A program made the translations under genes and the position numbers. From the NCBI GenBank assembly GCA_024742285.1, contig JANSYR010000007.1:186001-250000 (forward strand): a DNA stretch of 64,000 nt. Direction: 5' to 3'. Each line of letters starts with the position of its first letter. Positions within the stretch are counted from its first letter, which is position 1. This DNA is from a bacterium (GTDB taxonomy: Bacteria; Myxococcota_A; UBA9160; UBA4427). Positions 1-64,000 of the stretch are shown piece by piece. Under the pieces are notes generated by a model. It saw only the letters and a list, made by a program, of their open reading frames with translations, was not told where the DNA came from and made no database searches.

Positions 1-902
1 TCTCCCCGGGGCAGCTCGAGCCAGGGCAGCGCGAACTGATGACCGTTCGAGAGGTTCGGGTTGTGCGGGATCGCGATCGCTTCGCAGCCGGTATCCGTGT
101 CGAGGCAGAGATCGCGGAGACGCTCCCGGAGAAGCGCCTCGTTCGGGGTGTCGATCCAGGACAGCGGGAGCTCCGGGCCGATCTCGTTCCGGAGCACGAT
201 GTTTCGGTGGATCTTCGTGCTGGCGGTCGAGCGACTGTACTCCCAGGCGTGGAAGGTCGTGAAGGAGCAGGCCGCGCTTCGGTCGTAGTGGCGCTCCGCC
301 GACCGCTGATTCTCGGCCCAGACCGTGCCGAGCCGCGCGCGACAGCGGGAAAGGTCCTCGCCGCAGACCTCGCGATTTCGCCCGTCGAGGTCGACGACGC
401 CGAGCACCTTCGCGCGAAACCCCTTCAGGCCGAGGACCGTCGCCAGGAGCGTGCTCTCTTCGGATCGGTAGATCCGACACGAGCGCGTGTCGTAGACCGC
501 CGAAGCGGGATCCAGACACAGCGCGGTCTCCGCCATCCACTCCGCGTGGTCCGTCACCGCCGCGAAGTCCAGCGGACGATCGAGTCGCGCGAGGCGCTCG
601 GCACGCCCCTGCTCGTCGAAAGGAGCGAGCGCGACCTCCTCGCCCTTCGCGAAGCGGTAGGCGTCGTCCGGCGTGGTTCTCGTGCCGTGCAGCTGGGCGT
701 CCATCGACACCCCCGTGTGTACGTGCAGATCCCCGTAGAAGGGGCGCCGAAGGGGATCCCGATCCGCACAGGGCTCGCGGGGCGCGATCGTCTGGCTGCG
801 AGCCGGGCCGATCGGCGTCTCCCAGTCCTCGAGCCCGGGGTCGAAGCCGCAGCCCGCCGAGAAGACGGCCGACAGCGCGATGGAGCACAGCGTGCGCCTC
901 AT
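1..902 (-). CDS. DUF3604 family lipoprotein, 3' end cut off by the window
   Basis: The reading frame starts at ATG 902 and is open to the left edge, so the C-terminus is missing. The N-terminus is a short lipoprotein signal (hydrophobic run, then FSAGC with Cys18 as the likely lipidated residue). Residues about 53-75 read YGDLHVHTGVSMDAQLHG followed by TPDDAYRFAKGE, and further on AVTDHAEW; this is the pattern of DUF3604 proteins, which resemble PHP-type metal-dependent hydrolases. The His/Asp-rich motifs suggest metal binding; the substrate is unknown. It is the last visible gene of the minus-strand envelope operon, 33 bp after the metallo-beta-lactamase-fold gene. The family call is firm, the enzymatic role is not. 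Confidence 0.85.
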   Translation of the reverse strand, partial: MRRTLCSIALSAVFSAGCGFDPGLEDWETPIGPARSQTIAPREPCADRDPLRRPFYGDLHVHTGVSMDAQLHGTRTTPDDAYRFAKGEEVALAPFDEQGRAERLARLDRPLDFAAVTDHAEWMAETALCLDPASAVYDTRSCRIYRSEESTLLATVLGLKGFRAKVLGVVDLDGRNREVCGEDLSRCRARLGTVWAENQRSAERHYDRSAACSFTTFHAWEYSRSTASTKIHRNIVLRNEIGPELPLSWIDTPNEALLRERLRDLCLDTDTGCEAIAIPHNPNLSNGHQFALPWLELPRG

Positions 903-935
903 GACGTTGGGATTCCTTTCGGAGGTCGCGGGCCT

Positions 936-1955
936 CTACCGGAAGAGTACGACCGGCGCATAGCGCGGCAGCGTTCCGATCTGGAGACCTCGTGTCGCCG
1001 CGATCTTCTCGCGCAGGAACGCGAGCATCGTGTCGCCGCCCGCCGACAGGAAGGCGGCGGCCTTGACCTCACCGGTGAAGGGACCCTCGATCGGACCCGT
1101 CAGGCTGTCGTAGTGGATGGGGATGATGCGCTTCGCGCCGATCGACTCGACGGTCTCGCGCCAATAGCGCTCTCGGTAGTCCGCGGTCTGGGTCTCGAGA
1201 CCACCGACGCCGAGGAAGACGGTCTCCGCGGGAAAGTCGCGGAGGCCTCCCTCGATGAAGCCGGCGCTCGCCTGGATCAGGAAGCGTCCCTTCGGATGGA
1301 CGACGTGGATCGCGTAGGGCTGGCCCACCTTGTAGTCGAAGACCCCGACCGGCGGCACGAGCGGCGCGTCGATCCTCGGATCCGCGAGGGCGCGCTCGCG
1401 AACGGCGGGATCCGGGAATTCGAAATGCCGCGTATGGATGAGCGTGATCGTGAACGCGCCGAACCGAACCGGCTCACCGTCCTCGGCCACCCGGATCCGA
1501 GACTCTTCGAGGCCCCAGCCTCGCCCGATGTTCGCGGTCGACTCCGAGCCGAGCAACAGCGCGCCGGTCCGCCTGGCGACCTCGGGTGCGTCCATCGCAT
1601 GATCGAAATGGGAGTGGACCGGGATCACGACCGCGAGACGCTCGACCGCGTTCCGCTCGAGGCCGCGCGCGATCGCCTCGACGTCGGGCTCGATCGTGCC
1701 GCCGAGCATGGGCAGCGCACCGACGCGCGTGAACCACCCGTCGACCATCCAGCTCGTCTCGCCGTCGGAGAAGAGCAGCGTAGACGTCCCGGTGAATCGT
1801 ACGCTGACGGCGCCGGGCGGGACGACGTCGACCGAGGGGAGCTCCCAGGCCGGGTCGACCGGCAGGTCCTCGTAGGTGTTGAGCAGGTAGGTGCCGGTCG
1901 CGACCAGGCCCACCACGACCACACCGGCGATCGCGAACAGGGTGCGGAAAAGCAT
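936..1955 (-). CDS. membrane-anchored metallo-beta-lactamase-fold hydrolase
   Basis: The 339-aa product starts at ATG 1955, which places one hydrophobic helix (FAIAGVVVVGLVATGTYLL) at the N-terminus; an earlier in-frame start would only add Arg-rich filler. The body has MBL-fold metal motifs: HSHFDHAMDAP in the middle, HTRHFEF later and IPIHYDSL near the end. It resembles UlaG-like/'beta-lactamase 2' hydrolases more than true beta-lactamases. The catalytic domain probably faces the periplasm, tethered by the helix. It sits 82 bp after the beta-barrel gene and 33 bp before the DUF3604 gene in the same operon, so both hydrolases may act on the same imported or surface compound. The substrate cannot be told from sequence. 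Confidence 0.85.
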   Translation of the reverse strand: MLFRTLFAIAGVVVVGLVATGTYLLNTYEDLPVDPAWELPSVDVVPPGAVSVRFTGTSTLLFSDGETSWMVDGWFTRVGALPMLGGTIEPDVEAIARGLERNAVERLAVVIPVHSHFDHAMDAPEVARRTGALLLGSESTANIGRGWGLEESRIRVAEDGEPVRFGAFTITLIHTRHFEFPDPAVRERALADPRIDAPLVPPVGVFDYKVGQPYAIHVVHPKGRFLIQASAGFIEGGLRDFPAETVFLGVGGLETQTADYRERYWRETVESIGAKRIIPIHYDSLTGPIEGPFTGEVKAAAFLSAGGDTMLAFLREKIAATRGLQIGTLPRYAPVVLFR

Positions 1956-2037
1956 GGACAAGACGGTAGGCGGGACCCTGCGACGCGTCGAACGACCGGG
2001 AGACCCGAGGAATCCCCAGGAACGTGGCGTCACGCCC

Positions 2038-3063
2038 TCAGCGCTTGCCCGTCCACTGCACCTGGATCCCACCGTTCATCTGAAAGGCGAGATCGTCCGC
2101 TCGGGTCGCGAACGCGACTGCGCCCGTTCCCAGCGAGGATTGAGAGCCGAAGGCCGGATCGTCCGGGAAGAAGACCGCACGCCCCTGGAGATACATGCTC
2201 CAGCGGAACGGACCCGATTCGTAGACGTCGGCCGCGATCGCGAGCGACGGACTGATCCCGTGGTAGAGCTCGGCATCCCCGACCGAATTGGCCGATTCGA
2301 TGAGGTCGTCGAGAGAGATACCCGAGTTCGTCCGCGTGAAATCGCCGACGGTCTGGATGGACATCCCGTAGTACTCGACCGCAGGCCGAAGGCGAATCGC
2401 GGTGTCGAGCGCCGGAATCGGAACCTCGAACTCGATGCCGAAGCCCAGACTCCACATCGCGTCGATGGTCACCTGGTTCCGGATCCGAAGACCGCACGAC
2501 TCGATCCGCGAGAACGGATTCACGGTCGGGTTGCCGGCCTGGGGCGAAGTATCGGCACAGAGCGCCGCGAACTCCGCCTGCACGAAAGCCGAGTCGTCCG
2601 GGTTGGTGAGCTGGTTTATGCCGGGGGCGTAGCGGTTGATGAGCTCCGCGTCGATCCGCTCGGCGATCAGCTCCTCGGCGAGCGGAATGTGCACGCCGCC
2701 CGAGAGGAAGAGCCGCGGCTTCGACGGCACGTCCAGCTGCAGTGGGGTGTAGAGCTTGCCTTCGAGGGAGAGCGCGACCGAGATGTACGAGTCGCCGGTC
2801 TCTTGCGGAAAATCCGTATCCGTCGTCGACGTATCACCACCGAGCGATTGCGTATAGGCCCCGAAACCGAACGAGAGAGCCGGGCTCCACCCGAACTCCT
2901 CCCGGCCGGATTCGTCCTCGGCCGGATCGGCGGGCTCGTCCGCCGATCGCCCGCGATCCCCGACGACGCCGGGCGTCGACGTGTCGTCCGCGGCGAAAGC
3001 GACGCTCGAGAACAGGACCGCAGCGGCGGCGAAGAGCACCATCGAGAATTGCCGTAAGCTCAT
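2038..3063 (-). CDS. exported beta-barrel-like outer membrane protein, unknown function
   Basis: The product is 341 aa from ATG 3063. A clear signal peptide (MSLRQFSMVLFAAAAVLFSS, then AFA before ADD) is followed by an acidic low-complexity stretch and then alternating hydrophobic/polar strands rich in Gly, Tyr and Phe (such as FGFGAYTQSLGG and AIRLRPAVEYYGMS), as expected of an outer membrane barrel. The start overlaps the stop of the preceding lipoprotein gene as ATGA, so the two are probably translationally coupled. I do not recognise a named family. It may be a porin-like partner of the TonB receptor upstream in the operon. Confidence 0.7.
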   Translation of the reverse strand: MSLRQFSMVLFAAAAVLFSSVAFAADDTSTPGVVGDRGRSADEPADPAEDESGREEFGWSPALSFGFGAYTQSLGGDTSTTDTDFPQETGDSYISVALSLEGKLYTPLQLDVPSKPRLFLSGGVHIPLAEELIAERIDAELINRYAPGINQLTNPDDSAFVQAEFAALCADTSPQAGNPTVNPFSRIESCGLRIRNQVTIDAMWSLGFGIEFEVPIPALDTAIRLRPAVEYYGMSIQTVGDFTRTNSGISLDDLIESANSVGDAELYHGISPSLAIAADVYESGPFRWSMYLQGRAVFFPDDPAFGSQSSLGTGAVAFATRADDLAFQMNGGIQVQWTGKR

Positions 3064-4418
3064 CCCTGCGGTCCCTCCTGCGCGCCCTGACCGGGAGAGG
3101 TCGGAACCGAAGGCACCACGTTCTCCCTCCCGCGGCGCTTCACACGAACGGCTTTCTGCGCCAAGCGAGTCCGGTAGTTGGAAGCGATCTCCTCGGAGAC
3201 GCCGTGCTCTTCGATGTAGGCATCGACGGCGCCGGGATCGACCTGGCCCCACCGCACGAAGGCCGTGGCCAGCACCCGGGAACGATGCGGTTCCATGGCG
3301 TGTTCGCGAACGAGATCCGCCGCTTCGACGAAGCGCAGGCTCTCGAGAAGGTGGTTGGCGAGGGGGACCACGCCCAGTCGCTGGATGATCGGGTCGCCGA
3401 GGTTCGCGCGGATCCAGGCTTCGCCCGCTTCGCGGTCGGCGTCACGGGCCAGCCAGCCGACCATGATCTCGCGGATCAGCGCGTCCCGAACGCCCGTCTC
3501 CGGCCGCTCCCGCAGCCAGCCGATCGCGTCGCGGGGCTTCGAGGCGCCCCGGGCCTGGACGGCCTGCGGCATGGCCTCGATCGCCTTCTCCGGATTCTCG
3601 GCTTCGATCTTCTCGTACCACTGGGCCGCGCGATCGTAGTCCTGGCCCGCGACGAAGAGGAGCCCACGCTTCATCGTGGAAATCTTGAGATTGCCGCCGG
3701 CATCCCAAGGGATCGAGTCGAGCCACTCCCGGGTCGTGTCGAGCCCGTGGACCCGATTGATCTCGATCATCACCTCGGTGATCCAGAGCTCGCGATCGCC
3801 GTCCTCCTCGGCGTCCACCAGCATGTCCGTCAGCTGGTCCCAGTCCTTCGCGACGCCGAGTCCCTGCAGAACGGCGAGATACATGAACTTGGTCGGAGAC
3901 CGGAGGGTTCCGGCGGAGCCTTCGTAGCGGGGATCGACGAACGCGCGCGCCTCCTCGCCCCCGCCGTTGATCGCCCACTGGAAAACCGCCTCGAGGATCG
4001 CCTGGTTCTTGGAGCGCGGATACGGCCACGCCAGGATCCCCGACACGGCGGCCTGCGGATCGATCTTCGACCAGCGATTCGCGAAGAGTCGTGCTTCGTG
4101 CGGATCGACCCGCCCGACGTTCTCCACGTAGGCGTCGGCGGCCCCCTGGAGGTTCGACTCGTCGATCGAGTCCATCAGCTGGACCATCCGTCGGTGCCGG
4201 TCGAGGGTGTCGGTGATGCGCAGCATCTTGCCGACCTCGACCCGCATCTGCTCTGCGTCGAGCTCGAGCGGAGCGGCGCCGTCCGGACCCGGCGCGTCAC
4301 ATCCGAGGAATCCACCCGCCGTCAGACAGAGCAGGGTCAGCTCGGTGATCCGGCGTCGGGCCAGACGCCATCCGGACCGCCGCGCGGACCCGAATCCCAC
4401 GACCGACATCGCGAGCAT
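3060..4418 (-). CDS. helical repeat lipoprotein, unknown function
   Basis: This 452-aa protein starts at ATG 4418, sharing one base with the TGA of the TonB receptor gene (TGATG); a second ATG four codons on (4409) is possible. The N-terminus is basic, then hydrophobic, and ends in a lipobox (AGGFLGC). The mature part is almost all helical, with repeated two-helix units containing W/Y and A/L pairs (AAQWYEKIEAENPEKA, AGEAWIRANLGDP), like TPR or Sel1/HEAT solenoids, and ends in a basic tail. It is probably a periplasmic or outer-membrane-attached scaffold working with the receptor and barrel protein encoded on either side. No enzymatic motif is seen. Confidence 0.7.
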   Translation of the reverse strand: MLAMSVVGFGSARRSGWRLARRRITELTLLCLTAGGFLGCDAPGPDGAAPLELDAEQMRVEVGKMLRITDTLDRHRRMVQLMDSIDESNLQGAADAYVENVGRVDPHEARLFANRWSKIDPQAAVSGILAWPYPRSKNQAILEAVFQWAINGGGEEARAFVDPRYEGSAGTLRSPTKFMYLAVLQGLGVAKDWDQLTDMLVDAEEDGDRELWITEVMIEINRVHGLDTTREWLDSIPWDAGGNLKISTMKRGLLFVAGQDYDRAAQWYEKIEAENPEKAIEAMPQAVQARGASKPRDAIGWLRERPETGVRDALIREIMVGWLARDADREAGEAWIRANLGDPIIQRLGVVPLANHLLESLRFVEAADLVREHAMEPHRSRVLATAFVRWGQVDPGAVDAYIEEHGVSEEIASNYRTRLAQKAVRVKRRGRENVVPSVPTSPGQGAQEGPQG

Positions 4419-7108
4419 CAGAAATTCACCTTCATCGTGAGGCTGTACGTCCGCGGATCGCCGATCGCGTGAAGCACGGAGCCGCGGAGCCGCGAGAGGT
4501 TGAACACGTCGAGGGTATAGGCCTGGTTGGTCAGGTTCTCGATCCGGCCGGAGAACTCGAAGGTCTCGTCGGGGCTCTTGTAGGTGATGCCCAGATTGAA
4601 CAGCCAGAGCGCGTCCTGGCTCGCGAGGTCGACGTTCCCGGGACCGAAGTACACCTTGTCCTTGAACGACCAGTCGACGCGCGGCACGATGATTCCCCAG
4701 TCCCCGCCGAACGGCCACGCAACGAAGCCGATGAACGAGAACTCCGGGGAGTTGACCAGCTGGTTCCCCGTGAAGTCGGTGATCTGGACCTGGGTCGTCG
4801 GGAGCGGATCACCGGGCACGTTCACGATCTGGGTCACGACGAAGTCGGTGTACTTGCTGTCGAGCCACGCGAAGGTGCCGCGGATCCAGATCCCCTCGAA
4901 GATGGGGGGCGCCCAGCCTTCGAAGGGCTTGACGTCGACCTCCATCTCGAAGCCGAGGATGTCGGCGTCGCCCGCGTTGATCAGCTCCTGGACCGGGACC
5001 GTGCCGCCGTTGTTCCGGAGCTGGAAGACCTGGAGATCCTGGTAGTCGTAGTAGAACAACGCCCAGTTCCAGAGGATCCGGTTGCTCCAGAACTCGCCCT
5101 TCAGACCGATCTCGACGGAGTCGATGATCTCGGGGTTGACGGGCGTCGCGAGCTCCGAGCTGGCGTCCTCCCGGTTGCTCGCGTTCGTGATGCCGCCGTT
5201 GATCGCCGGTCCCTTCCAGCCACGCGCGTAGCGGAGATAGAAGTTCACGTCCGCCGCGGGACTCCAGGTCGCGATCACGTCACCGGCCCAGCCGAATTCC
5301 TTGGCGGCCGCGTTGGCCCGGCCGGGCGACCGGATGACCCCGTTGTCCTCGACCGGCGGGCAGCGATTCGATCCGTCCGGGAGGGGGCCGACGATGAACT
5401 GGCAGCTCTGGACGAGGAGGTTGAGCTCCTTCTCCTCGTAATTGAAGCGCGCGCCACCCTTGATCGAGAAGGTCTCCGCCGGCTCCCACTCGAGCTTGTA
5501 CCAGGCCGAGCCGTAGCGGGTGAATTGGGTGTAGGTCTGGTTCAGCTCGGGCAGGTTCTGGTTGATCTGGAAGCGCGTCGAGCAGCTGCGCCCGAGGACG
5601 AGGACATCGCCGCCACCCGGCGCTCCGCTCGGCACCCGCGATCCACCGTTGCCCGCGTAGCCACCACAACCGATCGACAGCGTCTCATAGAGGAACATGC
5701 CGCCGAGCTGCCACGCCCAGCCCTCCCCCGCGTCCCAGTCGACACGAATCTCCTGGGTCAGCTGGTAGGACTTGTTGTTCAGGTTCGGCTCGAGGCTCGC
5801 GTAGGGACTCCCGTCGAGGTTCAGTTTCGTACTTCGCTTGTTCCACTCGTATCCCGTGATCGAGATGAGCTCGAAGTCGCCGAAGGTCATCTGCCCCGTC
5901 AGGCTGGCGCCGAAGAGATCGATCTTCTCCTTCTCGACGGAGTTGTAGTCCCCCTCGAACGGGTTGCCCTGGAAGGGGCTGGTGATCGGCACGAACGCGC
6001 CGAGGTTCGACGTGAAGAGCCGATTGTCGGCGTCGAAGTACTGGTCCGCGTCACCGTCGAAGGAGGGGGTGGGCTCGTCCTGCGAGAAGTTCTGGTTCGT
6101 CGCCACCAGCTGGAACTGGCGCGCATCACCGCGATTCTGCCCGCCGTGCAGATTCAGCTGCCAGTCCATGTCCAGGAACTCGTGCTGGAAGCGGATGATC
6201 GTTCGCGCGCCCCAGTTCCGGGTGTCGTTCACCCACTCCTTCACGCCGCCCGCCTGGCCGACGGTGAAGTTCGGGGCCGGCGGCGACTGCGCGGGATCGA
6301 TGTTATTGGCGTTGTAACACTCTCGATGCACGGACTGGATGAGGGCGCGATTCTGCTGCACTGGATTGAGCAGGTTGCGAATGCGGCCGCCGATCGGGTT
6401 CGCGTAGTCCTGATCCGCGCAGCGATTCTTCGTCGTCCCGTCGCGCTGGTTCCAGCGTGCCGCCGTTCTCATCGACAGCATGTCCGGAATGATCACGTTC
6501 TCGACGGCCGCCTCGAAGCTGAGCTCATTGAAGCGTCCGTAGGTGACCGACGCCGTCACGCCCGGGGTGCCGGTCGGCTTGCGCGCGATCGTACGGATCG
6601 TTCCCGCGGAGGCGTTTCGGCCGTAGGTCGTCGTCTGCGGACCGCGCAGCACGTCGATGTTCTCGACGTCGAAGAGCTGGGCCAGCTGCGCCGCCGCGGA
6701 GTTGATGAAGATCTCGTCGTTGTACACCGCGACGGAAGAAGAGGAGTTCGCGTTGAAGTCGCGAATACCGACACCGCGGATGAAGAGCGTCGGGTTCGAC
6801 GCGGCGAAGGGCGTTCGGATCTCGAGGTTCGGCGTGAACTGAGCGACGTCGGAGATGTCGCTGGCGCCGATCGCCTCGAGGTAGTCCGAGTCGAACGCGA
6901 TCGCGGAGACTTCCTGTCCCTGGAAGAGGCTGCTGGCCCCCGTCCCGACGACGACCATCTCCTCGATCCCGGCGAAGGGGTCGTCCTCGGCTTGTGCGCG
7001 CGCCTGACCCGACGCACCCATCGCCAGCAGGAAGACCGCGAAGATCCGCACGAGGTGCCCGAGGTGCTCGAGGTGCCCAAGGCGAACGACGGGTGACCCC
7101 GGCCGCAT
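4418..7108 (-). CDS. TonB-dependent receptor
   Basis: About 896 aa from ATG 7108. That start leaves a typical long signal peptide (RIFAVFLLAMGASGQARAQA) before EDDPFAG. The plug domain shows the usual path: a TonB-box-like EEMVVVGTG, SDISDVAQFTPNL, LFIRGVGIRD, and VLRGPQTTTYGRNASAGTI. The C-terminal two thirds are barrel strands, ending in SLTMKVNF with the terminal Phe expected of an outer membrane barrel. A GTG at 7216 in the same frame would overlap the sulfatase-like stop as GTGA, the pattern used elsewhere in this operon, but would push the signal peptide 36 residues inwards. It should import an unknown, probably bulky or scarce compound with energy from TonB/ExbBD. Confidence 0.9.
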   Translation of the reverse strand: MRPGSPVVRLGHLEHLGHLVRIFAVFLLAMGASGQARAQAEDDPFAGIEEMVVVGTGASSLFQGQEVSAIAFDSDYLEAIGASDISDVAQFTPNLEIRTPFAASNPTLFIRGVGIRDFNANSSSSVAVYNDEIFINSAAAQLAQLFDVENIDVLRGPQTTTYGRNASAGTIRTIARKPTGTPGVTASVTYGRFNELSFEAAVENVIIPDMLSMRTAARWNQRDGTTKNRCADQDYANPIGGRIRNLLNPVQQNRALIQSVHRECYNANNIDPAQSPPAPNFTVGQAGGVKEWVNDTRNWGARTIIRFQHEFLDMDWQLNLHGGQNRGDARQFQLVATNQNFSQDEPTPSFDGDADQYFDADNRLFTSNLGAFVPITSPFQGNPFEGDYNSVEKEKIDLFGASLTGQMTFGDFELISITGYEWNKRSTKLNLDGSPYASLEPNLNNKSYQLTQEIRVDWDAGEGWAWQLGGMFLYETLSIGCGGYAGNGGSRVPSGAPGGGDVLVLGRSCSTRFQINQNLPELNQTYTQFTRYGSAWYKLEWEPAETFSIKGGARFNYEEKELNLLVQSCQFIVGPLPDGSNRCPPVEDNGVIRSPGRANAAAKEFGWAGDVIATWSPAADVNFYLRYARGWKGPAINGGITNASNREDASSELATPVNPEIIDSVEIGLKGEFWSNRILWNWALFYYDYQDLQVFQLRNNGGTVPVQELINAGDADILGFEMEVDVKPFEGWAPPIFEGIWIRGTFAWLDSKYTDFVVTQIVNVPGDPLPTTQVQITDFTGNQLVNSPEFSFIGFVAWPFGGDWGIIVPRVDWSFKDKVYFGPGNVDLASQDALWLFNLGITYKSPDETFEFSGRIENLTNQAYTLDVFNLSRLRGSVLHAIGDPRTYSLTMKVNF

Positions 7109-7212
7109 CGCGCAACGCGCCACCTCGACTGATGACGCGAATCGAGAGCATGATTCGACGGTGGTGACGGGCGCGTTCACCAATGGGGGGGACCTCCGAG
7201 GGTTCCTGTGTA

Positions 7213-8643
7213 TCACTCTTCGATCGAGTAGCCTAGCGCGCGAAGCTGGCGAAGCGACATCTCGTCCAGCTCGATCTCAGGAGCGCCGCCCTCCCAGGCG
7301 GGCGGCAGGGCCAGGTAGTCCTCGGCCGCAGAGCGGAGCCTTTTTAATACATCCGGTTCGTCCGCCGCAATGTTCCGCATTTCTCGGGGGTCTGACTTCA
7401 CGTCATAAAGACGGTCGAAATCGGGGTTGTTCACGTCGTGGATCAGACGTCGGGTGCCTTCGGTGACGGCGACGATCGGGTCGGGGTCTTGCCCCGTCCG
7501 GCCCCACGTCCGGTCGAGGTGCGCGTAGTCGCGAGCCGGGAAATCCGGCGTGTAGTCGCCGAGGATCCAGTTCGCGCGCGACTTGCCGTCCATCTCCGGT
7601 GCGTCCTCGAGCCCGAGCAGCTCGTAGAGGGTCGGAAAGATGTCGACGTTCTCGGTCGGGAGTTCGATGACGAGCCCCGGATCCAGTCGGAACGGGAAGC
7701 CGATGATGAAGGGTGTGTGCGTGACCTCGTTGTGAACGTCCCGCGCGTGACCTTCGAGGCCATGTTCGCCGAAGGCTTCTCCGTGATCGGAAGCCACGAC
7801 GATCAACGTCCGGTCCGCCATGTCGAGTCGGTAGAGCTCCGCGACGATCTCGCCGATCTGCTGATCCTCCCAGAGAATCGAATTGTCGTAGCCATCGGAG
7901 AGCGACGTTCCGAAGATCGCCGTCTCCTCGGTCGAGATGTACTGGTGAACGTCCATCAGGTGGACGTAGAGGAAGAAGCGACGTTCCTGGTTCGTTCGCA
8001 GGAACTCCTTGGCCGAGAACACGGCGTCGATGTCGGTTCCGTCGATTCGGCCCGCGATCGGCTTCCGGCGCATCGCGCTGGGCGCCTGCTTCGGACGAGG
8101 CGCCATGTAGATGTCGAAGCCCTGCCGGAACCCGAAGTTCGGTGCGACCCAACCGTTCCGCCAGATACCCGCCGAGTAGAAGCCGTTGTCGGTGAAGACC
8201 TCCGCCGGCATGCGGGCTTCTTCGTGGACCGCGTCGCGATGGGTCAAGACGTCTGCCCGCTGCGGGTAGAAACCGGTCCAGAGCGAAGCCATCGAAGCCT
8301 TCGTCCAGCTCGACTGCGCGCGGTGCCGGGCGAAGCGGAGACCCGTCCCCGCGATGTAGTCGAGAACGGGTGAGGTCGCCCGCTCGTAGCCGTAGCTGCC
8401 GAGGCGGTCGGCGCGAAGCGTGTCCACGAGGATGAAGAGGACGTTCAGGTCGGAGCGATCAGGGAACGAAGCGGCGTCCTGGAGCGTACCGACCGGGCGA
8501 TCGTCGAAAGAGAGATCCCCTTCGGAAGGTGCGTCGACCTCGCTGCACGCCCAGAGGAACGGTGCGAGACAGACGAGCCCCCACAGACCATGCGGCCGAA
8601 ACCGAACCCACGCCCCTTCGACTGCCCCCAGCTGCGCGCTCAC
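7213..8643 (-). CDS. sulfatase-like lipoprotein of the alkaline phosphatase superfamily
   Basis: The 476-aa product starts at GTG 8643, overlapping the upstream TPR gene stop by 4 bp (GTGA) and preceded by a strong GAGGAG ribosome site. Residues 20-33 look like a lipoprotein signal (FLWAC, Cys33). Metal motifs of the superfamily are present: FILVDTLRADRLGSYGY near residue 70 and SDHGEAFGEHG. At the nucleophile position the sequence is SSWTKASMASLWTG, so Thr114 sits where true sulfatases have the formylglycine Cys of CxPxR, and the Arg is lost. It is therefore unlikely to be a classical sulfatase and is closer to Thr-nucleophile phosphotransferases or phosphodiesterases. Confidence 0.8.
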   Translation of the reverse strand: MSAQLGAVEGAWVRFRPHGLWGLVCLAPFLWACSEVDAPSEGDLSFDDRPVGTLQDAASFPDRSDLNVLFILVDTLRADRLGSYGYERATSPVLDYIAGTGLRFARHRAQSSWTKASMASLWTGFYPQRADVLTHRDAVHEEARMPAEVFTDNGFYSAGIWRNGWVAPNFGFRQGFDIYMAPRPKQAPSAMRRKPIAGRIDGTDIDAVFSAKEFLRTNQERRFFLYVHLMDVHQYISTEETAIFGTSLSDGYDNSILWEDQQIGEIVAELYRLDMADRTLIVVASDHGEAFGEHGLEGHARDVHNEVTHTPFIIGFPFRLDPGLVIELPTENVDIFPTLYELLGLEDAPEMDGKSRANWILGDYTPDFPARDYAHLDRTWGRTGQDPDPIVAVTEGTRRLIHDVNNPDFDRLYDVKSDPREMRNIAADEPDVLKRLRSAAEDYLALPPAWEGGAPEIELDEMSLRQLRALGYSIEE

Positions 8644-11168
8644 CCCTTCTCCTCCTCGCGCCCGAGCGAGTCGAGCAGTGCGCGCGCGGCCTCGCGCTCC
8701 GTGAGCGCCTCCGACTCGAGCGCCCGTTCGAGCTGTCCCCGAGCCTCGCCGTCCCGCCCGAGCTGATCGAGCGCCCTGGCCATCGCAACGCGCGCGTCCG
8801 CACTCGGATGATGGAGGGCCACGGCACGCTCGAGTTGAACGAGCGCGCTCTCCGGATCGCCGCGCTCGAGCTCGATCAGACCCCGTTCGTAGAAGGCGCG
8901 TCCGCCGGAGAACCGGTGGTAGCGCGTCGCACGCCGGGCGAGCATGTGGACCTCGTCACTCGACCGGTCTCCCCGTCGCTTCGCGATGTCGATCAACGTC
9001 ATCGCCGCTCGACCGTGCCACGGGTGCGGAATCAGGATCGCCTCGAGGCGCGCCTCGGCCTCGTCGAGGCGATCGGCCTCGAAGAGCGCTTCGGCGGCCG
9101 CGAACGCGGGGCGGGGATCGCGCTGCTCGAGGTCGGCCGCGCGATCGAGTACGCCGATCGCCTCGTCCAGGCGTTCCGCCTCGAGCAGAACCAGACCGTA
9201 CTCGGTCAAGGCGACGGCATGCAGCGGGTTGATCTCGACCGCCCTGCCCAACGACTCGATCGACGCCTCGATCTCGCCGCGTTGGGCCGCGAGTCGACCG
9301 CGCAGCAGCGCCGCTTCGAAGGAGCCCGGATGGTCGGCTTCGAACCGTTCCAGACGAGCGATCGCCGCGTCCTCGTCGGGGGTCCCGCGCGCCAGCGCGA
9401 TCCAGGCCCAGAAGGCCTCGACGTGACTGGGCTCGAAGAGCGCGTCGACTTCCTCGAGGTAGGCCCGGGCCTCCTCGTTGCCCGCAAGCAGCGAGAGGTC
9501 ACCCGCGTGATCGGCATGGGCCAACCCGGCCCACTCGAGGTTCCCGACGAGCTCGTCCCGAACGCTCTTTGCGTACTCGTGGAAGCCGCCGGCCGCGGCG
9601 GCGCGAGCGAGCAGTCGGAGCGCGAAGGGCTCGTGCCCTGCCCGCGCGATCAAGAAGCTGATCGAGTCGATCGCCCAGTTGACTCGCCCTTCGGCCACCA
9701 ACATCTGACCGAGCACGAGCCCGGCGTCGGTCGCGTGCGGATCGGATCGCAGCGCGTCCTGATAGAGATCGAGGGCGAGCTCGAACTCGCCGACCTCGAC
9801 GGCGGCCCGGCCCGCCAGGTAGCGAGCGGCGGGGTTCGACGCGAAGGTGCGGAAGGCTTCGAGAAAGGCGTCGAGTGCCTCACGAGGCTGGCCCTGCTCG
9901 AGCTTCATCCGCGCGCGGATCAGTGCCGCCATCGACGGCTCGTCTTCGTCGAGGGAAGAAGCGATCCGCTCGGCGCGATCGAACTCGCCCGTCCGGACGT
10001 AGACATCGGCGATCCCGAAGCGGCTGTCGGGGTTCATGCGTCCCCACTCGAGTCCCGGATCGTCCGCCGGCTGGCCCATCGCCGCCTCGATCGCGGCATC
10101 GAGCGCCTCGACCGTTCCCGGCAGGTCGCGCCGCGCGAGCCACAGATTCGCGAGGGCGAGCCACGAATTCATGTGGCCGTCCGCGTCGACCCCCGCCTGC
10201 AGGACGGCCTCGGCCTCGTCGAGCTGCCCGAGTCGACCGAGCCGCGCCGCATACCCCTGGCGCAGGATCTGACGCTTGGGATACGCCTCGACGAGCGCGG
10301 CGAGCATCCGAGTCGCTTCGTCGGAGCGCCCGGTCGCATCGAGGAGCTCCTCGCGCGCGAAGGCCAGATTCGGGTCCGCCGGGAACGCCTCCTGGCACTC
10401 GTCCAGCCACTGCTCCGCGGCCTCCATCTCGCCCCGGGACTTCTCGAACCGGGACGCCGTCGCGCAGTGGACGGTGCGCGAGTCCTGCGACGCGCCCGTG
10501 CGCTCGAGGATCGTCGCGATCTCCCGAATCCGCTCTCGCGCTCCGTCCCAGTCCTCGATCTGGATCAGCGTGTTGAGGAGCCGCTCGAGGATCGCCGCGT
10601 GCTCGGGGGTTTCGGCAGCGAGGATCTCGAGATCGTCGACGGCCCGCTCGTAGTCGAGCGACACCTCGTACGCCTTCGCGCGAAGGTCCCGCAGCAGCAG
10701 GTCCTCGGAGTCGACCTCCTCGAGGTAGCGCGTCGTGTAGTCGACCGCGGTCAGCTCGTCGCCCCCGGCGACGAGTGCCTGCGCGTACATCCGGGGGACT
10801 CCCGGCGGGGCATCGTCCCTTTCCGATGCGCGCTGCAGCGGCCAGACCGCGAGGCTCCAGCGCTGGGAACCCATCAGCGCCCGACCGTAGAGGACCAGCG
10901 CCTGGGTCGTCGGGTTGGGCACGGAGACGTGTGGGCGAAGAGCCTCGGTCGCCTCTTCGAACTTCTGATCCCGAATCAGGTCGCGGGCTTCGTCGATCGA
11001 CAGCACGACGATCCGGGGGTCCGGCCCGAGGGGAGCCTCGTCGGCCGAGTCGCAGCCTGGGAGCGTCAGAGCCGCGCAGAACGCAGCGAGGAGCACAGCC
11101 CGCGGGGGAATCCTGTACGAGAGGGGCAGGAGAGACAAGTGACGTGCAGTCCCGTCCAGGGCGCCCAT
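8640..11168 (-). CDS. TPR-repeat lipoprotein, possibly of the PEP-CTERM system
   Basis: About 842 aa from ATG 11168; an ATG at 11210 is an alternative. The N-terminus carries a signal with lipobox (LLAAFCAALTLPGC). The rest is a nearly continuous array of TPR units, with A-x-x-L-x-x-G and W/Y...A..A....P spacing (for example HAVALTEYGLVLLEAERLDEA). Length, lipobox and TPR density resemble the PEP-CTERM-associated TPR lipoproteins, and a PEP-CTERM protein gene lies divergently just upstream; that link is inference. It is the first gene of the minus-strand operon and probably acts as an outer-membrane-anchored scaffold. Codon use and GC match its neighbours. Confidence 0.8.
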   Translation of the reverse strand: MGALDGTARHLSLLPLSYRIPPRAVLLAAFCAALTLPGCDSADEAPLGPDPRIVVLSIDEARDLIRDQKFEEATEALRPHVSVPNPTTQALVLYGRALMGSQRWSLAVWPLQRASERDDAPPGVPRMYAQALVAGGDELTAVDYTTRYLEEVDSEDLLLRDLRAKAYEVSLDYERAVDDLEILAAETPEHAAILERLLNTLIQIEDWDGARERIREIATILERTGASQDSRTVHCATASRFEKSRGEMEAAEQWLDECQEAFPADPNLAFAREELLDATGRSDEATRMLAALVEAYPKRQILRQGYAARLGRLGQLDEAEAVLQAGVDADGHMNSWLALANLWLARRDLPGTVEALDAAIEAAMGQPADDPGLEWGRMNPDSRFGIADVYVRTGEFDRAERIASSLDEDEPSMAALIRARMKLEQGQPREALDAFLEAFRTFASNPAARYLAGRAAVEVGEFELALDLYQDALRSDPHATDAGLVLGQMLVAEGRVNWAIDSISFLIARAGHEPFALRLLARAAAAGGFHEYAKSVRDELVGNLEWAGLAHADHAGDLSLLAGNEEARAYLEEVDALFEPSHVEAFWAWIALARGTPDEDAAIARLERFEADHPGSFEAALLRGRLAAQRGEIEASIESLGRAVEINPLHAVALTEYGLVLLEAERLDEAIGVLDRAADLEQRDPRPAFAAAEALFEADRLDEAEARLEAILIPHPWHGRAAMTLIDIAKRRGDRSSDEVHMLARRATRYHRFSGGRAFYERGLIELERGDPESALVQLERAVALHHPSADARVAMARALDQLGRDGEARGQLERALESEALTEREAARALLDSLGREEEKG

Positions 11169-11515
11169 CCGGAACCACTTTTTTATAGACAACGAAGAAC
11201 GGCCCCTCATAGAATGGCCGCAATGTACCGGGGCCGGCACGGCAGTGTCGATACCCGCGTGACGAACAGCGAGTCGGGGGCCACCTACTCCTACCTGTGT
11301 AGGTTTCCTCCCGGAAAGTCTCCGACACGAAAGAGCGAATGAGGGCCGGGCCCCGCGGGTACTCCGCGTCTCGGCGAGGAGCCCAGGTCCTGCTGCGTCA
11401 CGCAGGCATCGGTCGAAAGCAGTCGAGCGGGGATAACGTGGACGGAATGCTCAACGTCTGAGCACATCGAAGCTGAGATCCCACCGGCACCCAACATCAA
11501 TGGAGATTCAGAAAG
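11169..11515. promoter_or_regulatory. divergent intergenic control region with two small inverted repeats
   Basis: This 347-bp gap separates the minus-strand envelope operon from the plus-strand PEP-CTERM gene, so both must be driven from here. It holds CTGCGTCACGCAG (11393-11405, 6-bp arms around one base) and a TGCTCA/TGAGCA hairpin (11448-11464). Ribosome site GGAGA precedes the ATG at 11516. I see no clear -35/-10 or sigma-54 box. Confidence 0.4.
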
Positions 11516-12859
11516 ATGCGTAGATTCTTGAACATCGCCCTTCTGAGCGTGCTCTCGGTCTTAGTGGCCGGTCCGAGCTTCGCCCAGGCTGTGGCGTTCA
11601 GCGGCAAGCTCCAGATCGGCTTCGGTGATCAGGACAACGCCACCGGCTTCCGCAGCAACAACGCAGTTCCGATCTGCGCCGGCCAGGGTCCCCTGGTCAA
11701 CCCCGGAACGGTTGGTACCACGCTCGGTACGCTCCTCATGAACGGAACCGCGACCGCGGCGCCGGGCGTCGGCGGAACGGTCACGTTCCAGGGCGTCCAG
11801 GCCGGTGCGGGCGGCGCCCAGCAGAAGGTCCAGTCGACCTGTAACGTCGCGATTCCCGGCTTCGCCAACCCGCGACTCCGCTCCCGCACGCAGATCGGTG
11901 CGGCGCAGTACCCGGGTCGGAAGGGTGCCTTCACGACGATGCTCTCGACGGCCACCGTCCCGACCGTCGCGCCCACGTACATGCTGTCCGCCGCGGGCGG
12001 TAACGAGCAGGCGACGACGGGTGGGGGCGCCTACGAGGCGTCGATCCCGTTCTTCGGCCTCGGCCAGGGCGTCCAGCGGGTCAACCCCGGCGCGGCGCGC
12101 TTCGGCGGCGCGATGCCCTTCTCGGGCGGCGGCGCGGTTCAGCTCGGCGTCAACTTCCAGACGCTGGTGCCCGGTGGTACCTCGATGGAGATCCTCGAGC
12201 CCGGCGACTACGGCCTCGTGCTCTACGCGAACGGCCTGCTGCCGACGAGCCCGCAGATCTTCGGTACCGACGCGACGGGTGTGAACATCATCAACCCCGT
12301 CACGGGCACGATCTACACGCCCAGCTTCACCTACACGGCGGGGATCGTGAACGGTCGCCAGGACAACCAGTACGCGGCGCGGACCCCGGGTGGAACGACC
12401 AAGGACCAGCAGGGTGCGGTCCGGACCGTCCTCGGTGGCAACACCGTCACGCCGGCTCCCGGCGGGCCCGCCACGCAGATCGTCTCCCCGGTCGCCTTCA
12501 CGGGCGTCTTCGGCGAGTGGACGACGGGCATGGTGACGCACACGGACATGGTCGGTGACTTCACCACGATCCGAATGGCGACCGGCTTCGACCGTGTCCC
12601 CGCGACGACCGGCACCGCCGATGATGCGCGCGCCGCGAACGCGGGCGCCACGCGCCGGCTGCAGGTCGTCTCGCCCTGGGCGGCGACGATCCGACCGGTC
12701 GGTCCCTTCGGCCTCCCGGTCCCGAACCTCGGGTTCGGTGGTATCGCGTCGATGCAGGTCGACATCATCCCGGCCCCGGAGCCCGGCACGATTGCGATGC
12801 TCGGTTTCGGTGCGCTCGGTCTGGTGGGCCTCTCGGCCTCGCGACGCCGCAACGGCTGA
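11516..12859 (+). CDS. PEP-CTERM sorting-domain surface protein
   Basis: The 447-aa product has a signal peptide at its start (MRRFLNIALLSVLSVLVAG, cleavage after SFAQA) and a complete sorting tail at the end: PAPEPGTIAMLGFGALGL, a short hydrophobic helix, then the basic SASRRRNG. This is the substrate pattern for exosortase/EpsH-type processing, so the mature protein is expected to be cleaved and displayed on or beyond the outer membrane. The central 380 residues are Gly/Thr/Pro-rich with no domain I recognise. No exosortase is in the window. The gene is monocistronic, ends in two hairpins, and stands back to back with a TPR lipoprotein operon that may serve the same system. Confidence 0.9.
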   Translation: MRRFLNIALLSVLSVLVAGPSFAQAVAFSGKLQIGFGDQDNATGFRSNNAVPICAGQGPLVNPGTVGTTLGTLLMNGTATAAPGVGGTVTFQGVQAGAGGAQQKVQSTCNVAIPGFANPRLRSRTQIGAAQYPGRKGAFTTMLSTATVPTVAPTYMLSAAGGNEQATTGGGAYEASIPFFGLGQGVQRVNPGAARFGGAMPFSGGGAVQLGVNFQTLVPGGTSMEILEPGDYGLVLYANGLLPTSPQIFGTDATGVNIINPVTGTIYTPSFTYTAGIVNGRQDNQYAARTPGGTTKDQQGAVRTVLGGNTVTPAPGGPATQIVSPVAFTGVFGEWTTGMVTHTDMVGDFTTIRMATGFDRVPATTGTADDARAANAGATRRLQVVSPWAATIRPVGPFGLPVPNLGFGGIASMQVDIIPAPEPGTIAMLGFGALGLVGLSASRRRNG

Positions 12860-12877
12860 TCTGATCTCCTGAGTCTT

Positions 12878-12905
12878 CGGGCCGACCCCGGATGGGGTCG
12901 GCCCG
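12878..12905 (+). terminator. hairpin downstream of the PEP-CTERM gene
   Basis: Perfect 12-bp stem CGGGCCGACCCC / GGGGTCGGCCCG with a 4-base loop (GGAT), 18 bp after the stop codon. No T-run follows, so termination here may be partial or the structure may protect the mRNA 3' end; a second hairpin lies 48 bp further on. Confidence 0.55.
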
Positions 12906-12953
12906 AGACGAAGGGAATCACGCCGGGTCCTACCGGATCCGACGACCGAACGA

Positions 12954-12989
12954 AAAGGGCCGGCGAACCTTCGGGTTCGCCGGCCCTTT
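12954..12989. terminator. strong UUCG-loop terminator, probably bidirectional
   Basis: Perfect 16-bp stem starting AAAGGGCCGGCGAACC (12954-12969), a TTCG tetraloop closed by C-G, and the matching arm ending in CCCTTT followed by CTGTTT. The A-run on the other side gives a T-run for transcripts coming from the right, so it can end both the PEP-CTERM gene and the converging small gene at 13056-13385. Confidence 0.85.
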
Positions 12990-13055
12990 CTGTTTACGTC
13001 ATGCAGTCGCCAGTGCCGTGCTCGCCGCCTCGTTCGACGGTCGAGCGGCCGGCGA

Positions 13056-13385
13056 TCAGCGCCCGGCGAGATCCTCGCCGACCGGGCGCCCGAAGACGTA
13101 CCAGGCGGGCTCGCTCACGTAGCGGTCCCAGCTCTCCTCGAAGTACGCCGGCTCCTGGGACACCGGCAGCACCACGAGATCCAGCACGCTCTGGAGGGGC
13201 AGCGCCACGAAGGTGCCGAGCGCCAGCCTCGCAGTCCCGAGCGGCCGCAGCACGAGGACATCGACCGTCCCGTTCCACAAAGTGCTCGCCGTCTCGAGGA
13301 GCGATTCCTCATCTGCGACCGCGGGCGAGGCGGCCATCGCGATCGCCGTCGCCAGGGCGGCGGCCAGGTGTCGGGGGCGCGTCAT
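13056..13385 (-). CDS. small exported protein, unknown function
   Basis: A 109-aa product starting at ATG 13385, chosen because AAGGTGG lies just upstream and the residues that follow form a signal peptide (HLAAALATAIAMAASPAVA before DEES). The mature part is about 84 aa with one hydrophobic stretch (LGTFVALPLQSVLDLVVLPV) and an aromatic tail (ESWDRYVSEPAWYVFG). It resembles no family I can name. It converges on the PEP-CTERM gene across the shared terminator and is divergent from the nitroreductase. Coding potential is supported by signal peptide, ribosome site and composition only. Confidence 0.6.
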   Translation of the reverse strand: MTRPRHLAAALATAIAMAASPAVADEESLLETASTLWNGTVDVLVLRPLGTARLALGTFVALPLQSVLDLVVLPVSQEPAYFEESWDRYVSEPAWYVFGRPVGEDLAGR

Positions 13386-13593
13386 GGGGATTCCACCTTC
13401 TTTCTTCTTTCGCGGCCGCGCGAACGCGCCCGCGGAAGCGACCCGCATCATACCCCATTCACGGCTCGGAATGGCGCGAACGCCAGTCCGCTCCCGACCG
13501 TTTCGCGGGCTGCCTGACCCCAGCCGCACGGGGCTATCGTCGAGGTTCCCGTTCGTCGCCCGATGCGCGCGGGAAGAACGCACGGGAGAGCGC

Positions 13594-14268
13594 GTGAGCG
13601 AGATCGGCCTCTACGAAGCGATGAGCACCCTTCGTGCCGTCAGAAGACTTCGACCCGACCCGGTCCCCGAGGACGTCCTGCGTCGGGTGATCGAAGCCGC
13701 CAGCTGGGCGCCCACCGGCGGCAACGTCCAGCCCTTCCGGATCCTGGTCGTGCGCGATCGCGAGAAGCTGAGGCGACTGGGTGAGCTCTACGATGGACGG
13801 TGGCGCCCCTATATAAAGGAAAGACGAGCGGCGATGGAGGGCGCCTCTGCGAGCGTCCTCGAGAAGAACGAGAAGATGTTCGACGCCGGAACCTACCTGG
13901 CCGACCACTTCCACGAGATGCCCGCTCTCCTCGTCTTCTGCTTCAACCCGAAGAACATGGCGATCACCGACGCCAAGCTCGATCGCATCTCCGTCGTCGG
14001 TGGCGGGTCCGTCTACACGGCGGTCCAGAACGCCCTCCTCGCCTGCCGGGCGGAGGGCCTCGGCTGCGTCCTGACCACCCTGCTCTGCCTGGACGAGGTC
14101 GAGATCAAGCCGCTGCTCGGGATCCCGGATCCCTGGGGCACCGCCGCCGCGATCCCGATCGGCTACCCGGTCCGTGGCGGACACGGTCCGATCGCGCGGC
14201 GCAGTCCGGCGAAGCTCGCGTTCGCGGACACCTGGGGCGAACCGCTCTTCGGGGATACTGCATCGTGA
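13594..14268 (+). CDS. nitroreductase family protein
   Basis: The 224-aa product begins at GTG 13594 (VSEIGLYEAMSTLRAVRRLR), which matches the normal nitroreductase start where the first helix leads into an RxxRR/RPDPVP FMN-phosphate-binding segment. Further family features are ASWAPTGGNVQPFRILVV and, near the end, a VQNALLACRAEGLGCVLTT helix that packs on FMN. Such enzymes use FMN and NAD(P)H to reduce nitro, quinone, enone or similar groups, or can supply reduced flavin. Its TGA overlaps the next gene's GTG by 4 bp, so it is the first of three coupled flavin-enzyme genes. Confidence 0.9.
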   Translation: MSEIGLYEAMSTLRAVRRLRPDPVPEDVLRRVIEAASWAPTGGNVQPFRILVVRDREKLRRLGELYDGRWRPYIKERRAAMEGASASVLEKNEKMFDAGTYLADHFHEMPALLVFCFNPKNMAITDAKLDRISVVGGGSVYTAVQNALLACRAEGLGCVLTTLLCLDEVEIKPLLGIPDPWGTAAAIPIGYPVRGGHGPIARRSPAKLAFADTWGEPLFGDTAS

Positions 14269-15425
14269 GCGCCGCCCCCGGATCCGATCTCCGCGCCGCG
14301 GCCCGCGCCGTGGCCCCCGAGCTCCGCCGCCGCGCCGACGAGGTGGAGGCCGCGCGACGCCTCCCCGACGACCTCTCGAAGCGACTCGCCGCCGAGGGCT
14401 TCTATCGCATGTACGCCCCCGTCGCGTACGGCGGCCTCGAGACGCCGCCGGCAATCGCGATGGAGACCGTCGAGACCCTGGCGACCGCCGACGGCGCACC
14501 GGCCTGGGTCACGTTCATCGCGATCACCAGCACGACCGCCCTGTCGATCCTCCCGGAAGCCACCTGCCGCCAGATCTTCGCCCATCCCGACACGACGATG
14601 GCCGGCGTCTTCGCCCCGCGCGGGCGCGCCGTCGTCGTCGACGGCGGCTTCCAGGTCGAGGGCCAGTGGCCCTGGGGCAGCGGCACCCAGAACGCGGACT
14701 GGATCCTCGCCGGCTGCCAGGTCGTGCGCGACGGCGAGGTCGAGACCCATGCGAACGGGGCACCGCGCTCGCGCATGATGGTCGTCCCCCGCGCCGACGT
14801 CGAGTTCGTCGACACCTGGTACGTCTCCGGCCTCGCCGGAACCGGCAGCACCGATTTCGCCATCCGCGACCGCTTCGTGCCCGAGACCCACGCGGCCGGC
14901 CTCGGGATCGACGCGCCCCTGGACCGCCCCCTCTACCGCTTCCCCCAGTTCGGCCTGCTCGCCATGGGCATCGCCGCCGTCGCCCTCGGCCTCGGCCGCG
15001 CCGCGATCGACGAGCTGATCGACGTCGCGGGCGGCAAGGTGCCCGACGCGAGTCGCCGGCCGCTGGCCGCGCGCGCGAACGCCCAGTCCGACGTGGCCCG
15101 CGCGGAGGCCACGCTCCGATCGGCGCGCGCCTTCTACTACGAGACCATCGAGAAGGCCTGGGAAGAAGCGCTCGAAGGACGGATCTCCCTCGAGAGCAAG
15201 CGGGACATCCGGCTCGCGACGACCCACGCCACCCACGCGTCCGCCGAGGCCGTCGATCGGATGTACCACCTCGCCGGCGGGACGAGCGTCTACCGGAGGT
15301 CGCCGCTCCAGCGCATCTTCCGGGACGTCCACGTCGCGACCCAGCACATGATGGTCGGCCCGGCGACCCTCGAGCTGACGGGTCGCCTCCTGCTCGGTCT
15401 CGAGACCAGCGAGGTCGGACTGTGA
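14265..15425 (+). CDS. acyl-CoA dehydrogenase-like flavoprotein or flavin-dependent monooxygenase
   Basis: 386 aa from GTG 14265, coupled to the nitroreductase (GTGA overlap). It has the acyl-CoA dehydrogenase fold: an N-terminal helical domain (LSKRLAAEGFYRMYAPVAYGG), a beta domain (GQWPWGSGTQNADWILAG, VSGLAGTGSTDFAI) and a C-terminal helical domain. WPWGSG and GLAGTGS resemble the HsaA/DszC/HpaB-like branch, whose members are two-component monooxygenases using free reduced flavin, rather than true acyl-CoA dehydrogenases; I see no obvious catalytic Glu motif. A reductase partner next door would fit. The fold is certain; dehydrogenase versus monooxygenase is open. Confidence 0.85.
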   Translation: MSAAPGSDLRAAARAVAPELRRRADEVEAARRLPDDLSKRLAAEGFYRMYAPVAYGGLETPPAIAMETVETLATADGAPAWVTFIAITSTTALSILPEATCRQIFAHPDTTMAGVFAPRGRAVVVDGGFQVEGQWPWGSGTQNADWILAGCQVVRDGEVETHANGAPRSRMMVVPRADVEFVDTWYVSGLAGTGSTDFAIRDRFVPETHAAGLGIDAPLDRPLYRFPQFGLLAMGIAAVALGLGRAAIDELIDVAGGKVPDASRRPLAARANAQSDVARAEATLRSARAFYYETIEKAWEEALEGRISLESKRDIRLATTHATHASAEAVDRMYHLAGGTSVYRRSPLQRIFRDVHVATQHMMVGPATLELTGRLLLGLETSEVGL

Positions 15426-16378
15426 GCGACGCGAAGACGGACGCGGTCGCTCCGCTGCGCGTCGGCACGAACGCGAACAACGAGATGACCACGGGACCGA
15501 CCGATGCGCGACGGGCGCTCCTCGAACGCGTCCGGGCCGCCGGGATCGACCACCTCTTCACCGCGGACCACGTGAGCTTCCATACCGGCATCGGCATGGA
15601 CGGCATGATCCAGGCCGCGACGCTGGCCGCGAGCGTCCCCGACCTCGCCGTCCACATCGGCGTCTACCTGCTGGCGCTTCGCCATCCGGTCCCGGTCGCG
15701 CGGCAGATCGCGCAGATCGCCGAGTCCGCGCCGGGCCGACTCCATCTCGGAATCGGCGTCGGCGGCGAGGACCGGCACGAGGTCGAGATCTGCGGCGTCG
15801 ACCCGAAGACCCGCGGCCGACGCACCGATGCGTCCCTCGAAGCGCTCCGCGGACTGCTCTCCGGAGAGCCGACCCGCCACGCAGACGAGTTCTTCGCCTT
15901 CGAGGACGCCCGGATCGTTCCGGCGCCGGATCCGGCGGTCCCGATCGTGATCGGGGGACGGGTCGATGCCGCGGTCCGGCGCGCGGCGCTGCTCGGCGAT
16001 GGCTGGCTGGGCGTCTGGTGCTCGGCCCGTCGCTTCGGCGCCGTCGTCGCGGAGATCGACGATCTCGCGTCGGAGCGGAAGTGGCCCCGCCCTGCCGCCT
16101 GGGACCACGGGCTCCAGATCTGGGTCGGCCTCGACGCGGACCGTACCGCCGCTCGCGAGCGGCTCGCGAAGGAGATGCAGGCCTTCTACCGGATCCCCTT
16201 CGATCCCTTCGAGAAGTACAGCCCCTACGGCACGCCCGAGGAAGTCGCCCACTTCCTCGCTCCCTACGCGGAAGCGGGCTGCCGGCACTTCAACGTGATG
16301 CCCATCGCCCCGAACGTCGAAGCCGCCCTCGACGGCGTCGCCGAGATCCGCGAACGCCTCCGCGGCAGCTACGCCTAG
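15422..16378 (+). CDS. LLM-class (luciferase-like) flavin-dependent oxidoreductase
   Basis: 318 aa from GTG 15422, again overlapping the previous stop as GTGA. The TIM-barrel pattern of bacterial luciferase/F420-dependent enzymes is visible: DHLFTADHVSFH near the N-terminus, LALRHPVPVARQIAQI, the cofactor loop GRLHLGIGVGGEDRHEVEICGV, PIVIGGR, and a C-terminal segment starting YGTPEEVAHFLAPYAEAGCR. It uses FMNH2 or F420; sequence alone does not decide. It is third in a tight operon with a nitroreductase and an ACAD-like protein and ends 11 bp before the stop of the converging ligase gene. Confidence 0.9.
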   Translation: MSDAKTDAVAPLRVGTNANNEMTTGPTDARRALLERVRAAGIDHLFTADHVSFHTGIGMDGMIQAATLAASVPDLAVHIGVYLLALRHPVPVARQIAQIAESAPGRLHLGIGVGGEDRHEVEICGVDPKTRGRRTDASLEALRGLLSGEPTRHADEFFAFEDARIVPAPDPAVPIVIGGRVDAAVRRAALLGDGWLGVWCSARRFGAVVAEIDDLASERKWPRPAAWDHGLQIWVGLDADRTAARERLAKEMQAFYRIPFDPFEKYSPYGTPEEVAHFLAPYAEAGCRHFNVMPIAPNVEAALDGVAEIRERLRGSYA

Positions 16379-16389
16379 CACGCAAGTCG

Positions 16390-17964
16390 TCAGTTCACGC
16401 GGCGGGCACGGTCCTTCCAATAGGGCTCGCGCAGCTCGGTCTTCAGAATCTTGCCGGAGGGGTTGCGCGGCAACGCCTCGAGCCGGTCCACCGACGTCGG
16501 ACACTTGTAGTGCGCGAGTCGCTCGCGGCACCACGCGACGAGATCGTCGTCGCTCGCGCCGCCCCCCGGTCCGTCGACGACGATCGCCTTGACCGTCTCG
16601 CCCCACTTGTCCGACGGCACGCCGATCACCGCCGCGTCCGCGACCGCGTCGTGGGCCATGAGCACGTTCTCGATCTCCGCCGGATAGACGTTCTCCCCGC
16701 CCGACACGATCATGTCCTTCACGCGATCGTGGATGTAGAGGTAGCCCTCGCGCATGTAGCCCGCGTCGCCGGTCCGGAACCAGCCGATCCCGCCGGCGTC
16801 GCGGCCTTCCGGATAGACCTCGGCGGTCGCCTCGTCGTTTCGCCAGTAGCCCTTCATGTTCTGGGCGGTCGAGCACCAGATCTCGCCGACCTCCCCGTCC
16901 GGGAGATCCTTGCCGGTCTCCTGATCGACGATCCGGATCTTCACGTCGCCCCAGGGCTTGCCCGCCGCCCGCAGCAGATGCGCCCTGGGACCGCCGGGAT
17001 CGTGATCCTCCGGCTGGAGCGTCGTGATTCCTCCGGTCGTCTCCGTCAGGCCGTAGACCTGGATGAAGCCACAGCCGAAGACGTTCATCGATCGGACGAG
17101 CACCTCCTCGGAGATCGGGGAGGCGCCGTAGACGATCGCCCGGAAGGAGCTGAAGTCGGTCTCCTCGACGCCCGGGAAGCCGGAGAGGATCTGCAGGACC
17201 GCCGGGACGAAGAGGCTGTTCGTGACGCGGTGGGTCTCGATCAGCCGCAGGACCTCGGTCGGATCGAGCTCGTAGACGAGGACCTGCTCGGCGCCCTGCA
17301 CGAAGCCGCCGACGCCCCAGCCGCTGCCCGCGATGTGGAAGAGCGGCATCGCCACGAGCACGACGCTGTCGGCATCGATCTTCCAGTCGGTCGCGCCCTG
17401 GTAGAGGGCGGTCATGAGATTGCGGTGCGTGAGCTCGACGCCCTTCGGAAGACCCGTCGTGCCGGAGGTGTAGAGCTGGTAGCAGACGTCTTCGGCGGTA
17501 CAGCCGAGCGCCGGATCCTCGGCGGCGTGTCCGGCGATCCAGTCTTCGTAGGCAGTGTGGTCACCGGCATCGCCCGTCATCACGACCACCCGCTCCACGC
17601 TCTCGAGGTTCATCTGGGCGAGGTGTCCGAGGAACTCCGAACCGATGAACAGGACCTTCGCCTGCGCGTGGTTCAGGATGTACTCCATCTCCGGCGCAGC
17701 GAGGCGCCAGTTCACCGCCAGGGTGACGCCGTTGATCATCGCGGCGCCGAAGAGCAGGGTGAAGTACTCCGGGACGTTGCGGTCGAGGAACGCCACCCGC
17801 TCCTGGGGTGCGACGCCGGCGGCGAGGAGCGCGTTCGCGACGCGGGCGGACTCGGCGTGGAGGTCGGCGTAGGTCCAGACGCGATCGCCGGCGCGGAGGG
17901 CGACCCGGTCCGGGCGCTCGGCGGCGTGCTGTCGGAGGGCGAGGTCGAGGGTCTCGAGCGGCAC
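16390..17964 (-). CDS. acyl-CoA synthetase (AMP-binding, FadD-like)
   Basis: 524 aa from GTG 17964 with a good AGGAGG-type ribosome site 8 bp upstream. All ANL-family motifs are present: P-loop YTSGTTGLPKGVELTH, VYGLTETTG, GWFRTGDAGYM, DRVKDMIVSGGENVYPAEIE and the catalytic-lysine end NPSGKILK. It activates a carboxylic acid with ATP to the acyl-adenylate and transfers it to CoA. The substrate cannot be read from sequence; the length and GGENVYP hinge are typical of fatty- or aromatic-acid ligases. It stands alone on the minus strand between the flavin trio and the symporter, divergent from the latter by 88 bp. Confidence 0.92.
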   Translation of the reverse strand: MPLETLDLALRQHAAERPDRVALRAGDRVWTYADLHAESARVANALLAAGVAPQERVAFLDRNVPEYFTLLFGAAMINGVTLAVNWRLAAPEMEYILNHAQAKVLFIGSEFLGHLAQMNLESVERVVVMTGDAGDHTAYEDWIAGHAAEDPALGCTAEDVCYQLYTSGTTGLPKGVELTHRNLMTALYQGATDWKIDADSVVLVAMPLFHIAGSGWGVGGFVQGAEQVLVYELDPTEVLRLIETHRVTNSLFVPAVLQILSGFPGVEETDFSSFRAIVYGASPISEEVLVRSMNVFGCGFIQVYGLTETTGGITTLQPEDHDPGGPRAHLLRAAGKPWGDVKIRIVDQETGKDLPDGEVGEIWCSTAQNMKGYWRNDEATAEVYPEGRDAGGIGWFRTGDAGYMREGYLYIHDRVKDMIVSGGENVYPAEIENVLMAHDAVADAAVIGVPSDKWGETVKAIVVDGPGGGASDDDLVAWCRERLAHYKCPTSVDRLEALPRNPSGKILKTELREPYWKDRARRVN

Positions 17965-18052
17965 AGGCGAGCCTCCTTCTGGAGCGCGATCGCGAACGTC
18001 CGTTCCATCCGGTCGCGCTCGAAGTGGGTTCGGACCAAGCTAACATGCGCCC

Positions 18053-19528
18053 GTGCCCAGCCCCACACCCGAACCGGCCGGCGACCCCAGTCTCGATCAG
18101 ATCATCGATCGCGCCTTCCAGGACGTCGCCGACGTCGCCGACGCGATCGTGATGTTCGAAGCGCCGATCGGCGGGGTGGACGTCCCGCTGATCGTCGTCT
18201 GGCTGATCGCCGGCGCCGCCTTCTTCACGGTCTTCCTCGGCGGGATCAACGTGCGCGGCTTCCGGCACGCGCTTCGGATCGTCCGCGGCCTCGAAGACGA
18301 GGACGATGATCCCGGAGACGTCAATCATTTCCAGGCCCTGACCACGGCGGTCTCGGGGACCGTCGGCGTCGGCAACATCGCCCACGTCGCCGTGGCGGTC
18401 TCGGTCGGCGGCGCGGGCGCCGCCTTCTGGCTGGTGGTGGCCGGCTTCCTCGGCATGGCCTCGAAGTTCGCCGAATGCACCCTCGGCGTGAAGTACCGCC
18501 GCGACAACCCGGACGGCACCGTCTCGGGCGGGCCGATGTACTTCCTCGAGCGTGGACTCGCGGAACGCGGCTGGGCCCGACTCGGTCGTGGCCTCGCTCT
18601 CTACTACGGCGTCTGCGTGATCTTCGGCAGCGTCGGCGTCGGGATGTTCCAGGCGAATCAGGCCTTCGTGCAGTTCGTCGCCGCGACCGGCGAGACCGAG
18701 AGCTTCGCCTTCGGCCAGGGCTGGGCCTTCGGCGCCTTTCTGGCGGTGAGCGTCGCCGCGGTCATTCTCGGCGGCATCCGCGTGATCGCCCGCGTGACCT
18801 CCGGACTCGTGCCCGCGATGGCCTTCCTCTACGTCTCGACCGGCCTCTTCGTGATCGGCAGCAACGTCGATCGCGTCCCCGACGCGCTGGTCCGGATCGT
18901 GACCGAGGCGTTCTCTCCGGCGGGCGCCGTCGGCGGCGTGCTCGGCGTCGTGGTCCTCGGTTTCCGCCGCGCCGCCTTCTCGAACGAAGCGGGCATCGGC
19001 TCCTCGTCGATCGCGCATTCGGCGGTCAAGACGAGCGAGCCGCTGACCCAGGGCTTCGTCGCGATGCTCGAGCCCTTCATCGATACGGTGATCGTCTGCT
19101 CGATCACCGCCCTGGTCATCACGACGGGGCTGGACCCCGCGGTCCTGGGAACCGGTGCGGTCAGCGGTGTGGAGCTCACCTCTCGCGCGTTCGCCTCGGT
19201 CGTCTCCTGGTTCCCACCGGTCCTATCGGTCGTGGTCTTCCTCTTCGCCTACTCCACGCTGATCTCGTGGTCCTACTACGGACTCGAAGGCTGCGTCTAT
19301 CTCTTCGGCCCGTCGAAGCGGATCCGCCTCGCTTTCAACCTGTTCTACTGTTTCTGCGCGATCGTCGGCTGCGCGACGACCCTCGCGGCGATCCTCAAGT
19401 TCTCCGACGCCATGATCTTCGCGATGTCCTTCGCGAACCTGATCGGCCTCTACTTCCTCGCTCCGGGTCTGCGGGCGGACCTCGACGCCTACTGGGCGCG
19501 GGTTCGCGCGCGACGCGAGACAGCTTGA
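18053..19528 (+). CDS. sodium:alanine/amino acid symporter (AGCS family)
   Basis: 491 aa from GTG 18053. About ten hydrophobic segments are visible, with the AGCS signatures FQALTTAVSGTVGVGNIAHV (first helices), SGGPMYFLERGL, FSNEAGIGSSSIAHSA and the late STLISWSYYGLEGCVYLFG. These inner-membrane carriers take up alanine, glycine or similar amino acids with sodium. A leading hydrophilic stretch of about 40 residues precedes the first helix. It is followed 26 bp later by a small exported protein gene that may be cotranscribed. Confidence 0.92.
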   Translation: MPSPTPEPAGDPSLDQIIDRAFQDVADVADAIVMFEAPIGGVDVPLIVVWLIAGAAFFTVFLGGINVRGFRHALRIVRGLEDEDDDPGDVNHFQALTTAVSGTVGVGNIAHVAVAVSVGGAGAAFWLVVAGFLGMASKFAECTLGVKYRRDNPDGTVSGGPMYFLERGLAERGWARLGRGLALYYGVCVIFGSVGVGMFQANQAFVQFVAATGETESFAFGQGWAFGAFLAVSVAAVILGGIRVIARVTSGLVPAMAFLYVSTGLFVIGSNVDRVPDALVRIVTEAFSPAGAVGGVLGVVVLGFRRAAFSNEAGIGSSSIAHSAVKTSEPLTQGFVAMLEPFIDTVIVCSITALVITTGLDPAVLGTGAVSGVELTSRAFASVVSWFPPVLSVVVFLFAYSTLISWSYYGLEGCVYLFGPSKRIRLAFNLFYCFCAIVGCATTLAAILKFSDAMIFAMSFANLIGLYFLAPGLRADLDAYWARVRARRETA

Positions 19529-19554
19529 TCCTCCATCCAGAGAAGGAGCTCTCC

Positions 19555-20016
19555 ATGACGACCCTCCGAATCGCCCTCGCCGGCCTGGCGCTCTTCGTCG
19601 CCGGGATCGCCCTCGCCGAAGACGCCCCGCGCCCGCAGATCACCATGGGCAACGGCGAGAAGAACTGGATCCTCGTCGACGGGCTCGAGCGCTCCGGGCG
19701 GACCCTCACCTTCCGGGAGGTCCATCTGGACGCGGGCGGCTGGCTCGTTCTGCACCCCTTCGAAGGCGGCAAGCCGAAGGGCGACATCTACGTGGGCGCG
19801 CGCTATCTCGCGGCCGGCACCCACAAGGACGTCTCGATCGACATCACGACCGCGCCGGAGCCCACCGCGGGAACCCCCTTCGTCGCGATGCTCCACAGCG
19901 ACGTGGACGGCGACGAGACCTTCGACTTCGTGTTCGTCGACGGGGGACCGAACGTCGAAGACATCGCGGTCTTCGAGGGGACGACGATGGTCGCCCACGT
20001 GGTGAAGGTGCCCTGA
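19555..20016 (+). CDS. small exported protein, DUF7282-like
   Basis: 153 aa from ATG 19555 behind AGAAGGAG. A signal peptide (TLRIALAGLALFVAGIALA, then EDAP) leads to a compact beta domain: REVHLDAGGWLVLHPFEGGK, YVGARYLAAGTHKDVSID, AMLHSDVDGDETFDFVF. This 'valuable-trait' pattern of strands with VGxxYLxxGTHxDV is what I associate with the DUF7282 domain seen in archaeal and bacterial surface proteins; confidence in the family is moderate. It lies 26 bp behind the symporter and 22 bp before the converging formate dehydrogenase stop. Confidence 0.7.
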   Translation: MTTLRIALAGLALFVAGIALAEDAPRPQITMGNGEKNWILVDGLERSGRTLTFREVHLDAGGWLVLHPFEGGKPKGDIYVGARYLAAGTHKDVSIDITTAPEPTAGTPFVAMLHSDVDGDETFDFVFVDGGPNVEDIAVFEGTTMVAHVVKVP

Positions 20017-20038
20017 GGACGGCGACCGCCCGAGCCGA

Positions 20039-22843
20039 CTAGCGCTCTTCCGCAGTGACGCGGACGGCGCAGAACTTGAACTCGGGGATCTTCCCGTCCG
20101 GGTCGAGCTCGTCGAGGGTCAGGAGATTCGCCGCCGCCTCCCGGAAGTGGAAGGGCACGAAGACCGAGCCGCGACTCTCCCGGGTCGTGAGCCGCGCCGC
20201 GAGCTGGATTCGTCCGCGGCGGCTCTCGAGCATGATTCGATCGCCGTCTGCGATTCCGAGCTCCGCCGCGTCCTCCGGATGGATCGCGGCGAACGCCTCC
20301 GGCGCGAGGGCGTCGAGGGCGCTCGCGCGCCGGGTCATCGCGCCGGTGTGCCAGTGCTCGAGCAGGCGACCGGTGTTGAGCACGAAGGGGTAGTCGTCAT
20401 CGGGCAGCTCCGGCGCCGCGGTCCACTCCGCGGGAACGAGCTTCGCCTTGCCGTTCGGCGTCGGGAAGCTCTCGTCGAAGAGGACGACGGGCCCCTCCTG
20501 CGTCGCCGGATCCGGATTCGGCCAGAGCTTGCCGTGGGGACCGAGGTTCTCGTGGCTGAGGGTCGCGTAGCTGCTCGTGAGTCCCGCCATCTCGTCGAAG
20601 ATGTCCGAAGGGCTGGCGTAGTCCATCGGATAGCCCAGACGATTCGAGACGGCCTGGACGATCTGCCAGTCGAGGCGCGCCTCGCCGGGCAGGCGGAGCG
20701 CCGGTCGACCGAGCTGGACGCGTCGATCGGTGTTCGTGTAGGTCCCGTCCTTCTCGAGGTAGGCGCTCGCCGGCAGGATCACGTCCGCGAATTCGGCGGT
20801 CTCGGTCAGGAAGATGTCCTGCACGACCAGGAACTCCAGGTTCGCGAGGGCTTTCCGGACCTTGTTCACGTTCGGATCCGAGAGGAAGGGGTTCTCGCCC
20901 ATGATGTACATGCCGCGAATCCCGCCCTCGAGGGCCGCACGGGTGATCTCGACGACCGTGAGACCCGGATCCGGCGACAGCTCGCGCCCCCAGGCCGCTT
21001 CGAATTTCGCCCGGACGTCGGGATCGCCGACCGGTTGATAGTCGGGGTAGACCATCGGGATCAGGCCGGCGTCGCTGGCACCCTGCACGTTGTTCTGGCC
21101 ACGCAAGGGGTGGAGACCGGAGCCGGACTTGCCGACGTTCCCCGTCAGAAGCGCGAGCGAGATCAGGCAGCGGGCGTTGTTCGTTCCGTAGACGTGCTGC
21201 GAGATTCCCATGCCCCAGAAGAGGATGGCGTTCTCCGCTTCGCCGAAGACCCGCGCGACTTCGCGGATCGTGTCCGCGTCCACGCCGCAGATCTTCGCTG
21301 CGCGCTCGGGGTCGTACTCGGCGACCTTCTCGCGGAGCGCCTCGAAGTTCTCGGTCCGCTCGGCTACGAAGGTCTCGTCGACGAGCCCCTCCGCGATGAT
21401 CACGTGCATCATCGCGTTGTAGAACGCGACGTCGGTCCCGGGCTTGATCCGACAGTGGTAGTCGGCGTGGTCGGCGATCGTCTCGCGACGAGGATCGACG
21501 ACGATCAGCTTCGTGCCCTGCTTGCGGGCCTGCTTGAAGAAGGTGGCCGCCACCGGATGGTTGGCGGTGGTGTTCGATCCGGCGATCAAGGCGGCGCCGG
21601 CGTTTTCGATGTCGCCGTAGGTCGTCGTGACCGCGCCGCTGCCGATCGACTCGAGCAGGGCCGCGACGCTCGACGCGTGACAGAGCCGCGTACAGTGGTC
21701 GACGTTGTTGGTCCCGAAGCCGGCGCGGACGAGTTTCTGGAAGAGGTAGGCCTCTTCGTTCGAACACTTCGCGCTCCCGAAGCCCGCCAGGGCGTCGCCG
21801 CCGTCGCGGTCGCGGATCTCGGCCAGTCGAGTCGCCACGAGGTCGAGCGCCTCGTCCCAGGTCGCCTCCCGGAAGGCGGGCAGGACCTCGGCGTCGTCGA
21901 CGATTCCGCCGGGCTTGCGACGGCCGTCGTGCTCGCCGCGCACGTCCTTCGAGAGGGCTCCCTTCGGATAGGCGCTCTCAAGCCGGATCAACGGCTTCGT
22001 GAGGCGCTGCGGATGGGCGGAATAGTCCCAGCCGTAGCGGCCCTTCACGCAGAGTCGGCCCTCGCTCGCCGAACCTCCGCGCCCCTCGGCGAAGACGATC
22101 TCGTTCGCGGCGCGATCGACGTGGTAGGTGAGCGCGCACCCCACGCCGCAATAGGGACAGACACTGTCGACAGGCTCGAGCTCGGTTCGCGGGCGGAGCG
22201 GGGCGTGGAGCGCACGATCGACGAGGGCGCCGGTCGGACAGGCCGCCGCGCATTCGCCGCACGAAACGCAGGTGCTCTCGCCCATCGGCTGGTCGAGATC
22301 GAAGGCGATCCTTGCGCCGTAGCCTTTGCCGGAGCGACCGATGACGTCGTTGCTCTGGACGTCGTCGCAGGCTCGGACGCAGCGATCGCAGAGGATGCAG
22401 GCCTGGTGGTCGACGTCGATCACGCGGGAGCTCGCGTCCTGCCCGCGCGGCGCGGTCTCTGCCGACGCGGGAAACCGCGCGCCGTCGACGTCGTAGCGGC
22501 GCGCCAGAGCCACGAGCTCGTTGTCTTCCAGGGCCGACTCGCGACGGTCCTCGGCCGGCACGCTCGGTTGGTCGCTCATGAGCAGATCGGTCAGCATCGC
22601 GCGATGGCGCTCGAGCTCGGGGGAGTCGGTCGTCACGGTCATGCCCGGCTGGCACTCGCGAACGCAGGCGGCGGCCTTCACCCGCTCGCCCACGTCGACG
22701 ACGCACATGCGACACACGCCGACCGGATCGAGTCCGGGCGTGTGGCAGAGGGTCGGGATCTCGATCCCTGCGGCGGCGGCCGCCTCGATGATCGTCTGCC
22801 CCTCGTCCGCTTCGATCTCGAGACCGTCGATGGTGAGCTTCAT
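20039..22843 (-). CDS. fdhA: formate dehydrogenase alpha subunit (molybdopterin, Cys type)
   Basis: 934 aa from ATG 22843, overlapping the AOR stop as ATGA. Order of domains: a [2Fe-2S] ferredoxin domain (Cys33, 44, 47, 60), two [4Fe-4S] sets (CILCDRCVRAC at 149-159; CVSCGECAAAC at 192-202), the Moco-domain cluster (CPYCGVGC at 229-236 plus Cys265), then the bis-MGD catalytic domain. CTRLCHASS places Cys388 where E. coli FdhF has selenocysteine, so it is a Cys enzyme. The His-Cys3 cluster motif (HPxDCxxC) usual in NuoG/FdsA-like proteins is absent; that stretch reads MSDQPSVPAEDRR. With the NuoEF-type subunit it should oxidise formate or reduce CO2 with NAD(H); W or Mo is undecided. Confidence 0.9.
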   Translation of the reverse strand: MKLTIDGLEIEADEGQTIIEAAAAAGIEIPTLCHTPGLDPVGVCRMCVVDVGERVKAAACVRECQPGMTVTTDSPELERHRAMLTDLLMSDQPSVPAEDRRESALEDNELVALARRYDVDGARFPASAETAPRGQDASSRVIDVDHQACILCDRCVRACDDVQSNDVIGRSGKGYGARIAFDLDQPMGESTCVSCGECAAACPTGALVDRALHAPLRPRTELEPVDSVCPYCGVGCALTYHVDRAANEIVFAEGRGGSASEGRLCVKGRYGWDYSAHPQRLTKPLIRLESAYPKGALSKDVRGEHDGRRKPGGIVDDAEVLPAFREATWDEALDLVATRLAEIRDRDGGDALAGFGSAKCSNEEAYLFQKLVRAGFGTNNVDHCTRLCHASSVAALLESIGSGAVTTTYGDIENAGAALIAGSNTTANHPVAATFFKQARKQGTKLIVVDPRRETIADHADYHCRIKPGTDVAFYNAMMHVIIAEGLVDETFVAERTENFEALREKVAEYDPERAAKICGVDADTIREVARVFGEAENAILFWGMGISQHVYGTNNARCLISLALLTGNVGKSGSGLHPLRGQNNVQGASDAGLIPMVYPDYQPVGDPDVRAKFEAAWGRELSPDPGLTVVEITRAALEGGIRGMYIMGENPFLSDPNVNKVRKALANLEFLVVQDIFLTETAEFADVILPASAYLEKDGTYTNTDRRVQLGRPALRLPGEARLDWQIVQAVSNRLGYPMDYASPSDIFDEMAGLTSSYATLSHENLGPHGKLWPNPDPATQEGPVVLFDESFPTPNGKAKLVPAEWTAAPELPDDDYPFVLNTGRLLEHWHTGAMTRRASALDALAPEAFAAIHPEDAAELGIADGDRIMLESRRGRIQLAARLTTRESRGSVFVPFHFREAAANLLTLDELDPDGKIPEFKFCAVRVTAEER

Positions 22844-24642
22844 CCTGCGTCGACTCCACCGCCCGGGCCCACGCGCAAGTCGAGTCCGAGCTCGGCTTCG
22901 AGCGCTTCGCGGCGCGTCCGCGGGACCCAGCCCGCTTCCTCGTATCCTCGCACGCCATTGTAGCCTCGGATCATCTCTTCGAGTCGAGCCGCCGGCAGCC
23001 GCGCACCGACGGCCGGACCGCTCGCCAGGGGCTCGTCGAGGAATCGCTTCGGGAGGCCGTCGTCCTCGGGACGCCACCCCTCCCGCTCGTTGCCCAGGCG
23101 TCGCAGGTCGACGACCCGGCGCGCGACCGCGTGGACGGCGTCCGCGTCCCACGCGTCGCCGGTCACGTCCCGGAGGATCTCCGCCGACTCCTCGAAGAGG
23201 TCGTCGAACGCACTCCGAACGAACTTGCAGAGCACCAGTGAATCGAGAACCGCGGCCCGGTCCTCCGCGGCGACGGCCGCCGCGACGGATCGCTCGTCTC
23301 CGTGCAGCCGATCGACCGTCTCCGAGAAATCCGCCTCGTAGGCGCTGCTGCGATTGTGATCGGCCCCGCGCGTGGAGACGGCGAGCCCCAGCGCCAGGCT
23401 CTGGAGCGCGCGCGGCTCGTAGCCCGGCATCTCGAGCCCCTTCACCTGCGGCGCAAGGTCGATGGCCCCGCCGCCGATCTCGAGGGCGAGCCGTCGCGAT
23501 CCCTCCGCCAACCGGTCGCCCAGTCCTTCCCGGTTCGCGATCCGGTCGAGCCAGGGAAGGAGATCGTCCCCGAAGCGCGGACCCCCTTCGAGCAGGCCGC
23601 GCTCGCCGCATTCCATCGCGAACGCGAGCGTGCCCCCCGCCGAGATCGTGTCGAGGCCGAGCGCGTCACAGCGGGCCGAGGCGCGCAGGACCGCATCCGG
23701 GTCGTCGACCCCGACCAGCGGACCGAGCGCGAACTGGCTCTCGTACTCGATGCGCACGTCCGGCGAACCGTCGCGGGTGGTCGCGAAGCGCTGCTCGCAG
23801 CCGATCGTGCAATGGGCGCAACCCGCGCGACGATGGGAGCGCTCGCCCAGCCATCGTTCCGCCGCGAGGCGCTCCGCACCCTCGAAATGACTCGCCTGGA
23901 AGTTGCGCGTCGGCAGCGCACCGACGCGATCGAAGGCGAGCAGGTTCCCCACGGTCCCGAGCTCGCGGTATTTCGCAGTCGCCGGTCCCGCCGCACGGCG
24001 GCGCAGCCCCTCAGCCCGGCGTTCGAGGCTTGCGGGATCGGCCACGGGGGTCTCGACATCCCCCGCCACGACGAGCGCCTTCAGTCGCTTGGCGCCCATC
24101 ACGGCCCCGAGACCGCCCCGCCCCGCGTGTCGCCCGTCCGCCGAGATCGTGGCGTACCGGACGCATCGCTCCCCCGCGACCCCGATCGCTGCGACCCGCC
24201 CTTCCCCCGCGAGCGCGGCCGCGGTCTCCTCCGCCGAGCGCCCCCACGACCGCGCCGGCCGGAGTTCGCCCGCGACCCACTCCGAGGGCTCGTCGCACGC
24301 GCCGATCACGACGATCGCGTCCACCCCCATGCGCTTGCCGGCGATCGCGAAATGACTGCTCGACAGCGCATCACAGACGAAGCCCGTGAGCGGCGACTTG
24401 GCGACCACCGCGAACTTTGCGCTGGTCGTGAGGCCCGTCCCGACCAGGGGTGAGAACGCGAAGACGAGCGGCGCCTCGGGCGAGAGCGGATCGAAGCCGC
24501 CCTGCGACTCGTGCAGCAAGAGCCAGGTTCCGAGACCGACGCCTCCGAGCACGCGTCGGGGGACGTCTTCCGGAAGCACTCGCGTCTCCGTCGTGCCGCG
24601 GGTCAGGTCGATGCGGAGGTAGCGGCCGTGGAAGCCGGACAT
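22840..24642 (-). CDS. aldehyde ferredoxin oxidoreductase (tungsten enzyme)
   Basis: 600 aa, close to the roughly 605 aa usual for the family, from ATG 24642. The N-terminal tungstopterin domain shows TISADGRHAGRGGLGAVMG (residues 165-183). The [4Fe-4S] ligands are CAHCTIGC (Cys275, 278, 282) and a distal Cys in SLVLCKF. AOR enzymes carry tungsten on two pterins and convert aldehydes to acids, or the reverse, with ferredoxin or a partner subunit. Here the gene sits 2 bp after the MobA-MoaD gene and overlaps fdhA, with an NADH-linked flavin subunit at the operon head, so it may pass electrons to NAD. The substrate is unknown. Confidence 0.9.
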   Translation of the reverse strand: MSGFHGRYLRIDLTRGTTETRVLPEDVPRRVLGGVGLGTWLLLHESQGGFDPLSPEAPLVFAFSPLVGTGLTTSAKFAVVAKSPLTGFVCDALSSSHFAIAGKRMGVDAIVVIGACDEPSEWVAGELRPARSWGRSAEETAAALAGEGRVAAIGVAGERCVRYATISADGRHAGRGGLGAVMGAKRLKALVVAGDVETPVADPASLERRAEGLRRRAAGPATAKYRELGTVGNLLAFDRVGALPTRNFQASHFEGAERLAAERWLGERSHRRAGCAHCTIGCEQRFATTRDGSPDVRIEYESQFALGPLVGVDDPDAVLRASARCDALGLDTISAGGTLAFAMECGERGLLEGGPRFGDDLLPWLDRIANREGLGDRLAEGSRRLALEIGGGAIDLAPQVKGLEMPGYEPRALQSLALGLAVSTRGADHNRSSAYEADFSETVDRLHGDERSVAAAVAAEDRAAVLDSLVLCKFVRSAFDDLFEESAEILRDVTGDAWDADAVHAVARRVVDLRRLGNEREGWRPEDDGLPKRFLDEPLASGPAVGARLPAARLEEMIRGYNGVRGYEEAGWVPRTRREALEAELGLDLRVGPGGGVDAG

Positions 24643-24644
24643 CG

Positions 24645-25490
24645 CTAGCCCCCGGCCTGGGCGTCGAGGACGCTGATTCGCTCGCCCGGCCCGATCGGCA
24701 GCGAGAGGTCACGCACGAGATCGCGGCCGCCGATCGACACGAGATGGGCGCGCGCCACGCGATCGCCCTCGACGAGCGAGAGGTCGCGCCCCCGCTCGAC
24801 GCGGGCGAGCACCTCGCCCAGGGAACCCACCGGCACGTCGACGACCACGGGTCCGCCGACGAGAGCGGCGCGACCCAGCAGCTCGACCTCGCAGCGCGCT
24901 CCCGGATCTACCATGCCCACCGCCTCCAGGTAGGCCGCAGGCGTATTGAATCCCTGCCACGGCGGTCGCCCCGAATCCCACTCCGTCGTCTCTTCGATCG
25001 CGACGTACTCGAGCGCTTCGAGGAGCGCGAGCGGCCGCGCGCGGTCCGCCGCGAGGAGACGCTCCGCCGTCGCGAACGCCGCCTGCGGATAGACCGCCGA
25101 CAGGACCTGGACGTGCCCGTCGGCGACCGGCGCGCAGGCCACGCGCCGTTCCAGCATCGACGCGACCCAGGCGGACGAGAGGAAGGGCGCGTCGGTCGCC
25201 GTCACGAAGGCGTATTCCGCCGAGATCGCCGCGAGTCCGTCGCGCAGTCCCGCGAGCGGACCGCGCTCGGGCTCCCGATCCCGGACGACCCGCGCCTCGA
25301 GGGGCGGCAGATCGAGATCCGCCGACGTCACCACGACGACCTCGTCCACCACCGGGCGAAGGCGGGCCACGACGTGCTCGACCATCGTCCGCCCGCCGAT
25401 CCAGGGCAGCCAGGCCTTCGCCCGCCCCATCCGCGACGACCGTCCCCCGCAGAGCACGATGCCCGCCCGCGTTCCGGCTCCGACCGACAC
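24645..25490 (-). CDS. MobA-MoaD fusion: molybdenum cofactor guanylyltransferase plus ubiquitin-like sulfur carrier
   Basis: 281 aa. Residues 1-195 are a MobA-type nucleotidyltransferase with LCGGRSSRMGRAKAW (residues 13-27) and TDAPF (99-103). Residues 200-281 read as a small beta-grasp protein: VVVDVPVGSLGEVLARVE, VSIGGRDLVRD, GERISVLDAQAGG, ending in the free Gly-Gly that MoaD/ThiS proteins use to carry sulfur. Such a fusion would join the sulfur-insertion step and the GMP-attachment step of pterin cofactor assembly in one polypeptide. It stands between the NuoEF-type gene (15 bp) and the AOR gene (2 bp), so it is probably dedicated to the cofactors of AOR and FdhA. Confidence 0.8.
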   Translation of the reverse strand: MSVGAGTRAGIVLCGGRSSRMGRAKAWLPWIGGRTMVEHVVARLRPVVDEVVVVTSADLDLPPLEARVVRDREPERGPLAGLRDGLAAISAEYAFVTATDAPFLSSAWVASMLERRVACAPVADGHVQVLSAVYPQAAFATAERLLAADRARPLALLEALEYVAIEETTEWDSGRPPWQGFNTPAAYLEAVGMVDPGARCEVELLGRAALVGGPVVVDVPVGSLGEVLARVERGRDLSLVEGDRVARAHLVSIGGRDLVRDLSLPIGPGERISVLDAQAGG

Positions 25491-25505
25491 GACGAGCCGT
25501 TCGGC

Positions 25506-27140
25506 TCAGTCGCCGTCGGTCGCGCGCGCGACCTCGGGGAAGCGATCGAGGATCGAGAGGAGCGGCCCGAGCGCGACCTGCCCGAGGCCGCAGATGCTCG
25601 TCTGCTGCATCGTCTCGTGGAGCGAGCGCACGAGCGCTTCGTCCTCCGCCGAGACGCCCTCGCCCTTCGAGAGCAGGGCCACCGCCTTCTCCGATCCGAC
25701 GCGACAGGGCACGCACTTCCCGCACGACTCGTTCCGGAAGAAGCGCGTGATCGAGCGACCGACGTCGAGCAGGTCGCGGGACCCGTCGACGAAGACCGCC
25801 GCGCCGGATCCGAGCATCGTCCCGGCAGCCGCGAGGGCATCGAAGTCGAGGGCGAGGGTGAGGGCCTCGGGACCGAGGAAGTTGCTCGAGGCGCCGCCCG
25901 GTGCGACCGCCGCGAGGGTCGCCCCGTCCTTCACGCCGCCGTGGGCTTCGAGCACGTCGCCCAGGGAGACCCCGACCGGGAAGAGCGACACCCCCGGCGC
26001 CGCGACGTCCCCGCTCACGGAGAGGAATTTGTGACCCGCGAAGTCGCCGACGCCGAGCCCGTGCCACCAGTCGACGCCGCGGTACACGATCGAGACGACG
26101 TGGACCAGCGTCTCGACGTTGTTGATCAGCGTGGGCAGTCCGTCGAGGCCCGCGTTCCCGGGAAAGGGCGGCTTGTTGCGCGGCTCGCCCCGACGATCCT
26201 CCATGCACTCGAGGAGCGCGGTCTCCTCCCCGAGGATGTAGCCCCCGGGCGAGACGAAGATCTCGACGTCGAAATCGAATCCCGACCCGAAGAGGTCGCG
26301 ACCGAGGCCCCCTGCGGCCCGGGCCGCTTCGAGCGCCGCTTCGAGTCGGAGGCGTTCGGCGCCGTACTCGTGGCGGATGAAGACGATGCCACGCGAGGCG
26401 CCCACGCAGTACGCGGCGATCGCCATTCCTTCGAGGACGAGGTGCGGCACGTCGTGGAGGAGCTCCCGGTCCTTGAAGGTCCCAGGCTCGCTCTCGTCGG
26501 CATTGCAGACGACGATCTTCTCGTGCGCCGTCTCCGCCGCGACGAGCGACCACTTCCGCCCCGTCGGGAAGCCCGCCCCGCCCATCCCTCGGAGTCCTGC
26601 GCCATCGAGTCGTTCGATCGGGTCGGTCTTCGAGCCCGCTTCGACGACGCTGCGGAGTACGCCGAACGAAGCGAGCTCGCCCGCCGCATAGGGATCGGCC
26701 TCGGGCCAGCTTCGCACCGGTCGCGGAACGGCCTCGCTCGCGTCGGCCGCGACGGCCGTCAGCACGGCGTCCTGGTCGGTCACGTCGAGCACGTGGTCGC
26801 CCAGGGCGGCCGCCGGCGCCGCGTCGCAACGACCGAGGCAGGAGACTTCGTGCACCTCGAAGGCCGGCGCGCCCTCGCCTCCGGCTGCGCGGGATCGGAG
26901 GCGTTCGCAGGCTGCTTCACCGCCGGCGAGTCGGCACGAGAGGTCGCGGCAGACTTCGACGATGGGACCGACCGGTCGCTCCCGCCGGAAATGCGTATAG
27001 AAGGTTGAGACGCTCTCGATCCGGTGGAGCGGGACGCCGAGTTCGGTGGCGAGCGCCTCGAGGCGATCCGGCGGAAGCCACCCCTCCTCCTCCTGGAGGC
27101 GGAGGAGCGCGCGCACGATGCCATGCGGTTCGGGGCTCAA
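25506..27140 (-). CDS. NAD-linked formate dehydrogenase beta subunit (NuoE-NuoF fusion)
   Basis: 544 aa from TTG 27140, chosen because GGAG lies upstream and the preceding in-frame residues are Arg/Pro filler. The first 150 residues are a NuoE-like [2Fe-2S] domain (VCRDLSC, SCLGRCDAAP). The rest is NuoF-like: FMN loop GLRGMGGAGFPTGRKW, NADH loop SPGGYILGEETALL, and a [4Fe-4S] set ESCGKCVPCRVG plus a later Cys in SICGLG. It moves electrons between NAD(H), FMN and the FeS clusters of FdhA. It heads the operon that continues with MobA-MoaD, AOR and FdhA. No separate gamma subunit or FdhD is seen nearby. Confidence 0.9.
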   Translation of the reverse strand: MSPEPHGIVRALLRLQEEEGWLPPDRLEALATELGVPLHRIESVSTFYTHFRRERPVGPIVEVCRDLSCRLAGGEAACERLRSRAAGGEGAPAFEVHEVSCLGRCDAAPAAALGDHVLDVTDQDAVLTAVAADASEAVPRPVRSWPEADPYAAGELASFGVLRSVVEAGSKTDPIERLDGAGLRGMGGAGFPTGRKWSLVAAETAHEKIVVCNADESEPGTFKDRELLHDVPHLVLEGMAIAAYCVGASRGIVFIRHEYGAERLRLEAALEAARAAGGLGRDLFGSGFDFDVEIFVSPGGYILGEETALLECMEDRRGEPRNKPPFPGNAGLDGLPTLINNVETLVHVVSIVYRGVDWWHGLGVGDFAGHKFLSVSGDVAAPGVSLFPVGVSLGDVLEAHGGVKDGATLAAVAPGGASSNFLGPEALTLALDFDALAAAGTMLGSGAAVFVDGSRDLLDVGRSITRFFRNESCGKCVPCRVGSEKAVALLSKGEGVSAEDEALVRSLHETMQQTSICGLGQVALGPLLSILDRFPEVARATDGD

Positions 27141-27271
27141 GACGGGACTCCGGCTTCGCGCGGGGCGCGGTAGATCTCGCGCGAGTCTAACCCATCGAAG
27201 GGGCCGGTTGAGGGCCTCGCGGCGCACGCCCCGGCCGAACTCGAAGTGCGTTCGCGTGTGCCCCGCGCGCC

Positions 27272-27295
27272 GGCCAGACGGTCTACCGTCTGGCC
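27272..27295. promoter_or_regulatory. perfect 11+2+11 palindrome just upstream of the thioesterase gene
   Basis: Arms GGCCAGACGGT and ACCGTCTGGCC separated by CT. The core AGACGGTCTACCGTCT looks like a TetR-family operator. It ends 3 bp before the ATG at 27299 and lies in the 158-bp gap shared with the divergent NuoEF-type gene, so it could control either. If the start codon is right, the thioesterase mRNA has no room for a normal ribosome site and may be leaderless. Confidence 0.55.
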
Positions 27296-27298
27296 GCC

Positions 27299-28129
27299 AT
27301 GGAAAGAGCCGGAAGCGACGACGCCCTCTTCGAACGCCAGGACACCGAGACGCGGGAAGACGCGGAGACCCTCGCGATGACCTGCACGCCCTACACGGGC
27401 GGCCCCTGGAATCCGGACCACCAGCACGGTGGCGCGGTCTCCGCGCTCGTCGCCTATGCCGTCGACCGGATGCCGAGCCCGGTCCCGATGCGAGTCGCGC
27501 GCCTCTCCCTCGACATGTTCCGGGGCGTGCCGCTCACGCCGCTCCGGGTCGAGACGCGGGTGACCCGGGGCGGGCGACGCATCCAGGGGCTCGAGACGAC
27601 GATCTACGACGGCGACACGCCGGTCACCCGCGCGACGGCCCTTCGGGTCCGCACGGAGGACGACCTGGCGGAGCTCGACGCGCCGCTCGCCTCGGCGCCG
27701 GATCTCGGGTCGCCGCCCGAGGTGGTGCCCGAGTTCGCGATGCGAAGCGGCTTCATGCGGATTCCGCCCTTCGTGATGGCCTGCGATCTCGTGCCCGGCC
27801 ACGCGAAGGTGTGCGGCGAGCCGGCGTTCACCTGGGCGCGGCTGCGTTGCCGCGTCGTCGCCGGCGAAGAGACGAGCCCGCTCGTCCGACTCGCAGCGGT
27901 CGTGGACTTCGCGAGCGGGACCGGCAACGCGATGGACTACACGAAGTACACCTCGATCAACCCGGACCTCTCCATCCACCTGGTCCGCGCGCCCCGTTCG
28001 GCGTGGGTCGGCCTGCGCGGAATCACCACCCGCTCGCCGGACGGGATCGGTCAGAGCAGCGCCACGATCCACGACGCCCTGGGCGAGATCGGACGCGCGA
28101 ACGCCACCCTGCTGCTCGACCGTCGTTAG
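27299..28129 (+). CDS. acyl-CoA thioesterase family protein (double hotdog)
   Basis: 276 aa from ATG 27299. The start segment DALFERQDTETREDAETLA followed by GGPWNPDHQHGGAVSALVAY is the usual opening of TesB-like/thioesterase-superfamily proteins, and LSLDMFRGVPLTPLRVETRV continues the first hotdog. The second half (WARLRCRVVAGEETSPLVRLAAVVDF, then TSINPDLSIHLVRAP) is the second hotdog with the expected Asp/Ser/Thr positions. It should hydrolyse acyl-CoA thioesters; chain preference is unknown. A palindrome sits directly before the start and may be an operator. Confidence 0.85.
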   Translation: MERAGSDDALFERQDTETREDAETLAMTCTPYTGGPWNPDHQHGGAVSALVAYAVDRMPSPVPMRVARLSLDMFRGVPLTPLRVETRVTRGGRRIQGLETTIYDGDTPVTRATALRVRTEDDLAELDAPLASAPDLGSPPEVVPEFAMRSGFMRIPPFVMACDLVPGHAKVCGEPAFTWARLRCRVVAGEETSPLVRLAAVVDFASGTGNAMDYTKYTSINPDLSIHLVRAPRSAWVGLRGITTRSPDGIGQSSATIHDALGEIGRANATLLLDRR

Positions 28130-28150
28130 CCTTGGGCGGCGTGCGGAGCG

Positions 28151-29026
28151 CTAGAAGCCCAGCCGCAGGCCAACGCCAACCAGATCGACGTCCTGGGTGA
28201 AGAACTGGCCGTCCGGGGAGCGGCCGTGGTAGTAGCGCGCGAAGAACTCCATGTTGCGCACTGCCTCAGGCTCCTCCGCGAGGCGAAGGCCCGCGAGCAC
28301 CGCGACCTCCGGAACCCAGTCGTTGGCCTGTCGGATCTGGAGGTCCGTCGCAAAGATCGGCGTCAGCAGATCGCTCGCGAACGAGACCGGACTCGTGAGC
28401 TCGAAGCCCCACTGGCTGAGGAAGGGGTCGTAGTCCGGGGACGCGTTCGTGTAGAAGCCGATCCCTCCGTAGAGACGCAGCCACTCCTTCACGTCCCGGG
28501 AGACGAGTACGTCGATCACCTCGTAGGACACGCTCTCCCGTTCGAGGCCGTTCTCGATCAGGAATTCGTCGCCGAGATGCGAGCTGGTGTGCGAGATCCG
28601 AGCGAGTGCCGTCCCGTACTCTCCCTCGTACGCGAACGTGAAGGCGACGAAGTAGTCCTCGTTGCCGAGGTCGAAGGACTGCGCCGTCATGTCGAAGATC
28701 GCGTCGACCATCGCCTGGAGCCCGAACTCCCAGCGCCCCCAGTCGTACTCGGGGCTCTGGAAGAAGGCGAAGCTCTCCCCGAAGCTGACCTGGGCGACGC
28801 GGTCGAAGTCGTCGGTTCCCAGGCGCCATTGGTGGGAGGCGGAGAACCGGGGCCAGCGCAGATCGGCGACGAGCGGGTCGAAGAACTCGTCCGACGGGAA
28901 GAGCACGTACTCGTCGACCGGCTCGGTGGACGCCGATTCCGACTCCTCGGCCGCGACGGCGGCGGGAAGGGACACGACGAGGGCGAAGAGCAGAATCCGG
29001 AGAGCGGGAAGGCGGGGCGCGATCAC
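28151..29026 (-). CDS. DUF1207 family outer-membrane-associated protein
   Basis: 291 aa from GTG 29026. A signal peptide (LRILLFALVVSLPAAVAA) precedes EESES. The mature protein has the DUF1207 landmarks PSDEFFDPLVADLRWPRFSA, LARISHTSSHLGDEFL and WLRLYGGIGFY, with strand-rich sequence ending in VGVGLRLGF, the terminal Phe suggesting an outer membrane barrel. HTSSHLGDE recalls phospholipase-like barrels, but no activity is proven for the family. It is followed on the plus strand by the thioesterase stop and preceded, 15 bp away, by the PTPS gene, so it may share the PTPS transcript. Confidence 0.85.
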   Translation of the reverse strand: MIAPRLPALRILLFALVVSLPAAVAAEESESASTEPVDEYVLFPSDEFFDPLVADLRWPRFSASHQWRLGTDDFDRVAQVSFGESFAFFQSPEYDWGRWEFGLQAMVDAIFDMTAQSFDLGNEDYFVAFTFAYEGEYGTALARISHTSSHLGDEFLIENGLERESVSYEVIDVLVSRDVKEWLRLYGGIGFYTNASPDYDPFLSQWGFELTSPVSFASDLLTPIFATDLQIRQANDWVPEVAVLAGLRLAEEPEAVRNMEFFARYYHGRSPDGQFFTQDVDLVGVGLRLGF

Positions 29027-29041
29027 GGGCTGAAGATACCC

Positions 29042-29548
29042 TCAGTCGAGGTCGTCCGCGTAGTAGTAGACGCCCCATTGCCCGGAGGTCTCGGAGACCG
29101 AGAGCTTCATCTTCTGGATCTGGGTCTTGCCGAAGCGCTCTCCGATCCGCCGGACGAGCTCACGACCGATCCAGGTCGAGAGGTTCTCCGCCGAGGTATT
29201 GTTGATCGGCAGTACGATCACCTCGTCGCTGGGCGCCAGGTAGTGGGCGTCGCGGTAGACGACCTCGGTGTGGCCATCGTCCCGTTCGTCGATCTTGAGC
29301 TCCGGATGCTCCCCGGGCAGCAGCCAGTGCTCGTCGAGGGAGTCGCAGAGCTCGCGGATCACCGGCTTCACGAGGATGAAGTCGATCACGATCCCCTTGT
29401 CGGTCAGCTCCCCCTCGATCTCGGCGTCGACGTGGTAGTTGTGACCGTGGAGTCGTTCCTTCGACCCGTCGGGGAAGATGAGGAAGTGCGCACAGGAGAA
29501 CTTGAAGTACTCCTTGTGCAGATGGATGGCCCAGTTCTCGGTCGGCAT
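29042..29548 (-). CDS. 6-pyruvoyl-tetrahydropterin synthase homologue with the PTPS-III (ExxHGH) signature
   Basis: 168 aa, somewhat longer than QueD. Zinc ligands His21 (FSCAHF) and His34/His36 (RLHGHNYH) are in place, and the C-terminal SVSETSG Glu is kept. In QueD and PTPS-I a catalytic Cys lies three residues before HGH with pattern CxxxHGH; here that position is Lys30 and the next residue is Glu31, giving ExxHGH. From what I recall of the family, this Glu marks PTPS-III enzymes, which release 6-hydroxymethyl-dihydropterin and can replace FolB in folate synthesis. A DHPS-like gene and a pteridine-reductase-like gene diverge from it by 80 bp, which supports a pterin role over queuosine. 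Confidence 0.8.
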   Translation of the reverse strand: MPTENWAIHLHKEYFKFSCAHFLIFPDGSKERLHGHNYHVDAEIEGELTDKGIVIDFILVKPVIRELCDSLDEHWLLPGEHPELKIDERDDGHTEVVYRDAHYLAPSDEVIVLPINNTSAENLSTWIGRELVRRIGERFGKTQIQKMKLSVSETSGQWGVYYYADDLD

Positions 29549-29628
29549 CTCCGGATTATAACGCCCGCCACGCCCACTGACCCTCCGGCGCCTTGACCAG
29601 GCGCGTCTCGAAACGGACAGTCTCGGTC

Positions 29629-30420
29629 ATGCCGCCCGAAGCCGATTCCTACGTCCCGCGCATCCTGGGCGTTCTGAACCTCTCGCCGGAGTCCATGGTC
29701 TCCGAATCGATCGCCGAGGGCGACGAGGCGGTCGCCGAGCGCGCCCGTCGTCTGGCCGGGACCGGCGCCGACTGGATCGATCTCGGCGGGCGCTCGATCA
29801 CGCCGGACGCCCCGATGGTCAGCGACGAGACCGAGCAGGCCCGCCTCCGACCGGCCCTCGCGCTGCTGAAGACCCCCGGAGCCGACCACTTCCGCGAGCG
29901 CGTCTCCGTCGACACATGGAGTCCGGCGACGGCGCGCTTCGCCCTCGAGCACGGTGCCGATGGCGTGAACTACACCGGAGGACCGCTCCCGGGAGAGATG
30001 CTCGAAGCGGTCGCCGCGAAGGGGGCGACCCTCTTCGTGACCTTCATGCCCTACGTCGACGCCTACGCGATGCGCGACGCCCCGCCCGCTCCGGTCGGCC
30101 TCCAGGCCGTGCTCGACCACCTCGGGCCGAAGGTCGAGGCGGCGCGCGCCGCGGGCGTCGAGGAGCTCGTCCTCGACCCGAACCTCGGCATCATCCACCC
30201 GACGACCGACGATCACCAGAAGATCCATCAGCAGCTCGGGATCATCTGGAACCTCGATGTGCTCCGGCCGCTGGGCTGCCCGATCCTCCTCTATGCTGCG
30301 CGCAAACCGGAACGCCTCGCGCGGATCATGACTGCATCCGCGTGCCTCCACGCACGCGCCGACTACATCCGAACGCACACCCCCGAGATGATCTGGCGAC
30401 TCCACGGGGGCTGCGCCTAG
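29629..30420 (+). CDS. dihydropteroate synthase-like protein
   Basis: 263 aa from ATG 29629. The DHPS TIM-barrel path is recognisable: ILGVLNLSPESM (usual N-x-T-P-D-S), GADWIDLGGRSITPDAP (usual D-x-GGEST.PG), VSVDTWSPATARFALEHGAD, VLDPNLGI and a final ADYIRTHTP in place of the usual RVHDV. Several pterin-loop residues differ from canonical FolP, so it may use another aromatic amine or another pterin. It probably joins a hydroxymethyl-dihydropterin to its partner. It forms a likely transcription unit with the following reductase gene (78 bp gap) and is divergent from the PTPS-III-like gene. Confidence 0.8.
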   Translation: MPPEADSYVPRILGVLNLSPESMVSESIAEGDEAVAERARRLAGTGADWIDLGGRSITPDAPMVSDETEQARLRPALALLKTPGADHFRERVSVDTWSPATARFALEHGADGVNYTGGPLPGEMLEAVAAKGATLFVTFMPYVDAYAMRDAPPAPVGLQAVLDHLGPKVEAARAAGVEELVLDPNLGIIHPTTDDHQKIHQQLGIIWNLDVLRPLGCPILLYAARKPERLARIMTASACLHARADYIRTHTPEMIWRLHGGCA

Positions 30421-30498
30421 CACCGGAGTCCCGCTCTCGCTCCGGATGGGCGGACGGACCGACGCCGAGCGTCGAACGTGGGAGGCGACGAACGCGAA

Positions 30499-31248
30499 AT
30501 GACCCAGGAACGCTCGAACGGAACCGATCTCGAAGGACGCGTCGCGCTCGTGACGGGCGCCGCCCTGCGATCCGGGCGCGCCCTCGCGATCGCCTTCGCC
30601 GACGCCGGCGCGGACGTGATCGTGCACTACCACCGGAGCCGCGACGCGGCCCTCGAGGTCGTCGACGAGATCGAGGCGCGTGGCCGGCGCGGGTTCGCCG
30701 TGTCGTTCGACCTCGCCGACCCGGAGGACGTTGCCTCGGCCATCGCCGAAGCCGTGGAAAGCGCCGGCGGTCTCGACATCCTCGTGAACAACGTCGGTTC
30801 GATCGTCTGGAAGCGTCTCGACGAGCTGACCGCCGAAGACTGGAAGACGTGCCTCGAGGGAACCCTGCTGGCGACGCTCCATGCGAGCCAGGCCGCGCTC
30901 CCCGCTCTGCGCGCGAGCGGGCGTGGACGGATCATCAACATCCTCGACGCCGACGCGGACGCAACGGACCCGGTCCCCTACGCCACCGCCTACAAGATCG
31001 GCAAGCGCGGCAGCTTCACGCTGACCAAGACGATGGCCGTGATGGAAGCGGAGCACGGCGTGACCGTGAACGCCGTCTCGCCCGGGACCCTCGAGGACTC
31101 GGTCGAGAAGCCCGCGCTCGACAGGATTCCGGCGGGCCGATACGGAACCTACGACGACGTCGCGAACGCCGTGCTCCACCTGGCGAGCGACGCCGCCGCC
31201 TACGTGACCGGTACACAGGTCAAGGTCTCCGGCGGCTACCTGATCTAG
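30499..31248 (+). CDS. short-chain reductase of the pteridine reductase (PTR1/FolM) type
   Basis: 249 aa from ATG 30499, with GGGAGG at 30480-30485 as ribosome site. It is an SDR with cofactor motif VTGAALRSGRALA, the TGxxxRxG form typical of PTR1/FolM, and VIVHYHRSRDAA, where HYHRS matches the NADPH-selecting segment of PTR1. The catalytic set is Asp152, Tyr165 and Lys169: Asp replaces the usual SDR serine 13 residues before Tyr, exactly as in PTR1. It should reduce a dihydropterin or dihydrofolate-like substrate with NADPH. Position behind the DHPS-like gene fits the last step of a pterin pathway. Confidence 0.85.
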   Translation: MTQERSNGTDLEGRVALVTGAALRSGRALAIAFADAGADVIVHYHRSRDAALEVVDEIEARGRRGFAVSFDLADPEDVASAIAEAVESAGGLDILVNNVGSIVWKRLDELTAEDWKTCLEGTLLATLHASQAALPALRASGRGRIINILDADADATDPVPYATAYKIGKRGSFTLTKTMAVMEAEHGVTVNAVSPGTLEDSVEKPALDRIPAGRYGTYDDVANAVLHLASDAAAYVTGTQVKVSGGYLI

Positions 31249-31274
31249 CGCCGCCGGCGCCCAGGCCTCGCGCG

Positions 31275-31330
31275 ACTACGCCGCTCGGACCACGCCTCGC
31301 GGACTACACCTCTCGGACTAGACCTCTTGA
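31275..31330. repeat. four degenerate 14-bp tandem units
   Basis: Units 31275-31288, 31289-31302, 31303-31316 and 31317-31330 each fit a loose ACTACNCCTCTCGG consensus. The last unit covers the stop codon of the iorB-like gene. They fill the gap between two converging genes; they may have arisen by slippage. Confidence 0.5.
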
Positions 31331-33522
31331 ACAAAGGGCAGCTGCGACACCGCCTGCCCGGTCAGCCGACGCCAGGCGTTCGCCACGGCCGGACCGATCG
31401 GCGGCACGCCGGGCTCCCCGACCCCGGTCGGGTCTTCCGTCGACCGGATGATCGCGACCTCGACCTCGGGCATGTCGTCGATCCGCAGGTTCTTGTAGCG
31501 ATCGAAGTTGCTCTCGCGAACGAGACCTCCTTCGTCGAGATGGATCTCGCTGTAGAGCGTGGCCCCGAGGCCGAACCCGATCCCGCCTTCCATCTGGGCC
31601 CGGATCACGTTCGGATTGACCGGCACGCCGCAATCGACCGCGCACCACACGCGCCGCACCTTCGGCCGATCGACCGGCTGACGCGCGCGCTCGACCTCGA
31701 CGATCTGTGCGACGAAGCTCCCGAAGGACTCGTGGACCGCGACCCCGAACGCCGTGCCCTCTTCGGGCCGTCGACCCCAGCCCGCGATCTCCGCCGCCCG
31801 TTCGAGCACGCCGCGGTGCCGCGGCTTGTCGCCGAGAAGCGCGAGCCGCCCCTCGACCGCGTCCTGTCCGACGGCCTCGAGGAGCTGGTCGATGAAGGCC
31901 TCGACCGCGAATCCCGTGTGGGTGTGACCGACCGAACGCCACCAGAGCGTCGGCACGCCGGTCGGCATCAGGTGCTGCGTGACGCGCAGGTTCGACGTCG
32001 CGTAGGCGAGGTTGTCCGCGCCCTCGACGATCGTCCGATCGATCCCCGACGTCTTCCCCGGGCGAAAGGGTTGCGCCGCGATCGTCTGGTCCCAACCGAC
32101 GAGACGACCCGCGCGATCCATCGCGCCGCGCACGCGGTGGGCCACGATCGGTCGGTAGTAGCCGCCGCGTACGTCGTCCTCGCGGGTCCACTGGAGCTTC
32201 GTCGGGCGGCGATCCGCGGGCCCACCGGGCTGTGCCTTGAAGACGGAGCCCAGCTCGTGGATGAAGTGCGCGTCCCAGGTGGATCGACGACCGAAGCTCC
32301 CACCCGCCATCTCGATGTCGAAGCGTACGTCCTCTTTCGGGAGACCCATCTCCGCCGCGAGATGCGGATGCTCACGACCGGGCCCCTGGGAGGCGAGCGT
32401 CGCCAGCACGCCCTTCGGATTCTCCGGGTCGATCTCCAGGATCCCGTCGAGCGGCTCCATCATCGCGTGCGCCAGGAACGGAAAGGTGAACTCGGCCTCC
32501 GAGTAGACGACGTCGTCGCCGGCGGCCGCCGCGGCCAGCGTCGCGTCGACGTCGCCCGCCTCGACCGCGACCTCCCCCGCTCGCCTCGTCGCCTCGAGGA
32601 ATGTCGCCTTGATCTCGGCGCTCGACCGGGTCTCGGCCTCGGAGAAGTCCCACTCGACCGAGAGCGCGCGACGGCCCTGGATCGCCGTCCACGTCTCGCT
32701 CGCGTAGACCGCGACGCCGGCGGGCACCTCCTCGACCGCAACGACCCCGGGCACCTCGAGGGCCTTCGTCGCATCGAAGGACGCGACCTTCGCGCCGAAG
32801 GCCGGCGGTCGCTCGATCATCACGACGAGCATGTCGTCCTTGTAGACGTCGATCGTGAAGCGCGCCTGTCCGGTGCTCTTCGCGAGGGTGTCGATCCGCG
32901 GAAGCTCCTTCCCGATCAGGACGAAGTCCCTCGGGTCCTTGAGCACGGGCGTTTCGGGAACCGGTCGCTTCGACGCGGCCTCGGCGAGTGCCCCGAAGCC
33001 ACTCTCGCGACCGCTCGTCGCGTGGCGTACGCGGCCGTCGGAGACGGTGATCTCCGACGTCGGGACGCCCCAGGTCTCGGCCGCGGCTTCGACGAGCATC
33101 TGCCGCGCGGTGGCCCCGGCCTGGCGCATCTGCATGTAGGCGTTCCGGATCGCCGTGGAGCCGCCGGTTCCCTGAACGCCTCCGAAGAGCAGGTTCCCGA
33201 AGCGCGCATCGTCCGCGGGCGCCGCTTCCGCGCGCATCTGCGCCCAGTCCGCGTCCAGCTCCTCGGCGACGAGGGTCGCGAGGCCCGTGTACGGCCCCTG
33301 CCCCATCTCCATGTGCTTCGAGACGAGCGTGACCGTGTCGTCGCCGGCGATCCGCACGAAGGCGTTCGGCTCGAAGACGAGACCCGGATCGACGTTCGCG
33401 TTCACGATCGCGGGCGAGGGCGCTTCGTCGTTCGCGCAGGCGCCGAGACCGATTCCGAGGACGAGGGCGCCGCTGCCCTTGAGGAAGCTTCGACGGGAGA
33501 GGTCGGAGATCGTCTCGCTCAC
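31318..33522 (-). CDS. iorB: isoquinoline 1-oxidoreductase-type molybdoenzyme, large subunit
   Basis: 734 aa from GTG 33522, overlapping the small-subunit stop as GTGA. The N-terminus is a Tat signal with lipobox features ([21 protein letters not shown]). The body is of the xanthine dehydrogenase family large subunit, IorB branch: [42 protein letters not shown], and near the end [17 protein letters not shown] with the conserved catalytic Glu. It holds molybdopterin and hydroxylates or oxidises N-heterocycles, aldehydes or similar in the periplasm together with the 2Fe-2S subunit. The real substrate is open; no heterocycle pathway is nearby. Confidence 0.9.
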
Positions 33523-33980
33523 GAGGTCGCCCCCTTCGAGTCGGCCGCGTCGCGGACCGCCTGCCTGATCCGCGCATAACAGTTGCAGCGGCACAGGTTC
33601 CCGGCCATCGCGTTCTCGATCTCCTCGTCCGAAGGAGCGGGCTTCGCCTCGAGCAGCGCCACCGCCGACATCACCTGACCGGACTGGCAGTAGCCGCACT
33701 GCGGCACGTCGAGGGCGACCCAGGCGTCCTGCACGGCTTTCGCACTCGCGCCTTCGACCCCTTCGATCGTACGCACGTCGGCGCCCTCGACCGAGGCGAC
33801 CGGCGTGACGCAGGCGCGCTGGGCGCGGCCGTTCACGTGGACGGTGCAGGCGCCGCACTGCGCGATTCCGCAGCCGAACTTGGTGCCCGTCAGGCGGAGG
33901 CGGTCCCGCAGGACCCAGAGCAGCGGCATGTCCGCCGGGACGTCGAGCTCGTGCTCTCGACCGTTGACGCGAAGCTTCAT
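33519..33980 (-). CDS. iorA: (2Fe-2S)-binding small subunit of the IorAB-type molybdoenzyme
   Basis: 153 aa. Two [2Fe-2S] domains are plain: the plant-type one with [18 protein letters not shown] and a Cys after the next strand, and the helical one with [10 protein letters not shown] and [14 protein letters not shown]. The latter has Cys where most homologues have Gly-Thr (CRCGTY), a small oddity. It passes electrons from the molybdenum site to an acceptor. It lies upstream of and coupled to the large-subunit gene; no signal peptide of its own is present, so it likely travels with the Tat-exported partner. Confidence 0.93.
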
Positions 33981-34045
33981 CGGTTGGGCCCTCGGCGCGT
34001 GGGAGACGCGCGTTGGAGGTCATGGGAGGTTCGAGCGGAGGTGCG

Positions 34046-34120
34046 TGGTCGGGGTGGTGGGATTTGAACCCACGACGCTGAACCCCCAAAGTTCAGGCTC
34101 TACCACTGAGCTACACCCCG
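34046..34120 (-). tRNA. tRNA-Pro (anticodon TGG), CCA encoded
   Basis: Read on the minus strand: acceptor CGGGGTG pairs with CACCCCG, D arm GCTC/GAGC, anticodon stem TGAAC/GTTCA with loop TTTGGGG (anticodon TGG at loop positions 34-36), T arm GTGGG-TTCAAAT-CCCAC, discriminator A and encoded CCA. All stems are perfect. A TAGTAT lies 11 bp upstream (34132-34137) as a possible -10 box. Confidence 0.95.
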
Positions 34121-34391
34121 ACGCGCCGGCGATACTACCCGATCGGGACGGCGATCCGGGGAGCGTGCCCCGGCTGCTCGCGCGGCGCGGCGCCGGAGAC
34201 GTCGCCCCCCGGGCGCCCGACGTGACCCGGACGCGCCCACGTGGGAAGGGCGGCCTCGTCGATTCGTCGCCGGAGTCGGGCTTACGGCCGGAAGGCCGCT
34301 CGAGGCCGACCCCTGCCTCGGTTCCCCCGGTGCAGGAATCTCCACACACGAGGGCGTCAAGTCGCGCTCGACACCGGCCGAACCACGCTTC

Positions 34392-36692
34392 ATGGACGCG
34401 CACGAGCGAAGCCAGGAGGGCGAGCCCGCATCGGCGCACGGCGACGTCACCCACTTGCGCGTGCTCCACGTCGAAGACGACCCGGTCGACGCGGAAGTCA
34501 TCGCTCGCTGCCTTCGGCGACCGAGCGAAGAGCGATTCGTGGTCGAACGGGTCGAGACGCTCGCCGAGGCGCGCGACCGACTCGCCGAGGACGCGTTCGA
34601 CCTCGTCGTGCTGGACCTGTCTCTACCCGACAGCTTCGGGGAGAGCACGCTCGACGCGATCCTCGCGACCGGAACCGACGCCGCCGTCGTCGTGATGACG
34701 GGCTTCGACGATGCCGAGCTGGGTCTCGATCTGATCGTGCGCGGGGCCGAGGACTTTCTCTCGAAATCGGATCTCGTCGTCGAGCACGTCCCGACCTGCT
34801 TCCGCTTCGCGGTGGCTCGGCACCGCGGTCGCGCCGCGGTGGAGCGCGCTCGGCGCGATGCCGAGGACGCGTCCGAAGCCAAGAGTCGCTTCGTCGCCTC
34901 CATGAGTCACGAGATCCGGACGCCACTCAACGCGATCATCGGCATGGCCGACCTCCTCGCCGACGCGGACCTCGCACCCGACCACCGGCAGTACGTCGAG
35001 ATCTTCCGGCGCTCCGGACGCAACCTCCTCTTCCTTCTGAACAACGTTCTCGAGCTCTCGTCGGTCGAGTCCGGCCAATTCGAGCTTCACGAAGCCCCCT
35101 TCGCGCCCGCCGAGATCGCGCGAGCGGCGGTCGAGACCTTTGCCTACGCGGCGCACAAGAAGTGCGTGAACATCGCGATCGATCAGAGGGCGCCTTCCCA
35201 CCTCATCGTCTCGGGGGATGCCGACCGCATCCGGCAGGTACTCGTCAACCTGGTCGGGAACGCCGTCAAGTTCACGGACCACGGACACATCCTGACGAGC
35301 GTGGACTACGTCGAGCACGGCGACGGAGAGGGCGAGCTGATCTACCAGGTCGAGGATACGGGCCCCGGCGTACCGGAGGATGCCCTGGAGTCGGTCTTCC
35401 GATCCTACGTCCGAGCGGAGCACGGCGCCGAGATCAAGGCGGGGACCGGCCTCGGTCTCGCACTCTGCTCGGAACTCGTTCACCTGATGGGCGGTCGGAT
35501 CTCCTTGTCGTCGGTCCGCGGCGAGGGCGCACGCTTCCGCGTCACCCTGCCGGTCCCGAAGCTTCCGTCGTCGCCCTCCGGCGTGCGCCGGATCGATGGA
35601 CGAAGGGTCGTCGTGGCGGCCCCGGCGACCGTGGAACGCGGCGTGCTGGTGCGCAGCCTCGCGGACCGCGGCGCCGCCGTGTCCACGGTGAGCTCGATCG
35701 GGGAATGGCCCGATTCCCCGGACCAGGAGTCGATCGACGCCCTCGTCGTCGATTGCCGCATGGAAGGCGGGGGGCTCTCGCTCGCGGAGCAGGTCGCAGG
35801 GTCTCTCGAGGCGAAGATCGTCGTCTTGCTGCCTCTCGACCACCGACGCGCCGACGTCTCGCGCTGCCGCGCGTTCGGGGCGACCGCTCTGCTGCGCCCG
35901 GCGGACGTCGATGACATCTGTCACGCGCTGAACGGCGAGGAACCGGACGAGCCGGTCGTGGGCCTGCCGGACGAGGCGACCGCTCAGCCGCCGATGCGCG
36001 TCCTCCTGGCAGAGGATTCACCGGAGAACCGCACGCTGATCGAGGCCTATCTCGCCGGGGACACGTTCGAGATCGTCGTCGCGGAGAACGGAATCGAGGC
36101 GGTGACCGCCGCGTGCCCGGGCGTGTTCGACGTGATCCTGATGGACATGAACATGCCCGAGATGGATGGCCTCGAGGCGACGCGCGCCATCCGCGCCTTC
36201 GAGAACGAACGAGGGTTGACGCGGACGCCGATCCTCGCGCTGACCGCCTACGCGTTCGCGGAGCAGGCCGAGGCCTGCCTCGAGGCCGGGTGCGACGCGC
36301 ACCTCTCGAAGCCCATCACCAAGCGGGAGCTCCTCGACGCCCTCGCGATCCGGGGGCGACGCGCCCTCACGGTCGCGGACGATCACGACATGGCCGACCT
36401 CGCCGACGACTACCTCGCCCAGCGACTCGTCGACGTCTCCGAGATTCGCACCGCGCTCGCGGCGGGCGACCTCGCGACGATCGACGTGCGCGGACACAAC
36501 ATGAAGGGGACCGGCGTGGGCTACGGATTCCCGATGGTGAGTGCGCTCGGTGAAGCGATCGAAGCGGCGGCGAGGGCGGAGGATCGCGCGGCGATCGAAC
36601 CGCTGACGAATCAGCTCGAGGCGTTCGTCGCGCGCGCGCTGCCGACGGAAGACGAAGCGGTCAAGACCGAGGGCACCGGCCCGCCGCCTTGA
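34392..36692 (+). CDS. hybrid sensor histidine kinase REC-HisKA-HATPase-pseudoREC-REC-Hpt
   Basis: 766 aa, soluble (no membrane segment). Domains: REC 1 at 22-140 (phosphoacceptor Asp75, LDLSLPD), HisKA with [10 protein letters not shown] (His173), HATPase (N box around [10 protein letters not shown], then EDTGPGVP and GTGLGLAL) to about 390, a degenerate receiver at 403-512 ([10 protein letters not shown]), a full receiver at 535-655 (Asp585, [11 protein letters not shown]) and a C-terminal Hpt domain with His702 (RGHNMKGTG). With no sensor domain of its own, REC1 is the likely input: another kinase or a cognate partner phosphorylates it. It opens the signalling island, with a hairpin before the next gene. 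Confidence 0.9.
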
Positions 36693-36740
36693 GCGCGCGG
36701 GCCCTCGGGGCGCGACCAGTTTCCTGGATCGCGTGCGCCC

Positions 36741-36766
36741 GCGGTTCGGCGCAGGCGCCGAACCGC
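36741..36766 (+). terminator. perfect hairpin between the hybrid kinase and the REC/GGDEF-like gene
   Basis: Stem GCGGTTCGGCG / CGCCGAACCGC (11 bp, loop CAGG), 48 bp after the kinase stop, followed at once by CGAAGG-A-CCTTCG. There is no T-run, so it may act as an attenuator, a 3'-end stabiliser or a Rho-linked end. Confidence 0.5.
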
Positions 36767-36810
36767 CGAAGGACCTTCGAAGGGCCGAATCGCCCGCGGA
36801 GAACCGCCGA

Positions 36811-37731
36811 ATGAGATCCGCCCCCCCTGCCCTCGACGAGACCTCCTTCCAGGCACCGCTTCGCGTCCTCCTCGTCGAGGACGATCCCGAGTACGTCCGG
36901 ATCGTCGAACGCGCCCTCGCGCCGGCGGGCCGGACCGTCGAGGTCGACCACGTCGAGACCCTCGGTGCGGCCCTTCTCGAGCAGGACCGGGACCCCCGTG
37001 ACGTGGTGCTGCTCGACCTCGCGCTGCCCGATTCCGATCCCGCGACGACGACGCGATCCGCCGGACGCCGCCTGGTCCGCTCGGCACCGGTGTTCGTGCT
37101 GACGGGCCGCGACGTTCGAGACGGCGCACTCCGGGCGCTCCAGGCCGGCGTCGAGGACTACTTCGTGAAGGACCAGCTCGACCCCGACACGCTCTCCGCG
37201 GTCCTGCGCCTCGCCGTACTCAGGCGGGCGGCCCGAACCTCCCACGACCGCGGACGACGCCTCGACGCCGCCGCGTTCCGGGACGCCTTGCGGAATCGGA
37301 TCGCTTCACGCGTCGACGGCGAATCGCTGCGCATCAACGTCGTGGAGCTCGACGGCTTCTCGACTTCGCGAGAAGCGCGGGGCGAAGCCTGGGCGCAGCG
37401 CATCATGCGCGAGGCAGGCGACGCACTCGTCTCGGCCGTCTCGAAGGACGGGATCGTCGGGGAGCTCGGAGAAGGCGTCTTCGCCGTCGTCGACGGAGAT
37501 CGGGAGATCACGGCCCCCTTCGCCGACGGTGCGCTCGAGGAAGCGATGGCGCTCTCGCCGGAGGTGTCGCGCGGCGAGCAGCGGGACCTGACGGCCACCT
37601 GCGGCCACGTGTGCGTCCCGGAGCACGGAGCGCACCCGTCGTCGCTGCTCGCAGCGGCGCTGGAGCGAGCCCGAAAAGCGGCTCGCCCGCCGAGCGTTCG
37701 CCGCGGCTCGCCGACCGGGTCCCGAGCCTAG
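36811..37731 (+). CDS. response regulator with a degenerate GGDEF-like domain
   Basis: 306 aa from ATG 36811. A receiver domain fills residues 17-135 (LLVEDDPEY, VLLDLALPDSD, FVLTGRD, and KDQLD as the Lys end). The second half aligns with GGDEF fold landmarks (AAFRDALRNRI, INVVELDGF, AGDALVSAV), but the signature loop reads GELGEGVFAVV instead of RxGGDEFxxL, so cyclase activity is unlikely; nucleotide sensing or pure protein contact is possible. Its stop overlaps the converging ETR-like kinase stop. It probably receives phosphate from the hybrid kinase just upstream. Confidence 0.8.
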   Translation: MRSAPPALDETSFQAPLRVLLVEDDPEYVRIVERALAPAGRTVEVDHVETLGAALLEQDRDPRDVVLLDLALPDSDPATTTRSAGRRLVRSAPVFVLTGRDVRDGALRALQAGVEDYFVKDQLDPDTLSAVLRLAVLRRAARTSHDRGRRLDAAAFRDALRNRIASRVDGESLRINVVELDGFSTSREARGEAWAQRIMREAGDALVSAVSKDGIVGELGEGVFAVVDGDREITAPFADGALEEAMALSPEVSRGEQRDLTATCGHVCVPEHGAHPSSLLAAALERARKAARPPSVRRGSPTGSRA

Positions 37732-39284
37732 GACGGAACGGTGAAGGTGAACGTCGTCCCATGACCGCGCCTCGACTCCAGGTAGATCCGACCGCCGTTG
37801 CGTTCGACGATCTTCTTCACGATCGCGAGGCCGAGCCCGCTCGCGTCTTCGCCGGAGCGGGCGGCGAGTGTCTGGAAGATGAGGAAGACGCGCTCGTGGT
37901 GTTCCGGAGCGATGCCGACCCCGTCGTCCGCGACACGAAACTCCACGTGGTCGCGCACGCGATCTGCCGACACACGGACGGTCCCGCTGTCCGCGCCCAT
38001 GTGGCGGATGGCGTTGGAGATCAGGTTCTGGAAGATCTGGTGGAGCTGGACACGCGGATACGAGACCTCCGTGAGCTCTCCGACCTCGATGGCGATCGAG
38101 GGCGGCGCGTCGATCGACTCGATGACTTCGTGGACGAGCGCGGAGACGTCGAGGCGCTCGGCCTCGACCGGATGAGTCGCCGCGCGCGAGTAGTCGAGGA
38201 CCCCGTCGATCATGTTGTGCATTCGCCCGACGCGCTCCGTCAGCATCGCCAGCTGCTCGCGACCCTCCGCGTCCAGGCGGTCGCGCTGATCCTCCGCGAG
38301 AAACTGGGAGAGCGAGGCGATCCCCCGCATCGGCGACTTGAGATCGTGGGACACGACGTACGCGAACTGCTCCAGCTCGCGATTCGATCGCTCGAGTTCC
38401 TCCGCGCGACGCGCCAACTCGGCGGTCCGGTCGTCGACGCGCTTGGACAGCTCCTCGTTGAGATCGCGAAGGCGATTCTGGACGTCGATCCGATCGCTGA
38501 TGTCCCGAATCGCGGCCGTGACGACCATTCCGGCGTGCGTATCGAGGGGACTCAGGCTGATCTCGACCGGGAACTCGGTCCCGTCGCTTCGCAGACCGAA
38601 GAGCTCCCGCCCGGCGCCCATGGGCTTGGGAGCGGCGTTCGCCATGTATCCGTTGCGCTGCAGAACGTGGGCCTCGCGGGCGGCCTCGGGCACCAGCATC
38701 TCGATCGCCTGGCCGATGAGGGCCTCGCGCGCGTAGCCGAAGAGACTCTCGCAACGCGCGTTGACGAGCTCGATGGAACCGCCTGCGTCGACGATCACCA
38801 TCGCGTCGGGCGCCGCTTCGAGCAAGGAACGGAAGCGCTCCTCCGCGAGCCGCCGCTCGTCGATCTGCGTACGAAGCGCATCGTTCGCGGTCGAGAGCTC
38901 CGCTGGATTCGGGATCGCGAGGATGCGCGGGATCATCGGCCACAACGCCGATGCGGTGAGCACCGACACCACCGCCGTCGCCCCCTTCACGACCCCTTCC
39001 GCGCGATAGATCGGATCCCACATCGTCCAGATTCCGAGCACGTGGGTCAGGCCGCAGAGAAAGATGAACGCGGCGAAGAGAGTCAGGACGTGGGAGTAGT
39101 TGAGGTCCGTACGTCGCCGATAGAGGACCACGAGCGCGACCGGAATCGAGAAATAGGAGAGCGCGACGACCGCGTCCGAGATCACGTGGAGCCACAGGAT
39201 GTCGGGCTTCCACATGAAGCAGTGCCCGTGCGGCATGAAGCTCGACTCGAAGAGGTTCGCGAAGAAGTCGATGACTGCGGACAT
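37728..39284 (-). CDS. PAS histidine kinase with an ethylene-receptor-like membrane domain
   Basis: 518 aa. Three hydrophobic helices lie in residues 25-120. The first reads LHVISDAVVALSYFSIPVAL and the second FAAFIFLCGLTHVLGIW; this closely parallels plant ETR1, where the Asp in helix 1 and the Cys-x3-His in helix 2 serve copper and ethylene binding (here Asp37, Cys77, His81). A PAS domain follows (150-265), a coiled coil (270-305), then HisKA with SHDLKSPM (His313) and a complete HATPase (NLISNAIRHM, DDGVGI, GLGLAIVKKI). It is downstream of a REC gene and an OmpR-type regulator on the same strand, its likely partners. The ligand is inferred, not shown. Confidence 0.85.
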   Translation of the reverse strand: MSAVIDFFANLFESSFMPHGHCFMWKPDILWLHVISDAVVALSYFSIPVALVVLYRRRTDLNYSHVLTLFAAFIFLCGLTHVLGIWTMWDPIYRAEGVVKGATAVVSVLTASALWPMIPRILAIPNPAELSTANDALRTQIDERRLAEERFRSLLEAAPDAMVIVDAGGSIELVNARCESLFGYAREALIGQAIEMLVPEAAREAHVLQRNGYMANAAPKPMGAGRELFGLRSDGTEFPVEISLSPLDTHAGMVVTAAIRDISDRIDVQNRLRDLNEELSKRVDDRTAELARRAEELERSNRELEQFAYVVSHDLKSPMRGIASLSQFLAEDQRDRLDAEGREQLAMLTERVGRMHNMIDGVLDYSRAATHPVEAERLDVSALVHEVIESIDAPPSIAIEVGELTEVSYPRVQLHQIFQNLISNAIRHMGADSGTVRVSADRVRDHVEFRVADDGVGIAPEHHERVFLIFQTLAARSGEDASGLGLAIVKKIVERNGGRIYLESRRGHGTTFTFTVPS

Positions 39285-39354
39285 GGCATCCCCCGAGCGT
39301 CAAGTTGGGTCGATGTGCCGGGGGGGAGGTCGAGCGATCCGGATCCGTCGGAGC

Positions 39355-39786
39355 TCACGTGATTCCGTCGAGGAGGTCGGCGAGGAACGCCTCGCACTCC
39401 TTGACGCCGAACGGCTTCCGCAGGAATCCGAAAGCGTGCTGCGGTGTGGAGATGGGTAGCGCCGACATCATGGCGAAGCGAGCGGCGGGCTGCAGAAATC
39501 GACAGGATCCGAGCAACGAGTAACCCGACTCCGAGTCGGCGAGCATGAAATCCGCGAGCACCGCGTAGTAGTCGGCGGAGGCCAGCGCCGATCTGCCCTC
39601 CTCCGCGTCACGTGCCCAATCGAGGACGACGTCCGGATCGAGCTGGTGCAGCGCCCGAGCGATGAGTGGGATCACCATCGGATCGTCCTCGATCACGAGC
39701 ATCCGCGGCGAGCGGAGGCGGGGCTGGACGACGACGGTCTTCGGGGGCGGTCGAAGGTCTTCGAGAGGTCGGGGGGACAAGGACAT
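39355..39786 (-). CDS. stand-alone receiver protein
   Basis: 143 aa from ATG 39786. After a Pro-rich lead of 27 residues comes one receiver domain: MLVIEDDPMV, phosphoacceptor in VLADFMLAD, MSALP in place of the usual T/S loop, and FLRKPFGVKE with the conserved Lys-Pro. No output domain. It is flanked on the same strand by the ETR-like kinase (70 bp downstream) and the OmpR-type regulator (96 bp upstream), so it may take phosphate from that kinase or act as a phosphate sink. It resembles the lone receiver at 41909-42373 in length and in the DWA...VLAD and LL.KPF segments. Confidence 0.85.
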   Translation of the reverse strand: MSLSPRPLEDLRPPPKTVVVQPRLRSPRMLVIEDDPMVIPLIARALHQLDPDVVLDWARDAEEGRSALASADYYAVLADFMLADSESGYSLLGSCRFLQPAARFAMMSALPISTPQHAFGFLRKPFGVKECEAFLADLLDGIT

Positions 39787-39882
39787 GCGGAGAACTCCTG
39801 AGTGGTCGTTTCCACACTGATCGGTGTCACTCGATCGCGTCCCCGTCCACGTTCGATCCAGTTGTCTGGACGCGAGACGCGC

Positions 39883-40578
39883 TCACCCGGACGCGGGCTT
39901 CGCCAGCCGATACCCCACGCCGCGAACGGACTCGAGGAGACCGCCCAGGGGCGCGAGTTTCGCGCGCAGGTTGCTCATGTGCGTGTCCACGGTCCGCGCG
40001 GAGATGGTGACGCCGGCCCACGCGAACTCGATCAGGCCTTCGCGCGAGACCGGCTCTCCGCGCCGAGAAGCGAGGCAGTGGAGGAGGCGGAACTCGTGCG
40101 GTGTGAGGTCGCAGGCCCACTCGCGATCCTCGGCTCGAATCACGACCTCGAGCTGCAGCGGGTCGAGCCTCAGATCGCTGAAGTGGAGTTGCCGATTCTC
40201 GCGATTCGCGTGCCGCAAGCGCGCCTCGATCCGCGCGCGCAGCTCCGTGCCGTCGAAGGGCTTCTGCACGTAGTCGTCGGCGCCCAGCTTGAACGCCTTC
40301 ACCTTGTCGTGCGCGTCACCGCGCCCGCTCAGGAAGATCAAGGGCACGCTCTCCAACGCCTGATGGCTCCGGATTCGGGCGCATACGTCGAATCCATCCT
40401 CGTCCGGAAGCCCCACGTCGAGCAGGATCAGGTCCGGTACATGGGACACCACCTGGCGAACGCCGTCGGCGCCCGTGTCCGCGACGGACAGGTCGAAATC
40501 CGAACGGAGGCACCGACGGATCAGGTCCTGGGCTTCGGGAGAGTCCTCGATGATCTGGATTCGAAACACGATCGACAC
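39883..40578 (-). CDS. OmpR/PhoB-type response regulator (REC-winged helix)
   Basis: 231 aa from GTG 40578, with GGAGAAGG as ribosome site. Receiver: IQIIEDSPEAQ, LILLDVGLPDEDG, IFLSGRGD, GADDYVQKPFD. DNA-binding winged helix: LTPHEFRLLHCLASRRGEPV, TVDTHMSNLRAKL and SVRGVGYRLAKP. All catalytic receiver residues are present, so it should be a phosphorylation-controlled transcription factor. It leads the minus-strand set regulator, lone receiver, ETR-like kinase, and is the only clear DNA-binding output in the island. It diverges from the REC-PAS gene by 131 bp. Confidence 0.92.
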   Translation of the reverse strand: MSIVFRIQIIEDSPEAQDLIRRCLRSDFDLSVADTGADGVRQVVSHVPDLILLDVGLPDEDGFDVCARIRSHQALESVPLIFLSGRGDAHDKVKAFKLGADDYVQKPFDGTELRARIEARLRHANRENRQLHFSDLRLDPLQLEVVIRAEDREWACDLTPHEFRLLHCLASRRGEPVSREGLIEFAWAGVTISARTVDTHMSNLRAKLAPLGGLLESVRGVGYRLAKPASG

Positions 40579-40709
40579 CTCGCCTTCTCCGCGTTCCCAC
40601 CTGAACGGAATCGACCGCACGTCCAGCGGACTTTTGTCCGGATATCTGGTCACAGCCAGCAGCGGCGTTGCCGATGAGACATTCGGGTGTTTCATGGAGC
40701 GTTCGAAAG

Positions 40710-41732
40710 GTGAACCGTCCGATTCGTATTCTCGTCGTCGAAGACGATCCGGTTGACGCGATGACCCTCGAGCGGGCCGTCCGCCGGCGCGCCCTCGACG
40801 TGGAGCTCGATCTGGTCGAGTCCGCCGAGGCGGCGCTGGACCGACTCCGCTGCGGACAAGAGACCGGTTCACCGAACGCAGAGCGGCCGCAGCTCATCCT
40901 CGCCGACCTCCGCTTGCCGCGTCTCTCCGGGCTGGACCTGCTCGAACGCGTGAAAGCGGACGAAGCCGTTCGCCGGATCCCCTTCGTCCTCCTCTCGACG
41001 TCGATCCAGGACCTGGACGTCGCGGCGGCCTACGCGCTCGGCGCGGCGGGGTATTTCTCGAAGTCCGTCGACTTCGACGACTTCGCGGATACGGTCGCTG
41101 CCATCGTGGCGTTCGTCGGGCGCGCCGTCCTGCTCTCGCCCCAGGCCAACGTGCCCTGGTCCAGCTCACTGCCGGGCCGTTCGACTTCCCACTATCTGGA
41201 GGGCGAGCTCGTGGCCCTGATCCGGGAGGATCCGAGGACCTTCGACTTCATCCAGAACGGCGCGACCGACGGCTTGTGGTACTGGGACCTCGAACAGCCC
41301 GAGAACGAATGGATGAGCTCGGGATTCTGGACGACTTTCGGCTTCGACCCGGCCACGAAGCCGCATCTCACGGCGGCATGGCAGGAGCTGATCGACGCCA
41401 CGGACCTCGAGGTCTCACGCGCCAACTTCGAGAAGCACTGCGAGGACCCCGCGCATCCCTACGACCAGGTCATCCGCTGCCGCCATCGGGACGGACACAC
41501 GGTCTGGGTCCATTGCCACGGCATCGCGATCCGGGACCGCGAGGGGAAGCCGGTCCGCATGCTGGGTGCGCACCGCGACGTGACGGCGAGGGAAGTGGCC
41601 CGGCGGCGCGCCGAAGATGCCGAGGCCCGGCTTCGGGCGATCGCATCGGTGCTCGACGAGACGGACGAGACGCAGGCGAGCCCGCGCGATGCGCGACTTC
41701 GCGCGATTCTGGCGGCTGGCCCCGCAGACTGA
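40710..41732 (+). CDS. receiver-PAS protein without an output domain
   Basis: 340 aa from GTG 40710. The receiver spans residues 4-130 ([42 protein letters not shown]). A PAS/PAC domain follows (GLWYWDLEQPENEWMSSGFW, then VIRCRHRDGHTVWVHCHGIA, MLGAHRDVTARE) and a short coiled coil ends the protein. There is no histidine kinase, GGDEF or DNA-binding part, so it is likely an adaptor joining a phosphorylation signal with a small-molecule or redox cue. A hairpin follows the stop. Confidence 0.85.
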   Translation: MNRPIRILVVEDDPVDAMTLERAVRRRALDVELDLVESAEAALDRLRCGQETGSPNAERPQLILADLRLPRLSGLDLLERVKADEAVRRIPFVLLSTSIQDLDVAAAYALGAAGYFSKSVDFDDFADTVAAIVAFVGRAVLLSPQANVPWSSSLPGRSTSHYLEGELVALIREDPRTFDFIQNGATDGLWYWDLEQPENEWMSSGFWTTFGFDPATKPHLTAAWQELIDATDLEVSRANFEKHCEDPAHPYDQVIRCRHRDGHTVWVHCHGIAIRDREGKPVRMLGAHRDVTAREVARRRAEDAEARLRAIASVLDETDETQASPRDARLRAILAAGPAD

Positions 41733-41738
41733 GCGCGT

Positions 41739-41760
41739 CCGCCGCGCGCAGACGCGGCGG
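41739..41760 (+). terminator. hairpin after the REC-PAS gene
   Basis: 8-bp perfect stem CCGCCGCG / CGCGGCGG with loop CGCAGA, 6 bp after the stop codon. No T-run. Confidence 0.45.
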
Positions 41761-41770
41761 CGAGCGATTC

Positions 41771-41890
41771 GCGATTCCGGAATCGCCAGGATTCCGGATC
41801 GAATCTCGACGTTGCCAGCGCGCCGACCGCCCGAAACACCGAGCATCCAATGGGCCTTCGACCCCAGGGAGGGGGGGAATCGAAGGGCCA
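41771..41890. promoter_or_regulatory. palindrome and inverted repeat ahead of a lone receiver gene
   Basis: GCGATTCCGGAATCGC (41771-41786) is a perfect 16-bp palindrome. TGGGCCTTCGA (41851-41861) and TCGAAGGGCCA (41880-41890) form an 11-bp inverted repeat with one mismatch, ending 18 bp before the GTG at 41909. Either could be a regulator site, the second also an mRNA hairpin covering the start region. Confidence 0.4.
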
Positions 41891-41908
41891 CTCCTGCGAG
41901 GAAGCCCC

Positions 41909-42373
41909 GTGAGAACGTCCCTCTACCCGTCCTACCCTCCCTATCCGCCCTGCCCGCCGCGTCGACTCCTGATCGTCGAAGACGACCAGGAGCTGCACAC
42001 CGTGCTCGCACGCTCTGCGCAGCGCCAGTGCCCGGACCTCGAGGTCGACTGGGCCTGCGACCTGGATACCGCGCGTCGCCTGCTCACGCATCATCGATAC
42101 GACGCCGTGCTGGCGGACTACCGCCTGGGACCGAACGAGCGAGGAACCGAGATCCAGCGCTGGTGCCGGACGCGTCACCTCGCGCCACGCATCGCGATCA
42201 TGTCGTCGACACCGCTCGCCGAGCTGATGGAGTGCGTGCCCGACGCATCGACGCAGCTGCTGCCCAAGCCGTTCACGACGCGCGAGTTCGGCGACTTCGT
42301 CGCATCGCTTCTCGACACCGCGCGCAGATCCGTACGATCCCGTCGCCCGCCGGCAGATCGGTGCCCCGGGTAG
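41909..42373 (+). CDS. stand-alone receiver protein
   Basis: 154 aa from GTG 41909 with GAGGAAG upstream. After a Tyr/Pro-rich opening ([16 protein letters not shown]) comes one receiver: [30 protein letters not shown] and [10 protein letters not shown]. It has no output domain. It looks paralogous to the lone receiver at 39355-39786 (shared DWA-x-D, AVLAD, MS..P, KPF and terminal LLD positions), suggesting duplication inside this island. The gene is preceded by inverted repeats and is probably transcribed on its own. Confidence 0.85.
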
Positions 42374-42467
42374 CCCATCGGACGCGTCGAACGCGGTCGC
42401 CCGATCTCGGGGCGTCGTTCGGCGCGCGACGCGGGGCGCCCGAACCGGCAGAGCGATTCGTCTCGCG

Positions 42468-43148
42468 CTAGGCGCTCGGGCCCGCGGGCGCGAAGGGTCC
42501 GTTCGCCAGCCACTGCAACAGATCCCGCAGCGCGTGCTGGTTGATCTCGTGGCCCATCGGATACTCGCCCCAGGCGGCCTGGATCCCGAGGTTCTTGAGC
42601 TTCTCGAGGGACTCGCGGCCGTTGTCGATCGCGACCATCGGATCCTCGGTCCCGTGGATGAGGAGCGTCGCGAGCTTCGCCCGGGCGTCGTCGTCCTGGA
42701 GCCCCTGGAGGATCAGATTCGGCAGCCAGGTCGAGAGCGCGACCAGCGCGCTGAATCGGTCGGGGCGCCCGAGCGCCAGGTCGTAGGCCATGACGCCGCC
42801 CTGGCTGAAGCCCATCACGACGAAGCGGTTCGGATCGATCGGATACTGCTGGAGCGCGTCCTCGACGAAGCCCTCCAGGATTCCGCGTGCCCCGACCAGC
42901 GCGGGCGCGTCGATCTCTCCGCCGGAAGAGAGCGGGAACCACGCGTAGGCGCGCTGGCCGGGCTGGGGCTCGAGCACGATCGGCCCCTGCGGACACAGGA
43001 ACATCACCTCGTCCCCCGGCACGACCTGCGAGACCAGGGGCGCGATTCCGAGCAGATCGTGCGCGCTCGCCCCGAAGCCGTGGAGCGCCAGGATGGTCGG
43101 GAAGGGGCCCGACCCAGCGGGGATGTGCGCGGTGTGCATCAGCTCCAT
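42468..43148 (-). CDS. alpha/beta hydrolase, carboxylesterase/phospholipase type
   Basis: 226 aa from ATG 43148, matching the 210-230 aa of the family. Catalytic motifs are complete: oxyanion segment [14 protein letters not shown], nucleophile elbow GFSQGG, Asp in [10 protein letters not shown] and His in YPMGHEIN. It is likely a cytoplasmic esterase or lysophospholipase with wide substrate range. It is divergent from leuC by 174 bp, and a 16-bp palindrome lies 23 bp upstream of its start. Confidence 0.9.
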
Positions 43149-43170
43149 GAATCCGGTTCTTCCTTCTCTT

Positions 43171-43186
43171 TTGGCCAGCTGGCCAA
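43171..43186. promoter_or_regulatory. 16-bp palindrome between the esterase and leuC
   Basis: TTGGCCAGCTGGCCAA, perfect self-complement, in the divergent gap. Position before both genes suggests an operator; no regulator gene is adjacent. Confidence 0.45.
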
Positions 43187-43280
43187 GCCTCGCCCCCCTC
43201 CACGCCTGCGAGCGAAGGATATTCGAAGCCCTGCGGCGCGGAGGGTACAGGGCTTCGGGGCCCGTGCTATCCCTGCGACC

Positions 43281-43300
43281 CGCCGGCGGAAAGGCCGGCG
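43281..43300 (+). promoter_or_regulatory. leader hairpin before leuC
   Basis: 7-bp stem CGCCGGC / GCCGGCG with loop GGAAAG, extended by CGAC/GTCG after a bulge, 22 bp before the leuC start. It could be an attenuator-like structure or simply a leader stem; I see no leucine-rich leader peptide or T-box. Confidence 0.35.
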
Positions 43301-43322
43301 TCGTACTCGAGAAAGATCGCCC

Positions 43323-44747
<1,425 letters not shown>

Positions 44748-44752
44748 GAACG

Positions 44753-45361
44753 ATGAGCAACGACACCCTGATCAAGATCGAGCGCGTCGAAGGCCGTGGC
44801 TGCGTGGTCCGCGGCGACGACGTCGACACGGACCGGATCATCCCCGCCCGCTTCATGAAGGAAGTCACCTTCGACACGATGGGCGAGCATGCCTTCGAGG
44901 ACGCCCGCAAGGACGCCAAGGGCGAGCACCCGCTCGACCAGGAGCGCTTCCAGGGGTCGTCGATCCTGGTCGTCGGTCAGAACTTCGGCTGCGGTTCGAG
45001 CCGCGAACACGCGCCGCAGGCGCTCATGCGCTTCGGTTTCAATGCCTTCATCGGCGGCAGCTTCGCCGAGATCTTCTTCGGCAACTGCACCGCCCTCGGA
45101 CTGCCCTGCGTGACGCTCGCGCCCGCGGATCTCTCGACCGTCATGGACTCGATCGAGCTCGACCCCCAGCAGAACGTCGAGATCGACGTGCAGGCGAGCA
45201 AGGTCCGCTGCCGCGCGGGCGAATTCGACGCCGGCATTCCGGCGGGCACGCGCAAGATGCTCCTCGAGGGGTCCTGGGACGCGACCCGCGTCCTGCTCGA
45301 GGCCGGCGATCTGATCGAGGAGACGGCGAAGGCCCTGCCCTATGTGGAGCTGCCGGCCTAG
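44753..45361 (+). CDS. leuD: 3-isopropylmalate dehydratase small subunit
   Basis: 202 aa from ATG 44753. Conserved segments: DDVDTDRIIPARF near the N-terminus, GQNFGCGSSREHAPQAL and SFAEIFFGNCTALGLPCV. It forms the swivelling domain that completes the LeuCD active site. Spaced 5 bp after leuC, so cotranscribed and probably translationally linked. It converges on the crotonase gene, whose stop lies 13 bp away, with no terminator visible between them. Confidence 0.97.
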   Translation: MSNDTLIKIERVEGRGCVVRGDDVDTDRIIPARFMKEVTFDTMGEHAFEDARKDAKGEHPLDQERFQGSSILVVGQNFGCGSSREHAPQALMRFGFNAFIGGSFAEIFFGNCTALGLPCVTLAPADLSTVMDSIELDPQQNVEIDVQASKVRCRAGEFDAGIPAGTRKMLLEGSWDATRVLLEAGDLIEETAKALPYVELPA

Positions 45362-45374
45362 CGATCCGCGTCGC

Positions 45375-46151
45375 CTACTTCCCGCTGAAGTCCGGATCCC
45401 GCTTCTCGACGAAGGCCGTCGTGCCCTCGACGCGATCGTCGCTCGCGAACGAGAGGCCGAAGGCGCGCTGCTCGAGGGCGTGGGCGAGACGCACGTCGGC
45501 GTCCTGGCCCTGCTGCATGACCTCCTTCGCGAGGCGGGTCGCGACGGGGCCCCGCGAAGCGATTCGTTCGCCGGCGGCGATCGCCGCGGGCAGCAGCTCC
45601 TCGGGCTCGAAGACCCGGTTCACGAGCCGGATCCGGGCGGCCTCCGCGGCCGAGATCGGATCGGCGACCAGGACGAGCTCCTTCGCCCACGCGAGCCCCA
45701 CCCGGCGGACGAGTCGACTCGTCCCGCCGAAGCCCGGGATGAGCCCCAGGCCCGTCTCGGGCTGGCCGATCTTCGCCTTCGTCGACGCGTAGATGAAGTC
45801 GCAGCTGAGGGCGAGCTCGCAGCCGCCGCCCAGGGCGAAGCCGTTGACCGCTGCGATCGTGGGAATCGGCAGCTCCTCGAGCCGGCCGAAGATCCGGTGG
45901 GCGCGGGCGGAGAAGGCCTCGGCCTCGAGGGGCGTCATGTCCTTCATCTCGGTGATGTCGGCGCCGGCGACGAAGGCGCGCCCCTCGCCGGTCACGACGA
46001 CCGCCTGGACGCCGTCGTCCGCCTCGATCGCGTCGATCGTCGTCCCGACTGCGCCGATCACCTCGCCGTTCAGCGCGTTCAGCGCCTCCGGCCGGTCGAT
46101 CGTGACGATCGCGACCGCGCCCTGCTTCTCGAGTCGAACGACGTCTGCCAT
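45375..46151 (-). CDS. enoyl-CoA hydratase/isomerase (crotonase family)
   Basis: 258 aa, the usual length. Oxyanion-hole segments AFVAGADITEM and NGFALGGGCELALSCDF, with the first catalytic Glu in the second loop, and GQPETGLGLIPGFGGTSRL carrying the second Glu, so it has the two Glu residues of true hydratases. It should hydrate a 2-enoyl-CoA in beta-oxidation or a related degradation route. The start ATG 46151 has GAGGAG upstream. It stands alone between leuD and the DUF1499 gene. Confidence 0.93.
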   Translation of the reverse strand: MADVVRLEKQGAVAIVTIDRPEALNALNGEVIGAVGTTIDAIEADDGVQAVVVTGEGRAFVAGADITEMKDMTPLEAEAFSARAHRIFGRLEELPIPTIAAVNGFALGGGCELALSCDFIYASTKAKIGQPETGLGLIPGFGGTSRLVRRVGLAWAKELVLVADPISAAEAARIRLVNRVFEPEELLPAAIAAGERIASRGPVATRLAKEVMQQGQDADVRLAHALEQRAFGLSFASDDRVEGTTAFVEKRDPDFSGK

Positions 46152-46306
46152 GGAGCTGCTCCTCTGCGGCCGCGCCGGGAAGGTCGGACGCGGCCGGAAT
46201 CCGTGGACGCGGGAGGGTATCGCGTCGACTGACGGTTTCCGGCCCGGAAATCCGACCCCCGGCCAGCGTGATACCGTCGCGATCCCGCTCTCTGAAAGGA
46301 CCCGCC

Positions 46307-47020
46307 ATGGCCAAGGCCTCCCCGATCATCAGCCTCATCTCCGCCGGTCTCGTCGTGGTCGGCGTGCTGGGCGCCAACCTCGGAATCCTGGCGCCCATGC
46401 AAGGCTTCACCACCTACGCGATGGGTGGCCTCGCGGGGGGCCTCTTCTCGACGGTCGTGGCGCTGATCGCGCTCTATCTGACCCGGGGCGGGCGCGACCC
46501 GGAGGGGCGCCAGAAGGCGTTGATCGGCCTGGTGATCGCCCTCGCGCTGCCGATCGCCGTCCTCGCTCCCGCCGCGCTCGTCGGCGGGGACGCACCTCCG
46601 ATCAACGACATCACGACGGACCTCGCGGACCCGCCGGCCTTCGCCGGGGCCGAGCTCGTGCCCGACTACCGCAACCGCGACATGAGCTACCCCGCGGACT
46701 TCGTGCCGATCGTGCAGGAGAGCTACCCGGACCTCGCACCGCTGCGCGTCGCCGACGCCCCGATGGCGGCGTTCGCCCGGGCCGAGATCGCGGCCGAAGA
46801 GCTCGGTTGGGAAGTCGTCGCCCGGGACGGCGATGCCCTCGCCTTCTACGCCCGGGACGAGACCGGTCTCTTCCGCTTCGTCGACGACGTCGTCGTGCGC
46901 GTCCGGTCCGACGGCGCCGGCGCGAAGATCGACGTGCGCTCGAAGTCCCGCGACGGGCGGGGCGACATGGGCACCAACGCCAAGCGAATCCGCGCGCTCC
47001 TCGCAGCGGTCGAGGGCTAG
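46307..47020 (+). CDS. DUF1499 membrane protein
   Basis: 237 aa from ATG 46307 behind AAAGGA. Three hydrophobic helices occupy residues 5-95 (SLISAGLVVVGVLGANLGIL, GGLFSTVVALIALYL, ALIGLVIALALPIAVLAPA). The C-terminal part is the DUF1499 domain: PPINDITTDLADPPAF, then DVRSKSRDGRGDMGTNAKRI at the end. The domain's function is not known; the topology puts it on one side of the inner membrane. It converges with the repeat protein gene 13 bp away. Confidence 0.88.
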   Translation: MAKASPIISLISAGLVVVGVLGANLGILAPMQGFTTYAMGGLAGGLFSTVVALIALYLTRGGRDPEGRQKALIGLVIALALPIAVLAPAALVGGDAPPINDITTDLADPPAFAGAELVPDYRNRDMSYPADFVPIVQESYPDLAPLRVADAPMAAFARAEIAAEELGWEVVARDGDALAFYARDETGLFRFVDDVVVRVRSDGAGAKIDVRSKSRDGRGDMGTNAKRIRALLAAVEG

Positions 47021-47033
47021 GCGCCGAGCCTCC

Positions 47034-47978
47034 CTACGAAGCGTCGACGTCGAGAACCGCGCACAGGCGCACGATCGCGATCATCGCGTCGACGGTCTGC
47101 GACGTGCGCGTCTCGGGCCCGCCGAGGGACAGCTCGGCGAAGCCTCCGTCTCCGGCCTGCTCTTCCATCAGGCGTTCGAGCAGCTCGACGATGTCGAAGG
47201 TCGCGCCGGGCATCGCCTGTGCGTCGCAGGTCAGCAGCACGCGAAGCGTCGACACCGCGTCGAGGTGGCGACTCCGGAAGCCCTTCTCTAGGGCGCGGCC
47301 GCACCACTGGAGCGCCTCGTCCGCCTCGTCGTCCGGCACGTTCGTATAGAAGTGGGAGTACGCGAGCAGGGGCGCATAGCCGTCGTGCTCGACTGCGTCC
47401 GGCGAGAAGCGCTCGGCCAGGAAGGCACCGGCGGCCTCGAGGGGCGCGATCTTCGAGACGGGGGTGCGCCCCAGGATCCCGGCGATCATGCCGGTGAAGA
47501 AGACGTCCGCCTCGGCCTGCGCGGCGAGATCGCTCGACACGGGGAGGCGATAGCCACCGTCGTCGGACTGATGGGCTTCGAGGAAGCGGACCGCCGGCTC
47601 GACCCAGTCCGCCGCGAGCGCACGCGCATCTCCGGCCACGAGCATCGCCTCGAGGGTCCCGAGGACCGCGGCCGTGTCTTCGTCGAGGGAGGACGGGTCG
47701 ATCGGCGGGAAGCCCACCTCGCCCCCGGAGATCAGGGTCCCGAGCGGAAGGCTCCCGTCGGGCCGCGCGGTCTCCCCGAGCTTGCGGGCGAGGTCCGCGG
47801 CGGGCCGCGCCTGGCAGAGCACCTGGGCCCGCAGCAGCGCCCAGGCGTCGGGCTGGGTCTCGAGGAAGCGGTAGGCGCGCTCGAGGGCGTCCGCTGCGCG
47901 ATGGCGCAGGGCCTCGATGAACGCGGCGTCGTCGTCGCCACCCGACCCGCCGCCGGTATCCAGAGTCACGATCGTCAC
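47034..47978 (-). CDS. alpha-helical repeat protein, terpene-cyclase-like toroid fold suspected
   Basis: 314 aa from GTG 47978; an earlier in-frame start would only add Arg/Pro filler. The sequence is mostly helical, with repeats such as [20 protein letters not shown] and [20 protein letters not shown], where QxxDGGF/Y is reminiscent of prenyltransferase and squalene-cyclase alpha/alpha toroids. No catalytic DxDD is seen, so an enzymatic role is doubtful. It diverges from the DUF255 gene by 76 bp. I cannot name a family. Confidence 0.65.
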
Positions 47979-48054
47979 GCGCGGGAAAGTAGTCGCCCCG
48001 GGGCGGGGGCGCCGCCGGGCGGGCCGGCGACCGGCTAAGCTCCGCCGCGACGCC

Positions 48055-50118
48055 ATGACCACCCACCCCCCGGATCCCGATCGCAGAAAGAACCGTCTCG
48101 GCCAGGAGACGAGCGCCTATCTGCGGCAGCACCAATACAACCCCGTCGACTGGGTTCCCTGGGGCGAGGAGGCCTTGGCGCGCGCGAAGGCCGAGGACAA
48201 GCCGCTGCTGGTCTCGATCGGCTACAGCGCCTGCCACTGGTGTCACGTCATGGAGCGCGAGTCCTTCGAGGACCCGGCGATCGCGGCGCGCATGAACGAG
48301 GCCTTCGTCTGCATCAAGGTCGACCGCGAGGAGCGTCCCGACGTCGACCAGATCTACATGGACGCGGCCCTCAAGCTGAACGGACAGGGCGGCTGGCCGC
48401 TCAACGCGATCTGCACGCCGGACGGCCGCCCCTTCTTCGTCGGTACCTACTTCCCCCCGGAGACGCGCGGGAACACGCCCGGCTTTCCAGACGTGATCGA
48501 CTCGGTCGAACGCGCCTGGAAGGAGCAGCGCGACCAGATCGAGGAGAACGCGGGCACGATCGCGGAGGCGCTCGTCGCGCGACCGGAAGGTGAGGCGAAG
48601 GGGGCGATCGGCGCCGAGCGCGTCGCCGAGGGCGCGCGCCAGATTCTGCGCGTCGCCGACGCTCGCCACGGCGGCTTCGGCCAGGCCCCGAAGTTCCCGA
48701 CGCCGACCAGCCTCGAGTTCCTCGCGGCGGCGCTCGACTTCGTGCCCGAGGAAGAGGCGCGGAACATGGCCCAGTTCCTGGCGCTGACCGCCCGGGAGAT
48801 GTCCCGCCGAGGCCTCTGGGATCACCTCGGCGGGGGCTTCCACCGCTACTGCGTCGATGCCAACTGGACCATCCCGCACTTCGAGAAGATGCTCTGCGAC
48901 CAGGGGCAGCTCCTCGCCTTCTACGCGGAGCTCGCGCGCCGCGCCCACGAGCCCGGAGACCTGCTCTGGCCGATCTTCGAGACGGTCGAGTATCTGCGGC
49001 GCGAGATGCGGGCCGAAGGGGGCGCCTTCTACGCGAGTCAGGACGCCGACAGCGAGGGGGAAGAAGGCAAGTACTTCGTCTGGACCCCCGGACAGATCGC
49101 GAACCTGTTGGGCGACGACGCCGATCCGTTCTGCACGACCTACGGCGTGCGCCTCGCCGGCAACTTCGAGAACGGCACGACGCATCTCGTCGACGAAGCC
49201 CGCGCCCCGCGCGAAGAGCTCGCCGCGGCCCGCGCGACGCTCCTCGCCGCGCGACAGGAGCGGGTCGCGCCAGAGACCGACCCCAAGCACGTCGCGGCGT
49301 GGAACGGCTACACGATCAGCGGTCTCGCGCGAGCGGCATGCTCGACGGGGGACCCCTCCATGCTGGACGATGCGGTCCGGGCCGCGGAGTTCGTCTTCGC
49401 CGAGATGTTCGACGCCGAAGGGCGACTACTGCGGGTCCACGACGAAGGTCGCGCCCACGTCCTCGGCTTCCTCGACGACCATGCGGCGATGCTCGGTGCC
49501 TGCCTCGATCTCCACCGGGGTGGCGCCGGCGACGCGTGGCTCGAACGCGCCCGGGGCCTCGCCGACCAGATCCGCGCGCGCTTCGCCGAAGAGGCGACCG
49601 GCGCGCTCTACCTCACACCGGCCGACGGAGGCCGCCTGATCCATCGCCCGCGGTCGGACCACGACGGCGCCACGCCGGATGCCGCAGGCCTCGCGCTCCT
49701 CGGCCTCACCCGGCTCGCCGCCCTCGCCGACGACGCCGAGCTCGAAGCGTTCGTGACGCGGGCGATCGCGGAGCAGGCGCTCTTCCTCGAGAAGGCCCCC
49801 CAGGCCTTCCCGACCCTGCTCCGCGCGGTGGCCCTCCGGGCGCGCGGGACCTCCGTCGCCGTGATCGTGGGCGACGAGAGCGATTCCGCCACGCGTGCGC
49901 TCGCCGATCGCGCCCGTCGCGTCCTGCGACCGGAGGACGCCGTCGTCGTCGCGGCCCCCGGTGCGGCTGCGCCGCCCGTCCTCTCGCGGGACTGGCTGGC
50001 CGGGCGCGAAGCGATCGACGGACGGGCCACGGCCTACGTCTGCCTGGGCACGCAGTGCTCGCTGCCGGTCCAGGATCCCGCGGCGCTCGTTGCCGAGCTC
50101 GTCCCGGGCCAGGGTTGA
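48055..50118 (+). CDS. DUF255 (YyaL-like) thioredoxin-domain protein
   Basis: 687 aa. The thioredoxin-like N-terminal third contains [20 protein letters not shown], the CxxC motif in [14 protein letters not shown], and [14 protein letters not shown], all hallmarks of DUF255. The remainder is an (alpha/alpha)6-barrel similar to N-acylglucosamine 2-epimerase/cellobiose epimerase ([52 protein letters not shown]). Function is unsettled in general; sugar or redox roles have been proposed. 36 bp separate it from the DHS-like gene, so they may be cotranscribed. Confidence 0.92.
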
Positions 50119-50154
50119 ACCCGCGGCCCCGCGCCGCCGAGCGACAGGTCTCCG

Positions 50155-51216
50155 ATGTCCGATCCGACTCCCAAGAAACGTGACGCCGCGAACTACGGCT
50201 CCGGCCACGACGACGGCCTCGAGCCGCTCGTCCCTCTCGACGTCGGAAGACTCGACAGCGTCGATGCGCTCGTCTCGGCGATGGCGAACACCGCCTTCGG
50301 CGGACGACGACTCGGTGAGGCGGCCGATGCCCTGGAAGCGATGGTGCGCGATCCGGACTGCTTCCGGGTCGTGACGATCTCGGGCGCGATGACGATCGCC
50401 AAGCAGGGGCTCGTCCTCTGCGAGATGATCGAACGCGGCTGGGTCCAGGCCGTGGTCGCGACCGGCGCGCTCATGACCCACGGCTTCGTCGAGGGCGCGG
50501 GCATGCTCCACTTCAAGCACCGCGCGTCGATGCGCGACGAGGAGCTGTTCGAGAAGGGCTACAACCGCGTCTACGACACGATCGAGCTCGAGAAGAATCT
50601 CGACGACGCAGAAGCCCTCCTCGACGCGGTCCTCGGCGAGATCGAACCCGGGAGCACGATCTGCAGCCACGACCTGCTCGCGCGGGTCGGCCACATGCTC
50701 GACCGGAACGACGTCGGCCGCGCGATCCTTCGAAGCGCCGTTCGTCACCAGGTCCCGATCTACGTCCCGGCCTTCACCGACTCCGAGCTCGGTCTCGACT
50801 TCGCGATCCACAACCACCGGCGCCGTGCGAACGACGAGGAGCCCTTCGCCTACGACCCCTTCCTCGACCTCGAGGACTTCGCCGACCGCGTCCGGGCGAG
50901 CGAGACCCTCGGCATCTTCACCATCGGAGGCGGCGTCCCGCGCAACTGGGCGCAGCAGGTCGCGCCCTATCTCGAGATCACCGCCGATCGGCTCGGAACC
51001 GACGAGCCGGTCCGCCGCTACAAGTACGCGGTCCGGATCTGCCCGGAGCCGGAGCACTGGGGCGGGCTCTCGGGCTGCACCTATACGGAGGGCGTGTCCT
51101 GGGGAAAGTTCGTCCCCGAGAGCGAGGGGGGCCGACAGGTCGAGGTCCACGCCGATGCGACGATCGCCTGGCCGGTGATCGTGCGCGCGGTCATCGAGCG
51201 ACTCGAGCGCGAATGA
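50155..51216 (+). CDS. deoxyhypusine synthase-like protein
   Basis: 353 aa. The DHS Rossmann core is visible: VVTISGAMTIAKQGLVLCEM, VVATGALMTHGF, VPIYVPAFTDSELGLDF, and the active-site lysine loop TEGVSWGKFVP with Lys318. In archaea and eukaryotes DHS moves an aminobutyl group from spermidine to eIF5A; bacteria lack eIF5A, and bacterial homologues are thought to make homospermidine or similar polyamines. Its TGA overlaps the start of an alcohol dehydrogenase gene by 4 bp, which suggests a shared product. The protein target or small-molecule product is not known. Confidence 0.88.
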   Translation: MSDPTPKKRDAANYGSGHDDGLEPLVPLDVGRLDSVDALVSAMANTAFGGRRLGEAADALEAMVRDPDCFRVVTISGAMTIAKQGLVLCEMIERGWVQAVVATGALMTHGFVEGAGMLHFKHRASMRDEELFEKGYNRVYDTIELEKNLDDAEALLDAVLGEIEPGSTICSHDLLARVGHMLDRNDVGRAILRSAVRHQVPIYVPAFTDSELGLDFAIHNHRRRANDEEPFAYDPFLDLEDFADRVRASETLGIFTIGGGVPRNWAQQVAPYLEITADRLGTDEPVRRYKYAVRICPEPEHWGGLSGCTYTEGVSWGKFVPESEGGRQVEVHADATIAWPVIVRAVIERLERE

Positions 51217-52286
51217 ACGGGCCCGTTTCCGGGACCATGCGCGCCGCGGTCGTCGCCGACGACCTGCGGATCGGGACGCGCGAAGTCGACGTCCCCGAAT
51301 GCGGACCCGGCATGATCCGCGTCGCCGTCGACGCCTGCGGTCTCTGCGGCAGTGACCTCCACTTCCACCACGCGAAGTCCTGGCCCGCCGGCCTGGTCCC
51401 GGGCCACGAGATCACGGGACGCATCGACGCGATCGGCGACGCGCCGCCTTCGCTCGTCGAGGAACGGGGGCTGCACATCGGCCGGCGCGTCGTCGTCGAG
51501 CCGCTCGAGAGCTGCGGGACCTGCGAGTTCTGCGCGGCGGGACGGGACTCGATCTGCCCGACCCTGACCCTCGCAGGCGTCTCGCGTCCGGGCGGCTTCG
51601 CCGAGGCGATCGTCCTCCCCGCCCTCCGCATCCACCCCGTCGCCGACGACCTCGATCCCCCCGTGGCCGCGCTGGCCGAACCGCTCGCGGTCGCGCTCCA
51701 CGGCCTCGATCGCGGCCGCTTCTCGCCCGCCGACCGCGTGCTCGTGTTGGGCGGGGGGGCGATCGGTGTGCTCGCCGCCTTCGCGGCGCGACGGGCCGGC
51801 GCCCGGGAGGTCGTCGTGCGCGCCCGCTATCCGCATCAGCGCGAGATCGTGCGGGCCGTGGCCGACGCCGAGGCCCGCGGAACCGACGCGACCCTCGCCT
51901 CCGACGGACTGGTGTCTGCGTTCGATCTCGTCGTCGAGACCGTCGGTGGGCGAAGCGAGACCCTCGTCGAAGCGGCCCAGGCCGCGCGGCCCGGCGGACG
52001 CGTCGCCATCCTCGGCCTCTTCGAGCCGTCTCCGCCCCTCACGCCCCTCGAAGCGCTCGTGAAGGAGCTCACCTTCCACTGGTCGAACTGCTACTGCCGG
52101 AGGATCGGGTCGACGAAAACGCCCGAAACGTCAGATTTTTCGGAGGCCACCCGCATCCTGGACGGCGACAGGGCCCGATTGTCACAGCTCGTCACCCACC
52201 GGGTCCCCCTCGCCTCGATCGACCAGGCCTTCGAGATCGCGAGTGACAAGCGTCGCGGTGTCGGAAAGCTGTGCGTGGTACGCTAG
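51213..52286 (+). CDS. zinc-dependent alcohol/threonine dehydrogenase (MDR family)
   Basis: 357 aa from ATG 51213, coupled to the DHS-like gene by an ATGA overlap. Catalytic zinc ligands CGLCGSDLHFHH and GHEITGRI, structural zinc CGTCEFCAAGRDSIC, and a Rossmann loop VLVLGGGAIGVLAAFAARRAG are all present. It should oxidise a secondary alcohol or amino alcohol with NAD(P). A link to polyamine chemistry is suggested only by the coupled neighbour. The final stretch (ASDKRRGVGKLCVV) is typical for the family. Confidence 0.9.
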   Translation: MNGPVSGTMRAAVVADDLRIGTREVDVPECGPGMIRVAVDACGLCGSDLHFHHAKSWPAGLVPGHEITGRIDAIGDAPPSLVEERGLHIGRRVVVEPLESCGTCEFCAAGRDSICPTLTLAGVSRPGGFAEAIVLPALRIHPVADDLDPPVAALAEPLAVALHGLDRGRFSPADRVLVLGGGAIGVLAAFAARRAGAREVVVRARYPHQREIVRAVADAEARGTDATLASDGLVSAFDLVVETVGGRSETLVEAAQAARPGGRVAILGLFEPSPPLTPLEALVKELTFHWSNCYCRRIGSTKTPETSDFSEATRILDGDRARLSQLVTHRVPLASIDQAFEIASDKRRGVGKLCVVR

Positions 52287-52315
52287 GCGCGCTTGCGAGT
52301 GGTGGAGAACAGCTG

Positions 52316-52687
52316 ATGAGCTCGAGCACGCGGATCCTGACCGTCGACGACGAGCCGACGTACCGGGAATACCTCGAACGTTTCCTGAGTCGCGACGGTC
52401 TCGACGTGCGCACGGCGGAGACCGGCGCCGAAGCGATCGAGCTCGCCCGGGAGTTCGCGCCGGACATCCTCCTCGCCGACTGGATGCTGCGCTGTGAGAT
52501 GCACGGCATCGAGGTGGGCGAAGCCCTGCGCGCCCAGCGTCCCGACCTGCGCATCCTGCTCATGACGGGCTTCCCGACCGCCGACCTCGAAGCCGAGGCA
52601 GCGCGTGTCGGGATCGACGGGTTTCTCGAGAAGCCCTTCGCCCTCGAAGACCTCTCGAAGGCGATCGAGTCGGCGACCACGATCTGA
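52316..52687 (+). CDS. stand-alone receiver protein (CheY-like)
   Basis: 123 aa from ATG 52316 with GGTGGAG upstream. One receiver: ILTVDDEPTYREYL, ILLADWMLRCE, ILLMTGFPTAD and GFLEKPFALED, with the Asp pair, phosphoacceptor Asp, Thr and Lys all kept. It lies 29 bp after the dehydrogenase gene but there is no kinase within 13 kb except the island to the left. Its target is unknown. It converges on the exported protein gene 10 bp away. Confidence 0.9.
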   Translation: MSSSTRILTVDDEPTYREYLERFLSRDGLDVRTAETGAEAIELAREFAPDILLADWMLRCEMHGIEVGEALRAQRPDLRILLMTGFPTADLEAEAARVGIDGFLEKPFALEDLSKAIESATTI

Positions 52688-52697
52688 GCGCGACGCC

Positions 52698-53879
52698 CTA
52701 CTCGGCTCGAAGAGACGCGGACAGCAGTTCCGCCTCCGCCAGCGTCGCGACGATCGAGATGCGCGGGGGGAGCTTCACGTATTTCTTGCACCGCTCCACC
52801 CGACACGTCTGCGTGTCCAGCCGACCGATCTCGCAGACCTTCGGTTCGCGATCGCCGTCGAAGCGCTGCGTCTCCGCGAACACGTCGATCGTCCGACCGC
52901 CGATCTGCCTGGGCGTCCGGGCGAAGACGTAGGTCCAGCGATGGGGTGACATCTGGTTGCAGTGCTCGTTCCCGGGCATGGTCACTCGCTCTTGAGCCCA
53001 GAACTGCTGGTGCTGCGGATACCACCAGCCGTCGAGCAGCTTCTCGCCGTCCTCGACGTCATGGACGTCGATCGCGTAGCTCCCGTCGTCGTCGCGCGGC
53101 CGGAACAGCTCGATCCGGTGGACGCGGCCGCTCTCGGACAGGAAGAACATCCCATCCGGGTTGTTGATTCCCGTTACGTCGCCTTGCGCGTCTCTCACGT
53201 AGCGCGCGGACGCGCCGGCCGCGTGGGCGCGACGGCGTGGAGCGATCGAGTCGGGGAGGCGCTTGCGCGATGCATGGAGATCCTGGGTGCCGCGTCGGAA
53301 CCATTGCGCCGGGATTCCGGTCGCCTTCTGTCCGTAGGCCGGTCGGACGGGCGCATTCGCGTTCTCACGCGAGAACGTCAGCCGCGTCACCGGCTGCTCG
53401 GGCTCTTCCAGATCGGGGTCGCCCGATCGCGAAGACGGTTGCCCGTTCGAATAGTGTTCTCCCGTCGCGTAGACGATCATCGTGACGAAATCCCCGAAAC
53501 GCCGTTCCGAGAAGAGGCGATCCACGGCCGGCATCAGGTGCTCGTTCATCCGCTTCGTCTCCGACGCGGCGACCTGGAAGCCGTCGTGCTCCTTGCCGTA
53601 GTCGTCCTGGATTCGGGCGGGCATCGCACGGACGAGCGTGCCGTCGGGGGCGGGGTTCCGGACGGCCACGATGTGGAAGACGATGTCGTACTCGTCGATC
53701 CCCGGTCCGCTCGGGGGGCCCAGGTAGCGGGTGGTGTAGAGACCGAAGTACGTCCCGGACGAATCCGTGTACAGGTGTTTTCCGGGTGGCAGATTCCGAT
53801 CCGCGAGCGGGTCCGCCGACGAGAGCGTGGCCGCGACGGTGACGAGCAGCACGGGAACGAAGAGACGGACGAGCCTCAT
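52698..53879 (-). CDS. exported protein of unknown function
   Basis: 393 aa from ATG 53879 with GAGGGG upstream. A clean signal peptide (LVRLFVPVLLVTVAATLSSA) opens it. The mature part has a C-terminal Cys pair region (VCEIGRLDTQTCRVERCKKY) that could form disulfides, and a middle stretch rich in Arg/Pro that looks disordered. PDGMFFLSESGRVHRIELF and DGWWYPQHQQFWAQERV are strand-like. I recognise no family. It is 141 bp beyond the prfC stop and may be on the same transcript. Confidence 0.65.
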   Translation of the reverse strand: MRLVRLFVPVLLVTVAATLSSADPLADRNLPPGKHLYTDSSGTYFGLYTTRYLGPPSGPGIDEYDIVFHIVAVRNPAPDGTLVRAMPARIQDDYGKEHDGFQVAASETKRMNEHLMPAVDRLFSERRFGDFVTMIVYATGEHYSNGQPSSRSGDPDLEEPEQPVTRLTFSRENANAPVRPAYGQKATGIPAQWFRRGTQDLHASRKRLPDSIAPRRRAHAAGASARYVRDAQGDVTGINNPDGMFFLSESGRVHRIELFRPRDDDGSYAIDVHDVEDGEKLLDGWWYPQHQQFWAQERVTMPGNEHCNQMSPHRWTYVFARTPRQIGGRTIDVFAETQRFDGDREPKVCEIGRLDTQTCRVERCKKYVKLPPRISIVATLAEAELLSASLRAE

Positions 53880-54020
53880 GGGGAATCCCCTCTTTTCGGC
53901 GAACGGGATCGCCCGGCTTTTTCCGAGCGAAGCGAGCGCGACCGCGAGACTACCCGAAGCCGGACCCCGTGCTGCGGGGTGCCCGCGAGGCGAGGGACGG
54001 TTCCGAGAAGATCCGAAGGG

Positions 54021-55646
<1,626 letters not shown>

Positions 55647-55735
55647 GATGGGTCGTCCGGCGAGGGGCGTACGCGCCCCACGCGATCGGGCGCCTGCGGC
55701 GCCGTGGAGGCGGGCGCGCGGCCCGCGGAAGAACG

Positions 55736-56626
55736 CTAGGTCCGGGAGGCCTGGAAGATCGACTCGATCGACTGGTCGAGGGTCGCGTCGAACGCCTCGT
55801 CGGACTGCTGGGCCGAGAGGCCCTCCGTCAGCGCGCGGGAGAAGCTCGCGACCATGCCGGTGTTCTGGGCCAGACGGCTATTCGCTTCCTCGCGCGTGTA
55901 GCCGCCCGAGAGCGCCACGACGCGCACGGTGCGCTCGTGGGCGATGTGCTTCGAGTAGAGGTTCGTCTCTTCGGGGAGCGTGAGCTTGAGCATCACGTTC
56001 TGATCGCCGAGCGCATCGAGCTGGGACAGGATCTCGCCGGAGAGAATCGCCTCGGCGCGGGCCTTGTCCGGGGCGTTGATGTCGACCTCCGGCTCGATGA
56101 TCGGGACGAGGCCCGCGGCGCAGATCCGCTTGCCGATCTCGAACTGCTGCTCCACGACGGCGCGGATGCCCGACTCGCTCGCGCTCTTGATGACCGAGCG
56201 CATCTTGGTCCCGAAGACGCCCCGCGCGTTGGCCTTCTCGAGCAGCGCGTCGAGATCCGGCATCGGCTTCATGACCTGCACGCCGTCCGCCTCGTCCGCG
56301 AGGCCCTTGTCGACCTTCAGAAAGGGCACGACGTTCTTTTCCTGCCAGAGGTAGGCGGCCGAGTTCTTGCCCGCGATGTCCCGGTCGAGGGTCATCTCGA
56401 AGAGGATGGCGCCGAGGATGCGCTCGCCGGTGAAGACGGGGCTCTCGCAGATCCGGCAGCGCATGGCGTGAACCAGGTCGAACATCTCCTCGTCGTTCGC
56501 GTAGGCGCTCTCTTCGACGCCGTAGAGCCGGAGGGCCTTGGGCGTGCTGCCGCCGCTCTGGTCGAGGGCGGCGATGAAGCCGTCCTGGTTGCGCATCTTC
56601 GCAAGCTGATCGTCTCGGTCGCTCAT
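55736..56626 (-). CDS. fda: fructose-bisphosphate aldolase class I
   Basis: 296 aa. It belongs to the bacterial class I type: [64 protein letters not shown], and [14 protein letters not shown] containing the Schiff-base Lys, then [14 protein letters not shown]. It cleaves fructose 1,6-bisphosphate or runs the reverse step without metal. The length matches Staphylococcus-type Fda. It lies upstream of prfC and downstream of the PilZ gene on the same strand. Confidence 0.94.
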
Positions 56627-56815
56627 TCGTTCCGCCTCGATGTGGATCGGGTGTCGGGGAGGGAGCCGGGCTCGAGGGATCGGCCCGGGAAATCGCGCGC
56701 GGCAGTATAGGCTACGCCGCCCTCGCGGCTGCCCGTGCGCGCCGGCCGCGCGCGGAACCCGCGTCGTCGGCGCGTGCCGGCTCCGGCTCGAAGCGAGGCA
56801 CGGTGTCGCGCCGGA

Positions 56816-57493
56816 TCAGGCGAGGATCGTCTGGGTGACGAAGCGGCCGAGGGCCTCGCGGCTCCCGGCGTCGATGGCGCTCCAGACGAGGCCGGTGTCG
56901 GGCAGGAGCTGGTACGTCGCCTCGGCTTCGAGCGCGATCGACTCGCTGCGCGGGAGGACGAGCTCGAGCTCGACCTTCTGCCCCAGCAGGATCGCCTCGG
57001 GGCTGCGGATCAGGCAGCCGTTCTCGGAGAGGGAGAGCACCCGCCCCTCCCAGTTCGATCCGCCCGAAGCACAGCGCGCCCGGAGCTGGGTCGCGACCCG
57101 CGGCGTCGAGCGCGGCACGTCCTCGAAGACCTGCTGCATCAGGCGATAGAGGTCGTGGAGCCCGGCCGGCCGCTTCACGGCGCCCACGATCCGCGGATCC
57201 TCGCCGGTGGCCCCCTGCGTGCCGGTCAGCAGCACGACCGGCGGTCCGGGACCGTCGCCCCGATAGGCATCGGCTTCTTCGATGCGTCGCTCGTCGATCA
57301 CGAGCAGCTCCGCTTCGAGCTCCGGATGCTTCGCCCGCATCGACTCGAAGGTCTCCGGCAGCAGCATCTGGTAACCCAGGCGACTGAGGATCACGTCGGT
57401 CTTCGGCCCCAGCGCATCGCGCGAGGCGTGGTAGACGATCGTTCGGCTCCAGGTCGGCGCCTGGGCCAGCGGCTCACGGAGGGATCCCGACAT
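56816..57493 (-). CDS. PilZ domain protein
   Basis: 225 aa from ATG 57493; an ATG at 57616 in the same frame is a real alternative and would add 41 polar residues. The C-terminal 100 residues are a PilZ barrel (TQLRARCASGGSNWEGRVLS, LSENGCLIRSP, KVELELVLPRSE). The classic RxxxR of c-di-GMP binders is not obvious, and the N(D)xSxxG motif appears as LSENGC, so binding is uncertain. The N-terminal half (IVYHASRDALGPKTDVILSR) looks like a degenerate receiver. It is divergent from a PAS protein. Confidence 0.8.
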   Translation of the reverse strand: MSGSLREPLAQAPTWSRTIVYHASRDALGPKTDVILSRLGYQMLLPETFESMRAKHPELEAELLVIDERRIEEADAYRGDGPGPPVVLLTGTQGATGEDPRIVGAVKRPAGLHDLYRLMQQVFEDVPRSTPRVATQLRARCASGGSNWEGRVLSLSENGCLIRSPEAILLGQKVELELVLPRSESIALEAEATYQLLPDTGLVWSAIDAGSREALGRFVTQTILA

Positions 57494-57585
57494 GCCTTGA
57501 AAATCGGATGTCGGGAGGGGCTGATTGAGGGTTTCCTGCCCCGAGCCAGCCTTTTTCCCCTCGGGACCCGCGCTGATCGAGCCCT

Positions 57586-57597
57586 GATTCGCGAATC
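57586..57597. promoter_or_regulatory. 12-bp palindrome between the divergent PilZ and PAS genes
   Basis: GATTCGCGAATC is a perfect palindrome in the 160-bp gap; a CCCGAG/CTCGGG stem with a T-run in its loop lies beside it. If the PilZ gene starts at 57616 instead, the palindrome falls inside coding sequence. Confidence 0.3.
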
Positions 57598-57653
57598 GCA
57601 GGGTTCGAGAATCCATTTGGGGCACGTGGCCCTCGGTCAACCGCTGCTAGCTT

Positions 57654-58454
57654 GTGCGCGTGGAAGAAGCGGTCGTCGGCGATGTGAATCGGGATCTGGC
57701 CACCTGGCTGGTCGCACAGCGGCTCGAGATCGAGCGCGTGATGCAGGAGCGACTCGGCGCTGCCGCCCCGGCCGCTTCCGGCCCGGAAGCCGAGACCCTG
57801 CGCCGCTTCCGCACGTTCGCCTCGACCGCGCTCATGCGCGGGGAGGCGCCGCGGCCGGTCCTCGACGGCCTGCGCCCGAACGAGCGCCGCGTGATGGCGC
57901 TGCTCACCGCCTGGGCCGAGGCCGCCGTCAGCCTCGCGGGCCCCGACGCGGACGCCGTCCGCACCTCCCTGGCGCCGCTCCTCGATGCGTTCCGACTCGC
58001 CATTCGAACGACGGGGACCAAGCGAAAGGCCAGTGGCCGCCCGCGAGCCGCCCGCCGCGCGATCACCGCCGCCATCGATCGCGTCGCCGACCTCTACTTC
58101 GCGATCGACGTCGACTCGGGCGAGATCCTCGACGCCAACCCCGCCGCGGGCGCGGCGCTCGGCGTCGCCCGCGACGCGCTCATGGGGATCGAGTTCAACG
58201 CCTTCGTACCGAACGATGCCCAGAGCCCCTGGTGGACCGCCCTCGACGCGATCGCCGAAGGACAGGAGAGCGTCGTCTTCGCGGCCAGCATGCAGGACCG
58301 CGAGGGCCGGGTGATCCGGCTCGCGACCTCCGCGACCCGCTACCTGCGCAGCAACAGCCGGACCCTCGCCCTCGTCCTCGCCCGACCGGACAACAAGATC
58401 CAGGCCCTCGTCGACGCGCATCCGGTCGCGCCCGTCGAGGCGACCGGGGCCTGA
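57654..58454 (+). CDS. PAS domain protein, no output domain
   Basis: 266 aa from GTG 57654 (GTG 57660 is equally possible). The first 120 residues are helical and could be a regulatory bundle (LATWLVAQRLEIERVMQERL). Residues 140-250 are a PAS domain: DLYFAIDVDSGEILDANPAA, ALGVARDALMGIEFNAFV, REGRVIRLATSATRYL. There is no kinase or other output, so it is likely an adaptor or a sensor working with the neighbouring PilZ protein. The downstream hairpin at 58459-58482 may end its transcript. Confidence 0.8.
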   Translation: MRVEEAVVGDVNRDLATWLVAQRLEIERVMQERLGAAAPAASGPEAETLRRFRTFASTALMRGEAPRPVLDGLRPNERRVMALLTAWAEAAVSLAGPDADAVRTSLAPLLDAFRLAIRTTGTKRKASGRPRAARRAITAAIDRVADLYFAIDVDSGEILDANPAAGAALGVARDALMGIEFNAFVPNDAQSPWWTALDAIAEGQESVVFAASMQDREGRVIRLATSATRYLRSNSRTLALVLARPDNKIQALVDAHPVAPVEATGA

Positions 58455-58458
58455 TTCG

Positions 58459-58482
58459 TCGGCGCGGCGCGCCTTGCGCCGA
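58459..58482. terminator. weak hairpin between converging genes
   Basis: TCGGCGC / GCGCCGA stem of 7 bp with a 10-base loop, 4 bp after the PAS gene stop and 26 bp from the converging hydrolase stop. No T-run. Confidence 0.35.
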
Positions 58483-58508
58483 GGACTCAGCGGGTCGTGG
58501 GCCGCGGT

Positions 58509-59237
58509 CTATGCCTGGAGCGCGTTCCGCATGAACGGAACGACCCGCGACCAGGCGGCGGCGGAGGCGTCCTCGCGGTAGGCCTCCGGGCGGGTTCGGT
58601 TGAGGAAGGCGTGGCCGGCGCCTTCGTAGCGGTCGACCTCGAAGCGCGTGCCGCTTCGCGCGAACCCCGCTTCGAGCGCATCGACGTCGGACTCCGGGAT
58701 GAAGCCGTCCTCGCGTCCGAACGACGCGAGCGTCGGGCACCGGAGCCCCTCCGCCCCTTCGATCGGCGAGACCGGCTTGCGCGTGCGGTCGCGCTCTCCA
58801 TCGGCGGCGAGCATGCCTTCTTCGTAGGACAGCATCCCATAGAAGGGCGCTGCGGCCGCGAAGCGATCCGAGAGACACGCGGCGAGCAGCGTGAACATCC
58901 CGCCCATGCAGACCCCGGTGATCCCGACGCGACGCCCGCGGCAGACGCCGCTCTCGTTCACGAGCCAATCCGCCCCCGCCGCGAGATCGGCCACGACGTC
59001 CGGGTCGGAGAGGCCGCGGATCCACGCGCCGACGTCCTCGATCTCGACGGCCGCGAAGCGCCGGTACAGATCGATCTCGAGGACCGCGAAGCCCTCGCGC
59101 GCCCAGTCCGCGGCCAGCGCCCGACTGTGATCCGACAGGCCCCAGACGTCGTGGACGAGCACGAGTCCGGGCAGGTCGTCGTCGCCCGCCGGCCGATGGA
59201 ATCGTCCCCGTTCGACGTCTTCGATCGTCGTCGTCAT
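58509..59237 (-). CDS. dienelactone hydrolase family protein
   Basis: 242 aa from ATG 59237, behind GGAGGGG. It has the DLH triad: nucleophile Cys in ITGVCMGGMFTL, Asp in FGREDGFIP, His in GAGHAFLN, plus the Glu-like PGLVLVHDVWGLSDH segment. DLH cleaves the lactone ring of dienelactones in aromatic degradation; family members also hydrolyse other esters. No other chloro-aromatic genes are close, so the substrate is open. It ends 54 bp from the converging PAS gene. Confidence 0.92.
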   Translation of the reverse strand: MTTTIEDVERGRFHRPAGDDDLPGLVLVHDVWGLSDHSRALAADWAREGFAVLEIDLYRRFAAVEIEDVGAWIRGLSDPDVVADLAAGADWLVNESGVCRGRRVGITGVCMGGMFTLLAACLSDRFAAAAPFYGMLSYEEGMLAADGERDRTRKPVSPIEGAEGLRCPTLASFGREDGFIPESDVDALEAGFARSGTRFEVDRYEGAGHAFLNRTRPEAYREDASAAAWSRVVPFMRNALQA

Positions 59238-59505
59238 CGCGCCCCCTCCACGCCGCACAGGCGGCGTCCGTCCGCAATCTAGGCAGGCCTGCTGCCCGAG
59301 ACCATCCCGAATCGCGTCGGCGGGATCGGTCGCGCGCTGGCCGCTCCCCGAACCGCCGGTCGCTGGCAGCCCTCCGGGCCCGCAGATAGACTCGCGCGCC
59401 GCTCGACCGGCTGCGCGCCGCGCGCCGTCCCGGCTCCCCGAACAGATCCCGCGCCCGCGCTCCCCACCCGAGCGCGCGAGCCTTTGAACCCTCTGGAGAC
59501 CCCCG

Positions 59506-60621
59506 ATGGCCGAAGAGACGTCCGAACCCACGAAGATCATCCGAAAGAAGACCGGCAACTTCCTCGAGGACTTCAAGCCGGGACAGATCTTCCGACACAA
59601 GGGCGGCAAGACGATCACGGAAGGTCTCTTCACGACCTTCACCGAGTTCGCGATGACGACCCATCCCTTCGCCAAGAACGCCCGCTACGCCAGGGCGTAC
59701 GGCTTCGAGGGCATGGTCTGCCCGCCCGGCGTGGTGATGCTCGTGGCGTTCAGCCAGACGGTCGAAGACATCTCCGAGAACGCCCGCGCGAACCTCGAGT
59801 ACATCGACATGAAGTTCGGCGCGCCGGTCTACATCGGTGACACCCTCGAGGTCGAGACCAAGGTTCTCGGCGTGAAGTGTTCGAAGAGCCGCCCGAACCT
59901 GGGCGTCGTCCACGTCCAGTCGACCGCGCGCAAGAACCTCGGAGCGGACGACGAAGCGATCGTCGCGACCTGGCAGCGCAAGGTCCAGGTCTACAAGGGG
60001 GACGACGATGCGGTCGTCGAGGATTTCCTGATCGACGCCGACGACATCGACTGCGAGCTCTTCATCCCGCCCTACGCGGGCCCCGAGCTCAAGGAGATGG
60101 CCCACCTGACGAGCCCCGACTCCTACTTCGAGGACCTCGAGATCGGCTCGCGCATCGAACACAGCCGCGGGCGAACCGTGACCGACGAGCACATCGCCAT
60201 GACGGCGATCCTCGACAACACGAGCCAGGTCCACTGCAACCAGTACATGATCGACCTCGACCCCAAGCAGTACGTCGGCGGCCAGCTGATCATCTTCGGC
60301 GGCATCCCGTTCACGCTCTGCCTCGGCCTCTCCTGCCCGGACGTCGGCGACAACACCCTCGGCGACGTGATCTACACGACGGGCAAGCACACGGCGCCGC
60401 TCCAGGCGGGCGACACGGTCTTCGCGGCGACCCAGCTCCTCGACAAGTGCGACTACCCGGGCCGCGACGATCTCGGCCTCGTGAGCACCCGGCTCTTCGG
60501 GTACAAGTTCGTCAAGGAAGAGGGGCATACCTCGGAGGATGCGCCGGACGGCTGGAAGAAGGTGCAGATCTTCGAGCTCGATCGGCAGATCGCGGTGAAG
60601 CGGCGGTCCCACTACGCTTGA
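59506..60621 (+). CDS. double MaoC-like hydratase
   Basis: 371 aa from ATG 59506 with GGAG upstream. Two hotdog units are seen: residues about 20-170 (FKPGQIFRHKGGKTITEGLF, FGAPVYIGDTLEVETKV) and 205-360 (LEIGSRIEHSRGRTVTDEHI, LQAGDTVFAATQLLDK). The second has the DxxH hydratase-like positions in TVTDEHIAM. It resembles mesaconyl/beta-methylmalyl-CoA hydratase-type proteins, so it likely adds water to a branched or small enoyl-CoA. The exact substrate is not set. Confidence 0.87.
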   Translation: MAEETSEPTKIIRKKTGNFLEDFKPGQIFRHKGGKTITEGLFTTFTEFAMTTHPFAKNARYARAYGFEGMVCPPGVVMLVAFSQTVEDISENARANLEYIDMKFGAPVYIGDTLEVETKVLGVKCSKSRPNLGVVHVQSTARKNLGADDEAIVATWQRKVQVYKGDDDAVVEDFLIDADDIDCELFIPPYAGPELKEMAHLTSPDSYFEDLEIGSRIEHSRGRTVTDEHIAMTAILDNTSQVHCNQYMIDLDPKQYVGGQLIIFGGIPFTLCLGLSCPDVGDNTLGDVIYTTGKHTAPLQAGDTVFAATQLLDKCDYPGRDDLGLVSTRLFGYKFVKEEGHTSEDAPDGWKKVQIFELDRQIAVKRRSHYA

Positions 60622-60952
60622 GGGCCTAGCTCGTTCACCGCGCGCTTCGCGGCGTGGTGCGGCCGGCGGCGAATGGCTCGCCCACGTGGGTCGGGCCTTC
60701 GCTTCGTCGGCCGTTTCTGTTTCCAGGCAGCCGTGCTCCAACCCACGCCTCAGTGGGCTGCGCTTTATTTCGCCGACGTCCGCCCCACGCCACTCAGGCG
60801 CTCCGCTCCTGGCTGGCCTGGCGCTTCGGGCACGCTCGTCTGGCGGGTGTCGGGGGCGACTCGGAGCGGGCTGCTGGGGGGTGGGGCGGCGCCGGCGGCG
60901 CCGGGGGGTGCTGACTATGCTGCTGGGATCGTCAGCTTGAGGAGCACCCCCA
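60622..60952. other. 331-bp intergenic region with several hairpins and no convincing gene
   Basis: It contains CCCAC-(6)-GTGGG at 60742-60757, an alternative stem GCAGCC/GGCTGC (60728-60733 with 60756-60761), CGCC/GGCG repeats and a G-rich tail. The segment around TTTCTGTTTCC and TTTATTTC departs from codon-like composition. It may hold an unannotated small RNA or a degenerate chromosome repeat; the short reading frames through it have no support. A ribosome site GAGGAG precedes the next gene. Confidence 0.5.
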
Positions 60953-62389
60953 ATGAATTTCGTTCGCAGCGATGAAGTCGAGGCCATCCGGAAGCAGCTG
61001 GACCATCCCGTCGTCGACGGCGATGGCCATCTGATCGAGTACAACCCGTTGGTCCGGGACTTCCTCGTCGAGATCGCGGGGGAGGAAGTCGCCCAGGGCT
61101 TCGACCAGATGCTCGGGGGCAGCGCGCTCGCGCGACAGGTTCCGCACGAGGCGAAGCGCGGCCTCGGCATGACGCGCTTCGCGTGGTGGGGCGTGCCGAC
61201 CCGGAACACGCTCGACCGGGCGACCGCGATGATGCCGAAGCTCATGTACGAACGGATGGACGAGCTCGGCCTCGACTACGCCCTGCTCTTCCCGACGTAT
61301 GGGCTGACGGTCACGGCGACACCCGACGATTCGCTGCGCCCGGCCCTCGCTCGCGCCTACAACCGCTACTACGCGGAGTGCTACGGCGAGTACCGGGATC
61401 GGATGGAGCCCGTCGCGGCGATCCCGTGCTTCACGCCGGAAGAGGCGATCGCGGAGCTCGACTACGCGGTCGGCGAGCTCGGGCTCAAGGCCGCGATGTT
61501 CTCCGGCGTGATCTCGCGACCGATCCCCGGCGCCGAGGACGTGCGGGGTGCGCGCTGGATGGACACCCTCGCGCACGATTCGGACTACGACTACGACCCG
61601 CTCTGGAAGCGCTGCGAGGAACTCGGCGTCGCGATCACGTTTCACGCGAGCGGAATGGGCTGGGGCTCGCGCATGTCGCGGAGCAACTACGTCTACAACC
61701 ACATCGGGAACTTCGCGAGCGCCGGCGAAGCCGCCTGCCGCGCGATGTTCTTCGGCGGCGTGGCCCGGCGGTTCCCGAACCTCCGCTTCGGCTTCCTCGA
61801 GGGCGGCGTCGGGTGGGCGGCCAACCTCTTCTCGGACATCCTCGGCCACTACGAGAAGCGCAACCAGGACGCGATCGCCCACTACGATCCCGCCGAGCTC
61901 GACCGCGGTCTGATCGAGCAGCTCCTCAAGGAGCATGCCCCGGCGCCGGTCCAGGGTGCCCTCGATCGGCTCGACGACGCGCTGCTCATGCTGAGCGACC
62001 CGGAGGAGGACCGCGCCCTCGCGAACGAGTTCGCGGAAGCGGGCATCGAGTCGACGGAGGACATCAAGGACGTCTTCGAGCAGAAGTACTTCTTCGGATG
62101 TGAAGCGGACGATCCGATGAACGCGATCGCGTTCGACAAGGCGAAGATCCCGATGGGTGCCCGGCTCAACGCGATCTTCGCCAGCGACATCGGCCACTGG
62201 GACGTGCCGGATTTCCGGGAGGTCCTGCCCGAGGCCTGGGAGCTCGTCGACGACGGCCATCTCGACCGGGAGGACTTCCGCGCCTTCACCTGCGACAACG
62301 CGATCGCGCTGCTCGGCGGTGCGCGACCGGACTTCTTCGAGGGAACGGTCGTCGAGGACTACGCGAAGCAGAGGCTCGGCGGCGCCTGA
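60953..62389 (+). CDS. amidohydrolase family protein (TIM-barrel metal hydrolase/decarboxylase)
   Basis: 478 aa from ATG 60953. It shows the Amidohydrolase_2 pattern: VVDGDGHLIEYNPLV near the N-terminus (DxH variant), GLDYALLFPTYGL, VAITFHASGMGW, LRFGFLEGGVGWAANLF, and the C-terminal metal Asp region NAIFASDIGHWDVPDF. Members are decarboxylases of aromatic or branched acids, or hydrolases. The size (478 aa) is larger than the 300-390 usual, due to inserted loops. It follows the MaoC gene by 331 bp and may belong to the same catabolic block. Confidence 0.88.
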   Translation: MNFVRSDEVEAIRKQLDHPVVDGDGHLIEYNPLVRDFLVEIAGEEVAQGFDQMLGGSALARQVPHEAKRGLGMTRFAWWGVPTRNTLDRATAMMPKLMYERMDELGLDYALLFPTYGLTVTATPDDSLRPALARAYNRYYAECYGEYRDRMEPVAAIPCFTPEEAIAELDYAVGELGLKAAMFSGVISRPIPGAEDVRGARWMDTLAHDSDYDYDPLWKRCEELGVAITFHASGMGWGSRMSRSNYVYNHIGNFASAGEAACRAMFFGGVARRFPNLRFGFLEGGVGWAANLFSDILGHYEKRNQDAIAHYDPAELDRGLIEQLLKEHAPAPVQGALDRLDDALLMLSDPEEDRALANEFAEAGIESTEDIKDVFEQKYFFGCEADDPMNAIAFDKAKIPMGARLNAIFASDIGHWDVPDFREVLPEAWELVDDGHLDREDFRAFTCDNAIALLGGARPDFFEGTVVEDYAKQRLGGA

Positions 62390-62400
62390 GCCGCGCGGCG

Positions 62401-62427
62401 GAGCGAGTCCCCGCTCGAGCGTCGCTC
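62401..62427. terminator. possible hairpin between converging genes
   Basis: GAGCGA / TCGCTC, 6 bp, loop of 15 bases containing GCTCGAGC. It spans the 3' end of the NUDIX gene and lies 11 bp past the amidohydrolase stop. Weak. Confidence 0.3.
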
Positions 62428-63163
62428 AGCGACTCCGCTCGAAAGTCCAGGGCCCGCCCTTCGCCATCGTGAGGCGATGGCGCGGACCGGTGACGTGGGG
62501 ATTCCCTTCGGCGTAGCCCGCGTCCCCGTGCCAGATCGACACCGGCCCGACTCCGTCGAGCACGCCGATCTTCGTCGCGTAACGCTCCGGCGTCCGATCT
62601 GCCGCGGCGGCGAGCGCGGAATCCACGGCGTCGAAGGCCATCAGATCCATGAGCGTCACGAAGGTCGGCGGCGCGAGTTCGATCTCCTTGGTCGCCTGCC
62701 GCTCGAGGGCCGCGCGCGGCGAGAGCCACTCGGACTGCTTGATCTCCCCGTCGTCGATCGCGACCTCACCCGAACCCGCCCGCGCGGCGAAGAACCAGGT
62801 CAGGAACCGCTTGGGCTGGATCGGCGGCGGCGTCCAATGGGAGAAGGGCACCATCGAATCGACCTCGACGGCGAGCCCCGACTCCTCCATCGCTTCACGA
62901 GAAGCGGCTTGTCGCGAGGCGGCGAGCTCGTCGCCGGCGGGCACGCCGGACCAGTCGGCGTCGTCGAGTCGGCCTCCCGGGAAGACCCACATCCCGCCGA
63001 AGACGATCTTCGAGTTCCGCTTCAACATCAGCGTCTCGAGCCCCGTCGGTCCGTCGCGCAACAGGATCACCGTCGCCGCGAGGATGGGCGGAAGCCCGGT
63101 CCTGCCTTCCTTCGCCCACCGTTCGAGGCGGGCGGCGTGTTCTTGCTGGGTCTCTTCCGCCAT
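62426..63163 (-). CDS. NUDIX hydrolase
   Basis: 245 aa from ATG 63163. The NUDIX box is present but stretched: FPGGRLDDADW starts it, and ASREAMEESGLAV provides the REUxEE part, with about 16 extra residues between the G and R ends, as in the NUDT7/NUDT19-like branch that acts on CoA derivatives. The opening APPILAATVILLRDG (PPILAATVILL) and LMLKRNSKIVFGGMWVFPGG fit this branch. It may hydrolyse CoA or acyl-CoA diphosphates, in line with the many CoA genes here. Two bases of the converging transcript hairpin overlap its stop. Confidence 0.85.
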   Translation of the reverse strand: MAEETQQEHAARLERWAKEGRTGLPPILAATVILLRDGPTGLETLMLKRNSKIVFGGMWVFPGGRLDDADWSGVPAGDELAASRQAASREAMEESGLAVEVDSMVPFSHWTPPPIQPKRFLTWFFAARAGSGEVAIDDGEIKQSEWLSPRAALERQATKEIELAPPTFVTLMDLMAFDAVDSALAAAADRTPERYATKIGVLDGVGPVSIWHGDAGYAEGNPHVTGPRHRLTMAKGGPWTFERSR

Positions 63164-63261
63164 CGCACGATCGTAACACGCAGCCCGGCGCGAACCTGCG
63201 CCTCGGACCGAAGCACGAGCGCGTGGTCGGTGGCGCGCTCGCGGCGCGCAGACCAGCAGGA

Positions 63262-64000
63262 TCAGAACGTGCTGAGCACCAGGGCCGCTCGCCCGGTGCC
63301 GACCGCGAGCTCGACGATCCAGCCGTCCGCGAGCTGCGCATCGTAGTCCGGCGGACCGAGCTCGACCCGCTGGCCTTCCTTCGTCACCGCGCTCACGGCG
63401 TTGCCGCCGAGGACGTTCAGGAACTCGCCCACCCCGTCCGCGACCATCTCGGGATCGAGGTCGGAGGGCTGGAGGCCGCTGGCGGCCATGGCGAGCGCCT
63501 CGGCGAACGCGTTGTCCGAGACGAGGGCGACCTCGAGACCGCGCACGCCCTTCACGTGGACCGAGACGCAGACCTCGGCGAAGGGGGGCACGCTCGCGAA
63601 TGCCTGGATCTCGCCGAGCTTCGCCTGCATGCGCGCGACCCGCATGAGGAAGCGCGGGAGCAGCTCGAGGACGTACTTGGTCGCGCGGTGATTCGCGAGG
63701 GCGTCCGGCAGGTCCGGTTCCGCGACGTCGTAGGGAGCCTGGTCCGCCTTGTACGCGTCGAGCAGCATGCCGAGGCGGTCGGCGTCGAGGTAGCCGAGCC
63801 GGACCAGTGCCTGACCGACCGGCAGGCGCTGGGTCGCCTGGCGCTGCACGACGTCGACCAGCTGATCCGAGCCGAGGAAGCCCATCTTCACGGCGAGATC
63901 ACCGAAGGGAAGATCTTGATTCCGCTGCGCGGCGCTGACCTGGGTGGCCTGGCGCTGCGTCATGTAGCCGCACTCGATCGCGAGCTCGCCGAGCGTGGGA
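63262..64000 (-). CDS. CheX-like protein with MshEN-type repeats, 5' end cut off by the window
   Basis: The frame is open to the right edge, so an internal ATG at 63963 is not necessarily the start. The edge-side part holds three similar units: LGELAIECGYMTQRQATQV, FGDLAVKMGFLGSDQLVDVV and VGQALVRLGYLDADRLGMLL, close to the repeat found in MshEN/GspE N-terminal c-di-GMP-binding domains. The C-terminal 150 residues resemble CheX/CheC phosphatase folds (VALVSDNAFAEALAMAASG, ADGVGEFLNVLGGNAV); the E-x2-N core appears as VGEFLN. It may be a CheY-P phosphatase or a phosphate-free relative. Domain pair is noteworthy. Confidence 0.75.
   Translation of the reverse strand, partial: PTLGELAIECGYMTQRQATQVSAAQRNQDLPFGDLAVKMGFLGSDQLVDVVQRQATQRLPVGQALVRLGYLDADRLGMLLDAYKADQAPYDVAEPDLPDALANHRATKYVLELLPRFLMRVARMQAKLGEIQAFASVPPFAEVCVSVHVKGVRGLEVALVSDNAFAEALAMAASGLQPSDLDPEMVADGVGEFLNVLGGNAVSAVTKEGQRVELGPPDYDAQLADGWIVELAVGTGRAALVLSTF

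Follow-up and report, generated by a model that had tools for sequence, protein, structure and literature searches.

Operators of TetR-family repressors are short inverted repeats that overlap a promoter. Promoters of leaderless genes carry a mark of another kind: according to Zheng et al. 2011 (PMC3160421), TANNNT located about 12 bp before the start marks leaderless genes, with TA-led genes tabulated there for 8 of 33 delta-proteobacterial genomes. In Zhong et al. 2025 (PMC12340547), experiments in Deinococcus identified the ORF-adjacent TANNNT as a -10 region subject to spacing constraints, and a -35 element added at a suitable place raised transcription. The palindrome analyzed here abuts a predicted start codon in a window of 64,000 nucleotides (the whole stretch of DNA that was analyzed), and carries a TANNNT sequence. 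We consider it likely, judging from sequence comparisons, that its right arm serves a leaderless promoter as -10 box and discriminator, and that the symmetry is incidental.

The preliminary description reported a perfect 11+2+11 palindrome at positions 27272-27295, ending 3 bases before an ATG, in the gap that a thioesterase gene shares with divergent genes. Each of these points was confirmed: the repeat is exact and reads GGCCAGACGGT-CT-ACCGTCTGGCC, its last base (27295) and the ATG (27299) are separated by three bases, and the gap is common to the thioesterase and to oxidoreductase-type genes transcribed away from it. The palindrome is in fact longer than first noted, since one further pair extends it to 12+2+12 (27271-27296, with no strand assigned; arms of 12, spacer CT), which leaves two bases between its end and the thioesterase ATG.

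The gene downstream (27299-28129, plus strand) starts with ATG and codes for an acyl-CoA thioesterase-like protein of 276 amino acids, with 4HBT_3 and 4HBT_3C domains (PF13622 and PF20789); searches against PDB sequences and against NCBIfam returned no match at 0.001. The divergent genes, called formate dehydrogenase in the preliminary description and named here by their Pfam domains, encode, in order, a NuoE+NuoF-like fusion, a MobA-like protein, an aldehyde:ferredoxin oxidoreductase (AOR)-family protein, and a molybdopterin oxidoreductase. The fused NuoE+NuoF-like subunit (25506-27140, minus strand) probably starts with the TTG at 27140, which GGAG precedes, and TAGACT at 27184-27189 of the same strand is the putative -10 box of the divergent genes; the sequence GATGGG(T/G)TAGACT is common to the window and its two closest relatives. 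The genes for the NuoEF-like fusion, the MobA-like protein, the AOR-family protein, and the molybdopterin oxidoreductase with Fe-S domains lie adjacent to one another at 20039-27140, and their products may form one complex.

The proposed -10 box of the thioesterase promoter is TACCGT at 27284-27289 (plus strand), which is separated from the ATG by 9 nt. Its first T is at -15, within the stretch, some 10-15 nt upstream of the start codon, where TANNNT defines a TA-led promoter. From the position of the box, transcription is predicted to start at 27296-27299 on the plus strand, with a leader of 0-3 nt; that is, RNA polymerase would initiate at most about 3 nt from the thioesterase start codon, and the mRNA, devoid of a leader, would be translated in the absence of a Shine-Dalgarno site. 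None of the Shine-Dalgarno-like tetramers GGAG, GAGG, and AGGA is present at -22 to -4 of the thioesterase start. No -35 box was seen in the window, the best match to TTGACA being one position out of six.

To compare the upstream region with that of other genomes, thioesterase homologues were collected. A match was present in 51 of 117 genomes, and 30 loci were given, one of them (L003) being the window. Upstream sequences were read at 19 loci, with L022-L032 outside this set, and 12 of them, the window included, were used, each having a clear ATG near the box. In the window and in the 11 chosen relatives, a TANNNT sequence precedes the ATG by 8-9 nt; the starts of the relatives were picked by eye, a procedure that favours finding the box. 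The boxes of these 12 loci are TACCGT (three times), TACGTT, TACCTT, TACGCT, TACTGT, TACACT, and TATGCT (four times). Among the seven other loci, TANNNT was seen 6-10 nt upstream of a possible start in L016 and L021, and no such box was seen in L012 and L017-L020 (5 of the 19 loci read), in both cases by eye. The relatives are best hits, and their orthology is backed by a common divergent neighbour for L004-L008 only, where the NuoEF homologue adjoins the thioesterase gene. A search for this neighbour at 17 loci gave a match in eight (L003-L008, L033, and L034, the last two duplicating the contigs of L004 and L005) and no match in L009-L016 and L035, most of which hold little flanking sequence. 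The closest named relative found was a deltaproteobacterial MAG (PAQX01000005.1).

In the two closest relatives, L004 and L005, whose proteins are 83 and 80% identical to that of the window, respectively, all 16 positions between the centre of the palindrome and the ATG (27283-27298, plus strand) are identical. The left arm agrees with the window at 6/12 and 7/12 positions in L004 and L005, and the flank at 21/32 and 18/32. In all 11 relatives, pairing in the same register is limited to 3-7 of 12 positions, a comparison shifted by one in L010 and L015, where the spacing is 8; the left arm is kept in none of them, and neither is the perfect repeat. Thus, the relatives alter the reading of a striking palindrome: the promoter box is kept and the symmetry is lost. 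The left arm, seen in this genome alone among those compared, would supply the palindromic form and would be at most a recently gained repressor site.

The left-arm zone is nevertheless under some constraint of its own in the relatives, because L004 and L005 match one another at 11 of 12 positions there, against 18/32 in the flank, and because L004, L005, L007, and L008 have a common sequence, GAACGSC, immediately ahead of the -10 box, at positions of about -23 to -17 relative to the ATG. Where these four read GAACGSC, the window reads AGACGGT. A few changes from the relatives' sequence of this zone were enough to complete the palindrome, which most likely arose in this way in a spacer already similar to it. 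A GAA element, which precedes the box in several relatives, does not characterize the wider class of TANNNT genes in this genome (5/48 versus 4/48 in a control stretch).

This class was defined among 642 starts in 776 kb of the genome, predicted with a simple codon-usage gene finder written for the analysis rather than with a standard annotator. TANNNT with its first T at -16 to -11 precedes 48 of the 642 starts, and the counts peak at -12 (20 starts), -13 (10), and -15 (9). The background is low, with seven occurrences summed over the ten positions from -26 to -17, and a control pattern, TNNNAT, shows no peak. A Shine-Dalgarno-like tetramer was found before 5 of the 48 starts of the class, versus 364 of the 594 others; in the first 441 kb, the corresponding numbers are 2/30 and 213/344 (Fisher p 1.6e-9). 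A match to TTGACA at four or more positions, at a spacing of 16-18, is present in seven of the 48 genes, versus about 2.3 in shuffled sequences, and some of them may have a -35 box. The sequence TACCGTC, which comprises the box and the base next to it, also takes the place of the start-adjacent box at two other genes, where no palindrome is seen by eye. Candidate leaderless genes thus make up about 7% of the predicted starts in this GC-rich genome, and recognition of the class would aid start-codon annotation there.

The palindrome itself is the longest perfect repeat in the -40 to -1 regions of the 642 predicted starts (loops of up to 8 in 776 kb), and arms of 12 were reached in 0 of 19,260 mononucleotide shuffles of these regions. 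A simple calculation gives a chance of about 4.3e-5 per start, about 0.03 for 642 starts, and an expectation of about 0.24 genome-wide if 5500 genes are assumed. The palindrome is unusual, yet a single such repeat in a genome is close to what chance would give. Repeats with arms of at least 9 precede 6 of the 642 starts, versus about 0.9 expected from shuffles, and from this excess we conclude that some of them are probably operators, that is, real sites of this genome. One of the six belongs to a TetR gene (C7:295412-296074). Long inverted repeats are in themselves no rarity in this genome: four with arms of at least 12 occur in the window, every one intergenic, and in 441 kb there are ten, 9 of them intergenic, compared with 0-3 in six third-order Markov simulations. 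Two strong inverted repeats of the window, 13+4+13 at 12877-12906 and 16+4+16 at 12954-12989, lie between the stops of convergent predicted genes (12859 and 13056) and are probably terminators.

The main rival explanation is a recent repressor site. A species-specific operator, on which a dimeric repressor (TetR-like or other) would bind the palindrome and block the leaderless promoter across its -10 box, is compatible with the assignment of the box, and the one point on which it departs from our reading is the incidental nature of the symmetry; we consider it possible, though unlikely. The rank of the palindrome among the 642 upstream regions speaks for an operator, as do the 74 TetR_N matches of the genome (73 of them over the cut-off; 150 of 170 first-look candidates were scored) and a comparable layout at one TetR gene (C7:295412-296074), which indicates that such a layout occurs in this genome. 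Rather improbable, in our judgement, is the particular origin in which a repressor site newly evolved in this species by mirroring the -10 box and discriminator of the leaderless promoter; one arm of such an operator would share its bases with the promoter box, and repression would extend over the transcription start as well as the start codon.

On the other side, the loss of the left arm in the 11 relatives combines with the results of the genome scan. An exact match to the 16-bp core occurs nowhere else in the genome, and its single one-mismatch copy lies inside a predicted coding gene on contig 19, the product of which is putatively Ffh. Among the candidates scored, no TetR_N match is found in the window; the nearest ones on the same contig, at 172291 and 295880, are about 41 and 83 kb away. 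Hence the proposal of the preliminary description, an operator of an acyl-CoA-sensing TetR-family regulator, is not supported; the suggested acyl-CoA sensing draws on the neighbouring gene encoding a thioesterase. A single protein of the window, an OmpR-type response regulator (39886-40578), has a regulator-type DNA-binding domain, as judged by a Pfam search of 30 ORFs at 11591-45361 (a few of them alternative readings of one stretch); beyond this interval the search covered TetR only. A sensor kinase at 37731-39284 of the window has an ethylene-receptor-like N-terminal domain (PF25487).

Degenerate copies of the core were also counted. With up to three mismatches allowed, the window contains eight matches versus 4.16 expected, and eight were reached in 5 of 100 shuffles. 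At two mismatches or fewer, there are 37 places in the genome versus 14 for a reversed-pattern control; a 14-bp version of the core gives 24 versus 3, and across 60 genomes (its own included) the core gives 40 places versus 26 for the control, summed over the table. The excess over the reversed control is a result on the operator's side, to which we give little weight, because such a control poorly matches a self-complementary, CG-rich pattern. A second exact copy of the 14-bp version, at C6:284395, is within a predicted gene. When 13 of the genome's 37 places with up to two mismatches were placed relative to genes, 11 were in predicted genes, which argues against an operator; the remaining two are the palindrome itself and C1:218612. 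Two-mismatch places within about 2 kb of TetR genes on C5, C25, C10, and C6 are all four in predicted genes; two more places within about 2 kb of a TetR match are on C12 and C19. At the TetR gene on C7 (L085), a single base separates the palindrome CGACCGACCGGTCGGTCG from a downstream TAGTCT box, itself 7 nt before the ATG, and this gene likely has a self-repressed leaderless promoter.

It is very improbable that transcription comes from far upstream and that the palindrome, as part of a 5' leader, folds into an RNA hairpin beside the start codon. Such a stem is predicted to be stable (81 nt with a minimum free energy of -31.8 kcal/mol), but its z-score is -1.31, with 21 of 200 shuffles folding equally well, and the stem is lost in relatives while the TANNNT spacing stays. 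Hardly credible is a later gene start, with the palindrome inside an ordinary leader: the missing Shine-Dalgarno-like tetramer before 27299 would fit it, but six aligned sequences, among them that of the window and all selected because their match starts with residue 1, have M1, A4, D8, and F11 without exception, and the next Met, M27, is not conserved in them. Outside this alignment, the N-terminus of L006, MENAQPENHLF, fits by eye except for N at position 8, and that of L009, MRNP, does not fit. The preliminary description had left the choice between leaderless translation and a later start; the former is supported by the TANNNT spacing in relatives and by the class in this genome, and the latter is contradicted by the N-terminus common to the six sequences.

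We found no literature joining TetR operator overlap, a leaderless promoter, and acyl-CoA. Like TetR-family operators, the palindrome is an inverted repeat (12+2+12) lying over a proposed -10 box; unlike them, it comes with no TetR gene in the window, a second exact site is absent, and one arm is not kept. Set against the TA-led genes of Zheng et al. 2011 (PMC3160421), the locus has the same TANNNT mark before the start codon and differs in that the box, at -15, is inside an arm of a perfect palindrome. The class to which it would belong in this genome (48/642, few of them with a Shine-Dalgarno-like tetramer) matches the leaderless pattern given there, and is minor by comparison with D. radiodurans, where about one third of genes are concerned according to Zhong et al. 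2025 (PMC12340547). Taken together, these comparisons suggest that the palindrome-borne box belongs to the known TA-led (leaderless) kind of promoter.

Follow-up and report, generated by a model that had tools for sequence, protein, structure and literature searches.

A putative accessory pterin gene pair, with a DHPS-like protein altered at the pABA pocket, beside a PTPS-III gene

The stretch of DNA analysed here (64,000 nucleotides, hereafter the window) contains adjacent genes for a PTPS, a DHPS-like protein and an SDR, which belong to two units and not to one: an essential PTPS, and a DHPS-like/SDR accessory pair. The part of interest is this accessory pterin pair with its changed acceptor site; the PTPS-III half is already known. 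On balance, we give roughly even credence to a reading in which two linked units draw on a single pterin precursor. The DHPS-like protein would then join 6-hydroxymethyl-7,8-dihydropterin diphosphate (DHPP) to an acceptor other than ordinary pABA, and the SDR would reduce the product. The three open reading frames were confirmed at positions 29042 to 31248, and their Pfam matches agree with the side-by-side arrangement described in the initial annotation. The features are as follows.

29042 to 29548, minus strand: PTPS-III, 168 aa; PF01242, 1.4e-22; ExxHGH; best PDB match Plasmodium PTPS 2a0s, 3.6e-25.
29549 to 29628, no strand: divergent region between the PTPS and DHPS-like genes, 80 bp, a putative promoter; CTTGACC element also found in L056 to L059.
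29593 or 29629 to 30420, plus strand: DHPS-like protein, 275 or 263 aa; Pterin_bind PF00809, 1.4e-26.
30478 (GTG, alternative) or 30499 (ATG) to 31248, plus strand: SDR of the FolM/PTR1 type, 256 or 249 aa; adh_short_C2, 5.6e-41.

The DHPS-like frame is listed from a TTG at 29593, but the ATG at 29629 is preferred because homologues start near there. Upstream neighbours encode a DUF1207 protein, an acyl-CoA thioesterase-like protein, a NuoEF-like protein, a MobA-like transferase and an aldehyde ferredoxin oxidoreductase, and a molybdopterin hydroxylase pair lies downstream of the SDR. No folate gene was found among the examined flanking neighbours of the trio. About 11 kb (31318 to 42470, with the molybdopterin hydroxylase pair and response-regulator-like proteins among its contents) separates the SDR from an esterase gene at 42468 to 43148, whereas a few hundred bases separate the two in L056 and L058.

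The window PTPS carries the motif PDGSKERLHGHNY and has no cysteine at the CxxxHGH or the CxxxxxHGH position. In its PDGSKERLHGH segment, ERLHGH is identical in 11 of 11 relatives checked. The cysteine of its FSCAHF stretch is also found in the best-matching Plasmodium PTPS (91.9 bits), and the Plasmodium enzymes are its nearest solved relatives. ExxHGH is the signature of PTPS-III, which has been assigned to folate synthesis (PMC5041015). The proposal that ExxHGH stands here in the place of the QueD cysteine is thus borne out. Apart from the pairing with a DHPS-like gene, nothing notable distinguishes the window protein from PTPS-III (a COG0720 subfamily that includes Plasmodium PTPS), with which it shares the ExxHGH motif, the lack of a catalytic cysteine and an occurrence where FolB is missing. 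It is predicted to form 6-hydroxymethyl-7,8-dihydropterin.

A search of the window genome for canonical FolB gave no match, and the genome has a single PTPS-family gene. FolB is absent from 11 PTPS-carrying genomes (the window genome and 10 others): three of the family tested for both genes, two more from the same genus, and six that were found via loci. Conversely, eight same-family genomes without a PTPS have FolB. Beyond the family the two genes are not strictly exclusive, as several f3 genomes have both FolB and a divergent PTPS. Replacement of FolB by PTPS-III in this family is therefore well supported, as the initial annotation had suggested. Such a folate bypass is known biology, of which the exchange within one bacterial family provides a clean natural case. 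The sole PTPS-family gene of the window genome encodes a PTPS-III, which leaves no QueD from this family; queuosine, if present, would have to be salvaged or made by PTPS-III.

The DHPS-like protein is predicted with confidence to form a pterin-binding TIM barrel (AlphaFold model, pLDDT 90.5, pTM 0.90), and the best PDB match of the model is Sul2 (7s2j, TM 0.80). It scores 106.9 bits on the DHPS model TIGR01496, below the equivalog cut-off of 162.6; three homologues, at 90 to 116 bits, also fall below it. The models for Sul1-4 are not reached (65.4 bits on that for Sul2, cut-off 575). Three Pterin_bind regions were found in the window genome: a 1323-codon frame that is probably MetH, a 272-aa FolP on contig C9, and the DHPS-like protein itself. 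The search for a canonical folP thus found a true FolP, whose 229.8 bits exceed the DHPS cut-off, and the DHPS-like gene is not the sole folP of the genome. FolA and HPPK (FolK) are also encoded elsewhere in this genome. In a tree of 18 DHPS-like and 13 FolP sequences, which contains long branches and was flagged with a warning, a branch with 100/100 support separates the DHPS-like proteins from FolP. The tetrahydromethanopterin pathway has a DHPS homologue (model TIGR00284) whose acceptor is not pABA. The window protein gives no match to this model, and one homologue matches it weakly (26.4 bits); a DHPS of the tetrahydromethanopterin type was thus rejected.

Active-site residues were compared using E. 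coli FolP as a ruler (282 aa, confirmed against PDB 1aj0), with the 18 DHPS-like proteins and 13 FolP controls aligned to it. N22, D56, D96, N115, D185, K221, R255 and H257 (E. coli numbering), which are established as holding the pterin and the phosphates, are kept in 18/18 DHPS-like proteins. The telling changes are in the pABA pocket. F28M, T62I, R63T, F190I and S219A are found in all 18 proteins, which all lack S222 together with about 12 to 13 residues after K221; D116F/Y and H140F/Y are further differences from FolP. Of the pABA contacts F28, T62, P64, F190 and S222, only P64 is retained, in 17 of the 18. The FolP controls, including the genome's own, all keep F28, Thr or Ser at position 62, and F190 (13/13). 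Among the corresponding residues of S. aureus DHPS, those for F28, P64 and F190 lie against the pABA ring, while the one for T62 forms bonds with the pABA amine and with pyrophosphate (PMC6057106). In Sul2, the pABA carboxylate meets Ser214, beside Lys213 (PMC10328974); we equate these two residues with S222 and K221. Loops 1 and 2, and an SN1 mechanism of DHPS that passes through a carbocation, are described there too (PMC10328974). Loop 2 is changed in Sul enzymes, which still use pABA, so that changed loops alone are no proof of a new acceptor. The distinguishing mark of the DHPS-like clade is that, of five contacts to the ring, amine and carboxylate, four have changed together and without exception. 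Judging from these residues, the simplest reading is of a DHPS that would still make the pterin cation but would use another acceptor.

The initial annotation had based its altered DHPS scaffold on NLSPES and on THTP in place of RVHD. Both NLSPES and RTHTP are present in the window protein, but the THTP part of the argument is weak: R255 and H257 are both retained and RTH is also present in the true FolP of the genome, so that THTP is not the telling change. The broader suggestion of a non-canonical DHPS-like protein, possibly serving a non-folate pterin, is supported rather than proved by the invariant loss of pABA contacts, the true FolP elsewhere and a conserved neighbourhood in three groups.

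The SDR was proposed to be a PTR1/FolM-type reductase, and part of the evidence agrees. It has D152, Y165 and K169 (numbered from the ATG at 30499), the HYHRS motif, and TGx3RxG in the form TGAALRSG. TGX3RXG has been described as a mark of PTR1/FolM (PMC1971073). All 16 SDR members checked have TGx3RxG and an Asp-rich DxDxD before the Tyr and Lys; an Asp replacing Ser in the catalytic set is likewise shared with FolM, PTR1 and TmpR. The best NCBIfam model is the TmpR dihydropteridine/dihydrofolate reductase, which leads the next model by 55 bits. However, the match (216.1 bits) lies below the cut-off of 325, as does that to the pteridine reductase model (139.3 bits, cut-off 288), and a profile of ten SDR members finds FabG first among solved structures. 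This closeness to FabG weighs against the two-unit reading. A pterin substrate for the SDR is likely. The SDR is not a stand-in for a missing FolA in the window genome, where FolA is present.

The resemblance to Sul and TmpR raises the alternative that the pair forms a second, drug-tolerant folate branch, in which the DHPS-like protein would use pABA in a reshaped, Sul-like pocket and the SDR would be a FolM/TmpR-type dihydrofolate reductase, acting as a backup when FolP or FolA is inhibited. Sul2 as the best structural match and TmpR as the best NCBIfam model speak for it, as does the fact that two pair-carrying cyanobacterial genomes (G182 and G185) show no FolA match. Three other cyanobacterial genomes, which do not have the pair, show no FolA match either, and FolP is already present in the genomes, with FolA in most. 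Moreover, the Sul-type FolP proteins of the window genome, G022 and G066 keep the Phe, Ser/Thr and SRKS contacts that 18/18 DHPS-like proteins lack, and the branch would leave unexplained the linkage to HAD phosphatase and GT81 genes described below. We consider this alternative unlikely.

A scan of one genome per species (84,980 species) with two peptide patterns, which may miss divergent members, returned 23 DHPS-like loci. The hosts comprise MAGs labelled Myxococcota or Deltaproteobacteria and others like them, as well as eleven Synechococcus/Cyanobium-type records, one Methylococcus MAG and one Gammaproteobacteria MAG; a named strain, Synechococcus sp. CS-1328, carries the DHPS-like/SDR pair. 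In Myxococcota-type genomes the PTPS adjoins the DHPS-like gene in 10 of the 10 with more than a stub-length DHPS-like gene (the window, L056, L057, L058, L059, L060, L066, L040, L073, and L122, which is truncated where its contig ends; L072 duplicates the L040 record, and L119 apparently comes from the L060 genome). In the window, L056, L059 and L073 the DHPS-like gene is followed by the SDR. The SDR is broken in L058. It is reduced to a 30-residue stub in L066 and is not adjacent in L057, L060 and L040, these last four cases weighing against the two-unit reading. The SDR directly follows the DHPS-like gene in 13/13 cyanobacterial and gammaproteobacterial loci (eleven cyanobacterial loci, L071 and L074), several of the cyanobacterial ones being closely related and hence not independent counts.

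These 13 loci also have a GT81-like glycosyltransferase gene directly before the DHPS-like gene, preceded by an HAD-IIB phosphatase gene in L061, L068 to L071 and L074 to L076. In cyanobacteria, the run of HAD phosphatase, GT81, DHPS-like and SDR genes is connected by overlaps of 1 to 4 bases or by short gaps, with the same order in L071 and L074, and folB and/or folK lie directly upstream in several cyanobacterial loci. In L073, a GT81 gene is found beside the PTPS, DHPS-like and SDR genes. GT81 is not a strict partner in Myxococcota-type genomes, being present in single copy in 22 of the 24 genomes of the order searched, with or without the pair; this order-wide spread counts against the two-unit reading, as does the position of the gene on another contig in the window genome. 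There, the GpgS-like GT81 gene lies at L137:7353-8588 (G000:C13:126352), and no GpgP-like HAD phosphatase was found beside it.

Because the pair follows gpgP- and gpgS-like genes, the pterin enzymes could alternatively make a cofactor used in glucosylglycerate (osmolyte) metabolism. The cyanobacterial and gammaproteobacterial neighbours resemble the GpgP-GpgS pair in their adjoining HAD-IIB phosphatase and GT81-like genes. They differ in forming one run with the DHPS-like and SDR genes, often with folB and folK, and in scoring below the equivalog cut-offs: the glycosyltransferase matches reach 272 to 352 against a curated cut-off of 700, and the phosphatase also falls short of its own. In Myxococcota-type genomes the GpgP/GpgS-like set and the pair are usually apart. 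In addition, gpgS and gpgP have been reported absent from freshwater picocyanobacteria isolates (PMC9361551), which argues against the pair simply being osmolyte genes. A role in glucosylglycerate metabolism is thus very improbable.

Pairwise co-occurrence recurs across genomes, both for PTPS with DHPS-like and for DHPS-like with SDR, but at least four Myxococcota-type genomes have no intact SDR beside the PTPS and DHPS-like genes. The trio as one inseparable cassette was rejected, as the PTPS is found without the pair in a congener (G099), and the pair without an adjacent PTPS in cyanobacteria, where FolB exists. Losses at one syntenic site show the same division. The SDR is lost in L057 and L060; G099 has neither the DHPS-like nor the SDR gene between its PTPS and the downstream esterase; and G085 and G181 retain no more of the DHPS-like protein than its last 82 residues, beside the same esterase and with 87% identity (L041:12770-13015 and L077:5536-5781). 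The latter two genomes both possess FolB, and their stub has no PTPS next to it. This pattern, in which the PTPS is kept unless FolB is present, distinguishes an essential PTPS from an accessory pair.

The same stepwise loss, together with the SDR stub in L066 at another site, would be expected if the two genes were passengers, PTPS-III alone having the conserved function and the pair decaying or being unrelated to it (e.g. a pterin-binding regulator and a fatty-acid-type reductase). This explanation is improbable. Values of dN/dS for the window compared with two related loci are low (0.04 to 0.11 for the PTPS, 0.11 to 0.12 for the DHPS-like gene and 0.18 to 0.19 for the SDR), which indicates that all three genes are under purifying selection in the window lineage. 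The pterin-site residues are invariant across three groups, and DHPS-like and SDR genes form tight runs in cyanobacteria and Gammaproteobacteria, where the PTPS is not next door. The dN/dS values and adjacency counts suggest that conservation of PTPS, DHPS-like and SDR exceeds chance.

The DHPS-like protein of the window is 54-58% identical to its cyanobacterial and gammaproteobacterial homologues, and yet the gene is rare. A match at E <= 1e-40 was found in 1 of 292 sampled cyanobacterial genomes, the centre genome itself, so that wide presence in Cyanobacteria was rejected and the gene is patchy. Within the window's phylum, 5 of 141 genomes match at E <= 1e-20, two of the five being FolP-like. 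Such rarity despite this identity fits horizontal transfer followed by frequent loss. Spread of the pair on plasmids was rejected, as 72,556 plasmid records contain no match to a cyanobacterial DHPS-like protein.

In the two-unit reading, PTPS-III would convert the GTP cyclohydrolase product into 6-hydroxymethyl-7,8-dihydropterin, replacing the missing FolB, and HPPK (FolK) would activate this compound to DHPP, which would enter ordinary folate synthesis via the true FolP and FolA encoded elsewhere. In the second unit, the DHPS-like protein would bind DHPP and expel pyrophosphate to give a pterin cation by the SN1 chemistry of DHPS, an acceptor other than ordinary pABA would attack this cation, and the FolM/PTR1-type SDR would bring the resulting dihydropterin to the tetrahydro state. 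The HAD phosphatase and the GT81-like protein of picocyanobacteria and Gammaproteobacteria may make or decorate the acceptor, possibly giving a sugar-bearing pterin. More tentatively, and with distinctly less confidence than in the two units themselves, we propose that the pair, with the GT81-like protein and HAD phosphatase in some hosts, may make a tetrahydropterin conjugate that is folate-like, contains no pABA and possibly bears a sugar, and that would be shared horizontally among aquatic Myxococcota-type bacteria, freshwater picocyanobacteria and Gammaproteobacteria.

In textbooks DHPS has a single function, and sulfonamides target it. A coherent DHPS clade that keeps the pterin site, uniformly drops the pABA contacts and, in unrelated aquatic bacteria, is tied to a pterin-reductase-like SDR and a glycosyltransferase points to a pterin product for which we found no description; the organisms with this putative product would include some freshwater phototrophs. 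The largely non-subscription literature searched gave no description of either the pair or the trio.

The true FolP of the window genome (L044:8106-8921, minus strand, corresponding to G000:C9 near 230162-230887) is of the Sul1-3 type, with 276 bits on the Sul2 model and 230 bits on the DHPS model, a PASSNPDA loop and the motif DPGMGFFLG. FolP proteins of the same appearance are found in G022 and G066, of the same family, and intrinsic insensitivity to sulfonamides would be predicted for the three genomes. Finally, in genomes of family f13 a QueD-like PTPS gene (CGRLHGH in L046) is immediately followed by an ExxHGH PTPS gene, giving two adjoining COG0720 paralogues.

L046, 7532 to 7903 and 7798 to 8409: f13 PTPS paralogue pair.
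L047, 7318 to 7689 and 7698 to 8198: f13 PTPS paralogue pair.
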